NCBI GenBank assembly: GCA_016788115.1
Contig: JAEURR010000006.1
Span: forward strand, 248,001 to 312,000
Direction: 5' to 3'
From: Chthonomonas sp.
GTDB taxonomy: Bacteria > Armatimonadota > Fimbriimonadia > Fimbriimonadales > Fimbriimonadaceae
Length of the DNA stretch: 64,000 nt
Below are positions 1-64,000 of this stretch, in pieces. The notes below the pieces were generated by a model. The model had not been told where the DNA came from. It ran no database searches and worked only from the letters and a program-made list of their open reading frames with translations. Each line of letters starts with the position of its first letter. Position 1 is the first letter of the stretch. A program made the translations under genes and the position numbers.

Positions 1-1526
1 GTGTCCAAGCGATTGGCGGTGGTGATGAAGAACGACTGACTCAGATCGAACGGCGTATCCAGATAGTGATCGCGAAACGAAAAGTTCTGCTCCGGGTCCA
101 GCACCTCCAGGAGCGCCGACGAGGGGTCGCCGCGGAAATCGTTTCCAAGTTTGTCGATCTCGTCCAATACGAAGACGGGGTTCTTGCTCTCGGCGCGGCG
201 CAACCCCTGGATGATCTGCCCTGGAAGCGCCCCGATGTAGGTGCGCCGGTGCCCGCGAATCTCGGCCTCGTCGCGCATACCGCCCAGGGAGATGCGTACA
301 AACTTGCGACCCATCGCCGACGCAATGCTACGTCCCAAGGACGTCTTGCCTACACCAGGCGGGCCCACGAAACATAGAATGGGCTGACGCACCGATGCGG
401 TCCCTTTGACCTTGCGCACGGCGAGAAACTCCGTGATCCGCTCCTTGATTTTGTCGAGACCAAAGTGTTCGCTATCGAGCACGGTTCGAACTTCCTTGAG
501 CTCCAAGTGATCGACCGTCGCCTTGGACCACGGGACCGCGATCATCGTCTCGACGTAAGTTCGGGCGACGGTGTACTCAGGTGCACCCGGATTCATTCTC
601 CGCAGCCGGTCGAACTCTCGGTTGACTTCTTTCAGAGCGTCCGCAGGCATGCCGGATTCCTCGATCGCGAACCGAAGTTCGTCAAGATCTTCCGCGCGGT
701 CGTCATACTCTCCGAGTTCGCGCTGGATCGCCTTGAGCTGCTCGCGCAAGTAGTAGTCTCGCTGGCTCTTGCTCAGTTCGGCGCTCACCTCGCTGGTGAC
801 CTTGCTGCTGAGTTCGAGCACCCGAACTTCGCGACCCAGCATCTCCAGCAACGTTCGCATTCTCGATTGCAGGTCGAGCGTCTCCAGGATCTGCTGCTTT
901 TCTTCGACCTTCAGATTCATGTGCGCCGCGACGAGATCGGCCATCACGTCGGGCTCTTGGACTGCGGTCGTCAGCGAACGAAGCTCATCAGGCAGGGTTG
1001 GGGAGAGTCGGACCGCGTGCTCGAACATGGCCGCCACACTCCTCCTCAACGCCTCAAACTCCTCTTCTCGCTCGGCGGGAATCTGGGCCTCCTCTAGGAC
1101 CTCGATGCGAGCGCGAAGATAAGGCTCGGTACTGAGCCGCTCGACGATCCGGAATCGAGCCACGCCTTGAACGATCAAACGTACCGCCTCGGGCATCTTC
1201 ACCAACGTCCGAATGATGACCGCGCAACCCACTTCGTAGATGTCGTCGAACCCGGGCCGCTCGTTCTCTGGTTGGCGCTGAGCAACCACTCCAATCACGC
1301 GGTTGCTGCTGGCGACACTATCGTCGATGAGCTGAATCGAGGTCTCCCGGGTCACGCTCAGCGGTGCAACGAGCATGGGATACACCACCGACTCACGCAG
1401 CGGCAACAGGCTGATCTCCGTCGGAATGTCCGGCCGGAGCGTGCCCTCGTCGTCATCTACTTCAATGCCGACCGCCTCCAGGAGGGATGTTTCTAACTCT
1501 TCGACTGCTGCCTCTTGTTCGTCCAT
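1..1526 (-). CDS. lon: ATP-dependent protease Lon (C-terminus cut by window edge)
   Basis: Cytosolic AAA+ serine protease that degrades misfolded and regulatory proteins. About 508 N-terminal residues are visible: the substrate-binding LON domain (starting near LPLRESVVYPMLVAPL, residues 40-55), the coiled-coil helical region, and the AAA+ ATPase with Walker A GPPGVGKT at residues 388-395 and Walker B FVLDEID. The Ser-Lys protease domain lies beyond the left edge. The ATG at 1526 is chosen because it gives a normal Lon N-terminus; the stop of hsp20 lies only 13 nt upstream, so the two are probably co-transcribed. Family assignment is very secure. The N-terminal leader of about 35 acidic residues before the LON domain is slightly long. 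Confidence 0.97.
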   Translation of the reverse strand, partial: MDEQEAAVEELETSLLEAVGIEVDDDEGTLRPDIPTEISLLPLRESVVYPMLVAPLSVTRETSIQLIDDSVASSNRVIGVVAQRQPENERPGFDDIYEVGCAVIIRTLVKMPEAVRLIVQGVARFRIVERLSTEPYLRARIEVLEEAQIPAEREEEFEALRRSVAAMFEHAVRLSPTLPDELRSLTTAVQEPDVMADLVAAHMNLKVEEKQQILETLDLQSRMRTLLEMLGREVRVLELSSKVTSEVSAELSKSQRDYYLREQLKAIQRELGEYDDRAEDLDELRFAIEESGMPADALKEVNREFDRLRRMNPGAPEYTVARTYVETMIAVPWSKATVDHLELKEVRTVLDSEHFGLDKIKERITEFLAVRKVKGTASVRQPILCFVGPPGVGKTSLGRSIASAMGRKFVRISLGGMRDEAEIRGHRRTYIGALPGQIIQGLRRAESKNPVFVLDEIDKLGNDFRGDPSSALLEVLDPEQNFSFRDHYLDTPFDLSQSFFITTANRLD

Positions 1527-1539
1527 AGGATTCAATGCT

Positions 1540-2001
1540 TCAAACAATTCTCTTCACACGGATGGTTCGGCGAACCGCAATGTTCGCTCCTTGCGGCGCT
1601 TTTGGGACAGAGATCATGAGCATGCCGTTGTGAATCTCTGCTTCGAGCATCCCCAGCGCCAACTCCACCTGCGGGAGTTGCACCTCGCGCTCGAATTCCC
1701 CAAAGAAGATCTCAAGCGTGTGCGCCCCTGCGCGACCTGGACCGAAACCAGGGTCGTCGCGACGCCCTCGCAACACCAAAACATTCCGATCGGGATAGAT
1801 GCAGATCCGCATCTCGGCGGGATCAACGCCAGCGACCTCGCTCCGGACGAAGACATGAGTTTCAGACTCGACGATATCCACGCGGGGTGCCCAACCCAAT
1901 CCCCGAGCAACACGCGGTGCGTGGTTCGCCAACTCTTCGCTCAACCGTTGCAGCTGAGTTCCAACTTGCCACAACCACTCGTCGCGTTCCTTACTTGACA
2001 T
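1540..2001 (-). CDS. Small heat shock protein, Hsp20 family
   Basis: ATP-independent holdase chaperone of about 153 residues. An N-terminal helical arm is followed by the alpha-crystallin domain (from about residue 40, PRVDIVESETHVFVRSEVAGV) ending in the typical NGMLMISVPK strand. The I-x-I/V type tail is represented by RTIRVKRIV. The ATG at 2001 is preceded by AAGGGG, a good ribosome-binding site, and by a TATAGAAT-like -10 further upstream. The TTG one codon earlier is less likely. It sits directly upstream of lon on the same strand, which pairs a holdase with a protease in one heat-shock-like transcription unit. Co-regulation is inference. Confidence 0.93.
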   Translation of the reverse strand: MSSKERDEWLWQVGTQLQRLSEELANHAPRVARGLGWAPRVDIVESETHVFVRSEVAGVDPAEMRICIYPDRNVLVLRGRRDDPGFGPGRAGAHTLEIFFGEFEREVQLPQVELALGMLEAEIHNGMLMISVPKAPQGANIAVRRTIRVKRIV

Positions 2002-2050
2002 CAATTCCCCTTTTCCATTCTATACGCCAATCCCGATGCTTTGGGCGCGC

Positions 2051-2088
2051 GGACAAACAACAACGGCGTCGCAGATTTGCGACGCCGT
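2051..2088 (-). terminator. Rho-independent terminator after tRNA-Gly
   Basis: Perfect 11-bp GC-rich hairpin (arms 2063-2073 and 2078-2088, loop GATT). On the minus strand it is followed by a T-rich stretch (TGTTGTTTG). It lies just downstream of the minus-strand tRNA-Gly and ends the uvrB/tRNA transcription before the hsp20-lon unit. Confidence 0.8.
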
Positions 2089-2094
2089 GAAATT

Positions 2095-2169
2095 TGGAGC
2101 GGGAGAGGAGATTCGAACCCCCGACCCTCTCGTTGGCAACGAGATGCTCTACCACTGAGCTACTCCCGC
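2095..2169 (-). tRNA. tRNA-Gly (GCC anticodon)
   Basis: Read on the minus strand: acceptor GCGGGAG pairs with CTCCCGC, followed by discriminator T and an encoded CCA (plus-strand 2095-2097). The D-arm contains AGCTCAGTGGTAGAGC, the anticodon loop is TTGCCAA (anticodon GCC at 2135-2137), and the T-loop is GGTTCGAATCC. Length 75 nt including CCA. All four arms form, and the anticodon specifies glycine. Confidence 0.97.
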
Positions 2170-2226
2170 TTGGAGTTCGTAAACAATACCCGATCCCGAA
2201 CTGTGGGTCAAGGGGGACGCCTAAGT

Positions 2227-4299
2227 TTAGCGTCGCTGAATGGGCCGGCGCAACTTGCGTTTCTCTCGACCCAGCGCCCCATCGGTTACTCCCATGAGCT
2301 TTCTCAGCCGCTCGATCTCATCTCGAACTTGCGCAGCACGCTCGAACTCCATGAGCCGCGCAAGGTCCTTCATCTCTTTCTCCAATGTCGTGATGAGCAG
2401 CGGCAAGTCTTCGATCCGCATCGGTGTTCCAGCATGCTCCATTTCCAGCCTCGCATCCTCGCCGTACTGGGCCACAAGTTCCGCGACCGCGTCGGCACTG
2501 CGAACCGTATCGCGGATCTCCTTGCTAACCGTGACAGGCTGAAGTCCATGCTTATCGTTGTAGGCCTGCTGAATCGCCCGGCGTCGGTCCGTTTCATCGA
2601 TGGCAAATTGCATCGAGTCGGTGATCCGATCGGCGTACATGATCACCAGGCCACTAGCGTTTCGCGCGGCCCGGCCGATGGTCTGGATGAGCGATGTGCC
2701 GCTGCGGAGGAACCCTTCCTTATCGGCATCGAGGATAGCGACCAACGTGACTTCCGGCAAGTCGAGACCTTCGCGAAGGAGATTGACGCCGACGACGACA
2801 TCATAGACACCGAGCCTAAGGTCTTTCAAGATCTCAGGCCGATCAAGCGAGTGAACGTTCGAGTGGATGTAGTTCACCTTGAAGTTCAAATCTTGTAGAT
2901 ACCCGGTCAGGTCTTCTGCCATTCGCTTGGTGAGCGTCGTCACCAGCGTACGCTCGCCTCGTACCACTCGGGCCTGAATCTCCTCGATGAGATCATCGAT
3001 CTGACCCTTGGTCGCCCGAACTGAGATGGCTGGATCCACCACGTACGTTGGGCGAATGACTTGCTGGGCGACGCTACTCGACTGCTCTTTTTCAAATGGT
3101 CCCGGCGTCGCCGAGACAAAGACCGCTTGTGGCACACGCTCCAAGAACTCGTCGAACTTGAGCGGACGGTTGTCGAGCGCGCTCGGCAACCGGAAACCGT
3201 AATCCACCAACACCGACTTGCGCTGACGATCACCATTAAACATCGCTCGAATTTGTGGAAGAGTCTGGTGCGATTCATCTACAAATACGATGGCATCCTT
3301 GGGTAAGAAATCGAGGAGCGTGTACGGTGGTGTTCCGGGCTCGCGACCATCGAAGTACCGCGAGTAGTTCTCGATGCCATTGCAGTAGCCGAGTTCGCGC
3401 ATCATCTCGACGTCGAAGTCGACCCGTTGCCGCAAGCGCTGCGCTTCGAGCAGTTTCTCCGTCGCTTTGAACTGATCGACCTGGCTCTGAGTTTCCTGTT
3501 CGATCTCCACCAGCGCGGCGTCGAGCCGGTCAAACGGAGTCACGTAATGCGTTGCAGGGAAAACGGAAATGGTGCTCGGCTCGTCGATGACGTCCTGCGT
3601 CAACGGGTCGAGGATCCGGATCCGCTCCACAACATCGCCGAAAAACTCGACTCGGGTGACCAACTCTTCGTCTTTGGGTTGGATCTCGATGGTGTCGCCG
3701 CGCACCCGGAACGTTCCGCGATCGAGCACTATGTCGTTCCGCGCAAACTGCATCTGCGTCAGTCGGGTGAGGACCTCGTCGAGGTTGAATTCGCTACCGG
3801 TTTGAAACGTGACGACTCCTTCGGCGTAGGTGTCCGGGGAGCCCAGACCGTAGATACAGCTCACGCTCGCCACGATAATCACGTCCCGACGCTCAAGAAG
3901 CGCCTGCGTCGCCGCGTGCCGCAAGCGCTCGATCTCTGAGTTCACGCTTGAGTCCTTCTCGATGTACAAGTCCGACTGCGGGACGTAAGCCTCCGGCTGA
4001 TAATAGTCGTAGTACGAGATGAAATATTGGACAGAGTTCTCAGGAAAGAACGCCCGGAACTCTTGGCAAAGCTGGGCCGCAAGCGTCTTGTTATGCGCGA
4101 TGATCAGCGCAGGCCGCTGGGATTTGGCGATGACGTTCGCCATTGTGAAAGTCTTTCCCGTTCCCGTCGCACCGAGCAGCGTTTGGTAGCGATAGCCCGA
4201 TTCGAGCCCGTCCAAGAGCTCCGCGATCGCGGTCTCTTGGTCGCCCTTGGGTTCGAAGGCTCCGCTCAGTTGGAACGGTGTGTCGTACCGAACGATCAT
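2227..4299 (-). CDS. uvrB: Excinuclease ABC subunit B
   Basis: DNA-damage-verifying helicase-like subunit of UvrABC nucleotide excision repair, 690 residues, a normal length. Helicase motif I GATGTGKT is at residues 43-50. The beta-hairpin that clamps damaged DNA (YYDYYQPEAYVPQSDLYIEKD region, about 95-116), the DEADH-like DESH box and the C-terminal UVR motif that contacts UvrC are all present. No Shine-Dalgarno is seen before the ATG at 4299. Instead TAAGAT lies exactly 6 nt upstream, suggesting a leaderless message. The mazG stop lies 35 nt upstream on the same strand. Confidence 0.98.
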   Translation of the reverse strand: MIVRYDTPFQLSGAFEPKGDQETAIAELLDGLESGYRYQTLLGATGTGKTFTMANVIAKSQRPALIIAHNKTLAAQLCQEFRAFFPENSVQYFISYYDYYQPEAYVPQSDLYIEKDSSVNSEIERLRHAATQALLERRDVIIVASVSCIYGLGSPDTYAEGVVTFQTGSEFNLDEVLTRLTQMQFARNDIVLDRGTFRVRGDTIEIQPKDEELVTRVEFFGDVVERIRILDPLTQDVIDEPSTISVFPATHYVTPFDRLDAALVEIEQETQSQVDQFKATEKLLEAQRLRQRVDFDVEMMRELGYCNGIENYSRYFDGREPGTPPYTLLDFLPKDAIVFVDESHQTLPQIRAMFNGDRQRKSVLVDYGFRLPSALDNRPLKFDEFLERVPQAVFVSATPGPFEKEQSSSVAQQVIRPTYVVDPAISVRATKGQIDDLIEEIQARVVRGERTLVTTLTKRMAEDLTGYLQDLNFKVNYIHSNVHSLDRPEILKDLRLGVYDVVVGVNLLREGLDLPEVTLVAILDADKEGFLRSGTSLIQTIGRAARNASGLVIMYADRITDSMQFAIDETDRRRAIQQAYNDKHGLQPVTVSKEIRDTVRSADAVAELVAQYGEDARLEMEHAGTPMRIEDLPLLITTLEKEMKDLARLMEFERAAQVRDEIERLRKLMGVTDGALGREKRKLRRPIQRR

Positions 4300-4305
4300 G
4301 GGGAT

Positions 4306-4325
4306 ATCTTACACCATTTAGTGTA
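4306..4325 (-). promoter_or_regulatory. uvrB -10 box with overlapping palindrome
   Basis: TAAGAT (4306-4311, minus strand) ends 6 nt before the uvrB start codon. It is overlapped by a palindrome with arms TACAC and GTGTA (4310-4314, 4321-4325) separated by 6 nt. The position would suit a repressor site. Calling it a damage-response operator would be speculation. Confidence 0.5.
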
Positions 4326-4334
4326 GACGTTCAT

Positions 4335-5327
4335 CTACTCTTGTTCGGCGGCTTTGCTGGCGTTCCACAGGGTGTCCCACTCTTCGGGGGTGAGGTCGCG
4401 GAGCGGTTTGGTCGCCGCCGACTCCATCCGCTCGAAGCGCAGAGTGAAGCGATCCACCATCTTGCGCAGCGCCTCCTCGGGTTCGACCTTTAGCCACCGC
4501 GCGACATTCACCAGCGTGAACAGCAAGTCACCAATTTCCGACTCAATGTCTTGCTGGTGCCCGCGCCCGATCGCCTCGCGCAGCTCGGCAATCTCTTCTT
4601 CGCATTTGGCGAAAACGGACTCCAAGTCGGGCCACTCAAACCCGATCCTTGCCGCTCGCTTGCTGATCTCGTGAGCTCGGTGGAGGGCGGCCATTGCTCG
4701 CGGCACGCCACCGAGGATGCTCGCCTCTTCACCCTTCTCCGATTTCTTGATGGCGTCCCAATTGCGCAGGACGGTCTCGGCATCGTTCGCTTCGACGTCG
4801 CCGAACACGTGCGGGTGTCGCCGGACAAGCTTGTCTACGATCGTCTGGGCCACGTCCTGAGTGCTCCACCCGCCCGCCAGCGCACGCATCTGCGCGTGCA
4901 TGATGGGCTGCAACAGGACGTCACCGAGCTCTTCTTGCATCCGTGCGTCGTCCCGCGCTTCGATCGCATCGATCAGCTCATACGCCTCTTCCAGCAGGTG
5001 TCGCTTCAGCGAATCGTGAGTCTGAGCTTGGTCCCAAGGGCACCCTCCCGGTCCGAGCAAGCGGTCTACGACCGCGACCAATCCGCCCAGCCCGATAAAT
5101 CCCTGCAGCGCTGGCAAAAAGATCGGCTCGCTAGGGTCGGGCAAGCCATCGCCGAGAACGAGCCCGGAGGCCGTCAGGCGGAACCAGCCGTCTGTCGGTT
5201 CGGGTCGCTTTTCACTAGGCACAAGCAGGACGGGGAGACGACGGTCGGCATGCGCGAGCGACGTCACGATCTGGAGCCCCTCTCCGTGTCCGGCAGCAAC
5301 GAGCTGCTCCACCCACGCACCGATCAT
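4335..5327 (-). CDS. mazG: Nucleoside triphosphate pyrophosphohydrolase MazG
   Basis: All-alpha NTP pyrophosphatase that clears aberrant nucleotides. Two MazG domains are visible: the first begins at GCPWDQAQTHDSL and carries EEAYELIDAI and EELGDVLL metal-binding motifs; the second carries EEEIAELREAI and EIGDLLF. The protein has 330 residues against about 260 for E. coli MazG, because some 90 residues precede the first domain. In some families this region is a tetrapyrrole-methylase domain; I cannot recognise one here. The ATG overlaps the stop of the upstream gene (ATGA), so it is translationally coupled to the exported HExxH protein. Confidence 0.93.
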   Translation of the reverse strand: MIGAWVEQLVAAGHGEGLQIVTSLAHADRRLPVLLVPSEKRPEPTDGWFRLTASGLVLGDGLPDPSEPIFLPALQGFIGLGGLVAVVDRLLGPGGCPWDQAQTHDSLKRHLLEEAYELIDAIEARDDARMQEELGDVLLQPIMHAQMRALAGGWSTQDVAQTIVDKLVRRHPHVFGDVEANDAETVLRNWDAIKKSEKGEEASILGGVPRAMAALHRAHEISKRAARIGFEWPDLESVFAKCEEEIAELREAIGRGHQQDIESEIGDLLFTLVNVARWLKVEPEEALRKMVDRFTLRFERMESAATKPLRDLTPEEWDTLWNASKAAEQE

Positions 5328-6409
5328 CGGGGTGTGATCTCAACTTTGGGTGCCGTGACCTGAACTTGCGCCCAGCCTTCGACCAGTTTCAAGACCTTAG
5401 CGCCTTTAAGCTTGGCCGTCCCGACCGGGAGCCAAATCTTCGAACCGATCGACGCGCCGGAGTACTCCCACTTCTGTTCGCTCGCGACTTCGGCAGCGGA
5501 CTTGGCAAAGCCCGTCGCACTTTCCGAAGTATTCAGGACCATGCTCCGGCTAAACATCTCGCTCGGCATGACCCGCTCCACCCAGAGCGCAACCCCTAGG
5601 TAGGCGTCCATGGCCGCCTTCGTCTTGCGGACGAGGAGCGCTCGATTCGGCCCCTGGTCGCGCACCGCTTTGGCGAGCGGGTCTACGTTTGCGGTTACCC
5701 AAGCCTGGATCCGGTCGAGCGGCGCACCCATCGCGTCGTTCGAGCCCAGACGTTCGCTCTCGAGCTCCTCGGCCAGCCAGGATAGATAGAGTTTCTCCCC
5801 GAGGTAGCCGTTCGCCCACTCTTCCGGCTCAACAAACCCGCCAACCGGCGGAAGCGTTGCATGGCCGTACTCGTGCGCGATCTCGCGCGCCATCTCAAGA
5901 GGGTCGGTGAAGCTCGTGACATCGTAGATGTACATCGTGTTCACCATCGCGGCCATCCCCTGGCGCATCTCCTTGTCGAAGAGCTGTTCGCCGCCCGCCT
6001 TGCCGCCGTAGCACAGGTACAGATCCACGAATTTCATCGTCGCCTCGGTGTGGTCTAGCCGCAGCTTGTCGATGTTGAACTCCCATAGACGCATCAACAT
6101 GCGGCTCGCGGAGATCGCGAGGTCGTTCTTCGAGGATCGGTACTGACTGAAGATCCGAAACCGCAGGTTCAGCGGCGAACCAGGTACGAGGCGTCCGTAC
6201 CCTGAGACGATGTACTCAAATATCCACTCGTTCTTCGGCGACTTCTGCGGCGGATTGAGCTTGGTATTGTCGATGCGCAGAAGTGCGCGCGTCTCGGTCT
6301 GACCTGCAGACCGGAGTTCCATCATGTAGGCGGCTGGCGGCTCTTGCGCGGCCAGCGGGAGGCCGGACACGCAAAGACCCAGCGTCAGTGCCGCCCGACC
6401 AAATCTCAT
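5324..6409 (-). CDS. Exported protein with HExxH metallopeptidase-like motif
   Basis: About 361 residues starting [22 protein letters not shown], a good Sec signal peptide. The mature part contains a zinc-protease signature HEYGH with flanking hydrophobic residues ([16 protein letters not shown]) and, about 15 residues on, acidic residues (GFVEPEEW) that could supply the third ligand. I do not recognise the family. The start ATG overlaps the trxB stop (ATGA, 6406-6409), and a further in-frame start 21 nt upstream is less likely. The gene is sandwiched between trxB and mazG with 4-nt overlaps on both sides, so it is part of one operon. Peptidase activity is inference from the motif only. Confidence 0.8.
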
Positions 6410-7338
6410 GCGTGGCTTTCCTCGAGCCACCTCTCCGCATCGATGGCGGCCATGCAGCCGGTACCCGCGGCGGTCACTGCTTGACGATACACGCTGTCGG
6501 CGACGTCGCCCGAAGCGAAGACGCCCGGGATATTGGTCGCCGTCGAGCCGGGAGCGACCTTGAGGTACCCGACCTCGTCCATCTCCAGCAGGCCCGCGAA
6601 GAGATCACTGTTGGGCTTGTGTCCGATCGCCACGAACACACCATCGATGGGCATTTCTGTCTGCGAGCCATCGAGCGTCGATTCGAGGATAACGCCGGTG
6701 ACCTTCTTGGGGTCCTCTTGGCCGAGGATTCGGCTTACGAAGCGATTGGTGAGGATCTCGATTTTCGGGTTGTTTTGAACCCGCTCCAGCATGATCTTGC
6801 TCGCACGGAACTCGTCTCGCCGGTGGACGAGTGTTACTCTCTCGCAATGGCGGGTCAAGTAATTGGCCTCTTCCATGGCGGTGTCGCCGCCGCCGATGAC
6901 GATGACCCGCTTGTTCCGGAAGAAGAAGCCGTCGCACGTGGCGCAGGCGCTCACGCCGTGCCCGCCGAAGTGGCTCTCGCCCTCGATTCCAAGCCACTTT
7001 GCGCTCGCGCCGGTTGCGATCACGACGCTGCGGGCTTCATGCACCTGGTCGCCGACCGACACGCGGAACGGTCGAACGCTGAAGTCCACCGCAGTCACCG
7101 ACTCGTACCGAATGTCAGCGCCGAATCGAGAGGCTTGCTTGGCAAAAAGCTCCATCATCTCCGGGCCCATGATCCCGTCCGGAAAGCCGGGGTAGTTCTC
7201 GACATCGGTCGTGATAGTCAACTGACCGCCTGGCTGCGGCCCCGCGAAAAGGAGCGGTTTGAGATCGGCGCGGGCGGAGTAAAGTGCGGCCGTGTAGCCT
7301 GCGGGGCCAGAGCCGATGATGATCAAACTGTGAATCAT
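6406..7338 (-). CDS. trxB: Thioredoxin reductase (NADPH)
   Basis: FAD-dependent reductase of thioredoxin, 310 residues. It has an N-terminal FAD motif GSGPAG (9-14), the redox-active CATC at residues 132-135, the NADPH motif [12 protein letters not shown], and a C-terminal FAD motif containing GVFASGDV. No thioredoxin gene is adjacent. It heads an overlapping three-gene unit (trxB, exported HExxH protein, mazG). Confidence 0.96.
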
Positions 7339-7380
7339 AGGGGACCTGAGAATACCTACTCCGACAGGCCCGCGACGGTT

Positions 7381-7680
7381 CTACAAGTTCGGCTCGACGG
7401 TCACCTTGATGCCGATCGTGCGGATGATCTCGGCTGCCCTTTCGCACTCCTGTTTAGCTGCGATGTGGACCGTACTTTGGCCGAGCGCATCGACCTCCCA
7501 CGTTTCGATGAAGGCCTCTTGCTCGTCGCACCCCGTCGCCACCATCAAGATGGCCATGACCTCTACGTCGGTGTTTGTATCGTTGTCGTGGACGATCACG
7601 ACCCAGCCGCGGTCCGTCGCATCCTGGGTGGACTCAGTCAAGTCGGGAGCTATGAGCGGGCGAGTCGAAAGCTTAGTCAT
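7381..7680 (-). CDS. ClpS-like adaptor, divergent copy 2
   Basis: About 99 residues from the ATG at 7680, which overlaps the end of the preceding ClpS-like gene by 8 nt. The core (WVVIVHDNDTNTDVEVMAIL ... EAFIETWEVDALGQ ... ECERAAEIIRTIG) follows the ClpS fold pattern of E. coli ClpS. The N-degron pocket is altered: the Asn-Asp-Asp signature reads Asp-Asn-Asp and the conserved pocket histidine (H66 in E. coli) is Asp. It may bind ClpA/ClpC-type chaperones without normal N-degron recognition. No clpA or clpC is in the window. Confidence 0.75.
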   Translation of the reverse strand: MTKLSTRPLIAPDLTESTQDATDRGWVVIVHDNDTNTDVEVMAILMVATGCDEQEAFIETWEVDALGQSTVHIAAKQECERAAEIIRTIGIKVTVEPNL

Positions 7681-7990
7681 CAAACTCAGGGCCGACTTCG
7701 GTGACGACGCCGATTCGGTTAATGACTCGCGCGACCTTCTCGCAGACTTCGCGCGACTCAAAATGGACCGGTGCCTGACCGTAGGTGTGGGCCTCCCACG
7801 TCTCGATGGCCGCCTCTTCAAGCGTGCAGGCGGTGGCTTCCATTAGGATGCGGACTACCTCATCGGCAGAGTTGTACGAATTGTTGAAGATCGTAACCAT
7901 CCACCGGCGCGTGCCGATGACGGTGGTGTTCGCAGACAAACCCGCGTCGGTTTCACTGTCGATGTCGTGGCTCATCCGTTCGTAGTTCAT
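7673..7990 (-). CDS. ClpS-like adaptor, divergent copy 1
   Basis: About 105 residues. The core (WMVTIFNNSYNSADEVVRIL ... EAAIETWEAHTYGQAPVHF ... VCEKVARVINRIG) aligns with ClpS. The pocket Asn is kept, the two following Asp residues are Asn and Ser, and the pocket His is kept (EAHTYG). A poorly conserved 30-residue N-terminal tail precedes the domain, as in ClpS. The ATG at 7990 is preferred over a TTG at 8005. TACAAT (8018-8023) lies upstream. It overlaps copy 2 by 8 nt, so the two are co-transcribed. Confidence 0.75.
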   Translation of the reverse strand: MNYERMSHDIDSETDAGLSANTTVIGTRRWMVTIFNNSYNSADEVVRILMEATACTLEEAAIETWEAHTYGQAPVHFESREVCEKVARVINRIGVVTEVGPEFDD

Positions 7991-8017
7991 GACACTTCGG
8001 CGCAAATCAATGCACCT

Positions 8018-8023
8018 ATTGTA
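8018..8023 (-). promoter_or_regulatory. -10 box for the ClpS-like pair
   Basis: TACAAT on the minus strand, between the end of the YfhO-like gene and the first ClpS-like gene. A start site about 7 nt downstream would give a short leader of some 20 nt. No clear -35 is seen. Confidence 0.4.
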
Positions 8024-10174
8024 TCAAAGACTGTGCTCATCAGCGCTAGGATTTTCGTCCGGCAGTGCACCCGTCCGGCTAGCTCTTGATCCGGTGAGGG
8101 TAAGCACAGCGACCCCGAGCAGACTGACCACGGCCAGCCACCACCCTGTGACTAGTTTGGGAGGCAAGTACGTGAGGGCGACCTCGTGATCGCCCGACGG
8201 AACTCCTTCGATCCTCATCCACGCCCCGTCCGCGCTCACCGTCATCGGCTTCCCATCTACCGTTGCACTCCAACCGTCCATAAATCGCTCCCGAACTTGG
8301 AGCGTTCCGCCGCCCTTCACCGACAGGCTCAATCCTTGAACGGACCTGCTGGCATCCAGCCCGGAATCAGTATCGGTTTTCCAGTACCAAGCCTTAGCCA
8401 CGGGCGAACGATCGACGGTTCCATCGGCGAGGGGACGCCAGACCTCTGCCACTCCGTACTGCGCGAGGAGCGCAGGGTCGGCACTCGACATCGTCAGCAT
8501 CATATTGCCGTTCTCGGGTGGCGATGTCCGCCCGCCATTGAGCGCCTCGAAGAGCTTCGCGGTATCGGCATGAATCAGCGAGTCGTAACCGCTCAGTTGA
8601 GGAGTGCGTGCAAGCGTCAGCAGGTTGGGCGGCAATGGAGCATTCGGTCGCGTGTACAGCGACCAGCGGTCTTGGACCACCGCGATACGGCGCTCGGGCG
8701 AACTCTGGGGAAACTCCATCGGGTGCCCAGCAGGAGTCATGCGGAACGTCGCGGCAAGCACGGCCAATCCGGCCACGGCCCAGACGAGCAGGCCCTTCTG
8801 AACTCGCTGCACGAGAAGAACTCCGAGTAAGACGGCCAGTCCGACGAGAACGAGCGCCAGTGGCGACAGTCCGCCCCCGATGCCGAATCCCAAAGACAAG
8901 AAGACGACTGTGACCACGATGCCGCGCACCTTCACCTCCCGGCTGATCCCTTCCTCGGGGTTCCGCGACCCGGCGAAGATCGCAAGTCCGAGCAAGAAAA
9001 GCACACCTGCGCGCGCCGGTGAGCCAGTCGCCGACCAGCCCGGCACCAAGAAGTACATCGCCTGGGTCAGGCTCGACCCGACTGCGAGCAGCAAGCCTAG
9101 CACCGCCACCCCCGCGAACGCGCCTGCAACAGGATCGGTCAGCCTTCGGCGGCCCGCTATGAGCAAGCCGAGCAGCACCGCCCCGAGCCCGAAGCTGGAC
9201 TCGGCGAAGTTGGCACCGGGCTTGCGCAGGGCAGGGAGAAACTCCACGATCCGTCCGACCCCTTCAACCTCCATCTGCTGTCGCGGGTCGCCCAGCGACT
9301 GCGGAATAAAGAGCCCTGCGAATTCGTACGGCTTCAGAGACAGTGCGTTGTAGGCAGCGTAACCTTCGGCGTTCGCGACGTTTTGGCGGTGCGAGTGTTT
9401 TCCATAGTCCAGGACTGGGAGTAAGTGCGGTGCACTCAGTCCGACACCCAGTGCGATGCACAACGCACTCGTGAAGCTTCGTCGCCACTCCAACTGAGTC
9501 ACCGTCAACCAGAGCCATACGAACGCCAGCGCGAGGAATCCATACGCGACAAACTGCAGGTGCCCCGAGAACACGATGCAAGCGACGCTTACCGCCAATC
9601 CAACCCGATCGATGCGGCGCTCCTCGCGGTGCAATCCAACCAAGAATCCAAGCGCCCATGGAACCCACGCTACGGTGCTCGGTACCGAGGGCAAGGCGGT
9701 CCAGGCGACCATGAAGCTCGAACCCGCGAATCCCAACCCGGCCAGACTCGCGAAGACGCGGCTTCCTCCCAAGCGCAAAGCGCAGAAGGTCACGCCGCAC
9801 CCCGCGACAATGAGATGCGCCCCGGCGAGCACTAGCATGCCCCACTGCCATCCGAAACCGAGGACCCCCATGGCGATGTGCGGAAGGTACAGCGCCGCCG
9901 ACTGCGAATTTGCCAGCAGCGGCGTACCGCCCAGGATGTACGAATTCCAGGTGGGGAGCAGGTGCTGCGACCATCCCTCAAACACCAGCGACCGCCACGG
10001 CGCGAACTGCAGCATTCCGTCGGCAGCGAGAACGTCCCACCCTCGGCTCGTATCCCCAGCGAATTGATCCCACGGGCCGACGGCTCCACCCCGCATGCCG
10101 ATATCGAGCATGAGGATCAAGCCGAAGACGATCGACGGCAAGTACGGCAAAAGCTTGGCAGTACGGTGAACCAT
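8024..10174 (-). CDS. YfhO-family polytopic membrane protein
   Basis: About 716 residues (729 if the ATG at 10213 is used). More than ten hydrophobic segments run from the N-terminus to about residue 480. A large extracytoplasmic region follows, then the family-typical C-terminus RERFMDGWSATVDGK with a final membrane helix (WWLAVVSLLGVAVL). YfhO proteins are implicated in glycosylation of teichoic acids or other cell-surface lipids, probably using lipid-linked sugars. The start is uncertain: 10213 leaves only 14 nt to the divergent gene, so the internal ATG at 10174 is preferred. Specific substrate unknown. Confidence 0.85.
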   Translation of the reverse strand: MVHRTAKLLPYLPSIVFGLILMLDIGMRGGAVGPWDQFAGDTSRGWDVLAADGMLQFAPWRSLVFEGWSQHLLPTWNSYILGGTPLLANSQSAALYLPHIAMGVLGFGWQWGMLVLAGAHLIVAGCGVTFCALRLGGSRVFASLAGLGFAGSSFMVAWTALPSVPSTVAWVPWALGFLVGLHREERRIDRVGLAVSVACIVFSGHLQFVAYGFLALAFVWLWLTVTQLEWRRSFTSALCIALGVGLSAPHLLPVLDYGKHSHRQNVANAEGYAAYNALSLKPYEFAGLFIPQSLGDPRQQMEVEGVGRIVEFLPALRKPGANFAESSFGLGAVLLGLLIAGRRRLTDPVAGAFAGVAVLGLLLAVGSSLTQAMYFLVPGWSATGSPARAGVLFLLGLAIFAGSRNPEEGISREVKVRGIVVTVVFLSLGFGIGGGLSPLALVLVGLAVLLGVLLVQRVQKGLLVWAVAGLAVLAATFRMTPAGHPMEFPQSSPERRIAVVQDRWSLYTRPNAPLPPNLLTLARTPQLSGYDSLIHADTAKLFEALNGGRTSPPENGNMMLTMSSADPALLAQYGVAEVWRPLADGTVDRSPVAKAWYWKTDTDSGLDASRSVQGLSLSVKGGGTLQVRERFMDGWSATVDGKPMTVSADGAWMRIEGVPSGDHEVALTYLPPKLVTGWWLAVVSLLGVAVLTLTGSRASRTGALPDENPSADEHSL

Positions 10175-10227
10175 AAGGCGCGATTTATCATGGCGCATCA
10201 CGTCGGAACACATGCCAACATAGAAGG

Positions 10228-11166
10228 ATGTTTCTGGGACTCACTGCTCTCACCGTGATGTCGCTCGCCGCTCCCTCCAGCGACTTGGCCGCCCTAAAGA
10301 CCCAGATGGACGCCTTGTGTGCTGGGTTCAAGGGAAAGATCGGCTACTCGGTTCGCATGGTCCACGAGCCCGGGGAGATCAGCCTGCTCGGCGAGCAGCG
10401 CTTCCCCACTGCGAGCACAATCAAGACGGTCCTTTTGCTTGAGGCGATCAACCAAGTAGAAGAGGGCAAGCTCAAGTGGACCGACACGAAAGAGATCCCA
10501 CCGACCGCCGAGCGGACCTCGAACATGGCGAGCATGTGGAGCTACTACCTGAAGGACGGCATCAAGATCGACCTTGACGGGTGGTGCAATCTCATGATCA
10601 CGTACTCAGACAACACGGCCACCAAGATGGTCGGCATGTGGGTTGGGAATCAGCCGGTGCGAGATCGAATGGTGGGCTTTGGGCTGGAACGAACCGCGTT
10701 TCTGAGCTATTCGCCTGCCGACGGAACGTGGTTCAAGCGCTGGAACCGCTCGTACGGAATGGGCATGACGACCCCCAACGAGATGTCCCAACTGTGGCTG
10801 CGCATCGCCCGACGCGAAGCGACGAAGACTCAAGCAGGTGCAGAACGGCTACTGAAGATCCTGGGCCGACAGTACTGGGATGACTGGGCTGGTGCGAGCG
10901 CACCTCCCGAAGTCCGCGTATTCAACAAGACCGGCGCGATCAGCCGCAGCCGCAGTGAGACCGCGTACATCTTGGGCAAGCGCCCCTACGTCCTGAGCAT
11001 CTACACCGACGACCAGAAGGATCAGCGCTGGACCGCGGACAACGAAGGCGACGTGTTGCTGGGCAAACTTTGCAACCTGGTCTGGAACACCTTGAACCCA
11101 GGTCAGAAGTACGTCCGACCCGAAGGCTGGGAGAAATTCGGCCCGACGGGCGGCGGGATCGAATAG
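10228..11166 (+). CDS. Serine beta-lactamase / penicillin-binding-fold protein (class A-like)
   Basis: 312 residues with a short hydrophobic N-terminus. The three active-site motifs of class A enzymes are present in order: SxxK as STIK (Ser63, Lys66), SDN (127-129) and KTG (234-236). The omega-loop glutamate motif (ExxLN) that deacylates in true class A beta-lactamases is not evident; the expected place holds a Trp/Arg-rich stretch. It may therefore be a DD-peptidase-like or esterase-like relative rather than a resistance enzyme. AGAAGG precedes the ATG. It stands alone and ends 4 nt from the convergent aldo/keto-reductase-like gene. Confidence 0.85.
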   Translation: MFLGLTALTVMSLAAPSSDLAALKTQMDALCAGFKGKIGYSVRMVHEPGEISLLGEQRFPTASTIKTVLLLEAINQVEEGKLKWTDTKEIPPTAERTSNMASMWSYYLKDGIKIDLDGWCNLMITYSDNTATKMVGMWVGNQPVRDRMVGFGLERTAFLSYSPADGTWFKRWNRSYGMGMTTPNEMSQLWLRIARREATKTQAGAERLLKILGRQYWDDWAGASAPPEVRVFNKTGAISRSRSETAYILGKRPYVLSIYTDDQKDQRWTADNEGDVLLGKLCNLVWNTLNPGQKYVRPEGWEKFGPTGGGIE

Positions 11167-11170
11167 CAGC

Positions 11171-11791
11171 CTAGAGCAAACCGGCGACTTCATGTGCCGA
11201 AGAAACGCGCACACGTCGCGGCGTGTTCACCGTCGGCGCATCCCACAGAACTCCTAAGTTCCGCTCCGCCGCAACCGGGGCGAGCTGCGCTCCATTCTGC
11301 TGGCTGAGGACGATCCCTTCGAACGCATCGTGGAACTGCCACACGCTGAGCACCGCCAGTGGTGGCCCTTCCGGGGAAAGGCAGAGGTGACGAATATGCC
11401 CTTCTGCTCGCGCAGTTTCAAGGACTTCCAGGGCCGCATCGATCTGGAACTCCTCTAACGCGCGGGCTACGCGCAGAAAGTAGAAGTCGATGCACGGTTT
11501 GCCAATGGCGCAGAGGTGCTGCAGCATCTCTTCCTGCATTCGGCTCATGGCATCGGCTCGGTCCTGCGACCGTTCGAGCTCGCGCCCGCCGGTAACCATG
11601 ACCTCGTTCTGTGCGGCGTGAAGGTCCCCACCCCAAAGCGCAGTCTGGTGTGACAGATCGAGCACTGCGCCGGAGTTCACGGCGGCCGCAAGCAGTTCCT
11701 CGCGCCACCCGTCGCGCGGCTGCTCCGGGCTCTCCAAGCGCAGCCAGAGATCGCCGACCGGGCGACCGACACGGCCGAAGAGTCGGCTCAC
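11171..11791 (-). CDS. Truncated aldo/keto reductase-like protein
   Basis: 206 residues from a GTG that overlaps the ubiA stop (GTGA, 11788-11791). The central part (CIDFYFLRVAR ... ALEVLETARAEGHIRHLCLS) matches the second half of the aldo/keto reductase TIM barrel, where family members read IDLYLLH ... L..L...GKIR.IGVS. The usual catalytic Asp-Tyr-Lys-His tetrad region is not recognisable, and the length is two thirds of the family norm of about 300. It may be non-catalytic or a reduced derivative. Coupling to ubiA is clear; function is unknown. Confidence 0.6.
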   Translation of the reverse strand: MSRLFGRVGRPVGDLWLRLESPEQPRDGWREELLAAAVNSGAVLDLSHQTALWGGDLHAAQNEVMVTGGRELERSQDRADAMSRMQEEMLQHLCAIGKPCIDFYFLRVARALEEFQIDAALEVLETARAEGHIRHLCLSPEGPPLAVLSVWQFHDAFEGIVLSQQNGAQLAPVAAERNLGVLWDAPTVNTPRRVRVSSAHEVAGLL

Positions 11792-12678
11792 GCGGCAACC
11801 CACGAGTCGACAAGCGTAAAGATGAAGAGCCCGATCGACACAAAGCCGTTGAGGGTGAAGAACGCGAGATTTACCCGGCTGAGGTCGTTGGGCCGTACGA
11901 GCGACTGCTCGTAGATCAGCAAACCCGTCGCGACCGCAGCTCCGACGAAATACATCGCGCCCGCTCCCGCGCTGATACCCGCCCAAACCAAACTCCCCGC
12001 CGCGATGGTGTGCAATACCCTGCTCACACCAAGCGCCCGGGCTTTGCCCAGCCACTGGGGTAGCGAGTGCAACCGATTCTCCCGATCGAACTCCTCGTCC
12101 TGCAGGCTATAGATGACATCGAATCCTGCCGTCCAACATGTCACGGCGAGCACAAGCGGCAGGATGGCCGGGTGCAGCGAGCCAGTCACCCCGATCCACG
12201 CGGCGGCGGGTGCGATGGCCAAGCTCAGACCGAGCACAAGGTGGCACAACGGCGTGAACCGCTTCGTCAGACTGTACAGTAGCGTCACCCCTAGCGCGAC
12301 CGGTGAGAGCATCCCAGCCAGCGGGTTTAGCGCCCATGCCGCGGCAAAAAAAATCAACCCGCTCAGCACCAAGAACAGGTTCGCCTGGCGCAGCTGCAGG
12401 AGCCCGGCCGGTAACGCGCGCATTGACGTTCGTGGGTTCTGGGCGTCGATGTGTCGGTCGGCGATTCGGTTAAACGCCATGGCCGCGCTGCGGCACGAAA
12501 TCATCGCGAGGACAATCAAGACAAATACCCGTGAACCGGGCCAAGCCGAGCCGCTGTAGGACAAGGAGCCCCACATCATGCCGATCAGTGCGAAAGGCAG
12601 CGCAAAGATCGAGTGCTCGAATTTGATCATCTCCAGGTAGGTGCGCAACACACCTCCGGACGCACTCTTTGCCGCCAT
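11788..12678 (-). CDS. UbiA-family prenyltransferase (4-hydroxybenzoate polyprenyltransferase-like)
   Basis: 296 residues with about eight membrane helices. The two diphosphate/Mg-binding Asp motifs are NRIADRHIDAQNPRT (first) and DVIYSLQDEEFDRE (second), as in 4-hydroxybenzoate and menaquinone (futalosine-route MqnP) prenyltransferases. It attaches a polyprenyl chain to an aromatic ring in quinone synthesis at the membrane. No other quinone genes are adjacent, so the exact substrate is open. The start ATG has no Shine-Dalgarno but a TACAAT 8 nt upstream. It is divergent from the histone-deacetylase-like gene. Confidence 0.9.
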   Translation of the reverse strand: MAAKSASGGVLRTYLEMIKFEHSIFALPFALIGMMWGSLSYSGSAWPGSRVFVLIVLAMISCRSAAMAFNRIADRHIDAQNPRTSMRALPAGLLQLRQANLFLVLSGLIFFAAAWALNPLAGMLSPVALGVTLLYSLTKRFTPLCHLVLGLSLAIAPAAAWIGVTGSLHPAILPLVLAVTCWTAGFDVIYSLQDEEFDRENRLHSLPQWLGKARALGVSRVLHTIAAGSLVWAGISAGAGAMYFVGAAVATGLLIYEQSLVRPNDLSRVNLAFFTLNGFVSIGLFIFTLVDSWVAA

Positions 12679-12686
12679 TGCACGTC

Positions 12687-12692
12687 ATTGTA
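12687..12692 (-). promoter_or_regulatory. -10 box of ubiA (leaderless type)
   Basis: TACAAT on the minus strand ends 8 nt before the ubiA ATG, without a Shine-Dalgarno between. Confidence 0.5.
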
Positions 12693-12700
12693 CTAGGCGG

Positions 12701-12706
12701 TAGCAT
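12701..12706 (+). promoter_or_regulatory. -10 box of the deacetylase-like gene (leaderless type)
   Basis: TAGCAT ends exactly 6 nt before the GTG start at 12713. It lies 8 bp from the opposite-facing ubiA -10 box, so the two promoters are nested and could exclude each other. Confidence 0.45.
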
Positions 12707-12712
12707 TGGATC

Positions 12713-13780
12713 GTGGCAGCTCGCATTCCCCAGTTCTATTTCCATCCGCGGATGCTGGAGTACAACTTTGGCCCGCGGCACCCACTTCGCATCGACCGCG
12801 CGAAGAAAGCGCTCGATAACTTGCTTGAGTTCGCCAAGCTCGAGGTCATCGATCCCGGTGTTGCAACCCGCGAAGAGGTGCTCAAACTTCACGCGCCGGA
12901 TTACATTCAGGCCCTGGATCGGGGCAGTTCGGGAGACTATCTGCCCTCCGGGTTTGTCACTCGGTACGGCCTTGGTACCCTCGACACTCCCACCTTTCCG
13001 GGCATGCTCGAAGCGGCCCTGAGCATCTGTGGAGGGGCGGTTGCGGCGGCACGCGCGGTGAACGAGGGTGCCCCGCTGGCGTTCAATCTGGCCGGAGGAC
13101 TGCATCACGCTCAGCGGAGCATGGCGAGTGGCTTCTGCCTTCTGAACGACCCGGCGGTCTCTGTACACACCCTCCTTGAGCGGTACGAACGGGTGATGTA
13201 CGTGGATATCGATGTCCACCACGGCGACGGGGTCGAGGACCTCTTCCTTAAAGACCCAAGGGTGCTCACGTACAGCATCCACCAGATGACCCCCGGGTTC
13301 TATCCGGGTACGGGTCGGGCGGAAACTTGTGGAGCGCAGGGGACGGCGCTGAACATGCCGCTCCCGCTGGGCACCACCCACGACGTGTGGATCTGGGCCT
13401 TCGAGCACTCGTTTTTACCAGCGGTCGAGGCGTTTGCTCCCCAGGCAATCGTGCTTCAAACGGGAGCGGACAGCCATCGGAGCGATCCCTTGGCGGGCAT
13501 CGAGAACTCGATAGAGAGTTGGCTACAAGCCGTTCGGATCGTGCGCGACACCGGCTTGCCCCTGGTGGTATGCGGTGGGGGTGGGTACGACGTCCCAACC
13601 ACGGTCCGGATGTGGTCCGCGGCAGTCTTCGTGCTCGCCGGAAACGAAGAGATTCCCCCCGAGTGGGTGCACGACGAGCAAGAGTTTGCGACCGGAGGCG
13701 GGATGGAACAAGCGGAGCGTGCGCTGAAAGTACTAGAGTCACTCCATTTTCCGCATCTAGGAACCACACTTAAGCCATAA
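12713..13780 (+). CDS. Histone deacetylase / acetoin-utilization AcuC family hydrolase
   Basis: 355 residues, GTG start. The family zinc-hydrolase core is intact: the tandem histidines in GGLHHAQ, the metal ligands in DIDVHHGDG, a third ligand in GADSH (substituting the usual GAD), and the GGGGY near the end. These enzymes remove acetyl or acyl groups from lysines or small amines such as acetylpolyamines. Bacterial physiological substrates are often unknown. The message is probably leaderless (TAGCAT 6 nt upstream). It stands alone between ubiA and tyrA. Confidence 0.92.
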   Translation: MAARIPQFYFHPRMLEYNFGPRHPLRIDRAKKALDNLLEFAKLEVIDPGVATREEVLKLHAPDYIQALDRGSSGDYLPSGFVTRYGLGTLDTPTFPGMLEAALSICGGAVAAARAVNEGAPLAFNLAGGLHHAQRSMASGFCLLNDPAVSVHTLLERYERVMYVDIDVHHGDGVEDLFLKDPRVLTYSIHQMTPGFYPGTGRAETCGAQGTALNMPLPLGTTHDVWIWAFEHSFLPAVEAFAPQAIVLQTGADSHRSDPLAGIENSIESWLQAVRIVRDTGLPLVVCGGGGYDVPTTVRMWSAAVFVLAGNEEIPPEWVHDEQEFATGGGMEQAERALKVLESLHFPHLGTTLKP

Positions 13781-13865
13781 TCTGAGCGTCTGTTCAAGTA
13801 CAGCGGGCTCTGCAACGTTTTGCCCGTGCCTGTGGTAGTCATCCAGAAAGCATGCGGGGAGAACG

Positions 13866-14720
13866 TTGATAGTGGTCGTTGTAGGGGTGGGGCTCATCGG
13901 GGGCTCCATTGGATTGGGCCTACTCGACTCGGCCTTTGCGGAATCGGTCATCGGTTACGACCCAGACCCCGTTTCTCTTTCAACCGCCGTTAGCCATCGT
14001 TGCGTTAGCATCGCGACGGGCTCGCTAGACGACGTCAGCTTGGCCGATATGGTCGTCCTCGCATCGCCACCCGAGACCATCCCGCAGCTTTTGCGCGATC
14101 TGGAACCCATCATCGGTCCGCAAACCGTGATCACCGACACGTGCAGCGTCAAGGGCGTCATCATGGATGCGGTCCCCGAGAGTCTGCGCTCCCGGTTCGT
14201 GGGTGGTCACCCCATGGCAGGCCGGGAACTAGGAGGCGTGAAATACTCGCGCAAAGATCTGTTCGATGGGTCCTCGTGGATTCTGTGCCCGTTCCCCGAG
14301 ACAGATCAAGACGCCTACCTTTGGGTCCAACGCATGGTCTACGCGCTCGATGCACGACCGGTGCGGCTCTCGCCAAAAGAGCACGATGAGCACGTCGCGC
14401 TGCTGAGCCACTTGCCGCACGTCCTCGCAAACGAACTGCTCGCCATGGCTAGCGAGTTGCGTAAACCGGACATTCATGGCGGCTCATGGTCAGACCTCAC
14501 CCGTGTCGGTGGGAGCAACCCCGCGCTGTGGGAGCAGATTTTCAGTATGAACTCGGAAGCGCTCCAAGGCACCCTCGGGACTCTCATCGAACGGCTCGAA
14601 GCGGCCAAGAAGATGCTCGCAGAGGGGAACACAGCTGGCCTACGCGAGATCATCGAGAAGGCGGAAACCGCACGGTATCGGGCGGTGACTCCGCAACTCC
14701 ACCAAGTAAACTCGGAGTGA
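13866..14720 (+). CDS. tyrA: Prephenate dehydrogenase
   Basis: NAD(P)-dependent oxidative decarboxylation of prephenate (or arogenate) to a tyrosine precursor. 284 residues. The Rossmann motif GVGLIGGSIG begins at residue 7, and the conserved GGHPMAGRE loop and H in SHLPHVLA place it in the family. No chorismate mutase or ACT domain is fused. It starts at TTG (13866) after a GGGGAG ribosome-binding site; a GTG two codons later is an alternative. The stop overlaps the aroA start (TGATG), so it is translationally coupled to aroA and cmk. Confidence 0.93.
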   Translation: MIVVVVGVGLIGGSIGLGLLDSAFAESVIGYDPDPVSLSTAVSHRCVSIATGSLDDVSLADMVVLASPPETIPQLLRDLEPIIGPQTVITDTCSVKGVIMDAVPESLRSRFVGGHPMAGRELGGVKYSRKDLFDGSSWILCPFPETDQDAYLWVQRMVYALDARPVRLSPKEHDEHVALLSHLPHVLANELLAMASELRKPDIHGGSWSDLTRVGGSNPALWEQIFSMNSEALQGTLGTLIERLEAAKKMLAEGNTAGLREIIEKAETARYRAVTPQLHQVNSE

Positions 14721-15991
14721 TGGAGATCGTCGTCTCGCACTCTGGACCGCTGCGGGGCTCCATCCGTACGCCCTCCGACAAATCGCTCACCCACCGCGCA
14801 TTCATGTTTGCCGCGGCAGCGCAGTCCCCGAGCGCAATCCTAAACCCACTCATGGGCGAAGACTGCGTCAGTACGCTGCGGTGCCTCGAGCAGTTGGGAG
14901 CCCTACCAGAGCGAGTAGGCAATGGGTTCAAAATCGTCCCCGCCCCGGAGTGGTTGCAGCCTGAGCACGAATTGGACTGCGGAAACAGTGGGACCACGAT
15001 GCGACTCCTCAGCGGGTTCCTGGCTTCGCGTCCGCTGCATGTACGACTCATCGGCGACGCCTCGCTGTCAAGACGCCCGATGCGGCGTATAGCCGATCCG
15101 CTTCGTCTCATGGGCGCAAAGATCGAAGGCGATACTCCCCCACTCTCCCTCCAGGGCGGCCGGCTACGCGCGATTGACTACGCCTCCCCCGTCGCCAGCG
15201 CTCAGATCAAAAGCTGCATTCTCCTCGCTGGGTTACGCGCCGAAGGCACGACCTGGGTATCCGAGCCAGCGCCGAGCCGCGACCACACCGAGCGCATGTT
15301 GCGCGCGCTTGGGGTGCAACTCCACGATCGCTGCGATGGCGGAGTCGGGGTGGACGGTGGCACGAAGTGGGACGGATTTGAGTTCAATGTGCCCGCCGAC
15401 ATCTCGAGCGCCGCATTCTGGGCGGTCGCGGCGGCACTGCTCCCCGGCTCCGAGATCGAACTCAGGCAAGTCGGCACCAACCCCAGCCGAACCGGGCTCT
15501 TGGACGTTCTTACGCAAGCAGGCATCCCTTGGGCAGCGACGAACGAGCGCGATGAGTTGGGCGAACCGATCGCCGACCTCCGGCTGTCCTGCCGCGCGAC
15601 CTTGCGGCCCTTCGAGATCTTCGGCGACTTGGTGCCTCGACTCATCGACGAGATCCCGGTCCTTGCCGTCCTCGCAACCCAATGCCACGGAACGACCACA
15701 ATCCAGGATGCGGCCGAACTCAAAGTCAAGGAGAGTGACCGGATTCTCACCGTGGCGAATGGCTTGCGGGCGATGGGCGCAAAGGTCGAGCCAACCGATG
15801 ACGGCATGATCATCACCGGACCGACGCCGCTGTGCGGCGCTACCATCGATGCCCAGGGAGACCATCGCATTGGGATGGCGTTCGCCATCGCGGGTCTGAT
15901 TGCGCAAGGAGACACCATCATCCAGGGCGCGGACGCGATCGCCACGAGCTATCCTGGATTCTGGAGTGATTTGGAGACGTTGCAGGGATGA
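14720..15991 (+). CDS. aroA: 3-phosphoshikimate 1-carboxyvinyltransferase (EPSP synthase)
   Basis: Transfers enolpyruvate from PEP to shikimate-3-phosphate in the chorismate pathway. 423 residues from the ATG overlapping the tyrA stop; in-frame sequence upstream belongs to the other frame of tyrA. PEP-binding features are PSDKSLTHR near the N-terminus, GNSGTTMRLLSG, and the C-terminal KVKESDRI and GDHRIGMA motifs. It overlaps cmk by 4 nt (ATGA). Confidence 0.97.
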   Translation: MEIVVSHSGPLRGSIRTPSDKSLTHRAFMFAAAAQSPSAILNPLMGEDCVSTLRCLEQLGALPERVGNGFKIVPAPEWLQPEHELDCGNSGTTMRLLSGFLASRPLHVRLIGDASLSRRPMRRIADPLRLMGAKIEGDTPPLSLQGGRLRAIDYASPVASAQIKSCILLAGLRAEGTTWVSEPAPSRDHTERMLRALGVQLHDRCDGGVGVDGGTKWDGFEFNVPADISSAAFWAVAAALLPGSEIELRQVGTNPSRTGLLDVLTQAGIPWAATNERDELGEPIADLRLSCRATLRPFEIFGDLVPRLIDEIPVLAVLATQCHGTTTIQDAAELKVKESDRILTVANGLRAMGAKVEPTDDGMIITGPTPLCGATIDAQGDHRIGMAFAIAGLIAQGDTIIQGADAIATSYPGFWSDLETLQG

Positions 15992-16653
15992 GTAACTGGG
16001 TAATCGCGATCGACGGACCGGCTGGTGCAGGCAAAAGCACGGTTGCCAAATTGTTAGCTCACCGATTAGGTTTGCGATATTTAGACACGGGCGCAATGTA
16101 CCGGGCACTCGCCCTAAAGGTCACACGCTCGCACGTGTCGGTCGCGGATGAGCCGGGTATCGCCGAGATCGCTCGGGACCTCGACGTTCACTTTGGCGAA
16201 GGCGACCCGCAGACGGTCTGGCTCGGGGCCGAGGACATTTCCGAGTCGATCCGCACACCCGAAATTGGCGAGTTGGCGAGCGCGCTTAGCGCTTATCCCA
16301 GCGTCCGGCGTCACCTGGTCGCTCGACAGCAATCGATGATCCACGAGGGTGGCTACACGCTAGAAGGTCGAGACACCACGACCGTGGTCGCCAAGGACGC
16401 AGACCTGAAGGTCTTCCTCACCGCGAGTCTGGAGGAGCGCGCAAAACGACGGCACAAGGAACTCCAGGAGCGCGGCATTGAGATCGACTACGACGAGCTT
16501 CTTCGCCAGATCAGCCAGCGAGACCACCGCGACTACACGCGGGACGAGAGTCCACTCTCCATCGCCAAAGATGCCCTGCGGATTGAGAGCTTTGGGGTCT
16601 CGCCCGAGACCATCGTCGAGCAGATCATCGCTGCTCTCCGACGGAAAGTTTGA
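15988..16653 (+). CDS. cmk: Cytidylate kinase
   Basis: Phosphorylates CMP and dCMP with ATP. 221 residues with the P-loop GPAGAGKST at residues 10-18, the CMP-binding segment LDTGAMYRALAL, and the family GRDTTTVVAKDADLKVFLTAS motif with the LID arginines. aroA-cmk is a common arrangement; here it is the last gene of tyrA-aroA-cmk. The start is fixed by the ATGA overlap. Confidence 0.97.
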   Translation: MSNWVIAIDGPAGAGKSTVAKLLAHRLGLRYLDTGAMYRALALKVTRSHVSVADEPGIAEIARDLDVHFGEGDPQTVWLGAEDISESIRTPEIGELASALSAYPSVRRHLVARQQSMIHEGGYTLEGRDTTTVVAKDADLKVFLTASLEERAKRRHKELQERGIEIDYDELLRQISQRDHRDYTRDESPLSIAKDALRIESFGVSPETIVEQIIAALRRKV

Positions 16654-16737
16654 ACGATCCGACCGGTGTGTGACATTCCCTAGTGGTGCCGTGCGTCTAA
16701 GCACCTAGAAGCAACGACTTTTGCTGGGAGATCAACT

Positions 16738-18186
16738 ATGTCTACTCTATCATTGCTCGCCTCTGTCATCGCCGCGTCGTCGGCCCAAGCGACCGAGATC
16801 ACGGTCTACAACCAAGGGTTTGCGCTCGTTAAAGAGAGCCGGCAACTACAACTCAACAAAGGGTTTCAGCGCGTTGCCATCGAGGATGTTGCGACGCAGA
16901 TCGAAACCGATTCGGTAGGTATCCGGAGTGTTTCGGCTCCGGGGTCATTCAGCGTCCTAGAGCAAAACTATCAGTACGACCTTATCAGCCCCCAAGCCAT
17001 TTTGCTCAAGGCGGTCGGATCCGAGATCACGCTCAACCGCGTGAATCCAGATGGCTCGAAGGAGCGAATTGTCGGGACGCTGCTGAGCGCGCCCGGTCAG
17101 GTCGCGGGCACGGCGGGCAACTACGTTTACTCGGGCATGGTCCTGCAGACGAAGGACGGACGAATTCTGCTCTCACCCACGGGTGAGATCGAAGTCACCT
17201 CCATCCCGGACGGACTCATCAGCCGCCCCACGCTCATGTGGGAGCTCGAATGCGCCAAGGCTGGGGCCAACACCGTCGAGCTCAGCTACCTCACGGGCGG
17301 CGTTTCGTGGAGCGCCAGCTACGTGCTGGCCCTGGACCAGTCGGGCAGCATGGGCGATGTGAAGGGCTGGGTCACCATGAACAACGGCTCGGGCATGACG
17401 TTCAAGGACGCAAAGCTGAAGCTGCTTGCCGGTGAAGTCGAGCGGAATCGACCGCGAGACTTCGGTGCACCGCGGGGTTCCGGGGGCGTGGAAGCGGCCC
17501 CGATGACCAAGGCAGATTTCGCCGAAGAACAGTTCGCGGACTATCACCTCTACACCCTGGGACGGCCGGCGACGGTCCGCAACAACGAGCAGAAGCAGCT
17601 AAGCCTGCTCGAAGGGACCGGGATCAAGGTCCAGAAACGCTTGGTCATCGACCCAATGCGTAACTATCAGGGTTGGCGCGCGAACGAGGGGGAGGTCGGC
17701 ACTGGCTCGATGAAGCCCCAAGTTCGCATCGAATTCAAGAACTCGAAAGAGAACAAGATGGGGATGCCAATGCCGAAAGGGCAGGTCAAGGTATTCCAAC
17801 GAGATAGTTCGGGCTCCTTGCAAATGCTGGGAGAAGACGCCATCGACCACACGCCCAAGGACGAACTGCTGTCACTCGTCGTAGGTCGTGCCTTTGACAT
17901 CGTCGTGGAGCGCAAGCGTACGAAGTTTGAGTACATCTACAGCGACGCAGGCTCCAAGCGCAGCAATATTGGCGCACGTGAAAGCTATGAAATCGAAATT
18001 CGGAATCGTAAGGACACCGACGAAACGGTCGATCTGATCGAGCGCTTCTGGGGCGATTGGAAAGTCACCAAGAATTCCGATGATTTCACCCGGCCCAACG
18101 CAGAGACACTGCTCTTCATCGTTCCCGTCAAAGCGAACTCCACCAAGAAGGTCACCTTTACGGTCGAGAATCGGTGGGGGCGCTAG
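16738..18186 (+). CDS. DUF4139 domain-containing exported protein
   Basis: 482 residues. The N-terminus is a signal peptide ending near SSAQA. The mature protein begins EITVYNQGFALVKESRQL, typical of DUF4139 proteins, and contains the family SWSASYVLAL and an EFKNSKENKMGMPMPKGQVKVF segment. DUF4139 proteins are predicted beta-rich envelope proteins with no assigned function. A GGGAGA ribosome-binding site precedes the ATG by 6 nt. It is followed, with its own promoter, by a lipoprotein gene. Confidence 0.85.
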   Translation: MSTLSLLASVIAASSAQATEITVYNQGFALVKESRQLQLNKGFQRVAIEDVATQIETDSVGIRSVSAPGSFSVLEQNYQYDLISPQAILLKAVGSEITLNRVNPDGSKERIVGTLLSAPGQVAGTAGNYVYSGMVLQTKDGRILLSPTGEIEVTSIPDGLISRPTLMWELECAKAGANTVELSYLTGGVSWSASYVLALDQSGSMGDVKGWVTMNNGSGMTFKDAKLKLLAGEVERNRPRDFGAPRGSGGVEAAPMTKADFAEEQFADYHLYTLGRPATVRNNEQKQLSLLEGTGIKVQKRLVIDPMRNYQGWRANEGEVGTGSMKPQVRIEFKNSKENKMGMPMPKGQVKVFQRDSSGSLQMLGEDAIDHTPKDELLSLVVGRAFDIVVERKRTKFEYIYSDAGSKRSNIGARESYEIEIRNRKDTDETVDLIERFWGDWKVTKNSDDFTRPNAETLLFIVPVKANSTKKVTFTVENRWGR

Positions 18187-18233
18187 TGCGTGGAACTGAG
18201 TCCGGCACGGAATTTGTTACACAATCTGGAATT

Positions 18234-18950
18234 ATGAAGACGCTGTTGAAGTTAGGTTTTGTCGCCGTACTAGGTGCATCTCTGGTACTCGCTGGGTGTT
18301 CGAGCTCGAAACCCGATGGGGCCATGCAAGCTCCCGCTGGCGCACCCGGTATCAAGGGTCAAGTGAACGCTGGCACTACCGCCCCCGGAGGCACCACCAC
18401 GGAAGGTGCCAAGCCCGAGGGCGCGGCGACGCCAGGGTCCACCGCTTCCTCTGCCGCTCCGCAAGAGGAAAAGGAGGCAGGTCCGGACTATGCCGCTAAG
18501 GGCGGGGCGAACACCAACGCCCCGAAGCCCGAACCTCCGACTCCGGAAGAGGCCAAGGTTCCTGCCGAGCGTGTCGAACCGAAGGGCGACTTCACTGCGG
18601 TGGTCGGCACCTACGAGATGGAAAAGTCTGCTGTCATGAAGGACATGGATAAGAAGCTCGCAGCCAAGGGCCGCAGCCCATTCTTCTCCGAGCTTGAAAT
18701 CAAGGCAGACGGCACGTACATTCGCAAGTTCGGTACCACCAAGAAGTTCATGACCTACTCCGGCACGGTGACCGCCGAAGGGACCGCCATCGCTCTGCAC
18801 CCGCTGCTTACGAACGGCAAGCCTTCGACCGGCAGCGCAGACAAGGTAGTCTTCAACATGCGCGTTCTCCAAGGCGGCAAGAGACTTGAAATGATGGTCA
18901 AGACGCCCGGCGCAAGCGAGCAGATCTCCATGGCGTTCGTTCGCAAGTAA
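18234..18950 (+). CDS. Lipoprotein with Pro/Ala/Glu-rich linker
   Basis: About 238 residues. Start MKTLLKLGFVAVLGASLVLAGC gives a lipobox (LVLAGC) and a lipid-anchored Cys at about residue 22. A low-complexity linker rich in Gly, Ala, Pro, Thr and Glu follows to about residue 120. The C-terminal domain of about 110 residues (GTYEMEKSAVMKDMDKKLA ... GTYIRKFGTTKKFMTYSGTV) resembles small beta-barrel lipoprotein domains but I cannot name the family. The upstream ATG at 18174 would place the signal peptide internally and is rejected. A strong terminator follows. Confidence 0.8.
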   Translation: MKTLLKLGFVAVLGASLVLAGCSSSKPDGAMQAPAGAPGIKGQVNAGTTAPGGTTTEGAKPEGAATPGSTASSAAPQEEKEAGPDYAAKGGANTNAPKPEPPTPEEAKVPAERVEPKGDFTAVVGTYEMEKSAVMKDMDKKLAAKGRSPFFSELEIKADGTYIRKFGTTKKFMTYSGTVTAEGTAIALHPLLTNGKPSTGSADKVVFNMRVLQGGKRLEMMVKTPGASEQISMAFVRK

Positions 18951-18977
18951 GAAAACCTCGTACATCTGCGGTGACCC

Positions 18978-19009
18978 TGCGCCCGGCTCGAAAGATCCGG
19001 GCGCATTTT
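18978..19009 (+). terminator. Rho-independent terminator after lipoprotein gene
   Basis: 9-bp stem TGCGCCCGG / CCGGGCGCA (18978-18986, 18997-19005) followed directly by TTTT, 27 nt after the lipoprotein stop. Confidence 0.85.
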
Positions 19010-19027
19010 CATATCTTTGAACGCTTT

Positions 19028-19061
19028 TTGAACCGCATTTAGGTTCAATTTGCTATACAAT
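19028..19061 (+). promoter_or_regulatory. Promoter with TTGAACC inverted repeat for dockerin-like gene
   Basis: A perfect inverted repeat TTGAACC / GGTTCAA (19028-19034, 19042-19048) sits just upstream of TATACAAT (19054-19061). The first arm could double as a -35 (TTGAAC), though the spacing of 20 nt is long. This looks like an operator over a promoter. The regulator is unknown. Confidence 0.5.
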
Positions 19062-19123
19062 GAGGGTGGGAACGCACGCATTGCTGTGTGCACCCTATCA
19101 CGAGTTATCGTACGGAGTTTTCA

Positions 19124-20449
19124 ATGATGAAGAGGAGTCTGTTTATTCTTTCCGCTTGCGCCGCCTTGGCCGGAAGTGCCATCGCCGCAACCACGGTCGT
19201 CGATTTCGACAACCAGTATTTCGCCACCTCGGCCCCCGCGGTCTTTAGTTCATTCTTTATTAGCCAGATCGATTCCACGGCATCTGGCACCAACCTAAAC
19301 GTCGGCAAGTGGGACGACCCCACGCTCCAGACAAGCGCTTTCCCGAACGGAAACATTGCTCGCATCACCAACCCCGCTGGTAGCGGCGGTACCGGTCCGG
19401 TTCCCGCTGGCAACAACACCAACGCCCTCGAACTGAAGTTCAGCTTCATGGGCCCGGGTGCCACCACGGGCGGCGGTCGCCACGTGGACGGCGCTCGCAC
19501 CTTCCTGCGCGCTTCGTCGGCCATCTCGACCGGCACGAACAAGATCTTCTGCCCGGCCATCGACATCACAAAGCCGGTGACGTTCGACATCTACTCGGTC
19601 GAATCGATCGAAGTCTCACTCATCGTTCGCGAAGCCAATTACACCGGTCTCGCGGTCGGTCAGAGCCCGGCCTCGATCACTGCATCTTCGCCATTCGGCG
19701 TTGCCATCGTGGGTGGTGCACCGGCGGGTCCGGGCGCACTCCCTTCGGCCACTCGATTCGAGGGCGGATTTGTCGTTCCGGCTGGCCAGTGGAAGACGCT
19801 GACCTTCGACATGAGCGACCTTTCGAAGTACACGTTTGTGCGCCTTTCGGGCTCCAACGCGTTCCTCTCGAGCGCCAGCGGCAACAACTTGATCGGCCTT
19901 GAAGGCATCGGCATCTCGCCACTTGACGCCGACCAAGCCACGCCGAAGAAGCACTGGGTCTTCGTGGACAACTTCCGCAGCGGTCTCCAGACCCTGATGA
20001 CCGGTAAGTTTAACCTCGGTACCGACCCGCTCTTCAACCTGGCTGGCAAGACCATGAGCATCTACATCAAGAACGGCGGCGGTACCCAAGTCATGGCTCC
20101 GACCAACGTGACCTTGGATGCAAGCGGCAACTACTCGCTGCCGATCACGCTTGCCGATGGCTCGTACACGGCGTACGGCGAAGGTCTCACCCACTGCCGC
20201 CAGGGCGTGGCGATCACGGTTTCGGGCGGCAACGCTACGAACGTGAACTTCACTCCGCTGAATGGCGATGGCGTTAAGGACAACACCGTTGACTTCTTCG
20301 ACTACTTGCTCCTTTCGGATAAGTATGAGACCGTGGACGGCGACGCAGGCTACGATGCCACCGCCGACTTTAACAAGGATGGAGAGATCAACCTGTTCGA
20401 CTACTTCATCGTCTCGGATAACTACGAGAAGGTCGGCGACGACGTCTAA
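19124..20449 (+). CDS. Exported protein with C-terminal dockerin-like EF-hand repeat pair
   Basis: About 441 residues. MMKRSLFILSACAALAGSAIA is a signal peptide. The body is a Gly/Ser/Thr-rich beta-type region that looks like a carbohydrate-binding or sandwich fold, followed at about residue 300 by a Big-like domain. The last 60 residues hold two calcium-loop-like segments, NGDGVKDNTVDFFDY and NKDGEINLFDYFIVSDNY, the pattern of type I dockerin repeats. A GGAG ribosome-binding site precedes the ATG. The gene has its own promoter and terminator. No cohesin is in the window, so the partner is unknown. Confidence 0.85.
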   Translation: MMKRSLFILSACAALAGSAIAATTVVDFDNQYFATSAPAVFSSFFISQIDSTASGTNLNVGKWDDPTLQTSAFPNGNIARITNPAGSGGTGPVPAGNNTNALELKFSFMGPGATTGGGRHVDGARTFLRASSAISTGTNKIFCPAIDITKPVTFDIYSVESIEVSLIVREANYTGLAVGQSPASITASSPFGVAIVGGAPAGPGALPSATRFEGGFVVPAGQWKTLTFDMSDLSKYTFVRLSGSNAFLSSASGNNLIGLEGIGISPLDADQATPKKHWVFVDNFRSGLQTLMTGKFNLGTDPLFNLAGKTMSIYIKNGGGTQVMAPTNVTLDASGNYSLPITLADGSYTAYGEGLTHCRQGVAITVSGGNATNVNFTPLNGDGVKDNTVDFFDYLLLSDKYETVDGDAGYDATADFNKDGEINLFDYFIVSDNYEKVGDDV

Positions 20450-20469
20450 TCGACGTTCGATGATTCCGC

Positions 20470-20507
20470 AAGAGCCCCGGAGCGAGAGCGCCGGGGCTCT
20501 TTTCTTC
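20470..20507 (+). terminator. Rho-independent terminator
   Basis: Stem AGAGCCCCGG / CCGGGGCTCT (20471-20480, 20491-20500) with a T-rich tail TTTTCTTC, just after the dockerin-like gene. Confidence 0.9.
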
Positions 20508-21115
20508 TGTCTCTAGTCTATCTTCGAACGCTGCTATCACAATTTGGTCAACTGTGAAGCTTGCGTTTCGTACCCGGTGGAGGTGCTCGGGGCTCCGTAC
20601 CTGGTTTCCAACTCCTGGGTTGTTACATGCCGAGTGTCACCGCGTCTCCCCGGAGGCCAATCCGCTAGACACCATCGAGGATGGAGCGGCACTGGGTCTT
20701 CTAAGTTGCCATACACTCGACGCACCTCCAAACTTGCGGAACTTCGTGCACTTTCCCCTCTCGCCCTGAGGGACTGCCATGGCCTCGAGTCTCCACCTGA
20801 TCGGAAGGACTGTGCAGATCTGACGTCTCTAGATCTAGATTGATGTACTGAACTCGCTTGTTTGCCGGATGTGTCACGATGCCGAGACCTTTCCGTTGTC
20901 TCTCTTCTCGAGAGCTCCAACCTCCAAAGCCTGTGGGAGCCGCCAGCTGGCCCCGACTCCCTCAAAATCGTCCTTCCCCTCCGGGAACGAAGAACCATAA
21001 GCGAGTTTCGCGCCCAACGTCGCGAACCAGTCTTCGCCCACTAGTTCCCGCCCGAGCTCGCGCCACCGGGCATGGGAGGCGACCCCCACGCCTAACTCGC
21101 CCAACGAAAAGTGAA
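20508..21115 (+). other. Gene-free stretch of about 600 bp
   Basis: No reading frame here has a ribosome-binding site, leaderless -10 or family signature. The longest frames are arginine/serine-rich shadows. A 12-bp palindrome TCTAGATCTAGA occurs around 20828-20839. This may be a decayed gene or an unrecognised RNA. I see nothing specific. Confidence 0.4.
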
Positions 21116-21149
21116 ACGGCCGCCTCGCTCCAACGAGCGGTGCGGCCGT
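21106..21149 (-). terminator. Terminator of the ECF sigma factor gene
   Basis: On the minus strand, a long hairpin with arms at 21136-21149 and 21116-21129 (ACGGCCGC... paired with ...GCGGCCGT, one mismatch) is followed by TTCACTTTTC. It lies about 50 nt past the sigma factor stop. Confidence 0.7.
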
Positions 21150-21202
21150 GTCTCTCCTTTCGATGCTGTGTTTTGAGTTGGGGTCTGTTCGGTTCGCAGC
21201 AG

Positions 21203-21769
21203 CTAGGCGCCTAGCCCAACCACCGCGCGGATCTCGGGGTCGCGTCGCAGTCGCTCGACGGCTCGCGAGAGCCGCTTGCGCGCATTGACGCTGGTCATGT
21301 CGGTCCGGTCAGCAATCTCGTCGAAGCTGAGGCCGAGGTTAAATCGCATGAAAAGGAGCTCTTGATCCACGACATGCAGCTTGCGAAGGCTGTTGCCCAC
21401 AGAGTTTTCGATCTCCAGCATGCAGCCGTCCTCTACCGGGACTTCAGGCACGACTTCGAATCCAATCTCTGCGGTGCGTCGCGAATACTCGCGCCGTCGC
21501 CAACTTCGAATCGTGGTTCTGGCGAAACCACTGACCCAAGTTCCGAGCGCGCTTCGCTCAGAGTCGAACTTTGATAAGTTCTGTAATACGTCGATAAGGC
21601 ATTCTTGTGCGAGCTCCTGGGACTCTTCTGCGGTCAAACCGAATTGGATGAACCGACGCACCAGCAGTCCCCGCAGATAACCTGCGAGGTTCTCCAAGTT
21701 CGTCTTGTCACCTTCACTCGTTTGCCGTGCCCAGTTAGCTACGCACACGGATTCCGGTACGTTGCTCAC
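21203..21769 (-). CDS. ECF-type RNA polymerase sigma factor
   Basis: 188 residues. Region 2 spans about residues 30-95 (LVRRFIQFGLTAEESQELAQE, then FDSERSALGTWVSGFARTTIRSWRRR), and region 4 is the C-terminal helix-turn-helix (DQELLFMRFNLGLSFDEIADRTDMTSVNARKRLSRAVERLR). The GTG start follows GGGGAG by 8 nt. It is divergent from a small zinc-finger anti-sigma-like gene across 355 bp. Autoregulation or control by that protein is plausible but unproven. Confidence 0.93.
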   Translation of the reverse strand: MSNVPESVCVANWARQTSEGDKTNLENLAGYLRGLLVRRFIQFGLTAEESQELAQECLIDVLQNLSKFDSERSALGTWVSGFARTTIRSWRRREYSRRTAEIGFEVVPEVPVEDGCMLEIENSVGNSLRKLHVVDQELLFMRFNLGLSFDEIADRTDMTSVNARKRLSRAVERLRRDPEIRAVVGLGA

Positions 21770-22124
21770 TTGTTACACTCCCCATTCGGATTCAGCGCCA
21801 CTATTCAGCGTCTGCCGAAAATAATCTAGGACCGAGGCGATCCTCAGGCCATGCGGCCGTTTTGGTTCCACGATCTCTACTATGATATTGTGGATTTTTC
21901 GGAGAATTGTGACGCCGGCAACTAAAGTTAACAATATCCCGTATAATTGCGGTGGGGATAACTTTCCACATGTCGGAATAAGTGCCAGGTTGTGTCACGA
22001 ATCGGCATGTTTTGAACCGATATTGAACAAAGATTGATTTTCGAGAGTCTATTTCAGCGGGCCAAACGTCCGCGAGTTAAGGGACTCCAGACGTGGCGCA
22101 GGCCTATTAAACGAGGAAGTTTTC
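21770..22124. other. AT-richer divergent promoter region
   Basis: 355 bp between the sigma and anti-sigma-like genes, clearly lower in GC than the surroundings. It holds TATAAT (21942-21947, plus) and an 8-bp perfect inverted repeat with wide spacing, GATATTGT (21884-21891) and ACAATATC (21931-21938). No gene seen. Confidence 0.5.
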
Positions 22125-22364
22125 TTGGAACCCGGAAAATACGATTTGATCGCAGCGAAGAAGCTTAGTTGTAAAGATACGACTGAGTTGCTCTACCTCT
22201 TTGTTTGCGACGAGCTCCCTGATGCCGAGGCTCAACAGGTGAGCGCTCACCTCTTCAATTGCAAGCATTGTCGCACCGCGCTGGCCGAGACGGTCCGCAT
22301 CGCGGGCGTCCTCAGCACCGTCATGCCGCGCATGCCGCAGCAGTATTTCTCGGTAAACAACTAG
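22125..22364 (+). CDS. Small zinc-finger (zf-HC2) anti-sigma-like protein
   Basis: 79 residues from TTG at 22125, preceded by GAGGAAG. It carries the HxxxCxxC motif of zinc-binding anti-sigma domains (SAHLFNCKHC) after an acidic helix (CDELPDAEAQQV). Unlike most family members it has no membrane helix or sensor domain after the finger, so it would be soluble. Its divergent position next to the ECF sigma gene suggests it binds that sigma factor; this is inference from family and location. Confidence 0.7.
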   Translation: MEPGKYDLIAAKKLSCKDTTELLYLFVCDELPDAEAQQVSAHLFNCKHCRTALAETVRIAGVLSTVMPRMPQQYFSVNN

Positions 22365-22489
22365 CCTAGGGCCGCCCCGAGGCTTTGTTCGTTCCATTTT
22401 CTAGGGCCCACTCCTCACACTCTTCCGTTTGGGCGGTATCTCAGGTTCGCTGGCTTCACAATCTTAGGTCTAAGGAGACTTGACGATCT

Positions 22490-23803
22490 GTGAGCACTTC
22501 GATTGATTCCCCCACCCTTCGTTTCGAAACCCTGGCGCTGCACGGCGGTCAGTCGGTAGACCCGACCTCAAAGTCCCGCGCGGTCCCCATCTACCAGACC
22601 ACGAGCTACGTCTTCGACGACACGTCGCATGCGGCGAGGCTCTTCGCCCTCCAAGAGTTCGGGAACATCTACACCCGGATCATGAACCCCACGACTGATG
22701 TGTTGGAGCAGAGGCTCGCGGCGCTCGAAGGCGGGACGGCGGCCGTTGCCACGGCAAGCGGTCAGGCGGCGGAAACGCTCGCCATCACCACCATCTGCGA
22801 AGCGGGCGACGAGATCGTCTCCGCCAACTCCCTGTATGGCGGTACGTACAACCTCTTCCACTACACCCTGCCCAAACTTGGCATCCACGTCAAATTCGTC
22901 GATCCGAGCGATCCGGAGAACTTCCGGCGCGCGGTCACCGACAAGACGAAGCTCTTCTACGGCGAGTCGATCGGCAATCCCAAGCTCGATGCCTTCCCCA
23001 TCCAGGCCGTCGGTGCCATCGGAAAGGAGCTAGGCATCCCGCTCATGATCGACAACACGGTCCCGTCGCCGTACCTGTGCAACCCGATCCCGCTCGGGGC
23101 CAATGTGGTCGTCCACTCGCTTACTAAGTTCATCGGCGGGCACGGCACCAGCATCGGCGGTGCTCTCATCGACGGCGGTAACTTCGATTGGGGCAGTGGT
23201 CGCTACGCCAACTTCACCGAGCCCGACCCGAGCTACCACGGCCTGAAGTTCTGGGAGGTCTTCGGCGACTTTCCTGGTCTCGGCAATGTGGCGTTCGGTC
23301 TGAAGGCGCGCGTGCAGGGCCTGCGCGACCAGGGCCAAGCGCTCTCGCCGTTCAATGCGTTCCTCATCTTGCAAGGGATCGAGACGCTGCACCTGCGCAT
23401 GGAGCGGCACAGCGCCAACGCCAAGCGGGTGGCCGAGTTCCTCTCGACGCATCCCAAGGTCTCGTGGGTGAACTATCCGGGTCTGACCACCAGCAAGAAC
23501 CATGCCGGGGCCAAGGCGATCCTTCACCGGGGCCAGTACGGCGCGATCGTCGGATTCGGCATTGGCGGCGGCTACGATGCAGCAGTGAAGTTCATCGATG
23601 AGCTAAAGGTGTTCTCGCTGCTCGCGAACATTGGCGACGCCAAGTCGCTCGTCATCCACCCGGCGAGCACGACCCACCAGCAGCTCGCGCCCGACGAGCA
23701 ACTCTCCGCGGGCGTCACCCCGGACTTTATCCGGCTTTCGGTCGGACTGGAATCCATCGACGACATCATCGACGACCTCGACCGAGCACTTCGGGCGATC
23801 TGA
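22490..23803 (+). CDS. metY: O-acetylhomoserine sulfhydrylase (O-acetylhomoserine aminocarboxypropyltransferase)
   Basis: PLP enzyme making homocysteine from O-acetylhomoserine and sulfide. 437 residues, the long form of the Cys/Met-metabolism family. Key segments are YTRIMNPTTDVLEQR, the SGQAAETLA phosphate-binding turn, DNTVPSPYLCNP, and the PLP lysine in HSLTKFIGGHGT (Lys213). GTG start with AAGGAGA 11 nt upstream. It fits with metX at 48.6 kb, which makes the substrate. Confidence 0.95.
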   Translation: MSTSIDSPTLRFETLALHGGQSVDPTSKSRAVPIYQTTSYVFDDTSHAARLFALQEFGNIYTRIMNPTTDVLEQRLAALEGGTAAVATASGQAAETLAITTICEAGDEIVSANSLYGGTYNLFHYTLPKLGIHVKFVDPSDPENFRRAVTDKTKLFYGESIGNPKLDAFPIQAVGAIGKELGIPLMIDNTVPSPYLCNPIPLGANVVVHSLTKFIGGHGTSIGGALIDGGNFDWGSGRYANFTEPDPSYHGLKFWEVFGDFPGLGNVAFGLKARVQGLRDQGQALSPFNAFLILQGIETLHLRMERHSANAKRVAEFLSTHPKVSWVNYPGLTTSKNHAGAKAILHRGQYGAIVGFGIGGGYDAAVKFIDELKVFSLLANIGDAKSLVIHPASTTHQQLAPDEQLSAGVTPDFIRLSVGLESIDDIIDDLDRALRAI

Positions 23804-23812
23804 CGGTGGCGA

Positions 23813-23842
23813 CTATCCCTGGCGCTCCTGCGCCAGGGATAG
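23813..23842 (+). terminator. Strong hairpin after metY without T-tract
   Basis: Perfect 13-bp stem CTATCCCTGGCGC / GCGCCAGGGATAG with loop TCCT. It starts 10 nt after the metY stop and ends 1 nt before the -10 box of the next gene. The missing T run makes intrinsic termination uncertain. Confidence 0.5.
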
Positions 23843-23843
23843 A

Positions 23844-23849
23844 TAGAAT
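23844..23849 (+). promoter_or_regulatory. -10 box of VOC gene (leaderless type)
   Basis: TAGAAT ends exactly 6 nt before the ATG at 23856. No Shine-Dalgarno is present. Confidence 0.5.
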
Positions 23850-23855
23850 GGTGCC

Positions 23856-24254
23856 ATGAGCGACCGCTGGATTGCCGCGCCCATCTTGGGCGTGCCGAAC
23901 GTCCGCAAGTCTGTCGAATACTACCGGGATGTGCTTGGCTTCACACTCGATCCCGAAGAGGGCATCTTCTCGCCCGACCCCAGCCAACCCGGCGGCGTGT
24001 ACGGCATTGTCTCGCGTGACGGTGTGAGACTTCACTTTCAGCTCCGCCGACAGTGGTCGCCGATGCCCGCGCGTTCCGAGATCGAGTGCGATGCTTACAT
24101 CATGCTTCCTGACGTGGACCGCTATTACGAGGAAGTATCAGCGCGTGGGGCGCGCATCGTCCGCCCCCCGATGGATAACCCGTACGGTCTGCGGGACTTC
24201 GTCATCGAAGACCCGAACGGCTATCGCATCGTGTTTGGCAGCTTGATGCCATAA
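23856..24254 (+). CDS. VOC / glyoxalase-bleomycin resistance family protein
   Basis: 132 residues forming one vicinal-oxygen-chelate domain: an N-terminal half (APILGVPNVRKSVEYYRDVLGF) and a C-terminal half (IMLPDVDRYYEEVSARGARI ... YGLRDFVIEDPNGYRIVFG). The end motif DPNGYRI is diagnostic of the superfamily. Substrate is not predictable. A leaderless promoter directly precedes it. Confidence 0.9.
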   Translation: MSDRWIAAPILGVPNVRKSVEYYRDVLGFTLDPEEGIFSPDPSQPGGVYGIVSRDGVRLHFQLRRQWSPMPARSEIECDAYIMLPDVDRYYEEVSARGARIVRPPMDNPYGLRDFVIEDPNGYRIVFGSLMP

Positions 24255-24318
24255 AGCCGGGAGTGATCGTCCTTACGGTAGCGTTGCACTCATCAGCGCA
24301 ATCCTCGGTAGGAACCCT

Positions 24319-26715
24319 ATGCCTGGTAACCAAGACCGTCTAGATCGGCTCGAAGCCTCGCTTGAACAGATCCTCCAACGCCTTGATCGACTCGAACGGA
24401 GGCACGATGTGGAGATCGGTCGTACTGCCGACTTTCCGCCCGCCCGGACGACCATCCCCGTACAGCCCTTCCAGTGGACCGCTGAAGAGGATGTTCGCGT
24501 CATTCCCCCGCCCGTCATCGTGCCCACAGAGCCCACGCGGACAACCCAGAAGACCGCCGATGAGTTGGAGTACTCCCTGGGGATCAACGGTTTGCTCCGT
24601 GGCGGAGCAGCGGTCATGCTGCTTGGGTTCCTACTCCTGGCTGCCGTACTGATTGGAAGAGGGATCATCACCCCGACGGTTCAGTTTGCGGGAGAGATCA
24701 CCGGGTGCTTGGCCCTCATCGTGCTCGGGTTCGTCAGGAGGAACGATCGCGAAGACTTCGGCCAGCTCATGACCGCGGTCGGTTCAGCCGGGCTCTACGC
24801 CAGCTTCACCGGGGCGCACGCCTACAAGCATCTGATCTCCGCGGAAACGCTCGTCGTTCTCGCGGTGGTGCTGAGTCTGTTGAACCTTGCGTACGCGACC
24901 GTCTTCCGGTCCAAGTCGTTCCTGGCAATGGGCATGCTGGGAGGCCTGGTGGCGACGCTTATGGCGGGGTCCGAACGATCGTTCGTCACCCAGATTGCCC
25001 TGCAATATGTCATCGTCGCCCCGGCGGCATGGATCGGGGCCCGGTACCGCTGGACGAAGATGCTGATGATCTTGTGGGTGGCGGCGGCGGCTTGTCTGCT
25101 TGTCCCGCTAGCTGCGGTGAGCCATGGTACGGGTGCGATCGCTCTGTATGGCACGACCCTGATTCTCGCCCTCGCTGCGGGGAACTCAACCCGCGAAGAG
25201 ACCGACTATTCACAGCGCTGGCTCGCTGCATTCGTCCTCATGACCGGAGGACTACTCACGCTCCTGTTCTGGGCACGCCCGAGCACCGCCCTTGAACTCG
25301 TCGGGTTGGCCGTCACCTCCGTTGCACTCGGCTGGGCCGTCATCCGCGACACCGGCTCGCGGGTGAGCCTCTTGTGCGGTGCGTCGATCCTTGTCTTTAT
25401 AGTTGCCCCGATGTGCTTGGATGCCTCGCGGACGACGGCCATTTACGGCATCGAAGCGGCGGTCTTAGCCATGCTCGCCTGGAGCCATCTCGGTCGATTC
25501 GCCTGGATTTTCAGCATCGGGACTGGCCTCTTCTGTGCGGTCGTTTTCTACGGAAGAGACGCACTTGTTGGGTGGCCGCCCATCACCCCCGCCGCGACGT
25601 GGACGGCGCTGCTGTGCCTTTTCTTGGCGATAGCTCTGAACGTCATTTACGAGCTTCATCAGAAGCAACTACCCAAGCTCGACGTCCTTGTCTACGGCCA
25701 ATCAGGCGCGCTCGTCGTTCTCTTGGGCGAAATGATTTCGTACACGGCTCGCTCCCGATTTGCGCCGCTGACGTTGGTGGACAGCACCCTTCTCGCGACC
25801 TCCATTGCCAGTCTGAGCTTCTCGATCATCCTGCTGCGAGTCCGCAAAGAAGCGTTCTTCTACTTCTATGCGTCTCTTGCTCCCATCGCAGTGATGCTCC
25901 CCGTTCTGCGCGAGCCAGCTGACGGCCAGCCCACCGTCAAGCTGGCGGCCCTGACAATGAATCTGGCCGCACTTGTCATCTCCGCAATCCAAACTCAGGG
26001 AGCGAGAACGAGCGCTGTCGTGCGCGGGTTTGTTGGTCTGGGCATCTCCCTGATTTCGATCCGACTGGTGGAATCGATTGCTTACCAAATCGGCGGCTAC
26101 GACCAGTCGAAGCCCGCTGCCTTCACGGCGATCGCTGCAGTGAGCATCATCTGGGCCGTGCTCGGGCTTCGCACCCGGCTTCGAGCCGACATCGCCCTTT
26201 GTGGCGTATCGACCGTCGCCAGTTGTGTAGCGGCGCTCTCCTTCTCCCCGCACACTCTTCCAATCTTGGTGATGCTGCTGATCAAACTCTCCGCGATCGG
26301 TTCGCTCGGAGTGTTCTACGTCCTCATCAAGCAGGAATCCACCACGCTCGCAAAGGTCGGCATCGCGGTTTGCGGTTGGATCGTCACGGCGGACTTCATC
26401 TCGCTGCACTTGCTCGGTGACCTGCTCGGAATCCGCGAGAACGCGACCACCAGCATGAGTTGGGTCATGTACGCGCTCCTGATCATGTGCGCCGGGTTCC
26501 GGCTCAAGGATCGCGTACTGCGCTACTCCAGCCTGGTGGTCTTCGCGATCACGGTCGGCCGCATAATGATGGTCGACTTGAGCGCACTAGACCCGGGGAT
26601 CCGCGCGGCCGTATTCCTCGTCGTCGGATTGGTCATGACCGGCGCAGGCTACGGGTACATCGTCTGGCGTAGCCATGCGGGCGCAAGCGAGGAAGCAGAA
26701 GGGAAGGCTCACTGA
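24319..26715 (+). CDS. DUF2339 multi-spanning membrane protein
   Basis: 798 residues. A short N-terminal coiled coil (QDRLDRLEASLEQILQRLDRLERR) and a Pro-rich linker are followed by about 20 or more hydrophobic helices, starting LLRGGAAVMLLGFLLLAAVL near residue 95. This layout is that of DUF2339 proteins, which have no established function. TAGGAA precedes the ATG by 5 nt. It converges on the PEP-CTERM gene. Confidence 0.85.
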   Translation: MPGNQDRLDRLEASLEQILQRLDRLERRHDVEIGRTADFPPARTTIPVQPFQWTAEEDVRVIPPPVIVPTEPTRTTQKTADELEYSLGINGLLRGGAAVMLLGFLLLAAVLIGRGIITPTVQFAGEITGCLALIVLGFVRRNDREDFGQLMTAVGSAGLYASFTGAHAYKHLISAETLVVLAVVLSLLNLAYATVFRSKSFLAMGMLGGLVATLMAGSERSFVTQIALQYVIVAPAAWIGARYRWTKMLMILWVAAAACLLVPLAAVSHGTGAIALYGTTLILALAAGNSTREETDYSQRWLAAFVLMTGGLLTLLFWARPSTALELVGLAVTSVALGWAVIRDTGSRVSLLCGASILVFIVAPMCLDASRTTAIYGIEAAVLAMLAWSHLGRFAWIFSIGTGLFCAVVFYGRDALVGWPPITPAATWTALLCLFLAIALNVIYELHQKQLPKLDVLVYGQSGALVVLLGEMISYTARSRFAPLTLVDSTLLATSIASLSFSIILLRVRKEAFFYFYASLAPIAVMLPVLREPADGQPTVKLAALTMNLAALVISAIQTQGARTSAVVRGFVGLGISLISIRLVESIAYQIGGYDQSKPAAFTAIAAVSIIWAVLGLRTRLRADIALCGVSTVASCVAALSFSPHTLPILVMLLIKLSAIGSLGVFYVLIKQESTTLAKVGIAVCGWIVTADFISLHLLGDLLGIRENATTSMSWVMYALLIMCAGFRLKDRVLRYSSLVVFAITVGRIMMVDLSALDPGIRAAVFLVVGLVMTGAGYGYIVWRSHAGASEEAEGKAH

Positions 26716-26732
26716 GCCCGCCCTTCTCGTCG

Positions 26733-27658
26733 TTAGCGGCGGCGGCGGCGCAAGACGAACGCACCGATTGCCACGCCAGCCATTGCCAGCGTCGAAGGCT
26801 CGGGAACGATCGGGGGGACTTCCCCATTCACCCCAAAGTCGATGTACACCGGGAAGCAAACCGACTGCCCCGGGAACAGAATCGTCTGGAACTCCAGGCC
26901 CAACAGATAGTTGCCGGGAGTCGCAATTCCCCCTGCGTTCACGTCGGGGAAGAACGTGTCCACGGACCCGTTCGTCATGGCCGCAGCGATTTGGCTGGCG
27001 GTACCCGCCGCCGCGCCGAAGCAACCCGGCCCTGTCAGGCGCCCGGTCGACAAGCCGTCCGTCATCGTCCAAGATTTGAGCGCGCTGGTTGAGAACAGCG
27101 GCTGGACCACATCGTTTCCGATGGTCCCATCCACATCAAAGTCGAACACGCAGAACCCGTTCGCAGTGATCGTGGCGGCGCTACGATTGTTGAAGCACAA
27201 GTACGTGTACAGGCGCACCGTGTTTGGTCCGGTATCCGTCAACTGATAGCAAGTTTGCGCATCGACATCCTGGACGACCGCGCTCCCCGCGGTGACGAGA
27301 TTGCCGATGTAGTTGTACTCCACAGCATTCGTGCCGCTGAGGACCTTTGTTGTCGCATTAGCGAGCTGCCGTTCGCGGGTGTCGTTACCCAAGCGGTAGA
27401 ACCAGTTACCTCCCGAAACATGGCGCTTTCTAGGGCTCCCTGCGGGCTCGCTGACGTTCAGACAATTCGATGTGAGTGTAGACGCGACTGACGAAGTGTG
27501 CAGCGGCAAAGCCGCCCCGGCACACCATTGGACACTGCGGTCCCAAACGCGAATACATCGTTCCCCGCCGTCAAGACCTGACCAGTGTTTGCCTGAGCGA
27601 ACGCAAAGGTCGACGCGGAAGCAACACCAAGCACTAGAGCATATCGGCAAGATTTCAT
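26733..27658 (-). pseudogene. PEP-CTERM exported protein, reading frame broken by a 1-nt shift
   Basis: The N-terminus MKSCRYALVLGVASASTFAFA is a signal peptide in one frame, starting at ATG 27658 after a GGAGAGGA ribosome-binding site. The remaining 260 or so residues lie in another frame and end in the sorting signal VPEPSTLAMAGVAIGAFVLRRRRR. The two frames join at a run of four C on the plus strand (27515-27518; GGGG on the coding strand). One extra G there would restore a single open frame of about 308 residues. It may be a true frameshift, a sequencing error, or programmed slippage. A PEP-CTERM protein is normally anchored and processed by an exosortase, none of which is in the window. 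Confidence 0.8.
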
Positions 27659-27754
27659 TAAGTCCTCTCCATTGCGACCAAGTAGGTCTACGAAATCTAG
27701 AATACAACGAAATGCGTAGAAGTACCAACATTTCTACGAGCCCGCAAGCTGTGA

Positions 27755-27888
27755 TACAATGCCGTCATGCGAGCAGGTCGCACCCGGGCCTACGGGAAGG
27801 GTTGAACCCACCTGACATCAATCTCATCGTGACAACGACCGACCTTGGGTCTGCACGGTAGGCCACAGACCGTAACAGGATCGGATCT
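27755..27888 (+). other. Leader or small RNA region upstream of ankyrin gene
   Basis: TACAAT (27755-27760) could be a -10 box, giving a transcript of about 120 nt before the ankyrin ATG. The stretch can form CAGGT / ACCTG (27774-27778, 27810-27814), GGGTT-type and GGTCTG / CAGACC (around 27847-27872) pairings. I cannot assign it to a known RNA family. It may simply be a 5-prime leader. Confidence 0.3.
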
Positions 27889-29313
27889 ATGAATCTACAG
27901 CTACCGACTCAGCCCTCGCTCGACCATTTGCGCGCGCAGGCGAAAGACCGCCTCGCCGCCTTGCGTCAGCAAGACCCCGCCGCTCGCCTCCACCAAGCGC
28001 AGCACACGCTCGCACGAGACTACGGTTTCGCCAGTTGGCCGCGGCTCATCCACCATGTTGAGGAAGTGCTCCTCGCAGCCTCGGGCAACGCCAAGATCCT
28101 CGCCGTCATTGAGCGCGGCATCCTAGGGGGGAGCGATGCCAAGAAGTCGGCCCGAGCGATCGGCCTCCACCCGGTCGTCACCCGTTTGTCCGCGGCCGGG
28201 GCCGCCATTGCGCTCGACTACGACGCCCTGCTGGCGATGCTTCCAAGCGACGTGAATGCCAAGCTCGGAGAGGGCAAGGCACCCGCGCTGGTTTACGCAT
28301 GCGCGTCCCCACTGGCTCGCGAGCGCGATGCGGACATGGTACGGATCGTGGGCGAGCTCTTGCGCCGGGGAGCCGATCCAGACGCGTCCTTCATCCACCC
28401 CTACGATGGCGGCACACCGCTGTCCGCGCTCTACTGCGCGAGCGGCATGGCCCGATCTCCCGGCGCGACCAAGCTATTATTGGATGCGGGCGCGAACCCG
28501 AACGACAACGAGTCGCTCTACCACTCAACCGAGGTCCCAGAGCACGACTGCCTGCGACTGCTTCTCGAGGCGGGGGCGAAGTTCGAGCGCACAAACGCCG
28601 TCCTTCGGATGCTTGATCGCGAGGACCCGACGGGCCTTCAGCTCATGCTCGACTACCACCCGGATTTGCGCTACCCGAACGCGCTGGTCCACGCCATCCG
28701 GCGAGGTCGGAGCCAGGCAATCTTGGACCAACTGGTAACCGCTGGAGCAGACCCCGATCTTACGACCGATTTCGTCACCGCCCGGCAGCTCGCGTTCGAG
28801 CGCGGATACTCTCTGCCCGGTGAGTACGAACCCTCGCCCGCCGATCTGCTCCTGGCGGCATGTTGGCGGGGCGACGTGGCCGAGGCGGGTCGACTTCGCG
28901 AGGAGCATGCACGATTGAGCACCATGCGCCGCAAGGCGTTCACGGGGGCAATCTGGCTGGGTCGCCATGAGCTCATTGAGGCGTTCTTTGCTGGCGGATT
29001 TGGGCACGCCGACCGCGACGACAGCCATGGAACCCCGCTCCATGCGGCGTGCTTTGCCGGCATTCCGCAAAGTGTCGAGATCTTGCTCCGCCACAATCCA
29101 CCGCTCGACGACGCCACCGATGTGTACAACGCCATCCCGCTACAGTGGGCGATGCACGCCTCGGAACACGCGCCGAGCGATGCTCCAGATGCCGACTACG
29201 CCAAGATTGTCGCGATGCTCATTGCGGCAGATTCGCCTCGCCCCGTCAGCCTGTTCGGCGACGACGAGGTGCGCGTCCTGCTGCTGGAGCGGTGGCCCGA
29301 CCTGACCGTGTAG
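27889..29313 (+). CDS. Ankyrin-repeat protein
   Basis: 474 residues, no signal peptide, so cytosolic. The N-terminus (PSLDHLRAQAKDRLAALRQQ ... LARDYGFASWPRLIHHVEE) is the helical lead-in common to a group of bacterial ankyrin proteins. Ankyrin units follow, for example GGTPLSALYCASG, LLLDAGANPNDNES, CLRLLLEAGAKFE, GTPLHAACFAGIPQSVEILLRH and AIPLQWAMHASEH. It probably mediates protein-protein contacts; the partner is unknown. ACAGGATC-type sequence precedes the ATG. Confidence 0.88.
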   Translation: MNLQLPTQPSLDHLRAQAKDRLAALRQQDPAARLHQAQHTLARDYGFASWPRLIHHVEEVLLAASGNAKILAVIERGILGGSDAKKSARAIGLHPVVTRLSAAGAAIALDYDALLAMLPSDVNAKLGEGKAPALVYACASPLARERDADMVRIVGELLRRGADPDASFIHPYDGGTPLSALYCASGMARSPGATKLLLDAGANPNDNESLYHSTEVPEHDCLRLLLEAGAKFERTNAVLRMLDREDPTGLQLMLDYHPDLRYPNALVHAIRRGRSQAILDQLVTAGADPDLTTDFVTARQLAFERGYSLPGEYEPSPADLLLAACWRGDVAEAGRLREEHARLSTMRRKAFTGAIWLGRHELIEAFFAGGFGHADRDDSHGTPLHAACFAGIPQSVEILLRHNPPLDDATDVYNAIPLQWAMHASEHAPSDAPDADYAKIVAMLIAADSPRPVSLFGDDEVRVLLLERWPDLTV

Positions 29314-29319
29314 CTGCAG

Positions 29320-29835
29320 CTACCGGCATGCATCGAGCTCGCGCGGCGAGTACTCGCCGCGCCACTCGATGTCAATCCCGTGTGGTCGGAGCAGCTCATC
29401 GAGCTGACCGATGTGCCCGTGCAGGTGCCGCAAGCTGAGAATCAGCAATTCGAACCGCGACACCCCGGGGTACCAGTTGTAACCGCAATGTGGCTCATCG
29501 AGATCGAGCGAATCAATCTGCGCGTCCACTTCGCTGTCGATGAGGTCCACAAACTCGCGCATTTCAGCCTGAGTATAGGGCTCGACGACCTCCGCTTCCC
29601 CATCTAGGTAGGTGCAGTCAACACGGTGCTTTGGCCACCGCTGCCACGCTTGCAGGTTCGAATACAGGTAGAGGTGCGCGTACCCGGCTGCGTGGAAGAG
29701 CTGTCGCCAAAAGGTCCGCGGATGCTCGCCCTGGGTCCAGACTTCGGGCGGGCATTCATCGATGATCTGTCGCAGCGTCGCCAGTGCAGCGTGGTTCTGC
29801 CGCTTGAACGCTTCTCGTACGGTCGCGGAATCCAT
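29320..29835 (-). CDS. DinB-like metal-binding protein
   Basis: About 171 residues from ATG 29835, preceded by GGAACGT. It is a four-helix-bundle DinB/YfiT-type protein: N-terminal helix AFKRQNHAALATLRQIIDE, FWRQLFHAAGYAHLYLYS with candidate metal histidines, and the typical C-terminal LSLRHLHGHIGQLDELL with further histidines. Family members include thiol S-transferases, but this one has no assigned substrate. The upstream in-frame extension to 30147 has non-coding composition and is rejected. Confidence 0.8.
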   Translation of the reverse strand: MDSATVREAFKRQNHAALATLRQIIDECPPEVWTQGEHPRTFWRQLFHAAGYAHLYLYSNLQAWQRWPKHRVDCTYLDGEAEVVEPYTQAEMREFVDLIDSEVDAQIDSLDLDEPHCGYNWYPGVSRFELLILSLRHLHGHIGQLDELLRPHGIDIEWRGEYSPRELDACR

Positions 29836-30230
29836 ACGTTCCAATACGTTGAACGCGGGTGCGGGAAGTTCCAGAAGAAGCTGGTGGAGGTTTCCGCGCG
29901 GGGCAGAGCCCTGCACTGGGTGCGATGAGCGCCAGCGCTTCCGTCGGGGAAAACGAACTCGACTCGCGTTGTTCTCATTTGGAAGGCAACGGCCTTGGGG
30001 TGCTGCAGCCTGAGCAACAGGCTCAACGTGCGTTGAATTGTACGACTCACAGCCTCGCCAATGAAAGGGAACAAGAATATGAAAGAATATCAAGCTAGCT
30101 GGCCTGCGAGAACGGATGAGCCGGCGGAACAAGCCGAGCGGGGGCAAGCGGCAAGTCCGTTGGGAAAGCAGTACGACTGCGCCTTACTTGGCCAGCAATC
30201 AACTCCTCCCGCCCGACTCGGTACAACCGC
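29836..30230. other. Intergenic region between DinB-like and cupin genes
   Basis: 395 bp between divergent genes. No convincing frame. A short hairpin (GAGCCTG-like arms around 30010-30030) is visible. Nothing else supported. Confidence 0.4.
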
Positions 30231-30236
30231 TATACT
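30231..30236 (+). promoter_or_regulatory. -10 box of cupin gene (leaderless type)
   Basis: TATACT ends exactly 6 nt before the ATG at 30243. The intervening CACCCC is not a ribosome-binding site. No -35 is recognisable. Confidence 0.55.
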
Positions 30237-30242
30237 CACCCC

Positions 30243-30620
30243 ATGAAAGAGTGTCGCATCGTTCGCAGTTCCGAGGGGTTTCATGGCAAACAGGGACTGG
30301 ACTACTTCAGCGGTATCTCTGCCGAAACCGTCGGCGCGGAAGCAATCTGCATGCATATGCTCGTCATGCCGCCCGGCGCGCAGGCCAAACCGCACTTCCA
30401 CGAGTCCCACGAAACCGCGATCTACATGCTTGAAGGGACCGCTGAGTTCACCCACGGTCCCCATTTGGAGCACCGCGACACGGTCTCAGCGGGCGACTTT
30501 ATCTACATCCCGGCGGGAGTTCCGCATTGTCCTCGCAACCCAAGCGACTCCCGCGCGGTGGCGGTAATCGCCCGGACCGACCCCAACGAGCAAGAGAGCG
30601 TCGTGCTTATCGGGGAGTGA
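30243..30620 (+). CDS. Cupin-domain protein
   Basis: 125 residues. One conserved cupin barrel: motif 1 HFHESHETAIYMLEGTAEF supplies His, His, Glu metal ligands, and motif 2 GDFIYIPAGVPHCPRN supplies the last His. Small single-cupin proteins include sugar isomerases and dioxygenase-like or regulatory proteins; the role cannot be read from sequence. A TATACT lies 6 nt upstream, so the message is likely leaderless. Confidence 0.9.
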   Translation: MKECRIVRSSEGFHGKQGLDYFSGISAETVGAEAICMHMLVMPPGAQAKPHFHESHETAIYMLEGTAEFTHGPHLEHRDTVSAGDFIYIPAGVPHCPRNPSDSRAVAVIARTDPNEQESVVLIGE

Positions 30621-31057
30621 CCGGCGCGAGGCCGCTCCCCGATGTCTGATTGGCTCCGCCTCGTACGATTCCTAATGCTCCCGGTGATGTCCGTTTGGTA
30701 ACACGTAACGTCCAGCGTTGCGTAGGGTCCGCAGTGACTCAGCTGGCCGCCTCATTCGATGAGCTTCACCAGAAGCTCAAGCTGCTTGACAAGCCAAGAA
30801 GGGTGAAAGCATGCACGAGATCATGCTCAATACCTGCCCCGACGCCGCGACCAAGGTCGAGGTCCATTCTGAGGGCGAATCTTCCTGGCTGACCCCGCAA
30901 GAAACCCCGCGCTACCCCTCAGCGGAGAGACCCCTAACCCAATACCAACAATACAAGGACGTTTCTGGCGAATTGGGGACCTTGAGAAACTGCCGTTTTC
31001 CGATCGAGTATTGCTCAAAGCCTCGCACCAAGGGTGGATCGTGCTGAAGCGAAAGCC
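30621..31057. other. Intergenic region with no supported gene
   Basis: About 440 bp before tRNA-Val. A 78-codon plus-strand frame starting at 30811 has an AAGAAGG-like sequence upstream, but its translation shows no domain or hydrophobic pattern. An imperfect inverted repeat CGTAACG / CGTTGCG lies around 30706-30724. I see nothing else. Confidence 0.4.
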
Positions 31058-31132
31058 TGGTGGGCGGTACAGGATTTGAACCTGTGACCCCTTCGGTGTG
31101 AACGAAGTGCTCTACCACTGAGCTAACCGCCC
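31058..31132 (-). tRNA. tRNA-Val (CAC anticodon)
   Basis: Minus strand. Acceptor GGGCGGT pairs with ACCGCCC, followed by A and an encoded CCA (plus-strand 31058-31060). The D-arm contains AGCTCAGTGGTAGAGC, the anticodon stem CTTCG/CGAAG encloses TTCACAC (anticodon CAC), and the T-arm contains GGTTCAAATCC. Length 75 nt with CCA. It reads the valine codon GUG. Confidence 0.96.
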
Positions 31133-31202
31133 GGAAGACGACCATTCTACCCCCAACTTGGCGCGGGAAGGCACCATCTAGAACTGCCACAAGACTTAGA
31201 CT

Positions 31203-31221
31203 ATGCTATGATATTTAGCAT
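31203..31221 (+). promoter_or_regulatory. Palindrome over the -10 box of the metal ABC operon
   Basis: ATGCTA / TAGCAT (31203-31208, 31216-31221) is a perfect 6-bp inverted repeat. It encloses TATGAT (31207-31212), the likely -10, and its right arm contains the start codon at 31220. A metal-responsive repressor bound here would block both promoter and start. The repressor identity is unknown. Confidence 0.5.
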
Positions 31222-32146
31222 GTGTTCAATCTGGCGGGCGGTGCTCCTTTGCTTGGTTTTCGTTGGGGTCGTGTGCGGATGCACCCCGGCTCCAAAAGCC
31301 GAGACTGGCAAGCTCAACGTCGTCAGTACCGTCGGCATGGTGAACTACCTCGTGAAGGAGATCGGTGGGCCGCACGTGACGTCCGTCGCGCTGATGGGTC
31401 CCGGCATTGACCCCCACCTCTACCGTGCCACCGCAGGCGATGTAACTAAGCTTGAAAGCGCAGACTTAGTGTTATACGTCGGCCTGGAGCTCGAGGGCCG
31501 AATGACCGAGATCTTCGAGAAGATGGTACAGGGCGGCAAGCCCACCGTCGCCGTCGCCAAAGACATCCCAGAATCGTTGCTGCGCGAGGTACCCGGCTTC
31601 GCGGGAAAATTCGATCCCCACATCTGGTTCGATGTGACGCTGTGGCAGCAAGTCGCCAGGACGGTCGCCGCCGCCCTCGTCGCAAACGACCCAAAACACG
31701 AGGCTGACTACGTGGCCAATGCCGCCAAACTCGATGCGAAGCTCAAAGCGCTCGATCAGGAGACCATGGCCGCCCTCGCGACCATTCCCAAACCCAACCG
31801 CGTACTCGTCACCGCCCATGACGCCTTCGGCTACTTCGGGCGTCGCTACGGGCTGGAGGTCGTCGGTATCCAGGGGACCAGCACCGCCGCCGAAGCCGCT
31901 GCCGGCAGCATCCGCCGGGTCGCCGACCTCATCGCCGACCGCAAAGTGAAGTCGATCTTCGTCGAAACCAGCGTCCCGCCCGCCACCATCGAGGCGCTGC
32001 AGCAAGCAGTCCGTTCACGCGGCTGGGACGTGAAGATCGGGGGCAAACTCTATAGCGACGCGATGGGCCAAGACGGAACCGCCGATGGGACCTACCCTGG
32101 CATGGTCCAGCACAATGTGCACACGATCGTTGAGGCCCTGAAGTGA
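31220..32146 (+). CDS. Metal ABC transporter substrate-binding lipoprotein (Mn/Zn cluster 9 type)
   Basis: About 308 residues. The N-terminal hydrophobic stretch ends in a lipobox-like VCGC. The cluster 9 metal-binding residues are visible: His in [10 protein letters not shown], His in FDPHIWFD, Glu in VETSVPP and Asp in YSDAMG. The His-His-Glu-Asp set resembles Mn or Fe/Mn binding proteins more than Zn-specific ones, which usually have three His and a His-rich loop. The ATG at 31220 is preferred over 31208. It is the first gene of a four-gene operon with 4-nt overlaps. Confidence 0.93.
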
Positions 32147-32880
32147 CCGCGACCGACGCCGCGCTGATCGTCCGCGACCTGACCGTCACCTACGGCGCGC
32201 GCCCGGTGCTGTGGGACATCGACCTGGATATCCCCACCGGTAGCCTCACTGCCATCGTTGGACCAAACGGTGCAGGCAAATCGAGCCTCCTCAAAGCGGT
32301 GCTCGGTTTGGTGCCAATAGCGGCAGGAAGTGTGCGCATTTTTGGACAGAACTACAATCAAGTCCGCAAGCAAGTCGGTTACGTTCCCCAGCGCGGATCG
32401 GTCGATTGGGACTTCCCCACCGACTCCCTCGATGTAGTCCTCATGGGCATGTACGGCCAACTCGGGTGGCTCCGCCGCCCCAAGAAATCGCACCGCGAAC
32501 AAGCGCTCGCATGCTTGGAGCAGGTCGGCATGGCGGACTTCGCCCGCCGACAGATCAGCCAGCTCTCGGGCGGTCAGCAGCAGCGGGTCTTCCTCGCCCG
32601 AGCACTTGCGCAGGACGCGCGGCTTACTTTCATGGATGAGCCGTTTGCGGGGATCGATGCCACCACCGAAGAGACTTTGCTTCGGCTTCTGGAGCAGATG
32701 CGGTCCCAACAGAAAACCGTCGTCGTGGTGCATCACGATCTGGATACCGTCCGGGAGCGGTTCGAGCGAGTCATCCTACTCAATGTCCGCGCCATCGCTC
32801 AGGGACCGGTTGAGTCCACCTTCACACCGGAGAATCTTCACAAAACCTACGGCGGATCGATGGCCATGCTAAATCGATGA
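32143..32880 (+). CDS. Metal ABC transporter ATP-binding protein
   Basis: 245 residues from a GTG overlapping the binding-protein stop (GTGA). Walker A GPNGAGKS is at 40-47, the Q-loop is in YVPQRG, the signature is LSGGQQQR, Walker B is LTFMDEPF and the switch His is in VVVHHD. The insert [16 protein letters not shown] is characteristic of manganese/zinc cluster 9 ATPases. It drives import with the two downstream permeases. Confidence 0.96.
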
Positions 32881-33740
32881 CGCTCTTCGACGCCCTGCTA
32901 AATGACTACACCCTGCGCAATGTTGCGCTTGGTTCGGCCATCCTGGGCATCGTCAGTGGCGTGCTGGGTTCCTTCGCAGTCCTACGCCGCCAGGGTCTCA
33001 TGGGCGACGCCCTCAGCCACGCCGCGCTCCCCGGGGTCTGCATCGCCTACATGCTCACCGGCTCCAAAGCTCCACTCACCCTGATGCTCGGGGCAGCGTT
33101 CACGGGGTGGCTTGGGATGTGGATGATCATCCAGACGATCCGGCGTACGCGGGTTGACAGCGGTTCCGCCCTGGGCATCATTCTCACGACCTTCTTCGGG
33201 TTCGGTGTCGTGCTGCTCACCGTCATCCAGAAGCGGAGCGATGCGGAGCAAGCCGGACTTGACAAGTTCCTATTCGGGCAAGCAGCGGCCCTCGTCACGA
33301 GCCAAGTCGTCACCATGGCCGTGCTGGGCAGCCTGGCGCTCGCGATCGTGCTCGCCCTCTTCAAAGAGTTCAAGGTGCTCGCCTTTGACCCCGACTTTGC
33401 ACGCTCCCTCGGCCTCCCGACCCATGCGGTCGGTAACGTGCTCACCGGGCTACTTGTGGTCGCCATCGTCATCGGCCTGAACACGGTTGGCGTCATCCTC
33501 ATGTCAGCGATGCTTGTAGCACCGGCCGCCGCGGCGCGACAGTGGACGAACTCTCTGAGCACCATGGTGCTGCTGGCCGCCATCATCGGCGCAGTCTCGG
33601 GGACCACGGGCGCGATTCTGAGCGTCCAGCTCAGCGGAGTCCCTACCGGACCCGCGATCGTGCTCGTCCTCGCCGTCTTTGTGATCGTCAGCTTGGTCGC
33701 CGGATCGGCCCGGCGCAAGCCGCAGAAGGTGATCGCATGA
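32877..33740 (+). CDS. Metal ABC transporter permease (ABC-3 family), first
   Basis: 287 residues with about eight membrane helices. The family signature [12 protein letters not shown] follows the first helix, and the cytoplasmic coupling segment [18 protein letters not shown] interacts with the ATPase. The ATG overlaps the ATPase stop (ATGA). Confidence 0.95.
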
Positions 33741-34843
33741 CGAGCGGCCAACAGATTGCCGCCGTCGCGCTGATGGCAGGAGCGGCGTGTTCGCTCGCGG
33801 GAGTGTTCCTCGTGCTCCGACGAATGGCGATGATGGCCGATGCCATCAGCCACGCAATTTTGCCAGGACTCGTTGCGGGGTACGTTCTCGCGCACGGACC
33901 CAATCTCTGGGTCGGATTCCTAGGCGCGACTGCGGCCGGGCTTGCCACCGTCTGGCTCGTCGAGGTGCTTGCCAAGTCTCGCCGGGTACGTGAAGACACC
34001 GCGATCGGGCTCGTCTTCCCGACGATGTTCGCGCTCGGTGTGCTCGTCGTCTCCAAGTTCTTTGCGAACGTCCACATCGACACCGATGCCGTGCTCTACG
34101 GCGAGATCGCCATGGCACCCTTCGACCGGTTCCGCTGGGGAGGACACGACCTGGGGCCGCTCTCGCTGTGGGTGCTCAGTTCCCTGTTCGTGTTCAACGC
34201 CGTGTTCCTGACCGCTTTCTATAAGGAGTTCAAGCTCTCCACGTTCGATGCCGGGCTTGCCGCGTGCTTAGGGTTCGCGCCAGCGGCCCTACACATGCTC
34301 CTCATGACCAGCGTCGCAATCACCACGGTGGGCGCATTTAGCGCGGTCGGGGCGGTCCTGTCGGTGGCTCTCATCATCGTGCCGCCGGTGACCGCTTCTC
34401 TGCTGACCGAGCGCTTGCCGATTCTGATCGGCCTCTCGGGGCTCATTGGGGCGCTGGGAGGAGTGCTCGGTTATGTTCTGGCCGCCATGTGGGACGTAAG
34501 CATCAGCGGCATGATTGCGACCACTCTCGGAGCCATGTTCTTCACCGCACTGCTCGGCGCCCCGCGCAAGGGGATCCTGAGCCAACTGGCCCGCCAGCGG
34601 CAGCAGCGCCTCCAATTCGCCGTAGAGATGCTGGCGGTCCACCTCGCCACCCACGAGGCAACCGCCGACCGCGACACGGAAAACTCCATCTGGCACCTGG
34701 AGCGCGAACTCGGTTGGTCCCCCAGCAGAGCGGCAAGTATCGTGCGCCGCTCCGAACGGGCGGGCTACGTACTGAGCCGCGACGGCCAACTCCAACTCAC
34801 TGAGGCGGGGCACGCGCTCGTCGAGACCACGCTCGCGCGCTAA
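33737..34843 (+). CDS. Metal ABC transporter permease with C-terminal winged-helix domain
   Basis: 368 residues from the ATGA overlap. Residues 1-280 are an ABC-3 permease (MMADAISHAILPGL; EFKLSTFDAGLAACLGF). The last 80 residues are soluble and form a winged-helix pattern: a helical lead LQFAVEMLAVHLATHE, recognition-type helix LGWSPSRAASIVRRSERAGYV, and wing strand SRDGQLQLTEAGHALVE. The pattern resembles DtxR/MarR-type DNA-binding domains. In some bacteria DtxR-like domains are fused to metal permeases. Whether this tail binds DNA or senses cytosolic metal is unknown. Confidence 0.92.
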   Translation: MTSGQQIAAVALMAGAACSLAGVFLVLRRMAMMADAISHAILPGLVAGYVLAHGPNLWVGFLGATAAGLATVWLVEVLAKSRRVREDTAIGLVFPTMFALGVLVVSKFFANVHIDTDAVLYGEIAMAPFDRFRWGGHDLGPLSLWVLSSLFVFNAVFLTAFYKEFKLSTFDAGLAACLGFAPAALHMLLMTSVAITTVGAFSAVGAVLSVALIIVPPVTASLLTERLPILIGLSGLIGALGGVLGYVLAAMWDVSISGMIATTLGAMFFTALLGAPRKGILSQLARQRQQRLQFAVEMLAVHLATHEATADRDTENSIWHLERELGWSPSRAASIVRRSERAGYVLSRDGQLQLTEAGHALVETTLAR

Positions 34844-34849
34844 ATCGGA

Positions 34850-34855
34850 TACCAT
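34850..34855 (+). promoter_or_regulatory. -10 box of scoB (leaderless type)
   Basis: TACCAT begins 7 nt after the permease stop codon and ends exactly 6 nt before the ATG at 34862. Confidence 0.5.
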
Positions 34856-34861
34856 TCGCAC

Positions 34862-35518
34862 ATGCCGCTCAACCGGGATCAACTGGCACAACGCGCAGCG
34901 CAAGAGCTCCGCGATGGGTTCTATGTCAACTTGGGCATCGGGATTCCGACGCTCGTAGCGAACTACATCCCCGAGGGTATGGACGTCGTGCTGCAATCCG
35001 AGAACGGCATGCTCGGCCTCGGACCGTTCCCCTACGAAGGAGAAGAAGACCCGGACCTGATCAACGCGGGCAAGCAGACAGTCACCGAGATTCCGGGCAC
35101 CAGCTACTTCAGTTCTGCGGACTCGTTTGCCATGATACGGGGCGGCCACATCGACCTCAGCATCTTGGGGGCGATGGAGGTCAGCCAAGAGGGTGACCTC
35201 GCAAACTGGATGATCCCCGGCAAGATGGTGAAAGGCATGGGCGGCGCGATGGACCTCGTTGCAGGCGTCCGGCGCGTGGTTGTCGTCATGGAGCACACGA
35301 ACAAGGCCGGCGAATCCAAAGTTTTGCCCAAGTGCACGCTCCCACTCACAGGCAAGGCTTGCGTCCAGTTGGTCATCACGGACTTGGCCGTGTTCGAGAT
35401 CACCGATGGCGTCATGACACTCATCCAACTCGCTCCAGATGTGAGCTTGGAAGAAGTTCAGTCAAAGACCGCGGCGTCGTTCGCAGTTTCGCCGACGCTT
35501 CACACCCTCGCCCTGTAA
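34862..35518 (+). CDS. scoB: 3-oxoacid CoA-transferase subunit B
   Basis: 218 residues. The catalytic glutamate lies in [13 protein letters not shown], and [15 protein letters not shown] and [15 protein letters not shown] are typical of the beta subunit of succinyl-CoA:3-ketoacid (or acetoacetyl) CoA transferases. The enzyme activates acetoacetate or related acids using succinyl-CoA. The A subunit, which normally lies next door, is absent here. It must be elsewhere, or this subunit acts differently. A leaderless promoter is present. Confidence 0.92.
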
Positions 35519-35530
35519 CCGTTACGAGAA

Positions 35531-35549
35531 ACGCGCAGAAACTGCGCGT
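35531..35549 (+). terminator. Hairpin after scoB
   Basis: 8-bp stem ACGCGCAG / CTGCGCGT with loop AAA, 12 nt after the stop. Only ATT follows, so termination strength is doubtful. Confidence 0.4.
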
Positions 35550-35582
35550 ATTGGCACGGCATGTGCTCATGAAGTGAGTGCT

Positions 35583-35708
35583 ATGCCGAACAATCTCCGA
35601 CTTGCAGTCGCGCTCTTGCTCACCGTCCTCGCCCTCGGCGCATCGAATATGCGAGCCGAAGCCCGCGGGTCGGGTTCCATGCAAGCAGCATCCCATTGGG
35701 AAGATTGA
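35583..35708 (+). CDS. Possible 41-residue exported peptide
   Basis: Starts MPNNLRLAVALLLTVLALGA, a plausible signal or membrane segment, and continues SNMRAEARG to a hydrophilic tail ending in ED. It is followed 38 nt later by a strong terminator, which supports a transcript here. No ribosome-binding site is evident and no family is recognised. It could be spurious. Confidence 0.35.
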   Translation: MPNNLRLAVALLLTVLALGASNMRAEARGSGSMQAASHWED

Positions 35709-35745
35709 CGGCACTGAACCTTCAAACCAGAAAGAGAGCAACTTC

Positions 35746-35778
35746 AAAGGGCCCCTCACCGTGGGGGGCCTTTTTCTT
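35746..35778 (+). terminator. Rho-independent terminator
   Basis: Stem AAAGG(G)CCCC / GGGGCCTTT with one bulged base (35746-35755, 35765-35773) running into TTTTTCTTG. Confidence 0.85.
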
Positions 35779-35797
35779 GTAGGGGTAAACATGGCGA

Positions 35798-36160
35798 ATG
35801 GAATTTGTCTTGTGCATCGTGCTTGGGCTGATCGCTGGCCTCAGTAGCGGCGTCTTCGGCATCGGCGGGGGCATCCTGATCGTTCCGGCGCTGGTTCTCG
35901 CATTCAAATTCAGCCAGCAAAAGGCGCAAGGGACTTCGCTCGCCGCGTTGCTAATGCCCGTCGGCATCTTTGCCGTGATGAACTACTACCGATCGGGCAA
36001 CGCGGACCTCAAGTTCGGTGCGCTGATTGGCGCGGGGTACCTCGGTGGAGCGTTCTTCGGCTCAAAGATCGCGCTCGCGGCCAGCCAGCAGTCGCTCAGC
36101 CGCGCGTTCGGCGTTTTCATGATCGCGTTGGGCTTATGGTTCATTTTTCGCGTGTCGTGA
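35798..36160 (+). CDS. Half-size TauE/SafE-family membrane protein
   Basis: 120 residues with about four membrane helices. The family signature GLSSGVFGIGGGILIVPAL lies in the first helix hairpin, followed by QGTSLAALLMP and GYLGGAFFGSKIA. Full TauE/SafE anion exporters (about 240-260 residues) contain two such repeats; this has only one, so it may act as a dimer. A TAAACAT sequence lies about 6 nt upstream of the ATG at 35798. Confidence 0.85.
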   Translation: MEFVLCIVLGLIAGLSSGVFGIGGGILIVPALVLAFKFSQQKAQGTSLAALLMPVGIFAVMNYYRSGNADLKFGALIGAGYLGGAFFGSKIALAASQQSLSRAFGVFMIALGLWFIFRVS

Positions 36161-36181
36161 AACCCCTGCCCCCGCGAGCCG

Positions 36182-36187
36182 TATACT
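36182..36187 (+). promoter_or_regulatory. -10 box for the SPFH gene pair
   Basis: TATACT, followed by a short leader that contains an AGAGG ribosome-binding site 9 nt before the ATG at 36209. This is a leadered promoter, in contrast to the leaderless ones nearby. Confidence 0.5.
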
Positions 36188-36208
36188 GGTTCGCAGAGGT
36201 CCACTGAC

Positions 36209-37288
36209 ATGGGAATTTTTGACAAGATACGAGGCGAATTTGTTGACATCATCGAATGGCTCGATGACACCCAGGACACGATGGTGTACCGGTTCGAGCG
36301 GCAGGGCAATGAGATCAAGTACGGCGCCCAGTTGACCGTCCGCGAGAGTCAGGCCGCAGTGTTCGTGAACGAGGGCCAGATTGCCGACGTGTTCGGCCCA
36401 GGCCGGTTCGAGCTCAAGACCGAGAACCTTCCAATCTTGACCACGCTCAAGAGCTGGAAGTTCGGTTTCAACTCGCCGTTCAAGGCCGAGGTGTACTTCG
36501 TGAACACCAAGCGGTACACCGACCTCAAGTGGGGCACAATGAATCCCGTGATGATGCGCGACGCCGAGCTTGGAGTCGTCCGCGTCCGCGCCTTTGGCAC
36601 CTATGCCATGCGCGTCACTGACCCTGCCAAGTTCCTACAGGAAATCGCCGGGACCGATTGGCAGTTTACGACCGACGAAGTCACCGAGCACTTGCGCAAT
36701 CAGATCGTCAGCCGGTTTGCTGAGGCCACGGCCCAGGCCGGGATTCCCGTGATCGATCTGTCGGCTCGCTACTCCGAGCTGGGTGACCAGATCCTCGCCA
36801 CCATCGCCAAGGACATCGAAGCGATCGGCATCGAGCTGGTCAACTTCCGCATCGAAAACGTCTCGCTCCCGCCGGAAGTCGAAGAGGCCATCGACAAGCG
36901 CTCGAGCATGGGTGTCGTCGGGAACTTACAGAACTACACGCAGTTCCAAGCCGCGAACGCGATCGAAAAGGCCGCCGAAAATCCGGGAGGATTGGGCGCG
37001 GCGGGCGTCGGCATGGGGATCGGCCAAGTCATGGGCCAGATGATGACAACCGGAGCACAACCGCCCGCGCCCGTGGCGGCTCCTCCTGCTCTCGAATTCC
37101 ACGTCGTCGTCAACGGCGCATCAAGCGGCCCCTACAACATGCAGACCCTGCAGACCATGGTGGGTGGTTCGCTCACGGCGGACACGCTCGTTTGGCGCGC
37201 AGGAATGGCGGACTGGCAGCCTGCCTCAAAGGTCGAGGCACTTTCCTCGCTGTTCAGTTCGGTGCCGCCACCGGTCCCGGGTCAGTAA
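36209..37288 (+). CDS. SPFH/Band 7 protein with C-terminal GYF-2 domain
   Basis: 359 residues. An SPFH (virion core protein/YdjI-like) domain occupies residues 1-230 (MVYRFERQGNEIKYGAQLTVRESQAAVF ... FGPGRFELKTENLPILTTLK). A Gly/Met-rich linker (GLGAAGVGMGIGQVMGQMM) follows, and residues 290-350 form a GYF-2 domain (FHVVVNGASSGPYNMQTLQTMV ... LVWRAGMADWQPA). No membrane helix, so it is probably peripheral. It is paired with the zinc-ribbon membrane protein 10 nt downstream; SPFH proteins of this type are often found with such a partner. Confidence 0.9.
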   Translation: MGIFDKIRGEFVDIIEWLDDTQDTMVYRFERQGNEIKYGAQLTVRESQAAVFVNEGQIADVFGPGRFELKTENLPILTTLKSWKFGFNSPFKAEVYFVNTKRYTDLKWGTMNPVMMRDAELGVVRVRAFGTYAMRVTDPAKFLQEIAGTDWQFTTDEVTEHLRNQIVSRFAEATAQAGIPVIDLSARYSELGDQILATIAKDIEAIGIELVNFRIENVSLPPEVEEAIDKRSSMGVVGNLQNYTQFQAANAIEKAAENPGGLGAAGVGMGIGQVMGQMMTTGAQPPAPVAAPPALEFHVVVNGASSGPYNMQTLQTMVGGSLTADTLVWRAGMADWQPASKVEALSSLFSSVPPPVPGQ

Positions 37289-37297
37289 CACGTCTCT

Positions 37298-38443
37298 GTG
37301 AGCCAAGTAGCCCACTATCCGTGTGAGCAGTGCGGGGCGCAACTTGAGTTTGCGCCCGGCGCGACGGACTTGGTGTGTCCTTACTGCGGGCACCGGAGCG
37401 CGATCGCGGTCCCGACAACGGTTGTTGAGGAACTCGCTCTCGACCAATTCCTCGATCGAGCACACCTCAACTGGGAGCTAGAGCAGGGCAAAGTCGTGCA
37501 CTGCAACTCGTGCGCGGCCGAGTTCACGCTCCCCCCGGACCAAGAGACTCAGACCTGCCCGTTCTGTGGCTCGCACGTTGTCGTCCCCATCAACAATGAG
37601 GAGCGCATTCCACCGAACGGCGTGCTCCCCTTCGTCATCACCGGCGCGAGGGCGCGGTTCGCCATGGGCGAGTGGCTCGGCTCGCGATTCTGGGCACCCC
37701 GCGATCTCAAGCGCATGGCCCTCAAGGAGGGCAGCCTGAAGGGGATCTATGTTCCCTTCTGGACTTTCGATAGCCGCACCATCACCGACTACACCGGCCA
37801 GCGCGGCGAACACTATTGGGTCACCGTCACGTATACAGCAGTCGAAAACGGCCGTCCGGTCACTCGGACGCGCCAGGAGCGACGCACCCGTTGGTACCCC
37901 GCCGCAGGCACGGTCCACGTTCCTTTCGACGATGTGACGGTTCAGGCGAGCTCCGCCGTCCCATCGCGCTATGCCGAGGGGTTCTCGGACTGGGATCTCC
38001 CCGCGGTCGTCCCCTACAATCCTCAGTACCTCGTGGGCTTCCAGACCATGCGGTACGAACTCGACTTGTCCCAAGGACTCCAGATTGGCCGCGACCGAAT
38101 GCAGCCTGGGATCGACAGCGCCATTCGCTACGACATCGGCGGCGATGAGCAAATGATCCTGACGAAGAACACCCAGTACTTCGACAATACATTCAAGCTC
38201 CTGCTGCTCCCGATCTGGACCGGGGCCTATCGCTACCGTGGCAAGCCGTTCCGGGTGCTTATCAATGGTCGGACGGGCGACGTGCGCGGTGAAGCACCCG
38301 TCAGCTTCTGGAAGGTTCTCCTAGCCGTCATTCTTGGCCTGAGCGTCGCGGGCGGCATCTTCTATGCCTACCAGGAGTCTCAGCGACGCTCTCAGAGCTC
38401 GAGTGTCCAGACCGACTACGTGCCCGACTATCCGATTCGCTAG
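37298..38443 (+). CDS. Zinc-ribbon protein with C-terminal membrane helix
   Basis: 381 residues, GTG start. Two zinc ribbons: CEQCGAQ ... CPYCGHR (N-terminus) and CNSCAAEF ... CPFCGSH (about residue 70-95). A long beta-rich domain with GIYVPFWTFDSRT and LLLPIWTGAYRYRGKPFRVLINGRTG follows. One membrane helix (WKVLLAVILGLSVAGGIFYAY) sits close to the C-terminus. Such proteins are sometimes mislabelled as primosomal helicases because of the ribbons; no helicase motif is present. It forms a unit with the SPFH-GYF gene. Confidence 0.85.
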   Translation: MSQVAHYPCEQCGAQLEFAPGATDLVCPYCGHRSAIAVPTTVVEELALDQFLDRAHLNWELEQGKVVHCNSCAAEFTLPPDQETQTCPFCGSHVVVPINNEERIPPNGVLPFVITGARARFAMGEWLGSRFWAPRDLKRMALKEGSLKGIYVPFWTFDSRTITDYTGQRGEHYWVTVTYTAVENGRPVTRTRQERRTRWYPAAGTVHVPFDDVTVQASSAVPSRYAEGFSDWDLPAVVPYNPQYLVGFQTMRYELDLSQGLQIGRDRMQPGIDSAIRYDIGGDEQMILTKNTQYFDNTFKLLLLPIWTGAYRYRGKPFRVLINGRTGDVRGEAPVSFWKVLLAVILGLSVAGGIFYAYQESQRRSQSSSVQTDYVPDYPIR

Positions 38444-38471
38444 CCCCCAGTCCGGCAGGTGGCGCACATGT

Positions 38472-38477
38472 CAAAAT
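38472..38477 (+). promoter_or_regulatory. -10-like box of yajQ (leaderless type)
   Basis: CAAAAT ends 6 nt before the ATG at 38484. It is a weaker match than neighbouring cases, but the spacing is identical and there is no Shine-Dalgarno. Confidence 0.4.
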
Positions 38478-38483
38478 AGCCGA

Positions 38484-38978
38484 ATGGCATCCACAGAATT
38501 CTCGTTCGACGTCGTGAGTAAGGTCGATCCCCAAGAGGTTCGCAACGCCGTCGACCAAGCGCAAAAGGAGCTGATGCACCGATTCGACCTGAAAGGCACA
38601 AATTCGGAAATCGAGTTTGAAAAGGACAAGATCACCCTTCTCGGCGGCGACGAAGGCAAGCTCAAGCAAGTGCGGGACATCCTCTTCAGCAAGCTCGTCA
38701 AGCGCGGCATTGACGGCCGCATGGTCGAGTACGGCAAGGAAGAGCCAGCCAGCGGACTGACCGTAAAGCAAGGAGTTTCATTCAAGAACGGCATCGCGCA
38801 GGACCAAGCCAAGGGACTCATCAAGCAGATCAAGGACTCTGGCATCAAGGTCAACGCCCAGATTCAGGGCGAGCAGGTTCGCGTCAGCGGGAAGAGCAAG
38901 GACGACCTGCAAAAGGCGATCAACTTCATCAAGGGACTAGAGCTCGAATTCGTCGTCAACTTCGAGAACTACCGCTAA
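38484..38978 (+). CDS. yajQ: YajQ-family nucleotide-binding protein
   Basis: 164 residues. MASTEFSFDVVSKVDPQEVRNAVDQAQKE is the canonical YajQ (UPF0234) start, and KDDLQKAINFIKGLELEFVVNFENYR the canonical end, with two ferredoxin-like halves. Some members bind cyclic di-GMP and modulate transcription factors. The internal ATG is chosen over one 120 nt upstream because family proteins begin here. Confidence 0.95.
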   Translation: MASTEFSFDVVSKVDPQEVRNAVDQAQKELMHRFDLKGTNSEIEFEKDKITLLGGDEGKLKQVRDILFSKLVKRGIDGRMVEYGKEEPASGLTVKQGVSFKNGIAQDQAKGLIKQIKDSGIKVNAQIQGEQVRVSGKSKDDLQKAINFIKGLELEFVVNFENYR

Positions 38979-38982
38979 ACAA

Positions 38983-39019
38983 ATGTGGCTTGAGCCAAAC
39001 GGCTCAAGCCACATGTTTT
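38983..39019. terminator. Bidirectional terminator between yajQ and clpX
   Basis: Perfect 14-bp stem ATGTGGCTTGAGCC / GGCTCAAGCCACAT (38983-38996, 39001-39014), loop AAAC. TTTT follows on the plus strand and TTTGTTT on the minus strand, so it can serve both convergent genes. Confidence 0.9.
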
Positions 39020-39039
39020 GATCTCACCGTAGGGCGGCG

Positions 39040-40353
39040 TTAGCTTGCGCGCTTCACCATTTCTTCGGTCATCAAAATCGGCTTGGTCTCACCCGAAATC
39101 GCTCCCGCCGGGACCACCACCTTCTTGACGTCTTCGGTCGAAGGTACATCGAACATCACGTCAAGCATGACCGACTCGATGATCGCGCGTAGGGCACGGG
39201 CACCGGTCTTGCGCTTCAGCGCCTCCAGAGCTATCTCCCTCAGGGCGTCCGGTTGGATGTCCAGCGTCACGCCGTCCATCTCGAAGAATCGAGCGTACTG
39301 GCGGATGAGCGAGTTCTTCGGTTCGGTGAGGATCTGGATCAGGGCGGCCTCGTCCAGAGGATCGAGCGTCGTCACGACCGGCAAGCGGCCAACGAACTCG
39401 GGGATCAGGCCGAACTTGAGTAGGTCCTCAGGAAGCAGCTTGCTCAAAAGGGCATGCTCATCTTCCTTCTTGTTACCCGGCTCGGCGTGGAAGCCCATCA
39501 CTGAGTGCTTCATGCGGCGTCGGATAATATCTTCGATGCCTTCGAAAGCGCCACCACACACGAACAGAATGTTGCGCGTATCGATCTGAATGTACTCTTG
39601 CTGCGGGTGCTTGCGTCCACCCTGCGGCGGAACGTTAGCCACCGTGCCTTCGAGAATCTTGAGGAGCGCCTGCTGAACACCTTCGCCACTCACGTCACGC
39701 GTGATGCTCGGGTTGTCGCTCTTGCGCGAAATCTTGTCGATTTCGTCGACATAGATGATGCCGCGCTCGCAGAGTTCCTTGGCTCGTTTCGGATCCATGG
39801 AGTCGGCTGACTGGTACAGCTTGAGAAGGATGTTCTCAACGTCCTCGCCAACGTATCCAGCTTCCGTCAACGCCGTGGCATCTGCGATGGCGAAGGGTAC
39901 GTGCAACACCCGCGCCAAGGTCTGCGCCAGAAGCGTCTTGCCCGAGCCGGTCGGTCCCACCAGCAAGATGTTTGACTTCTGCAGTTCAACATCGGAATCC
40001 GAGTTGTCGAGTTCGCTCACCCGCTTGTAGTGGTTGTAAACCGCCACCGCAAGGGCTCGCTTGGCCGAAGTCTGGCCAATGACGTACGAGTTCAGATGCT
40101 CCACGATCTGGCGGGGCTTGGGAACCTCGAACTCGACCGGGGCATCTTGGCTGACCGCCCGCGCCGGGACCGAACCACCGGCGGGTTCGCGGACCGGTGC
40201 TGGCATGCCCGTCTCGTGCATCAAGATATCGTTGCAGAGATCGATGCAGTCCGAACAGACCGCCCCGTGCAGCCCAACGATCAGCTTCTTCACCTGATCT
40301 TTACTTTTGCCGCACAAGCAGCACTGTTCACGTTTTTCTGTAGTCCGCGCCAT
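39040..40353 (-). CDS. clpX: ATP-dependent Clp protease ATP-binding subunit ClpX
   Basis: 437 residues. The N-terminal zinc-binding domain has CxxC pairs at Cys11/14 and Cys33/36. Walker A is GPTGSGKT (133-140), Walker B is [11 protein letters not shown], and the pore-loop and sensor motifs are present. A ClpP-docking loop reads VMGF in place of the usual IGF, which is a conservative change. It unfolds substrates and feeds them to ClpP, encoded 17 nt upstream. The ORF between the CxxC domain and AAA module has a Pro/Ala-rich linker. Confidence 0.98.
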
Positions 40354-40370
40354 AAACTATCCTAACCCAA

Positions 40371-40955
40371 TTATCGTTCGCCAGCCTTCAGAACTTTATC
40401 GACGATTCCGTATTCCTTGGCTTCGTCAGCCGACATAAAGTGGTCTCGATCACAGTCCTTGCGCACTTGCTCTTCGGTCTTTCCCGAGGCCTTTGAAAGA
40501 ATCTGCATCAAAATGTCCATATAACGGTTCGCTTCGCGCAAGGCCACGTTCATATCCGCAACCGTGCCACGCGCGCCACCGCTCACCTGGTGGATCATCA
40601 CGCGACCATTTTCCAAGCAATACCGCTTGCCTTTGGTTCCACCTGCGAGCAGCACTGCACCCATCGAGGCAGCTTGGCCGATACAGTACGTCGCGACTGC
40701 GGGCTTGATAATCTGCATCGCGTCGTAAATCGCGAGTCCGGCCGAGACCGAACCACCCGGGCTGTTGATGTAGAAGTGGATGTCCGCTTCGGGATCCTCT
40801 TTCTCAAGGAACAGGAGCTGGGCGACCAACAAGTTCGCAACGTAGTCATCGACCTCCGTACCCAAGAACACGATCCGGTCCTTCAGTAGACGTGACCAAA
40901 TGTCATAGCTGCGCTCGCCGCGCGCGGTTTGCTCGATTACGTAAGGAACACCCAT
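40371..40955 (-). CDS. clpP: ATP-dependent Clp protease proteolytic subunit
   Basis: 194 residues from the ATG at 40955. Serine in GQAASMGA, histidine in MIHQVSGG and Asp in DRDHFMSA form the catalytic triad (Ser97, His122, Asp171 in this numbering). The alternative ATG at 40964 lies only 2 nt from a strong AAGGAGG and is too close. The chosen one is 11 nt away and gives the standard [10 protein letters not shown] start. It is co-transcribed with clpX. Confidence 0.97.
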
Positions 40956-41147
40956 AGTTGTCATTTCCTCCTTGATCTGACGCCAACTTCGTTGCCGTTG
41001 TGCCTAAAGAATAGCTCGAAAGCGTATTGCCCGGCGCTCATGTCTTATGAAGATCGGCGTCTGTCCCTTCTCCGCGCAGGTGGCAGACCGACTTTTTGCG
41101 CACCTTTTCCGGTCCGCGTGGAACTCTGCCCCCGAGCTCACTCGAAG

Positions 41148-41153
41148 TACAAT
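41148..41153 (+). promoter_or_regulatory. -10 box of the P-type ATPase gene (near-leaderless)
   Basis: TACAAT ends 8 nt before the ATG at 41162, and no Shine-Dalgarno is present between them. Confidence 0.5.
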
Positions 41154-41161
41154 GAATTCAA

Positions 41162-43165
41162 ATGCGCTGGCTCCGTGATCCCGAGTCTGTTCTCACTGCG
41201 ATCTGCGGCCTCGCGCTGGTGGTCGGTTTCTTCCCTGGTCTCGGGTGGATGCACTACGTGAGCGTCGCCGCTGGCGGATACTTCGCCACGATCGACGCGT
41301 GGGAGTCGATCCGCAAGCGAGACATCGACGTCCACCTCCTGATGATCCTGGCGGCTTTCGCGGCCGTCGCGATCGGTCACGCCTCGGACGGAGCGGCGCT
41401 ACTCTTCCTCTTTAGCCTCAGCGCAACCCTGGAGCACATGACGATGGCCAAGACCAAGAATGCCATCGAGGCGCTCATGCGGCTCAAGCCTGAGTCCGCG
41501 ATCCGGGTTACCGCAGACGGAGATGAAACGATCCCGGCCGAGCGGCTGGTCGTTGGCGATCAGGTCCGAGTACTCGCCTTTCAGCAGGTCCCCGCAGACG
41601 GGACTCTGCTAACTGTGAATGCGACGCTCGATGAGAGCGCGATGACGGGCGAATCGAAGCCAGTGGAGCGCTCGACCGGCGAGCCGATCTTGGCGGGCAC
41701 TCAGAATCTCGACTCGATGCTGGTACTGCAAGTCACGGCCGCGCCCGGCGACAGCACTCTTGAGCGGATCGTGGCGCTCGTCGCCGATGCCCAAGAGAAC
41801 AAAGCGAGCGGCGAACGGGTGAGTCAGTGGTTCGGCAAGCGGTACACGATTTTCGTGCTCGTCCTCTTCGCGCTGGCGTTGGTCGCCCGACTCGCATTCG
41901 GCGTCCCGTTCACCTCGGCCCTGTACTCTGCGCTGATCTTGCTGGTCGCGCTCAGCCCGTGCGCACTCGTGATCTCCACTCCCGCGTCAACGCTCAGTGC
42001 GCTCGCCTTTGCCGCACGTCGCGGAATCCTCGTCCGGGGCGGCGAGTTCATCGAACGGGCAGGAATGGTGGACATGGTCGCTCTCGACAAAACCGGCACC
42101 CTCACCGAAGGAAAGCCGCAATTGGTCGAAGTCTGCGTAGGCGAACGCGCGGCAACCAGCTCCTGCGCCAGAGTCCCTGCCGCAGTGGGCGGCGGCTGCG
42201 GACCCGACTGCCCGACATGTATGGGCATTCGGTGCTGGCACGCTGGAGACGACATAAACGAGCTAGCCCGCGAATCGCTCCGGCGAGCCGCTTCCGCCGA
42301 GATTTTCTCCACCCACCCCATCGCCCAGGCGATCGTCGTGGCGGCGCGGAATCAGGCGATCGAGCCCCCGGTCGCAACCACCCACGTGGCCGTCGCTGGC
42401 ATGGGCATTGTCGCGGAAGTCGAAGGCGTCCAAGTGCGCATCGGCCAGCAGAAGTTCTTCGAAGGCGAAGCGGACAACCTCCCGACCGCATTTCGCGATC
42501 ACGTGACCGAAATGCAGGGCCGGGGCCTTACGGCTGTCCTCATGGAATGCGATGGGGGTTGGACCGCGTTTGGCATGCAAGACACGCCTCGGCCCACGGC
42601 CGCCAAGTTCGTTTCCGACTTGCGAGAATCGGGCATCCGCGATGTGGTGATGCTCACCGGAGACAACGCCATGACTGCGGCGGCCGTCGCTTCGCAGGTC
42701 GGTATTGAACGATTCTCGGCATCGATGACCCCCGCCGACAAAGCCACCAACGTCCAGCAGTGGACCCAGCAGAAGCGCGAAGTCATGATGATCGGCGATG
42801 GCGTGAACGACGCGCCGGCACTCGCCACAGCCCAGATCGGGGTCGCCATGGGTGGCCTGGGCAGCGATGTTGCGATGAACGCGGCCGACGTGGTCTTGGT
42901 CCAAGATCGCATTGAGCGAATCCCCGAACTCATCCGCCTCGGTTCGATGGCCAACCGCATTATCCGCTGGAACCTGGTCTTCGCAGGCGGCATGATCGTG
43001 TTTCTGTCGGTGCTGTCTTTCGTCTGGCCCGCCATCCCGTACCTGAGTACGCTTTCCAAGGAGATGCCATTGCCGCTCGCCGTGATTGGTCACGAAGGTT
43101 CGACCGTGCTGGTCATCTTGAACGGTCTTCGACTGCTGCGGGGTCCTGCCCCGCTACGCTCCTAA
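41162..43165 (+). CDS. Heavy-metal translocating P1B-type ATPase with Cys-rich insert
   Basis: 667 residues. Membrane metal site SPC (265-267), phosphorylation motif DKTGT (Asp309), HP motif (385-386) and hinge GDGVNDAP are all present. With SPC and no N-terminal HMA domain it is closest to the Zn/Cd/Pb (P1B-2) group. Just after the phosphorylation site there is an unusual insert with Cys at 325, 335, 346, 350, 353 and 358 plus His360, ending CGPDCPTCMGIRCWH. It may bind the transported or a sensed metal. It lies 18 nt before gatB. Confidence 0.93.
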   Translation: MRWLRDPESVLTAICGLALVVGFFPGLGWMHYVSVAAGGYFATIDAWESIRKRDIDVHLLMILAAFAAVAIGHASDGAALLFLFSLSATLEHMTMAKTKNAIEALMRLKPESAIRVTADGDETIPAERLVVGDQVRVLAFQQVPADGTLLTVNATLDESAMTGESKPVERSTGEPILAGTQNLDSMLVLQVTAAPGDSTLERIVALVADAQENKASGERVSQWFGKRYTIFVLVLFALALVARLAFGVPFTSALYSALILLVALSPCALVISTPASTLSALAFAARRGILVRGGEFIERAGMVDMVALDKTGTLTEGKPQLVEVCVGERAATSSCARVPAAVGGGCGPDCPTCMGIRCWHAGDDINELARESLRRAASAEIFSTHPIAQAIVVAARNQAIEPPVATTHVAVAGMGIVAEVEGVQVRIGQQKFFEGEADNLPTAFRDHVTEMQGRGLTAVLMECDGGWTAFGMQDTPRPTAAKFVSDLRESGIRDVVMLTGDNAMTAAAVASQVGIERFSASMTPADKATNVQQWTQQKREVMMIGDGVNDAPALATAQIGVAMGGLGSDVAMNAADVVLVQDRIERIPELIRLGSMANRIIRWNLVFAGGMIVFLSVLSFVWPAIPYLSTLSKEMPLPLAVIGHEGSTVLVILNGLRLLRGPAPLRS

Positions 43166-43183
43166 AGGTAAACTCGCGCACCG

Positions 43184-44653
43184 ATGGCGAACTACATCAC
43201 GAGCGTGGGCATGGAGGTTCACGCAGAGCTTCTGACCCGATCCAAGATGTTCTGCCGCTGCGTGGTGGCCTTTGGCGGAGAGCCCAATACGCGCGTCTGC
43301 CCGGTCTGTCTGGGCCTTCCAGGTGCACTTCCAGTCCCCAATCGACGCGCGATCGAGTTCGTGATCCGCACGGCCTTAGCCTTGAACTGCAGCGTGCCGC
43401 TGCGTTCGGTCTTCCACCGCAAGAACTATTTCTATCCGGACCTTCCGAAGGGGTACCAGGTCAGCCAGTACGGCGAGTTCAATCCGTTGGGTTACCACGG
43501 TTACTTGGACATCCCCGGTGAAGACGGCGGCACCAAGCGCATTCGCATCCGAAGAGTCCATCTGGAAGAAGACACCGGCAAACTCATGCACCTGCCGAGC
43601 GGCGGCAGCGGTGTGGACTACAACCGCGCTGGCGTCCCCCTCATGGAGGTGGTTACCGATTTCCCGCCCGACATCCATACCGGCGACGAAGCGAAAGAGT
43701 ACATGACCCAGCTCCGCAACATCCTCCTGTATCTAGATGTGTGCGATGGCCGGCTCGAAGAAGGATCGATGCGTTGCGAGCCGAACATCTCCGTTCGGCC
43801 CGACACTACGGACAAACTCGGAACCAAAACTGAGCTCAAGAATCTGAACAGCTTCCGCTCGGTGCAACTCGGCATCCAGTTCGAGACGCGTCGCCAAATC
43901 GCCGTGATCGAGGGTGGGGGGACCGTTCTCCAGGAGACGCGCGGCTGGAACGATGCGAACGAGACGAGTTTCAGCATGCGCGCCAAGGAGTCTGAGAACG
44001 ACTACCGCTACTTCGAGTGCCCCGACCTCGTTCCCATGCAGTTCACTGAGGAAGAGATCGAGCGGCTCCGCGCCGACCTGCCCGAGCTCCCGCTTGCAAA
44101 GATGCAGCGCTACCAGTCCAACTTGGGCCTCAGCAACTACGACGCCGGGGTGCTCGTCGCGGACAAGCACTGGGCGCGCTGGTTCGAGTCGGCAGTCGAT
44201 GTCGGTGGCGACCCGAAGCTCGTTTGCAACTGGATGAATGGGGACTTCGCGCGGCTGCTCAACGAGACTGGCCAAGTCGTCCACGAAGGCGACGATGCTC
44301 ACGCGCCGACCAAAGTGTCGCCCGCGCACCTAGTCGACCTCACACGACTCATTGCGAACGGCACCATCAGCGGCAAAACGGCCAAGGACGTCTTCAAAGA
44401 GACCTTTGAATCGGGAGAAATGCCGTCATCACTGGTCGAAAAGAAGGGCGCAACCCAGATTTCTGACCCCGACGCGATTGCCGCGCTCTGTCAGAAGGCG
44501 ATGGATGACAACGCGGATGTGGTCGCCAAGTACCGAGGCGGGCAGACGACGACGTTTGGCTTCCTCGTCGGCAAGGTCATGCGCGAGAGTCAGGGCCGCG
44601 CCAACGCGGCAATGGTCAATGACATCCTAAAGCGTAAGCTGGAGGAGCAGTGA
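43184..44653 (+). CDS. gatB: Aspartyl/glutamyl-tRNA amidotransferase subunit B
   Basis: 489 residues. The signature [18 protein letters not shown] and [28 protein letters not shown], and the C-terminal YqeY-like tail ([29 protein letters not shown]) are intact. It transfers amide nitrogen to misacylated Glu-tRNA(Gln)/Asp-tRNA(Asn). gatA and gatC are not in the window. The start codon ATG at 43184 lies 9 nt after TAAACT. The TPR gene overlaps its stop. Confidence 0.97.
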
Positions 44654-45246
44654 GAATCCAAACCCTCGGCGTGATGCTGCTCGTGGCCGGTGCATGGGGG
44701 CAAGAGCTGCCAAGCGGCCCGAGCATGAAGACAGCCCCCCGTATGGCGGTATCCCGCGTGGACCGCATCTTTGCCCGGGCCGATGAGTTCGTGGCCAGGC
44801 AGGCCGACCGCTGGTTCGATCAAGGCGACTTTCCTCGCGCCGCCCAGGCGTGCCGATTGCGCTCCTTCATGTACCCGGCGGACTACGACGCCGCCACCGA
44901 CTACGGCTGGCTGTTGGAAAGCATGAACCAGTTCGACTCTGCGCGGGACGCCTACCGTCGATTTCGCCTGGGAAACCCGTTGATGCCGGACCGCGCACTC
45001 GCGGAAGCTCAGTTCTGCTTCCTGCGGCTGAAGGACTACAAATCGGTCGTTGAACTGCTTGAGCCCGTGTTGAGCGAGAAACCGCACCCGAACAACTATC
45101 GGATCCTGGCCCGCAGCTATGAGAAGCTTGAGAACCTGAAGGACAGCCTGAGGGTGTACGAAAAGCTCATCAAGGACTTCCCCGGCGACGCCGCCGCAAA
45201 GCTCAATGCGGAGCGAATTCGAAAGAAACTACAACCAACGTCGTAA
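44650..45246 (+). CDS. Exported TPR-repeat protein
   Basis: 198 residues from a GTG overlapping the gatB stop (GTGA). [17 protein letters not shown] is a signal peptide. The rest is two to four tetratricopeptide units ([85 protein letters not shown]). It is probably a periplasmic scaffold. Coupling to gatB appears to be genome compaction rather than function. Confidence 0.85.
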
Positions 45247-45253
45247 CGTTGCA

Positions 45254-45287
45254 TATAATGTAATCGCACTCCACCCTTGGAGTGCGA
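45254..45287 (+). promoter_or_regulatory. divIVA promoter with 5-prime hairpin
   Basis: TATAAT (45254-45259) is followed at the expected transcript start by a 10-bp hairpin TCGCACTCCA / TGGAGTGCGA (45264-45273, 45278-45287), loop CCCT. It precedes AGGAGG at about 45292-45297. It may stabilise the mRNA end. Confidence 0.55.
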
Positions 45288-45305
45288 CTCTAGGAGGAAC
45301 CAAGG

Positions 45306-45806
45306 ATGGATCGTCTTACTCCGCTCGAGATTGAGCGCATGGAATTTCCGCGACGTTTTCGTGGGCTTGACCCGCACTCGGTAGAGCTTGCATTGTCTCG
45401 CTGCTCCGAAGAGATTGCGCGGCTCAAGTCGGAACTTTCTGACTGCCGCGCTGAAAACCTTCGCCAAAAAGATCAAGTCGAGCTTTTCCTCACCCAAGAA
45501 TCGAGCCTTAAGGAAGCTTTGATCATGGCGCAGCGTGCCGCAGATGAGACCCGATCTCTTGCTCACCGCGAAGCCGATCTGATACGTGAAAAGGCTCTGG
45601 GACACGCTGCAGAGGTCCAGAAAGACGCGGAACTTGCAATCTTTCGTCTGAACTTTGAGGTTGATCGGCTGAAACGAGAGCGATCTCAGATTGTCAATCA
45701 GATCCGGCTCCTGCTGGAAGATCAGCTCCGTAGCCTTACCGCAGCAGAAGAGACCATCGCCAAGGGCGCAGTGACACTGGAGATCCAGGAACAGGTTGCC
45801 CAGTAA
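45306..45806 (+). CDS. DivIVA-domain coiled-coil protein
   Basis: 166 residues. The N-terminus LTPLEIERMEFPRRFRGLDPHSVELALSRCSEEI is the DivIVA membrane-curvature-binding start, followed by two long coiled coils (IARLKSELSDC ... and AIFRLNFEVDRLKRERSQIV). DivIVA proteins organise poles, septa or peptidoglycan synthesis. An AGGAGG ribosome-binding site stands 8 nt before the ATG. It overlaps the next gene by 11 nt. Confidence 0.92.
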   Translation: MDRLTPLEIERMEFPRRFRGLDPHSVELALSRCSEEIARLKSELSDCRAENLRQKDQVELFLTQESSLKEALIMAQRAADETRSLAHREADLIREKALGHAAEVQKDAELAIFRLNFEVDRLKRERSQIVNQIRLLLEDQLRSLTAAEETIAKGAVTLEIQEQVAQ

Positions 45807-46068
45807 CGCAATCCAAGTTCAGGTTCAATCCCGGTCCGCGCAGAGCAAGATCACCGTATCCGACGAAGGCAAGGTCAAGGTGTACGTGACCGCCGCGCCA
45901 ACCGATGGCGAAGCGAACGACGCAGTTCTGAAGCTGCTCGCGAAGCGGCTCGGCATCGCACCGTCGAGCCTGGCAATCCTCTCAGGACAGACGAGCCGAA
46001 CCAAGAAGATCGACCTGGGAGCGCTCACCGCAGAAGAAGCAACCCGTCGCGTCCGAGAATCATCGTAG
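45796..46068 (+). CDS. DUF167 (YggU) family protein
   Basis: 90 residues. VQVQSRSAQSKITVSDEGKVKVYVTAAPTDGEANDAVLKLLAKRLGIAPSSLAILSGQTSRTKKIDL follows the YggU/DUF167 pattern throughout. No biochemical function is established. It begins at TTG (45796) within the end of divIVA; no ATG or GTG exists further in at a family-like position. In many bacteria DUF167 sits near divIVA and ylm-type cell-division genes, as here. Confidence 0.88.
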   Translation: MPSNAIQVQVQSRSAQSKITVSDEGKVKVYVTAAPTDGEANDAVLKLLAKRLGIAPSSLAILSGQTSRTKKIDLGALTAEEATRRVRESS

Positions 46069-46073
46069 ACGTG

Positions 46074-46100
46074 GACGCAATTCCCATGGGGAATTGCGTC
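46074..46100 (+). terminator. Hairpin between DUF167 and FHA genes
   Basis: 12-bp perfect stem GACGCAATTCCC / GGGAATTGCGTC with a 3-nt loop ATG. No T-tract, so it may not terminate on its own. Confidence 0.45.
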
Positions 46101-46117
46101 TATGCTAAAGAAGCGCT

Positions 46118-46969
46118 ATGAACCCGGCAGAAACCACTCAAATGCTCAGCAGCGACCCCAATCGTACGATCATGGGCTCGGCACCGACCGTGAACGCGAC
46201 GATTACGATCAAGCCGGTGCAATGTCCGGTTTGCAAGACCTTCAACCCGATGGGGGTCATGTTCTGCGTTGAGTGCGGACTGATCTTTGACCGGGCTCTG
46301 GAGGGCGACGCCTTCGGCGCGCCTGCAATCCAGCTACCAGTTCTCATCGACTCCGCAGGACGCGAGCATCCGCTGCGCCCCGGCTCGAACTCCATCGGTC
46401 GCACCGGCGACGTGCTCGTAGAGGATTCGCGCGCCAGCCGTCAACATGCGCAAATCACTTTGGATGGCCAGACTCTCACCCTACAAGATCTAGGATCCAC
46501 CAACGGAACCAAACTCAACGACGAGAAGCTTCCTGCCCACGAGGACCGCGTCTTGAAGAGCGGCGACAAGATTTCTCTCGGCGGATATGAGATGACGGTG
46601 AGCATGCCCGGCGAATCGGCCAAGACTGCGGTCGGCCTATCGAACCGCACCGAAGCGCTCACCGCTGCCCCGACGGTTGATGCGACCGTCGCCTATCTCG
46701 TCACCGATGACCGCCGCGACCCGCTGTTACCAGGGGCGAACACGATCGGTCGTAAGTCGGAGAACTCGATTGCCATCCCTGATCCGCACGTCAGCGGTCG
46801 CCATGCGGAGATTCAGGTCAGCGACGGCGAGTTCACGCTCAAGGACCTGGGCAGCACGAACGGGACGTTTTTGAACGGGGCGAGGCTCGCAGCGGATCAG
46901 CCCATGAGGATCACGCCCGAGGACGAAATCCGGTTCGGCGAACGTGTGGTGAAATTGGAACTTGCCTAG
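46118..46969 (+). CDS. Protein with zinc ribbon and two FHA domains
   Basis: 283 residues. A short Thr-rich N-terminus (with potential phosphosites) is followed by a zinc ribbon (CPVCKTFNPMGVMFCVECG, residues 35-55). FHA domain 1 (NSIGRTGDVLVEDSRASRQHAQITL ... LQDLGSTNGTKLN) and FHA domain 2 (NTIGRKSENSIAIPDPHVSGRHAEIQV ... LKDLGSTNGTFLN) come next. FHA domains bind phosphothreonine peptides. No Ser/Thr kinase is in the window. The TATGCT at 46101-46106 lies 11 nt upstream. Confidence 0.92.
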   Translation: MNPAETTQMLSSDPNRTIMGSAPTVNATITIKPVQCPVCKTFNPMGVMFCVECGLIFDRALEGDAFGAPAIQLPVLIDSAGREHPLRPGSNSIGRTGDVLVEDSRASRQHAQITLDGQTLTLQDLGSTNGTKLNDEKLPAHEDRVLKSGDKISLGGYEMTVSMPGESAKTAVGLSNRTEALTAAPTVDATVAYLVTDDRRDPLLPGANTIGRKSENSIAIPDPHVSGRHAEIQVSDGEFTLKDLGSTNGTFLNGARLAADQPMRITPEDEIRFGERVVKLELA

Positions 46970-48027
46970 GCGAGATTCGTGCGCCGCTCAATCGTTCCCG
47001 GCCAGCGGAAAGCGTGTTTGAACGCGTTCTGCCGGCAGATCTCCATCTCCTTGAAATCGATCACCCCGTGGGTAAGCAGACGCTCAAACTCAAGCGGCAG
47101 TCGCACCCCATGGAACGCTGAATTGTCTGTGCAAATGGCAATATCGACCCCAACATCGAAGCATTGTTGAAAAACAGTGCGTAGTTCTCCGTAACTCTTC
47201 AAAGTTCCGGTTCGAAAATACGTGGTTGGGCACAATTCTAGGCACTGCTTCCTCCGCGCCAGCTGCGGCAGTAGCTTTGGCATACGCAACGGGATCTGGA
47301 GCCCGTGACCGATGCGATCACAATAGGGCAGTAGGTCGGGGAACATCGCGCCCGCCGTCTCGAAGAGGTGGCACGTGACCCTTAATCCTTTGGTCTCCTT
47401 AGCATATTTCAGACAAGCAGTGAGATCCTCGATGTTGTCGAAATATGCTTCGTCCGGACCCGCCAAGTCGATCGCCGCAACCTCACCCTTTAATTCGGCA
47501 GCCAAATCAACGATGTTCATGTTCACGCTCTTGGGCAACCGAGAGTCCATGCACAGAATCTGGGTGAACTGAATTGGGTACTCGCGGTGAGTCGCAGCCG
47601 CAGCAGCCGCGACGGTCTGCACCACCTCGACCATCAGTTGCCGTGCGTCTGCCTCATGCGTTTTCTTCGGGATCCGAAAGAACGGATTGTAGCGAAGTTC
47701 CAGATAATCGATGTGCTCGAAGACGTAACATCCCCGCAGCAAGCGATTCACCATGTAGGCGATACTGTCAATCCCTTGCAGAGGTTCGACCAGTTTGTGC
47801 GCTTCTAGATATTTGGTTAACGAATCACTTGGGCGTGTCAGTCGCCGTTCCCACTTTTCATAAGTAGGGTACTTGCGCAGGATCTCCACGGCGTGCGCGG
47901 TTCGTTCGGCATCCGTACGAGCTTGCCGTGCCTTCTGCATGAACGAGTAGAGAATTCGCGGAAGAACAGCACCACCCAAGTGAAGGTGGAGTTCAGCGTA
48001 AGTCCGGGATCCGGTATGCATCGCCAT
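46966..48027 (-). CDS. Adenosine deaminase-like amidohydrolase
   Basis: About 353 residues (357 from ATG 48039). Zinc histidines in AELHLHLGGA, catalytic HxxE in CHLFE, histidine in RIGHG and Asp in ICTDNSAFHG follow the adenosine deaminase family. The HAGE motif is replaced by HLFE, so the substrate may differ. A TAGAAT box overlaps the first ATG (48038-48043), which favours the ATG at 48027. It shares its stop with the convergent FHA gene. Confidence 0.82.
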   Translation of the reverse strand: MAMHTGSRTYAELHLHLGGAVLPRILYSFMQKARQARTDAERTAHAVEILRKYPTYEKWERRLTRPSDSLTKYLEAHKLVEPLQGIDSIAYMVNRLLRGCYVFEHIDYLELRYNPFFRIPKKTHEADARQLMVEVVQTVAAAAAATHREYPIQFTQILCMDSRLPKSVNMNIVDLAAELKGEVAAIDLAGPDEAYFDNIEDLTACLKYAKETKGLRVTCHLFETAGAMFPDLLPYCDRIGHGLQIPLRMPKLLPQLARRKQCLELCPTTYFRTGTLKSYGELRTVFQQCFDVGVDIAICTDNSAFHGVRLPLEFERLLTHGVIDFKEMEICRQNAFKHAFRWPGTIERRTNLA

Positions 48028-48061
48028 CCGTTCCAGCATTCTAACTCATCATCAACCGGTG

Positions 48062-48067
48062 TAATAT
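48062..48067 (+). promoter_or_regulatory. -10 box of the GyrI-like gene (leaderless type)
   Basis: TAATAT ends exactly 6 nt before the ATG at 48074, with CTCGCG between them. Confidence 0.5.
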
Positions 48068-48073
48068 CTCGCG

Positions 48074-48559
48074 ATGGACGTCGAACTGGTCAAGATGCCT
48101 CCCCTACGGCTTTTCGCCATCCGCCATATCGGGCCGTACCCACAGATCGGAAAAGCTTTCACCAAGCTCTTTCAAGCGGTCGAGGGTCGGAACATCAAGC
48201 AGGGCGATGTGCTCGGCGTCTACCACGATAATCCGCTGGAAGGCGACCCCGCGGCACTTCGTAGCGATGCAGCCCTCGTCCTCGGCGACGATGTCGCCAT
48301 GCCTCAGACGAATCCCAACCCGCTAGATGGCGAATTGCATGGCTACCTCATCGACGAGGACCTGTACGCGCGGGTCTTGCATGTCGGTTCGTACGAAGGG
48401 CTTCCCCAGGCCTGGATGAACCTTGGCCATTGGTTTGCTACGAACAACCGCACGATGTCGGATACGGGTGCGTGTTTCGAGCGCTATCTGAACGACATCT
48501 GCGAAACCCCCGAGGCGGAACTTCGTACCGAGATCTACATCAGCATCGTGCCAGAGTAA
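48074..48559 (+). CDS. GyrI-like small-molecule-binding domain protein
   Basis: 161 residues. It matches the GyrI/Rob C-terminal (AraC effector-binding) fold: MDVELVKMPPLRLFAIRHIGPYPQIGKAF, AALVLGDDVAMP, ARVLHVGSYEGLPQAWMNL, CFERYLND and RTEIYISIVPE at the end. No DNA-binding domain is attached. Such proteins sequester or hydrolyse drugs and other small molecules. It precedes metX by 18 nt. Confidence 0.88.
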   Translation: MDVELVKMPPLRLFAIRHIGPYPQIGKAFTKLFQAVEGRNIKQGDVLGVYHDNPLEGDPAALRSDAALVLGDDVAMPQTNPNPLDGELHGYLIDEDLYARVLHVGSYEGLPQAWMNLGHWFATNNRTMSDTGACFERYLNDICETPEAELRTEIYISIVPE

Positions 48560-48577
48560 GGGTAAATTCTAGTTCCG

Positions 48578-49636
48578 TTGAAGTTGGACGAGAGACTTTT
48601 TCAAGAAGAGGCGACGTACGCGGCGATCGAGCAACAGCTGCCGACGGCCTCCGTGGGACCTCTTACCCTAGAATCGGGCGTCCAACTGGACGAGGTTGAG
48701 ATCGTCTACCAAACCTGGGGAGCGCTGGCACCCCAAGCGGACAATGCAATCCTCGTTTGCCATGCCCTCAGCGGCGATAGCGATGCCGCCAGCTGGTGGT
48801 CTCGCATCGTAGGCACCGGCCGTGCACTCGATCCCGATCGCTACTTCATCATCGGCACCAACGTACTGGGCGGTTGCCGAGGCTCGACCGGCCCCCTCAG
48901 CATGAATCCTGCAACGGGCAGGCCCTACGGCGGCGAATTCCCTGCCATCACCATCGGAGACATGGTCACCGCCCAGCAACGGCTTATGCAGACGCTGGGG
49001 ATCGACTGCCCGCTGCTCGTTTGCGGGGGAAGCATGGGCGGTATGCAGGCGCTGGAGTGGGCGCGTCGCGACGCAACCAAGAGCGTATGGCTCACTGCCT
49101 CGTGCGCCCGTCACAATGCCATGCAGATCGCCTTCAACGAGGTTGCTCGCCAGGCCATCTTTGCCGACCCTAAGTTCAACAACGGGCATTACAACCCCGA
49201 TGACGCTCCCAATGCCGGGCTCGCCGTGGCACGCATGATCGGCCACATTTCGTACCTCAGTGCGGACTCCTTCGAGCACAAGTTTGGGCGTCAACGCCAA
49301 GCAGATGCTCCCGAGCTCTTCCAAGTCGAGAGCTACCTTCGCTACCAGGGCAGGAAGTTCACAGGCCGATTCGATGCCAATAGCCTCATCGCGCTTACGC
49401 GTGCGATCGATACCTACTCCTGCGATTCGCTGGCCGGAAGCACGGCGCGATGCCTCTGGACCGCATTCAGTTCTGACTGGCTGTATCTACCCAGCCAAAG
49501 CGAAGAGCTCCACGCCATGGCCCTAGCGGCCGAGCTCGAGAGCCATCTAGAGGTCATCGACCTGCCGTTCGGTCACGATTCGTTCCTTTTGGACGACCAA
49601 GTTCAGGCGGCTCGGGTCACCGAGTTCCTGGGCTAA
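48578..49636 (+). CDS. metX: Homoserine O-acetyltransferase
   Basis: 352 residues, TTG start. Alpha/beta-hydrolase acyltransferase with nucleophile Ser152 in GGSMGGMQ, LSMNPATGRPYGGEFP, and the C-terminal Asp and His (PFGHDSF). It acylates homoserine for the metY product at 22.5 kb; the acyl group (acetyl or succinyl) is not certain from sequence. It shares its stop codon region (4-nt overlap) with the convergent esterase. Confidence 0.94.
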   Translation: MKLDERLFQEEATYAAIEQQLPTASVGPLTLESGVQLDEVEIVYQTWGALAPQADNAILVCHALSGDSDAASWWSRIVGTGRALDPDRYFIIGTNVLGGCRGSTGPLSMNPATGRPYGGEFPAITIGDMVTAQQRLMQTLGIDCPLLVCGGSMGGMQALEWARRDATKSVWLTASCARHNAMQIAFNEVARQAIFADPKFNNGHYNPDDAPNAGLAVARMIGHISYLSADSFEHKFGRQRQADAPELFQVESYLRYQGRKFTGRFDANSLIALTRAIDTYSCDSLAGSTARCLWTAFSSDWLYLPSQSEELHAMALAAELESHLEVIDLPFGHDSFLLDDQVQAARVTEFLG

Positions 49637-50481
49637 CGGCGACCGTACATCCACATCAGAAAGCTGGGGAACCGCTGCGCCCACGCCCGCTCGTTATGCT
49701 GCGCCCCCTTGTCAATCACGACGGTCACGTTCTCACCCATTTTCCAACCGCGCGCAACAAACGCTTGGCCGAGCCCCTTCGCGGCCGCTTCCGCCTCAGG
49801 GGCTTCTTGAGTCCCCATGTCGATCCAGAACCGGCTGGCAAACGCGCGAGGCAACGCCGCTACCCTTCGAGTCATGGCCCCGCCACCCACCCACAGCGAT
49901 GGGGAGAAGACTCCTATGCGATCAAACACCTCGGGGTGCGCGAGCCCCAGGTGGAGACTGATGATGCCGCCAAAGGACGACCCGCAGACGCCGACTTTGC
50001 CCGGCGCAACGCGGTAGGTCTTCTTGATAAAGGGCAACACTTCGCCGATGAGGAACGCCGCGTACTGATCGGCCTTGCCGCCCATCTTCTGCCCACCGCC
50101 CGCACGGATCTCCAGCGGCAAGTACTCGTTGCCGCGGTCCATGCCCGCGTTGTCCACACCCACGATGATGATCGGCTCGATCAGCCCAGCCTCGATCAGC
50201 GAGGTAGCGGTCTCGTCGGCCCTCCATTCTTGGTTTGGGATAAAGCTACGCATGCCGTCGAAGATGTTCTGACCGTCGTGCATCAGGAGCACCCGGTAGC
50301 GCCGCTTGGGGGATGCGTCGTAGCCTGGAGGCAGGTACACCGTCACCTGGCGTTTGTTCCCTAGGGACTTTGATTCGAAGTCCGGGTGCACCCGGATGTC
50401 TCCAGTCAAGCTGGTCACGCGGGTCTGGGCCCAAGTAAGCGAAACTGTGAGCCCGAAGAGGCCGAACATAAGCTTCCGCAT
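49633..50481 (-). CDS. Exported alpha/beta-hydrolase esterase (Fes/IroE-like)
   Basis: 282 residues from the ATG at 50481. Signal peptide MRKLMFGLFGLTVSLTWA. Core elements are YRVLLMHDGQNIFDG, nucleophile Ser in CGSSFGG, and C-terminal His in GAQHNERAW. These are typical of the putative esterase family that includes enterobactin esterase-like proteins and carbohydrate esterases. TAGCCT lies 7 nt upstream without a Shine-Dalgarno. An upstream in-frame extension is antisense to ppx and rejected. Confidence 0.88.
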   Translation of the reverse strand: MRKLMFGLFGLTVSLTWAQTRVTSLTGDIRVHPDFESKSLGNKRQVTVYLPPGYDASPKRRYRVLLMHDGQNIFDGMRSFIPNQEWRADETATSLIEAGLIEPIIIVGVDNAGMDRGNEYLPLEIRAGGGQKMGGKADQYAAFLIGEVLPFIKKTYRVAPGKVGVCGSSFGGIISLHLGLAHPEVFDRIGVFSPSLWVGGGAMTRRVAALPRAFASRFWIDMGTQEAPEAEAAAKGLGQAFVARGWKMGENVTVVIDKGAQHNERAWAQRFPSFLMWMYGRR

Positions 50482-50488
50482 TAGTCTC

Positions 50489-50494
50489 AGGCTA
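50489..50494 (-). promoter_or_regulatory. -10 box of the esterase gene (near-leaderless)
   Basis: TAGCCT on the minus strand ends 7 nt before the esterase ATG at 50481. Confidence 0.4.
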
Positions 50495-50527
50495 CCCGAG
50501 GTTGGGCCGTGCCATACTCCACCGGGA

Positions 50528-51421
50528 ATGGAGCGGATCTTCGCGGCGGCCGATATCGGGAGCAACACTTGCCATCTGCTGGTCGCAGGCACCGACGGCA
50601 AGACCATTCGCCGAATCGCGAACGAGAGCGATTGGCTCTCGCTTGGCGAAATCGTCAGCCGCGAACGCGTGATCCCCGCACCGCTTGCCAACCGGCTCAT
50701 TGCCACCCTTCGTCGCTACAAACGACTTGCGACCACTTCTAACGCCGAGCGACTTTACGTTTTCGCGACCGAAGCCATGCGGCTCGCGGAGAATCACGAA
50801 GAGATCATGGCCCGGCTGCGGCGGGAAGTCGGCATTGAGGTCGACCTGATCTCCGGTGAGGTCGAAGCCCGTTACAGCGTGCGCGGCGTCAGCCAAGACT
50901 GCCCGGGAGAGTTCCCCGCGCTGCTGGTCGAAGTCGGCGGAGGCAGCGCACAAGTCGCTCACTACTCCCAGGGCTCCATCCAGCACGAATTGTCACTCCC
51001 ACTGGGAAGTGGACGCCTCATCGCCGAAACGGGCCTTGAAAGCCCAGCCGCCCCGGCCCAGATTCGCTCGATGCACAACCTGATCGACCGAGAGATCGAG
51101 TTCTGTTCCTCCTTCCCTCCCGTGCGACGTGTGGTGGCTAGCGGCGGCATCGCCCGCGGGCTGATTCGGGCGCTTCACCCTGATGGTGAAAGAACCCTTA
51201 ACATAGTCGAGATAGACTACGTGGCTTGGGCGGCAGCACGACTCGATGTGGAGCAGATCATGGCGCGGTTTGGTGTGAAGTTCAAGCGCGCCTCAACCCT
51301 GCTTCCCGGTGCGAGTGTTATTCGAGCTCTGCTGCATTGCTTCCGACAACATGAACTGATGGTCAGCGAACACGGCGTTCGTGAAGGTGCCATTTTTCAG
51401 ATGTACGAAGGCAGTTTGTAA
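50528..51421 (+). CDS. ppx: Ppx/GppA family exopolyphosphatase
   Basis: 297 residues, the short form without a C-terminal HD domain. The ASKHA fold is shown by ADIGSNTCHLLVA near the start, ATEAMRLAENHEE, and the second phosphate loop EVGGGSAQVAHY. It releases phosphate from polyphosphate or hydrolyses pppGpp. The stop overlaps the ppk start by 1 nt (TAATG), which couples opposing activities on polyphosphate. A CATACT lies 9 nt before the ATG. Confidence 0.93.
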   Translation: MERIFAAADIGSNTCHLLVAGTDGKTIRRIANESDWLSLGEIVSRERVIPAPLANRLIATLRRYKRLATTSNAERLYVFATEAMRLAENHEEIMARLRREVGIEVDLISGEVEARYSVRGVSQDCPGEFPALLVEVGGGSAQVAHYSQGSIQHELSLPLGSGRLIAETGLESPAAPAQIRSMHNLIDREIEFCSSFPPVRRVVASGGIARGLIRALHPDGERTLNIVEIDYVAWAAARLDVEQIMARFGVKFKRASTLLPGASVIRALLHCFRQHELMVSEHGVREGAIFQMYEGSL

Positions 51422-53508
51422 TGGGCAGACAGAAATCCGGGCGTTCGAAAGCTCCTCTCAACGGCGAGCACTACACGAATCGCGAGCTCTCGTGGCTCCG
51501 GTTCAACGAGCGCGTGCTTGAAGAGGCGGAGAACGCTAGTAACCCACTCATCGAAAGACTTAAGTTCCTTGCGATCTTCGAATCAAACCTCGACGAGTTC
51601 TACATGGTCCGCGTCTCGGGCCTAATCGAGCAGGTCGCGGCTGGCATCTCGGAGACCTCACCCGATGGTCTCACCGCGCGCGAGCAGCTTCAAGTGATCG
51701 AGGAGATGGCGCATCCCCTGCGGCGTCGTGCGGGGATGCATTGGCAAGATGTCCTTCGGCCCCAGCTTGAGCAGAGCGGGATCACGATTCGGCGCGTGGA
51801 CGAGCTAAGCGAAGCAGACCGCGCGAGCCTCGACGCGTACTTCATGCGCGAGGTCTTTCCAGTTTGCACCCCGCTCCTTCTCCACCCGGCCCACAACGTG
51901 CCGTTCATCTCGAATCGATCGCTCAACTTGGCGGTTTTGCTGCACGATCCCGCGAGTGGAGCAAAGCTCGGCCGGGTCAAAATCCCGAGTGTCGTCCCCC
52001 GGTTTGTTCGCGTCACCAAGCGGCGCAATGAGTACGTTCTCATCGAGGACCTCATCAAAGCAAACCTGAGGCATCTGTTTTTGGGGGTCCAGATCCGCGG
52101 AGCCCACCCGTTCCGAGTGCTTCGCGACGCTGACATCGAGATTCGCGAACTTGAGGCAGCCGACCTCATCACGAGCATCGAGAAAACCATCCACATGCGA
52201 CGTTTCGGAGACCCGGTCTTGCTCCAAGTCAGCCCGACGATGCCGCGCGAGACCATTCGTACTCTCATGCGCCTGCTTGAGCTCGACCAGGAGGACGTGA
52301 TGGAATTGCCGGACATGCTCTCCCTGGACTCGCTGTGGGATCTCACCAGCGTCGACAAGCCTTCCCTCCGCTACGCACCCCACACGCCGTTCACCAGCGA
52401 TAAGTTCTCGTCGCCCCGAAACATCTTCGATGCGATCTCCGAGAAGGACGTGTTGGTCCACCACCCTTACGACAGCTTCCGGTCCGTCGAGGAGTTCGTG
52501 AGCAGCGCGGCCCAGGACCCGCTGGTTGTCGGGATCAAGCAGACGCTCTATCGAGTGGGCGAGAAATCCCCGATCGTCGATTCGCTGATGGCCGCGGCAA
52601 CTGCTGGCAAGCAGGTGGCCGTGCTCGTCGAGCTCAAAGCCCGCTTCGATGAGAGCAACAACCTAACGTGGGCACGGGCGTTGGAGCGTGCCGGAGTGCA
52701 TGTGACGTTTGGCTTCACCGAGCTCAAAACTCACGCCAAGCTATGCTCGATCGTGCGGCGTGAGCCCGGTGGGCTTATGACTTACGCGCACATCGGCACC
52801 GGCAACTACAATCCGGCCACGGCAAGGGTGTACACGGACCTCGGGCTCTTCACCTGCGATCCCGAGATCACTCAGGACATCAGTGAATTGTTTAACTTTT
52901 TGACGGGTTTCTCGAAACAACAAACCTACCGAAAGCTCCTCGTCGCCCCGATCAACCTGCGCGAAGGGATCATCGACCGGATAGAGCGGGAGACACGCCA
53001 CCACCGCCGGCACGGCGGCGGGCGCATCATCTTCAAGCAGAACGCACTCGTCGATCCGGAAGTGGTCGATAGCCTCTACGAGGCCAGCGGAGCAGGAGTC
53101 CAAGTGGACCTCATCGTTCGCGGCATCTGTTGCCTCCAACCTGGAATACCGGGAGTAAGCGAGAACATCCGGGTTTGTAGCGTTGTTGGGCGATTTCTTG
53201 AACACAGTCGCGTCTACTATTTTGGCAACCACGGCACCCCCGAGGTTTTCATCGGCAGCGCGGACCTGATGCGCCGCAACCTGGATCGCCGCGTCGAGGC
53301 TCTTGTACCCGTCGAAGATCCCCGTCTGATCCAACTTGTCCGCGAACAAGTGCTCGATCCGGTGTTCCACGACAACACGAACGCATGGGAGCTGGATTCG
53401 CAAGGTATCTACCACCGACGCAAGGCGGGCCAGGAGAAGGACCGATTCTCTAGCCAGCAATACGCGATCAACCACCCGCTAACCCAGATCCAGTTTCCGG
53501 GCGCGTGA
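51421..53508 (+). CDS. ppk: Polyphosphate kinase 1
   Basis: 695 residues. The four PPK1 domains are recognisable: N-terminal helical domain starting NRELSWLRFNERVLEEA, head domain, and two phospholipase-D-like catalytic domains with the autophosphorylated His in TELKTHAKL and the second site near YFGNHGTPEVFIGSADLM. It polymerises ATP gamma-phosphate into polyphosphate at the membrane. It is fused in an operon with ppx. Confidence 0.97.
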   Translation: MGRQKSGRSKAPLNGEHYTNRELSWLRFNERVLEEAENASNPLIERLKFLAIFESNLDEFYMVRVSGLIEQVAAGISETSPDGLTAREQLQVIEEMAHPLRRRAGMHWQDVLRPQLEQSGITIRRVDELSEADRASLDAYFMREVFPVCTPLLLHPAHNVPFISNRSLNLAVLLHDPASGAKLGRVKIPSVVPRFVRVTKRRNEYVLIEDLIKANLRHLFLGVQIRGAHPFRVLRDADIEIRELEAADLITSIEKTIHMRRFGDPVLLQVSPTMPRETIRTLMRLLELDQEDVMELPDMLSLDSLWDLTSVDKPSLRYAPHTPFTSDKFSSPRNIFDAISEKDVLVHHPYDSFRSVEEFVSSAAQDPLVVGIKQTLYRVGEKSPIVDSLMAAATAGKQVAVLVELKARFDESNNLTWARALERAGVHVTFGFTELKTHAKLCSIVRREPGGLMTYAHIGTGNYNPATARVYTDLGLFTCDPEITQDISELFNFLTGFSKQQTYRKLLVAPINLREGIIDRIERETRHHRRHGGGRIIFKQNALVDPEVVDSLYEASGAGVQVDLIVRGICCLQPGIPGVSENIRVCSVVGRFLEHSRVYYFGNHGTPEVFIGSADLMRRNLDRRVEALVPVEDPRLIQLVREQVLDPVFHDNTNAWELDSQGIYHRRKAGQEKDRFSSQQYAINHPLTQIQFPGA

Positions 53509-53517
53509 GATTCGTCG

Positions 53518-53523
53518 CATAAT
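53518..53523 (+). promoter_or_regulatory. -10-like box of trpB (leaderless type)
   Basis: CATAAT ends exactly 6 nt before the ATG at 53530, with no Shine-Dalgarno. Confidence 0.45.
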
Positions 53524-53529
53524 AAGTAC

Positions 53530-54711
53530 ATGCTCACCCCACCAGACTCCTCCGGCCGCTTTGGCGCGTATGGCGGGCGTTACGTTCCCGAAACGCTCAT
53601 TCCTGCGCTTGAAGAACTGGGCCAGGAGTTCGAGCGGGCATGGTCAGATCCAGCGTTTCGGACAGAGTTTGACCGAGCCCTGAGTGAATACGTCGGTCGG
53701 CCCACGCCTCTTACCGAAGCGCGTCGCCTCAGCGAGCTCACTGGCTACCAGGTTACGATCAAGCGCGAAGACCTGAACCACACCGGGGCGCACAAGATCA
53801 ACAATGCGCTCGGCCAGTGCCTGCTCGCTCTGCGCATGGGCAAGAAGCGGATCATCGCCGAGACCGGTGCCGGGCAACACGGCGTTGCGACCGCCACAGT
53901 CTGCGCGCTGTTTGGCCTGAAGTGCGAAGTCTACATGGGCGAGGAGGACTGCGCCCGTCAGCAGCTCAATGTCTTCCGCATGAAGCTGCTGGGCGCGCAG
54001 GTGCACCCCGTTTCGAGCGGGACGCGCACCCTGAAGGACGCCCTCAACGAAGCGATGCGGGATTGGGTCACCAATGTCGGCGACACCCACTACATCATCG
54101 GGACAGCCGCGGGTCCGCATCCCTATCCTTTCATGGTGCGTGAGTTTCAATCGGTCATCGGGACCGAAGTACGTGCCCAGTACCTCGAACGCTATGGTCG
54201 GCTACCGGATGCGGGCATTGCCTGCGTCGGTGGCGGGTCGAACGCCATCGGATTCTTTGCAGGGTTTGCCAACGACCCCGATGTCAAGCTCTATGGGATC
54301 GAAGCGGGTGGGCTGGGCCTCGCATCCGGCCAGCACGCCGCCCCCCTGAGCGTCGGTTCGCCGGGGGTGCTGCACGGATCGTTTAGCTACCTGATGCAAG
54401 ACGAGGACGGACAAGTCCTGGGAACCCACAGCGTGTCCGCAGGCCTCGACTACCCTGGCGTAGGCGCAGAACACGCCTTCTTGAAGGATTCCGGTCGCGT
54501 CGCGTACTCGGCGGTTACCGACGAGGATGCGCTCGCCGCATTTCGTAAGCTAGCGGAGTTGGAAGGGTTGATCCCGGCATTCGAATCGGCCCATGCATTC
54601 GCACCCCTGTTCGTTCCCGGATGGTTGCCCGAGGGCACCCGGGTGGTCGTCAACATGAGTGGGCGCGGCGACAAAGACATGGAGTCGGCCGCGCGGATCT
54701 TGTCGCTTTAG
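53530..54711 (+). CDS. trpB: Tryptophan synthase beta subunit
   Basis: 393 residues. [13 protein letters not shown] at the N-terminus, PLP lysine in [13 protein letters not shown] (Lys89), the GAGQHGVA indole-channel loop, and [10 protein letters not shown] near 230 are intact. It condenses indole with serine. The alpha subunit gene is not adjacent. It overlaps the convergent AraC gene by 4 nt. Confidence 0.97.
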
Positions 54712-55637
54712 GAAGCTGCTTCCACGAGCTCCAGGCCAAACGCCCGCATCTCACTCGGCAAGAATCCGAGGTAGTCGCGGCACGCGTCACGCAAGCCCTG
54801 CGAGGACGTAAATCCCGATTCGACAGCAATCTCATCGATCTGGGGCCCGACCGTCACCACGCGCCCAATCGCTCGCTCGGTACGGCATCGCTCCACAAAC
54901 TCGGGGAAACCGTATCCCACAAACGCCTTAAACGTACGGCTGAGGTGGAAAGGCGAATAGCCAGCGTGCGAGGCAGCCTCGCGGAGGGTCCACGGCTCTT
55001 GCGGTCGCTGCCGGACCTCGTACATGAGACCGCTGATGGCATCAGGAAACTCGCTCTTGGGATCCTGAGTCAGTTGGTAAGCCACAGCGTTTGTCATCGC
55101 CTCGCCGACCGCCAGCCCAAGTGAGCCGCTGATCTTAGGCAGATTGCGCTCTGACTTCTCGCCCGCGCTAAGTACCAAAGTGTCGAAGACGTCGCCGATG
55201 AACGAGCCGGTAGGGCATGAGGCCACGCCCACCGCTCCGTCAACGCCTGATTCGGCCGAAACCTCGGTCCACCATTTGCGCAACGACTCGGTCCCTTGGA
55301 ACGGCCAATTGTAAACAAGGTGCCGGTGCTCACCACGACCCAGCAGCGCACTGACCACAACCGGTCCTGAGGCCACCACGAGGCTCCTCGGCAGTACGAT
55401 GGTCGCTTCGGGCTCACCCGATTTGCGCACCAACATAGTGCCCGACAGATTCAGCAGAACGAAGAAGTGATCGAAGGAGATATCCGCGCTCCAACGCATC
55501 GGTTTTCGGCGCGTCGCCGACTGGAGCACAAGTGTTAGGTCGTCGCCGCGAAACACGGATCGGTGAGACATTTCGCCGTCAGTGACCGAATGGTGATAGT
55601 AAAACCTGTAGCCCGGCTCGGCGAACATCTGTCTCAT
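54708..55637 (-). CDS. AraC-family transcriptional regulator
   Basis: 309 residues. An N-terminal cupin-like ligand-binding part ([37 protein letters not shown]) is followed by two helix-turn-helix motifs in the C-terminal 100 residues ([40 protein letters not shown] and [32 protein letters not shown]). Target genes unknown. It is convergent with trpB and divergent from asd. Confidence 0.9.
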
Positions 55638-55705
55638 TGTATTTGTCTACCGCAGTAGCTCCCCAATCATTCGCATATCGCCAGCGAAAAGTCACCACTC
55701 TCTGG

Positions 55706-55712
55706 TACCAAT
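55706..55712 (+). promoter_or_regulatory. Weak -10-like box upstream of asd
   Basis: TACCAAT ends 6 nt before the ATG at 55719. The hexamer match is poorer than in the other leaderless-type cases. Confidence 0.35.
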
Positions 55713-55718
55713 AGGTGC

Positions 55719-56729
55719 ATGCTGTCGCCAGTTCGCGTGGCCGTGCTCGGGGCAACCGGAGCCGTTGGGAAGGAGTTTCTAAGGCTTTTCGAGTCTCGGG
55801 GGCTGCCGATAGCCGAACTCCGTCTGCTTGCCAGCGAGCGAAGCGCTGGCAAGGTCATGCAGTTTGCCGGTAAGTCGGTAACGGTCGAGGCGGTTCAGGA
55901 CTCTTCATTTGACGGCATCGACGTCGCGTTCTTTTCCGCAGGGGCAACGCGCAGCCGCGAGTTCGCCGAAGCCGCGACCTCACGCGGTGCGCTTGTCATC
56001 GATAACTCCAGCGCATTCCGGATGGATCCCAGCGTCCCGCTTGTAGTCCCCGAAGTGAACCCGGACGCGGTCCCCGCAGGCTGCAAGCTGATCTCCAACC
56101 CTAACTGCACAGCGGCGATCCTGCTTATGGCCGTCCATCCGCTTCGCAAGCTGGGCACAATCAAGCGGATCATTGTCAGCACCTACCAAAGTGCGAGCGG
56201 GGCGGGAGCAGCAGCGATGGAGGAACTCGCCGAGCAGACACGCGACGCGCTCGAAGGCAAGCCACTGACGCCTCGGATCATGCCGCACATCTACGCTTTC
56301 AACCTCTTCAGCCACAACACGGCCATCAACGCGGAGGGAGACAACGAGGAGGAGGCAAAGGTCAAAGAAGAGGTCCGAAAGATCCTCGCCTTGCCTGACC
56401 TCGCGATGAACGTCACCTGCGTTCGGGTGCCGGTCATGCGCGCGCACAGCGAATCGGTCACCGTTGAGTTCGAGGACAGCGCGCCCAGCGAAGACGCCGT
56501 GCGAGCCGCCCTCGAAGCTGCACCCGGAGTCCGCCTGGTCGATGATCGTGCCGCGAACCACTTCCCAATGCCGAGCGAAGCCTCGGGCCAGGATGATGTC
56601 CTTGTTGGACGCATCCGTCGCGACGCATCCCACCCATCCGCCGTTTCGCTGTTCATCGCGGGTGATCAGCTACTCAAAGGGGCGGCCCTGAACGCCGTGC
56701 AAATCGCCGAACACGTCCTCTCAAACTAA
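55719..56729 (+). CDS. asd: Aspartate-semialdehyde dehydrogenase
   Basis: 336 residues. The N-terminal NADP-binding motif is LGATGAVGKEF, catalytic Cys130 is in SNPNCTAA, and the active-site HIYAFNLFSHNTAIN-like segment and later RVPVMRAHSE with substrate-binding Arg/His are present. It supplies homoserine, lysine and threonine biosynthesis, including the metX/metY route in this window. Confidence 0.96.
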   Translation: MLSPVRVAVLGATGAVGKEFLRLFESRGLPIAELRLLASERSAGKVMQFAGKSVTVEAVQDSSFDGIDVAFFSAGATRSREFAEAATSRGALVIDNSSAFRMDPSVPLVVPEVNPDAVPAGCKLISNPNCTAAILLMAVHPLRKLGTIKRIIVSTYQSASGAGAAAMEELAEQTRDALEGKPLTPRIMPHIYAFNLFSHNTAINAEGDNEEEAKVKEEVRKILALPDLAMNVTCVRVPVMRAHSESVTVEFEDSAPSEDAVRAALEAAPGVRLVDDRAANHFPMPSEASGQDDVLVGRIRRDASHPSAVSLFIAGDQLLKGAALNAVQIAEHVLSN

Positions 56730-56733
56730 AACC

Positions 56734-57090
56734 ATGAACAACAACACTCGACTACACACCATCCTGCGCGTCTATGGGATTCTGAACATCCTAGGCGGGA
56801 TTATGGGGTTTGCCATGGCCAAAAGCTTTGTCTCACTCGGCATCGGCATGGCCGCTGGCGCGCTGATCCTGATCCTGGTGCGCTTGACGGCAACAAAGCC
56901 TGCGATGGCATATCGGTCTCTGGGCATGGTGGTCTTGTGCTTAGTCGGGTTCTGGGGCTACCAAGTCTCGCAACCGCACGAAAAGAGCAGCGCCATGGTG
57001 AGGGCTGTTGTCTTCTTAGCTCTCGGACTCTATGTGCTGGGGTCTCTTGCCAACGCCCACTTCGCCGCGCAGAAGAACAAGGCCGCTTAG
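56734..57090 (+). CDS. Small membrane protein, about four helices
   Basis: 118 residues. Hydrophobic segments: YGILNILGGIMGFAMA, LGIGMAAGALILILVRL, LGMVVLCLVGFWGY and AVVFLALGLYVLGSLA. The Gly-rich arrangement resembles the TMEM14/UPF0136 group, but this is tentative. It begins 4 nt after the asd stop, suggesting co-transcription, and shares its stop region with the convergent ygfZ-like gene. Confidence 0.75.
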   Translation: MNNNTRLHTILRVYGILNILGGIMGFAMAKSFVSLGIGMAAGALILILVRLTATKPAMAYRSLGMVVLCLVGFWGYQVSQPHEKSSAMVRAVVFLALGLYVLGSLANAHFAAQKNKAA

Positions 57091-58082
57091 CCCAGTCTCA
57101 GAATCGGCATCTCGACTAGCTCGGCCCCGACCGTGCCACTGGCCGATTGGACCGTAACCTCTTCACCCGAGTAGGCGACTTCGCGGCGGACGTAGCCAGC
57201 TGCAATGAATCCGAAGTCCGGACTCTCAAAGGCACTCGTGATGACCCCCGCGTCGGGGCGGCGAGCATGGGTGATCGCGTCTCCGGGGGTCACCAAAGTG
57301 TCGGTGTACATCCCCATCCACTGGCGATTGACGTGCCCACGGCTGTGCAGGCGCATGAGAACCTCTTGGCCCAGGTAGCAACCCTTCTTGTAGCTGATTG
57401 TCGCCGATTCGAACGCCGCGCCGAGTTCAGGCAGCAAGGTCTTTGAGTCGGTATCGACTCCAAATTGAGGTGAGCCGAACTCCATCGACGCCATCGCATA
57501 GGCTTCAGATGCGATCGTTGGGAATCGATCAGCGAGCTCCGCAACCAGCCGGTCGCCACCTGCGGGCACCATGACCACCCAACCGCCGCTCCCGGTTCGG
57601 TTGCTTCGCAGGACCCGCACGGGGACACCCAGAATCTCGGCAGTGACCGAATTCAATTGCGGCAGGCTCACCAAGTCCCCCAGGCGCTCGGTAGCGTTAG
57701 GGCCCTGTACGCAGATGAGCCGGTCGGGGCTGGGGACGGCGCTGACCTCTTCCAGGATCACCATCTTATCGGCTCGGCGCAGCAGAACCTCCGCTCCGGC
57801 CGGGTCAGTGATGACTACCAGCTCGTCATCCATGGCCCAAAGGCTCCCGATCGCTTCCAGTTGCCCTGTCGCCGAGCAAAGGCAGAACTGCAAGAATGCG
57901 CCCGGCGCAAAGTAACGCAAATCGTTCGTGATTTGCCCCTGCAACCATCCGTTTCGATCCCCGCCAGTCAAGATCACAGCCTGACGCTGAGTGAGTTCCA
58001 GGATGCCGCAGTCGTCACGAATCAGCCGGTAGCTGTCGTGGACGGAGAGCGGTTGCGCAAGAGAAGGTAGAGTTTCACTCAT
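57087..58082 (-). CDS. YgfZ/GcvT-domain folate-binding protein
   Basis: 331 residues from ATG 58082. The family signature KGCYLGQEVLMRLHSRG is present, along with the N-terminal GcvT-like fold containing GGDRNGWLQGQITNDL. YgfZ binds folate and supports iron-sulfur cluster enzymes. The first 21 in-frame residues of the longer reading frame are upstream of a typical start and are left out. Confidence 0.9.
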   Translation of the reverse strand: MSETLPSLAQPLSVHDSYRLIRDDCGILELTQRQAVILTGGDRNGWLQGQITNDLRYFAPGAFLQFCLCSATGQLEAIGSLWAMDDELVVITDPAGAEVLLRRADKMVILEEVSAVPSPDRLICVQGPNATERLGDLVSLPQLNSVTAEILGVPVRVLRSNRTGSGGWVVMVPAGGDRLVAELADRFPTIASEAYAMASMEFGSPQFGVDTDSKTLLPELGAAFESATISYKKGCYLGQEVLMRLHSRGHVNRQWMGMYTDTLVTPGDAITHARRPDAGVITSAFESPDFGFIAAGYVRREVAYSGEEVTVQSASGTVGAELVEMPILRLG

Positions 58083-58178
58083 ACGAATTGGCTCGCTGGG
58101 GGGTCGGACACAGCAAAGCGCCCGCCACTGTGACGGCACTGTCACAACGTTCTACGAATTTTATCCCGTTTACACTCC

Positions 58179-58991
58179 ATGCGCTTGGACAGAAAAGGAC
58201 TTTTGGTCGGCTTTGTGCTCATTACCGGCAGCTCCGTGCTCCACCGATTTGAGCGTGCCGCTGCCGATGACATCCGCGCAAGCCTTGCTTCGGCACCCAG
58301 GAAGATCACCGTTCGTGCGGTGCCAGACGGTCCCGTCAACGGTCTCGCGGGGATGTTCAAGAGCGTTGAAATCCGTGCGTCTGGATTCTCTACGCCGGGT
58401 TTGCCCATGTTCACTGAGCCGGATCGGAGCCAGAAGGGCCAAGTGCAGATGCTCCGCATCGCGCTCAAGGACTTCATGCTCGGCAAACTCCGCGTGGAGT
58501 CTCTCACAGCCGAGATCCCCGATTGCCGATTCGACCTGGCGCTGGCTCTCTCCCAGCGCAAGTTTCGATTGAGCCGTAGCGGGGCCGGTGTTGGTAGCGT
58601 AATCGTTCGCCAGGAGGACATCCAGAGTTTCATCCTCGCCAAGTTCCGCGAGATCAAATCCTGCGTGGTTACGATCCAATATGGCAAGGTGCGAGTCAAT
58701 GGCAGCGGCGATTTTCTGCTCGCGAAGGCCGATTTCGAGGTCCTCGCCCGAGTCGAGTCGCCCGATGGGAACGCCCTGATGCTCGTCGATGAGAAGATCT
58801 GGCTCAACGGCAGGCGTGCCGACGCTTCCAGTCGCAAAGCACTCTTGAAAACCCTCAACCCCGTGCTCGACTTGCGGAAGGACCTGGGGTTGTACGACGC
58901 GATGAAGGTGGACAAAATCGTCCTCACCCAAGGCACCCTCACCGCCAGCGGCGTCACCAAGATCCCCGACTTGCCCATGCCCCAAAAGTAG
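58179..58991 (+). CDS. DUF2993 (LmeA-like) exported protein
   Basis: 270 residues. A hydrophobic N-terminus (GLLVGFVLITGSSVLH) could be a signal anchor. The rest matches the DUF2993 pattern: VPDGPVNGLAGMFKSVEIRASGF, LRVESLTAEIPDCRFDL, KVRVNGSGDFLLAKADFEVLARV and the closing GLYDAMKVDKIVLTQGTLTASG. Actinobacterial LmeA acts in cell-envelope mannan synthesis; the function here is unknown. Confidence 0.75.
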   Translation: MRLDRKGLLVGFVLITGSSVLHRFERAAADDIRASLASAPRKITVRAVPDGPVNGLAGMFKSVEIRASGFSTPGLPMFTEPDRSQKGQVQMLRIALKDFMLGKLRVESLTAEIPDCRFDLALALSQRKFRLSRSGAGVGSVIVRQEDIQSFILAKFREIKSCVVTIQYGKVRVNGSGDFLLAKADFEVLARVESPDGNALMLVDEKIWLNGRRADASSRKALLKTLNPVLDLRKDLGLYDAMKVDKIVLTQGTLTASGVTKIPDLPMPQK

Positions 58992-58993
58992 GC

Positions 58994-59030
58994 TGGGCGG
59001 GCCTCCTAAAGAAGGTCCGCCCAACTTCTT
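58994..59030. terminator. Terminator between DUF2993 and lpdA
   Basis: 11-bp stem with one wobble, TGGGCGGGCCT / AGGTCCGCCCA (58994-59004, 59013-59023), followed by ACTTCTT on the plus strand. It separates two convergent genes. Confidence 0.7.
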
Positions 59031-59046
59031 CGCGCACTCGGAGCGC

Positions 59047-60468
59047 TTACTTGTGAATCGCGTGACCCATGGCGTCTTCCCACGCTTCCAGAAACGCTTC
59101 GGCAAGCGTCGGGTGGGCGTGGATCGTCTCTGCCATCGATTCGAGGGTCGCTTCGTGCTTGATCGCGGTGGTTGCCGTGGCGATCATGTCGGTCACGTGC
59201 GGTCCAATCATGTGTACGCCGAGGATCTCACCGTACTTGCGCTCCGCGACGACCTTCACAAACCCGTCCTGCTCGGCGATGGCCATCGCCTTGCCAAGCG
59301 GTCGGAAGTTAAACTTACCCACGGTGATGTTCTCGGCACCGTACTTGGTCTTGGCCTCGCTCTCGGTCATACCGACGGACGAAACCTCCGGCACGGTGTA
59401 CACACAGTTCGGGACCGCCTTGTAATCGAACATCTTGTTCTGACCGCGAACTATGTTTGTCACTGCACAGATGGCTTCCGCACTCGCGACGTGGGCGAGT
59501 TGGATGCGTCCGGTCACGTCGCCAATCGCGTAGATGCTCGGCGCATGGGTCTGGAAAGTGTCGTCCTTGAGCTCGACCCCGCGCTTGTGGAGTTTTACGC
59601 CGACCTTGTCCAGGTTCATCCCCTCGGTGTTCGCCTTGCGACCCACGCCTAGGAGCACCACCTCGACATCGATCTCGCTCGTTTCCGTGCCCTTCTTGAC
59701 CGTGCAGCGCCAACCCGACTTGGTGCGAGAACACTTCTCCAAGGTCGCGCCCGTATGAATCTTGACTCCCTGGCGACCGAGCTGCTTGCCCAGTTCCACC
59801 CCGAGTTCCTCATCCATCATCGGGATCAGCGACGGCATCATCTCGCAAAGGTGAACTTCTGAGCCCAGACCGTTGAAGACGTAGCTGAACTCGACGCCGA
59901 CAGCCCCGCCCCCGAGAACGAGCATGCTCTTCGGGACCTTGGGAGCGGTCACAGCGTCGTCACTCGTCCAAACTCCTTCCTCTCGGCCGCCTTCGAGCCC
60001 GGGGATGTTGAGCTTGATGACGCTGCTGCCCATGGCAAGCAGGAAGTTCTTCGCGCGCAGGGTTTGCTTCTTGCCGTCCTTCTCGACTTCGATCGTATGA
60101 GCGTCGACAAAGCTGGCGAACCCTTCCACGTGCTGGATGCCGTTCTTCTTGAAGAGCATTCCCACCCCGCCGCGCAGGGTCGTGACAATCTTGTTTCGGC
60201 GCGTGCTGAACTTCTCGAAGTCTAGGCTCACGTCACCGTTGACTACGACTCCCAGTGCCTCCGCATGCTTCACGTGCTGAAGTCGCTCCACGCTCGCGAT
60301 CATCGCCTTGCTGGGGATACATCCCCAGTTCAAGCAAGTTCCACCGAGATACTCCTTCTCGACGCAAATCACCTTTGCGCCTAGCTGGGCCGCGCGGATC
60401 GCGCCGACATAGCCCCCGGGTCCCGCTCCAATCACGATTACGTCTGCATCAAAGTTTTGTTGTGCCAT
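59047..60468 (-). CDS. lpdA: Dihydrolipoyl dehydrogenase
   Basis: 473 residues from ATG 60468. FAD motif VIGAGPGGYVGA, redox disulfide Cys45/Cys50 in GGTCLNWGCIPSK, NAD motif LVLGGGAVGVEFSY, and the C-terminal His-Glu in HAHPTLAEAF. It oxidises lipoyl groups of 2-oxoacid dehydrogenases or the glycine cleavage system. An in-frame upstream extension of about 40 residues with an amphipathic helix also lacks stops; whether it is translated is unclear. Confidence 0.95.
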   Translation of the reverse strand: MAQQNFDADVIVIGAGPGGYVGAIRAAQLGAKVICVEKEYLGGTCLNWGCIPSKAMIASVERLQHVKHAEALGVVVNGDVSLDFEKFSTRRNKIVTTLRGGVGMLFKKNGIQHVEGFASFVDAHTIEVEKDGKKQTLRAKNFLLAMGSSVIKLNIPGLEGGREEGVWTSDDAVTAPKVPKSMLVLGGGAVGVEFSYVFNGLGSEVHLCEMMPSLIPMMDEELGVELGKQLGRQGVKIHTGATLEKCSRTKSGWRCTVKKGTETSEIDVEVVLLGVGRKANTEGMNLDKVGVKLHKRGVELKDDTFQTHAPSIYAIGDVTGRIQLAHVASAEAICAVTNIVRGQNKMFDYKAVPNCVYTVPEVSSVGMTESEAKTKYGAENITVGKFNFRPLGKAMAIAEQDGFVKVVAERKYGEILGVHMIGPHVTDMIATATTAIKHEATLESMAETIHAHPTLAEAFLEAWEDAMGHAIHK

Positions 60469-60666
60469 CGGATATTCCAGTTCTTGTACGTCCGCCAGAC
60501 TCGAAATCTCGCGAATGAGCGACTCGATTCCACGCGGCAACGTCACCGCCGGCCCGTTTACGGGGCGTGGTTTGGAGGCGTTCTTTGGGTTCATAGGCGC
60601 TCGCCGGTGCCCTTGCATCGGCGCAAACATTGTACCAGCGGTGTTACGAGGGTGCTCCTCAGTGGC

Positions 60667-60672
60667 TATACT
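60667..60672 (+). promoter_or_regulatory. -10 box of DUF899 gene (leaderless type)
   Basis: TATACT ends exactly 6 nt before the ATG at 60679. A TTACGA 17 nt further upstream may be a weak -35. Confidence 0.55.
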
Positions 60673-60678
60673 GCGCCC

Positions 60679-61227
60679 ATGAACGAAAAACTGCGCGAAG
60701 TAGAGCAAAAGTGGTACGCGCTCTCGCAAGAGCTGTACGAACTGCGCAAAGAAACCACCCCCGAGCCGGTCTCAGATTTCGAGCTCCAAACTGCTTCCGG
60801 GCCCAAGAAACTAAGCGAACTGTTCGGCACGTACAGGGACCTGATCGTCGTCCACAACATGGGCGGAAGTTGTAACTACTGCACCCTGTGGGCCGATGGC
60901 TACAGCGGATACCTACGCCACCTCAGCGAGCGAACTGCGTTCGTCGTCTGCTCGCCGGACTCACCCGAGAACCAGGCGAAGCTCGCCGCCGCTCGCGGCT
61001 GGAAATTCGAGATGGTGTGCGATGCAAGCAAGGAGTTCACTTCCGCGATGGGCTTTTGGAGTGAAGAGCACGGTTGGTGGCCCGGCGTGTCCGCGTTCCA
61101 CCTCAATGAGGACGGCAGCATCGTCCGGACGAACCGCGACATGCTCGGTCCCGGCGACGCTTACTGCATGGTCTGGCCGATGTTCTCGCTACTCAAGGAC
61201 GGCCCCAACGGCTGGGAACCCCACTAG
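60679..61227 (+). CDS. DUF899 thioredoxin-like protein
   Basis: 182 residues. A short N-terminal coiled coil is followed by FELQTASGPKKLSELFGTYRDLIVVHNMGGSCNYCTLWADGY, the DUF899 pattern with the NMGxxCxYCTxWADG motif, and GVSAFHLNEDGSIVRTNRD. DUF899 proteins adopt a thioredoxin-like fold; the CxxC is retained here (CNYC). Function unknown. Leaderless promoter upstream; convergent 4-nt overlap with the next gene. Confidence 0.9.
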   Translation: MNEKLREVEQKWYALSQELYELRKETTPEPVSDFELQTASGPKKLSELFGTYRDLIVVHNMGGSCNYCTLWADGYSGYLRHLSERTAFVVCSPDSPENQAKLAAARGWKFEMVCDASKEFTSAMGFWSEEHGWWPGVSAFHLNEDGSIVRTNRDMLGPGDAYCMVWPMFSLLKDGPNGWEPH

Positions 61228-61766
61228 CGACAGATTTTCGCGATCTCTTGGGACAGCCGACTCAGGTTGGCCTGAGTCGGCACAAAGTCCACGAACTTGG
61301 CCGTGATCTTACGGCGAACGTAGACGTAGATGATGCTCTTGCCGGTGAACTTGTGATCCGACACGCCGTGATCGGTGGTCGGGAGCACCGTCAACGCCAC
61401 GCGGTTTAGGTTCTGGAGCTGAGCAAAGGCCTGCAACGACTGCGCGACGTCGTCACGGTTTTGGGGAGTTACCGTCCGGATTACGAACGTGTGCAACTCT
61501 TTCGCCGCATACTTGCCCACTGCCTTGTCTAGGAGCCGGGCAACGGGCGCAATGTCCTCGGGCGTACCACCGCTCACCCACATTTGCACCATCGGAAGAT
61601 TGATGTACTCGCAAACCGGGCACGTATAGGTTCCCGCTGTCGGACCCGAAACATGGTAAGGGTCAAAGGCGGTCATCGTGTCCCCAACCTTCAGCCCAAC
61701 CTCCTTGGGTACGCCAGTGAGCATCAGGGAGACCAAAACAGTTGCGGTCATCATCGGTGAATTCAA
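61224..61766 (-). CDS. Exported redoxin-like protein with CPVC motif
   Basis: 180 residues. The N-terminus (MTATVLVSLMLTGVPKEV) is a probable signal peptide. GLKVGDTMTAFDPYHVSGPTAGTYTCPVCEYINLPMVQMWV resembles the first strand and active-site loop of peroxiredoxin or thioredoxin-fold proteins, with a CPVC pair. I do not recognise a named family. The M1 or one of two downstream ATGs could be the start. Confidence 0.65.
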   Translation of the reverse strand: MNSPMMTATVLVSLMLTGVPKEVGLKVGDTMTAFDPYHVSGPTAGTYTCPVCEYINLPMVQMWVSGGTPEDIAPVARLLDKAVGKYAAKELHTFVIRTVTPQNRDDVAQSLQAFAQLQNLNRVALTVLPTTDHGVSDHKFTGKSIIYVYVRRKITAKFVDFVPTQANLSRLSQEIAKICR

Positions 61767-61790
61767 TGCTGCCTGTCCCGTGAACGTTCC

Positions 61791-63110
61791 CTAGAACTTC
61801 TCCGGTGCGAACCCACTGCCAGCATGGCGCAGATGATGTTCGAGGCTGAACAACTCTTCGATTTCTGCGGAAGGGATCAAGCCCCTTATTTCCTCGTCCG
61901 CCATGACGGCGCTCTTGAACGACGCCCCATCCCACGCCTTGGCCGCGTTGCGCTGAGCGGCCTTGTAAGCTGCTTCACGGGGAAGACCGGCTCGCACGAG
62001 CGCTACCATGACGTGCTCGCTGAACACGAGGTCACCCATCTGTCGCAAGTTCGCCATCATCTGGTCCGATCGAACGGAGATGCCGGTCAGAATCTTCGCG
62101 AATCTGTTCAACATGAAATCCAACAAGTTGAACGTATCCGGGAAAACGATGCGCTCAAGCGAAGAGTTCGTCAGGTCGCGTTCGTGCCAGGTCATCACGC
62201 TCTCGAGCATCGCATGGCAGTTCCCGCGCACAACGCGCGAGAGCCCGCACAGTGTCTCGCTGTTCCAAGGGTTTCGCTTATGGGGCATCGCACTACTGCC
62301 GGTCTGGCCCGCCGCGAACTCCTCCTGCACCTCTAGGATCTCAGTCCGCTGCAGGTTTCGTAGCTCGGTCGCCCAGCGCTCAATCGAGCCCGCCAGGACG
62401 GCCAGCGCGCAAAGCAAGTTGGCGTGCCGGTCTCGGGCCACGATCTGCGTCGAGCTTGGGTCGGCGCCCAGCCCCAAACGGCGGCAAATGTTCGCCTCCA
62501 TCTCTGGGCTGACGTGCGCGTGGATCCCCACTGCACCGCTTATCTTCCCCACCGCGATCTCTTCGCGGCAGAACTGCAATCGACGGATGCTGCGATCCAG
62601 CTCTTGCACCCAACCGTTCACCTTGAACCCGAACGTAATTGGCTCCGCGTGGATGCCGTGGGTCCGACCAATGCACGGGGTACCCACGTGATCCACCGCA
62701 AGGTTACGCATCGGCTCACGTAATCTTCGCGCCGATTCGATGAGCACATCGCACGAGTCGCGCATCATCATGCCCAGCGCACTGTCGATGACGTCGTAGC
62801 TCGTGACTCCAAAGTGGATCCAGCGCGCAGGCGTCGGCTCGCCCTCAGTCAGATTTGCGGACTGCGTCACGTACTCGCTCATGCAGCGCACGAACGCCAT
62901 CAAATCGTGGCGCGTTTCCTTCTCGATTTCGTCGCACCGGGGAATGTCAAACCCTGCCCCGGACCGGATCCGAGCCATGTCCTCGGCCGGGATTTCGCCT
63001 TGCTCGGCGTACGCCTCGCAGATCGCGACTTCGACCTCCATCCAACGCTGAGCCTTGGCCTCGCGGCTCCACAGTGACTGCATGGCGGGGGTGGTGTATC
63101 GATCGATCAT
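61791..63110 (-). CDS. purB: Adenylosuccinate lyase
   Basis: 439 residues from the ATG at 63110. MIDRYTTPAMQSLWS is the standard start. The family signature SSAMPHKRNPWNSE contains the flexible catalytic loop, and GRTHGIHAEPITFG supplies the conserved histidine. It acts twice in purine synthesis. An in-frame extension of 38 residues overlaps the divergent gene and is rejected. Confidence 0.96.
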   Translation of the reverse strand: MIDRYTTPAMQSLWSREAKAQRWMEVEVAICEAYAEQGEIPAEDMARIRSGAGFDIPRCDEIEKETRHDLMAFVRCMSEYVTQSANLTEGEPTPARWIHFGVTSYDVIDSALGMMMRDSCDVLIESARRLREPMRNLAVDHVGTPCIGRTHGIHAEPITFGFKVNGWVQELDRSIRRLQFCREEIAVGKISGAVGIHAHVSPEMEANICRRLGLGADPSSTQIVARDRHANLLCALAVLAGSIERWATELRNLQRTEILEVQEEFAAGQTGSSAMPHKRNPWNSETLCGLSRVVRGNCHAMLESVMTWHERDLTNSSLERIVFPDTFNLLDFMLNRFAKILTGISVRSDQMMANLRQMGDLVFSEHVMVALVRAGLPREAAYKAAQRNAAKAWDGASFKSAVMADEEIRGLIPSAEIEELFSLEHHLRHAGSGFAPEKF

Positions 63111-63159
63111 GGGCCCCCAGAGGGTACCCGCCGACCGACGGTCAAACGAGCCCACCGAG

Positions 63160-63165
63160 TATCCT
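63160..63165 (+). promoter_or_regulatory. -10 box of right-edge PLP enzyme gene (leaderless type)
   Basis: TATCCT ends exactly 6 nt before the ATG at 63172; GTGCCC between them is not a ribosome-binding site. Confidence 0.5.
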
Positions 63166-63171
63166 GTGCCC

Positions 63172-64000
63172 ATGGCAAAGGCAGGCAAAGACGCTCGCAA
63201 ACGCTTCAAACCCGAGTCGCTCATGATGAGCTACGGATACAAGCCGGAACTCAGCGAAGGCGCAATCAAGCCTCCTGTCTTTCTGACCTCCACCTTCGTT
63301 TTCAAATCGGCTGAAGAGGGCAAGCGGTTCTTTGAAGTCGCCTACGGCCACGCGAACCTCGACCACGGCGAGGAACTGGGACTCATCTACAGCCGCATCA
63401 ACAACCCAGACATGGAGATCTTGGAAGACCGGCTCGCTGTCTGGGATGATGCCGACAGCGCACTCGTCTTCAGCAGCGGCATGGCCGCCATCTCGACGGT
63501 GATGCTTGAGTTCCTCAAGCCGGGAGACGTCTTGCTGCACAGCAATCCGCTGTACGGCGGAACTCACCACTTCATCCACCACGTGTTGCCTCTATGGGGG
63601 GTCCACGGGGTGGCATTCTCGCCCGGCGAGAGCGAGGAGACCATCTTGCAGCGTGTCGCCGACGCGGGTGCGATTGACAAGGTCCGCCTTGTACACATTG
63701 AGACCCCTGCCAACCCCACCAACGAACTCATTGATCTAGAGATGATCGCCCGCATCGCCAAGAAGTTGGGAGCGACCTCGAGCGTTGACAATACGTACCT
63801 CGGCCCGGTCTTTCAGCGTCCGCTCAAGTTCGGGATCGACTTGGTGCTGTACTCCGCGACCAAGTACATCGGGGGTCACAGCGACCTCATTGCAGGCGCG
63901 GTCGCGGGCCACGCCGAGCCGGTCCAGCGGGTACGGGTGCTCCGAACGTTCCTCGGCAACATGAACGGTCCTTGGACTCAGTGGCTCATGCTTCGTTCGC
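63172..64000 (+). CDS. Cys/Met-metabolism PLP enzyme (cystathionine gamma-synthase or methionine gamma-lyase type), C-terminus cut
   Basis: About 276 residues visible of a family of about 390-430. YSRINNPDMEILEDRLAVW, SSGMAAISTVMLEFLKPGD, the NPLYGGTHHF turn, DNTYLGPVFQRPL and the PLP lysine in YSATKYIGGHSDL mark the fold. It is a second family member beside metY and differs in sequence from it. Which reaction (gamma-synthase, gamma-lyase or beta-lyase) cannot be decided from this part. Confidence 0.9.
   Translation, partial: MAKAGKDARKRFKPESLMMSYGYKPELSEGAIKPPVFLTSTFVFKSAEEGKRFFEVAYGHANLDHGEELGLIYSRINNPDMEILEDRLAVWDDADSALVFSSGMAAISTVMLEFLKPGDVLLHSNPLYGGTHHFIHHVLPLWGVHGVAFSPGESEETILQRVADAGAIDKVRLVHIETPANPTNELIDLEMIARIAKKLGATSSVDNTYLGPVFQRPLKFGIDLVLYSATKYIGGHSDLIAGAVAGHAEPVQRVRVLRTFLGNMNGPWTQWLMLRS

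Follow-up and report, generated by a model that had tools for sequence, protein, structure and literature searches.

Caulobacter ClpS binds the amino group of its ligand through the residues equivalent to Asn34, Asp36, and His66 of E. coli ClpS, as cited in a report on Leptospira (PMC12493166). A review places Asn34, His66, and the main-chain oxygens of residues 35, 38, and 40 next to the backbone of the ligand; the contacts of Asp35 are reported there as main-chain, not side-chain (PMC8346999). An E. coli ClpS carrying D35A, D36A, and H66A together is a poor binder of substrate (PMC9810338). UBR1 is a working type-2 N-recognin whose N-domain reads type-2 N-degrons, and the human protein carries Asp263 at the position of His66 (PMC8346999). 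In fission-yeast Ubr11, D251N together with H254Y abolishes type-2 recognition (PMC4447728); D251 corresponds to position 35 by our own motif alignment. ClpS1 of Leptospira has Asp at position 66 and binds ClpA with a Kd of 0.44 µM (PMC12493166). It does so without Lys84, the ClpA contact of E. coli ClpS, indicating that Lys84 is dispensable for unfoldase binding.

The window analyzed here, a 64,000-nucleotide stretch of a Chthonomonas sp. contig from the family Fimbriimonadaceae of the phylum Armatimonadota, contains two overlapping ClpS-family genes, referred to as copy 1 and copy 2 (Table 1). A literature search under the phylum spelling Armatimonadetes found nothing linking ClpS with this phylum.

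Table 1 Coordinates of the ClpS-family gene pair, its neighbors, and genes of the proposed Aat-ClpCP pathway in the source genome.
Feature	Position in window	Strand	Position in assembly	Remarks
Copy 1	7673..7990	-		ClpS-family protein, 105 aa
Copy 2	7381..7680	-		ClpS-family protein, 99 aa
Copy 1/copy 2 overlap	7673..7680	-		8 nt, ATGACTAA; contains the stop of copy 1 and the start of copy 2
YfhO-like membrane protein gene	8024..10213	-		Directly upstream, 33 nt gap; PF09586 23.6 bits, below cut-off 28.5
Thioredoxin-reductase-like gene	6406..7338	-		Downstream, 42 nt gap; neighbor in source genome only
ClpP peptidase gene	40386..40922	-	C6:288386-288922	Expected protease of the pathway
Aat (L/F-transferase) gene			G000:C8:119650-120147	

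Predicted ClpS fold of both gene products

Copy 1 and copy 2 share 42% identity across 76 residues. The 2.4-Mb genome has no further ClpS-family gene, and no canonical ClpS was found elsewhere in it. Both exceeded the curated cut-off of the Pfam ClpS model (PF02617, 23 bits), with 37.2 bits for copy 1 and 34.1 bits for copy 2. Both fell far below the cut-offs of the NCBIfam ClpS equivalog models, the best scores being 17.7 bits against a cut-off of 107 and 21.3 bits against one of 86.

AlphaFold2 models of the two proteins were built from alignments of 80-81 homologues. The mean pLDDT was 88.5 for copy 1 and 87.2 for copy 2, and the ClpS core reached approximately 97. The top Foldseek matches of both models were exclusively ClpS structures, with TM-scores normalized to the target of up to 0.94 (copy 1) and 0.90 (copy 2). 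An extension of 25-29 residues, mostly of low confidence, precedes the first strand in both models, and each protein is predicted to consist of a ClpS core and a flexible arm of about 25 residues at its N terminus. The structure check for a non-ClpS fold, set beforehand, returned ClpS from AlphaFold2 and Foldseek for both copies. The preliminary description of two ClpS-fold genes with an 8-nt overlap agrees with the coordinates, the shared sequence ATGACTAA, the Pfam scores, and the predicted folds.

The same description had presented the copies as linked in expression; the genes overlap and are probably co-translated, and the 8-nt overlap makes translational coupling likely. In close relatives with measurable dS, dN/dS was approximately 0.01-0.2 for both copies. 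Strong purifying selection acts on both. Chance open reading frames were ruled out, because the tandem recurs with unchanged gene order in 47 genomes and dN/dS is low.

Residues of the binding pocket

Alignment to E. coli ClpS placed Asn36, Asn37, Ser38, and His68 of copy 1, and Asp32, Asn33, Asp34, and Asp64 of copy 2, at the positions of Asn34, Asp35, Asp36, and His66, as had been read earlier; E. coli numbering is used below. At the alpha-amino contact positions, copy 1 keeps Asn34 and His66 but has Ser36 as the third residue. Copy 2 has Asp34, Asp36, and Asp66 there, Asp66 being the residue found in UBR1. At gatekeeper position 40, the source genome has Ala in copy 1 and Asp in copy 2, and its copy 2 is the more altered one at positions 34, 40, 66, and 67.

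Among family copy 1 proteins (n = 44), Asn34 was found in 43, Asn35 in 41, Asp36 in 33, and His66 in 40. Family copy 2 proteins (n = 42) have Asn34 (28) or Asp34 (14), Asn35 (all 42), Asp or Glu36 (39), and Asp66 (36) or His66 (6). Two states are lineage-wide: Asn35, which the copies share, and Asp66 of copy 2. The residues named at the outset mostly belong to this lineage-wide pattern; Ser36 of copy 1 (2/44) and Asp34 of copy 2 (14/42) are minority states, and Ala67 of copy 2 occurs in 1/42. The claim that the pocket is altered differently in each copy stands, and the difference is conserved throughout the lineage. The real departure from known N-recognins is Asn35, which is common to both copies.

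The preliminary description had suggested that the copies may recognize other degrons. A lost or foreign degron as the consequence of the pocket changes is not supported, since human UBR1 (Asp263, PMC8346999) and Leptospira ClpS1 (PMC12493166) carry Asp at position 66. The His66-to-Asp change is thus compatible with N-degron binding, and the genes track Aat (see below). A changed degron specificity of the copies is possible.

Positions 34 and 66 of copy 2 are occupied by Asn/Asp in 53 proteins, Asp/His in 27, Asp/Asp in 18, and Asn/His in 7. Asp34 pairs with His66, and Asn34 with Asp66, beyond chance (Fisher 1.9e-7, uncorrected). On a weakly resolved tree, six co-changes at these positions went in the same direction and none in the opposite one, with 0.9 expected; restriction to supported branches left 2 pairs only. 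The pattern is suggestive only, but an acid at 34 and an acid at 66 may tend to substitute for each other, and such an exchange fits a site needing an acid near the positive amino group.

Of the unfoldase-contact positions, 79 carries an acidic residue (Glu or Asp) in roughly half of the proteins and 84 carries Val or Ala; conserved Glu79 and Lys84 contacts were not found. A near-invariant Cys pair (Cys55 and Cys83 in copy 1, Cys51 and Cys79 in copy 2) runs through the Armatimonadota ClpS classes and aligns with Cys residues of human UBR1 and UBR2. Proteins of a third ClpS-like class (L132, L156, and similar) have Cys at the Asp35 position in 15 of 48 cases.

Distribution and co-occurrence with Aat

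The tandem was present in 41 of the 45 Fimbriimonadaceae genomes sampled and in two further families of the same order (f3 and f5), so that the pair, at first described as unusual, is the rule within its lineage. The exceptions in the family have copy 1 only (G007, G211, and G215) or copy 2 only (G162). Decay within the tandem was seen in f3/f5, copy 1 being decayed in G036 and frame-broken in G040. Genomes of family f2 have either one gene of another class, one canonical ClpS (G025), or no ClpS-family gene at all. Copy-2-type genes are also common beyond the order but stand alone there, and the third class is widespread, with Asn-Asp-Asp or Asn-Cys-Asp and mostly His66. No viral copies of copy 2 were found. 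A record titled Methanoregulaceae archaeon isolate SJ84 (L241) carries the bacterial pair; its title is probably wrong.

Copy 1 precedes copy 2 in 47/47 tandems and in 62/62 tandem loci from named records, and the second start overlaps the first stop in most tandems. Copy 2 is slightly better conserved than copy 1 in the tandem set. The copy 1/copy 2 split is old, since the two copies are as similar inside one genome (42% identity) as they are across genomes (41%), which rejects recent duplication or gene conversion. The tree also points to an old split, as it separates copy 1, copy 2, and the third class almost completely (4 changes, minimum 3).

The source genome contains Aat together with ClpP and a partner unfoldase with Clp_N domains, a ClpC with an 841-aa frame and two Clp_N repeats. 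Aat was found in 41/45 family genomes. Bpt was rejected as the aminoacyl-transferase, as none was found in 41 genomes and it is absent from the source genome.

Among 201 genomes of the phylum, 76 had Aat and a ClpS-family gene, 3 had Aat alone, 20 had ClpS alone, and 102 had neither. A ClpS-family gene was thus present in 76/79 Armatimonadota genomes with Aat versus 20/122 without it, and with kinship ignored the association was strong in the phylum (Fisher 2e-32) and outside the order (1.6e-22). Aat was present in 63 of the 68 genomes with a copy-2-type gene; in several near-complete ones, G061 and G132 among them, this gene is the sole ClpS and occurs together with Aat. Aat is not required to keep the ClpS genes, because they are retained without it in G211 and G215, which have copy 1 alone, and in G013, which has both. 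G211 and G215 (loci L150 and L151) are 1.5-Mb Fimbriimonadaceae of one genus that have kept copy 1 and lack copy 2 and Aat.

Proposed role and comparison with known N-recognins

The pair is a conserved lineage-specific form of bacterial ClpS. The tracking of Aat by ClpS genes and the presence of Aat, ClpC, and ClpP in the source genome make N-recognins of an Aat-ClpCP N-degron pathway, with labor divided between the copies, the most likely identity of the pair, a reading that we hold with moderate confidence. Both copies would dock on the N-domain of ClpC and pass proteins with a destabilizing first residue, partly made by Aat, to ClpCP. An old duplication may have divided this job: copy 1 would retain Asn34 and His66 for the alpha-amino group, and copy 2 would use an acidic side chain at 66, as in the ClpS-like N-domain of eukaryotic UBR1, and often at 34. 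Co-translation of the overlapping genes would make both receptors in step, and the copies probably differ in the preferred N-terminal or second residue, like cyanobacterial ClpS1 and ClpS2. Rather than a broken form of a known recycling pathway, the pair probably represents one with two receptors, and a whole bacterial lineage appears to run Aat-ClpCP with two non-canonical receptors and without canonical ClpS.

Asn35, universal in copy 2 and near-universal in copy 1, would argue against N-degron reading, as the Ubr11 and E. coli ClpS mutants suggest. The missing Lys84 also speaks against the proposed role, though Leptospira ClpS1 binds ClpA without this residue (PMC12493166). Both copies might have left N-degron reading and dock on ClpC with internal or C-terminal degrons, or merely block other substrates as ClpC modulators. 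We consider this unlikely. The change at position 35 and a neighbor kills type-2 binding by Ubr11 (PMC4447728), but the Asp35 contacts are reported as main-chain, not side-chain (PMC8346999). The gatekeepers of the source genome, Ala and Asp, and the persistence of ClpS copies without Aat in G013, G211, and G215 fit such a loss; however, ClpS-family genes co-occur almost completely with Aat, and Asn34 and His66, or their acidic replacements, are kept in most members.

Antagonism or regulation of one copy by the other, through a heterodimer or competition of an empty pocket for the ClpC N-domain, had also been suggested, and we regard it as very improbable. The overlapping genes in fixed order would give matched amounts of both copies, and copy 2 of the source genome is the more altered one; however, copy-2-type genes occur unpaired alongside Aat in other families, as does copy 1 in G007, indicating that neither copy needs the other, and it is copy 2 that is slightly better conserved. 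No evidence for antagonism was found.

In 40/53 genomes, the gene immediately upstream of the pair is a homologue of the YfhO-like gene, and within the order tilS, ftsH, and a TPR gene often lie ahead of that homologue (loci L034-L069 and L134-L153). The thioredoxin-reductase-like gene was rejected as a functional partner, as it adjoins the pair in the source genome only and is not in the conserved unit. A role with the membrane protease FtsH instead of ClpC is possible but not favored, and we give it scarcely any credence: the tilS-ftsH-TPR-YfhO-clpS1-clpS2 cluster is frequent, with ftsH upstream in approximately 26/53, but the arrangement tilS-ftsH is common among bacteria, the source genome has a broken cluster of which only the YfhO-like gene remains, and ClpS proteins are known to act on ClpA or ClpC.

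Within the preferred reading of the pair as receptors of Aat-ClpCP, the acidic pocket of copy 2 offers a small soluble bacterial protein for studying N-degron reading of the UBR1/UBR2 type, and the natural pair makes the division of labor between receptors directly testable.

The profiles of both copies matched the UBR1/UBR2 N-domains above every bacterial ClpS of known structure, in a library containing few ClpS. The copy 2 profile gave 1.4e-8 for UBR2 and 2.9e-8 for UBR1, the best ClpS structures being malarial (3e-4) and mycobacterial (1e-3), and the copy 1 profile gave 2.3e-7 for UBR1 versus 1e-4 for the best ClpS structure outside UBR. The third-class profile gave a better match to E. coli ClpS than to UBR2. 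In the fold comparison, the models of both copies were nearest to bacterial and plastid ClpS, and yeast Ubr1 was far lower. With few ClpS in the structure library, the resemblance to UBR1/UBR2 is a likeness, not proof of descent. It is quite unlikely that the copy 1 and copy 2 proteins of Armatimonadota are the bacterial ClpS group nearest the UBR1/UBR2 N-domain, with a tandem in which one copy would read N-degrons through a histidine pocket and the other through an acidic, UBR-like one of different specificity.

The UBR1/UBR2 N-domain shares Asp66 with copy 2, aligned Cys residues with the Armatimonadota ClpS classes, and the best PDB profile matches with both copies. Unlike them, UBR keeps Asp35 and His38 and is one domain of a ubiquitin ligase, whereas the copies are stand-alone bacterial proteins of 99-105 aa. 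E. coli and Caulobacter ClpS (PF02617) resemble the pair in fold and length, in having a flexible N-terminal arm, in Asn34 and His66 as far as copy 1 is concerned, and in the genomic association with Aat, a Clp_N unfoldase, and ClpP; the copies differ from them in Asn35, Asp66 of copy 2, the lack of Lys84, a shorter C-terminal part, and the tandem arrangement. Leptospira likewise has two ClpS per genome, one with the His66-to-Asp change and without Lys84, but the genes are unlinked, one copy is canonical, and the proteins were studied with ClpA (PMC12493166). Cyanobacterial ClpS1 and ClpS2 are similar to the pair as two ClpS proteins that work with ClpC and have different N-terminal residue preferences (PMC7966870).
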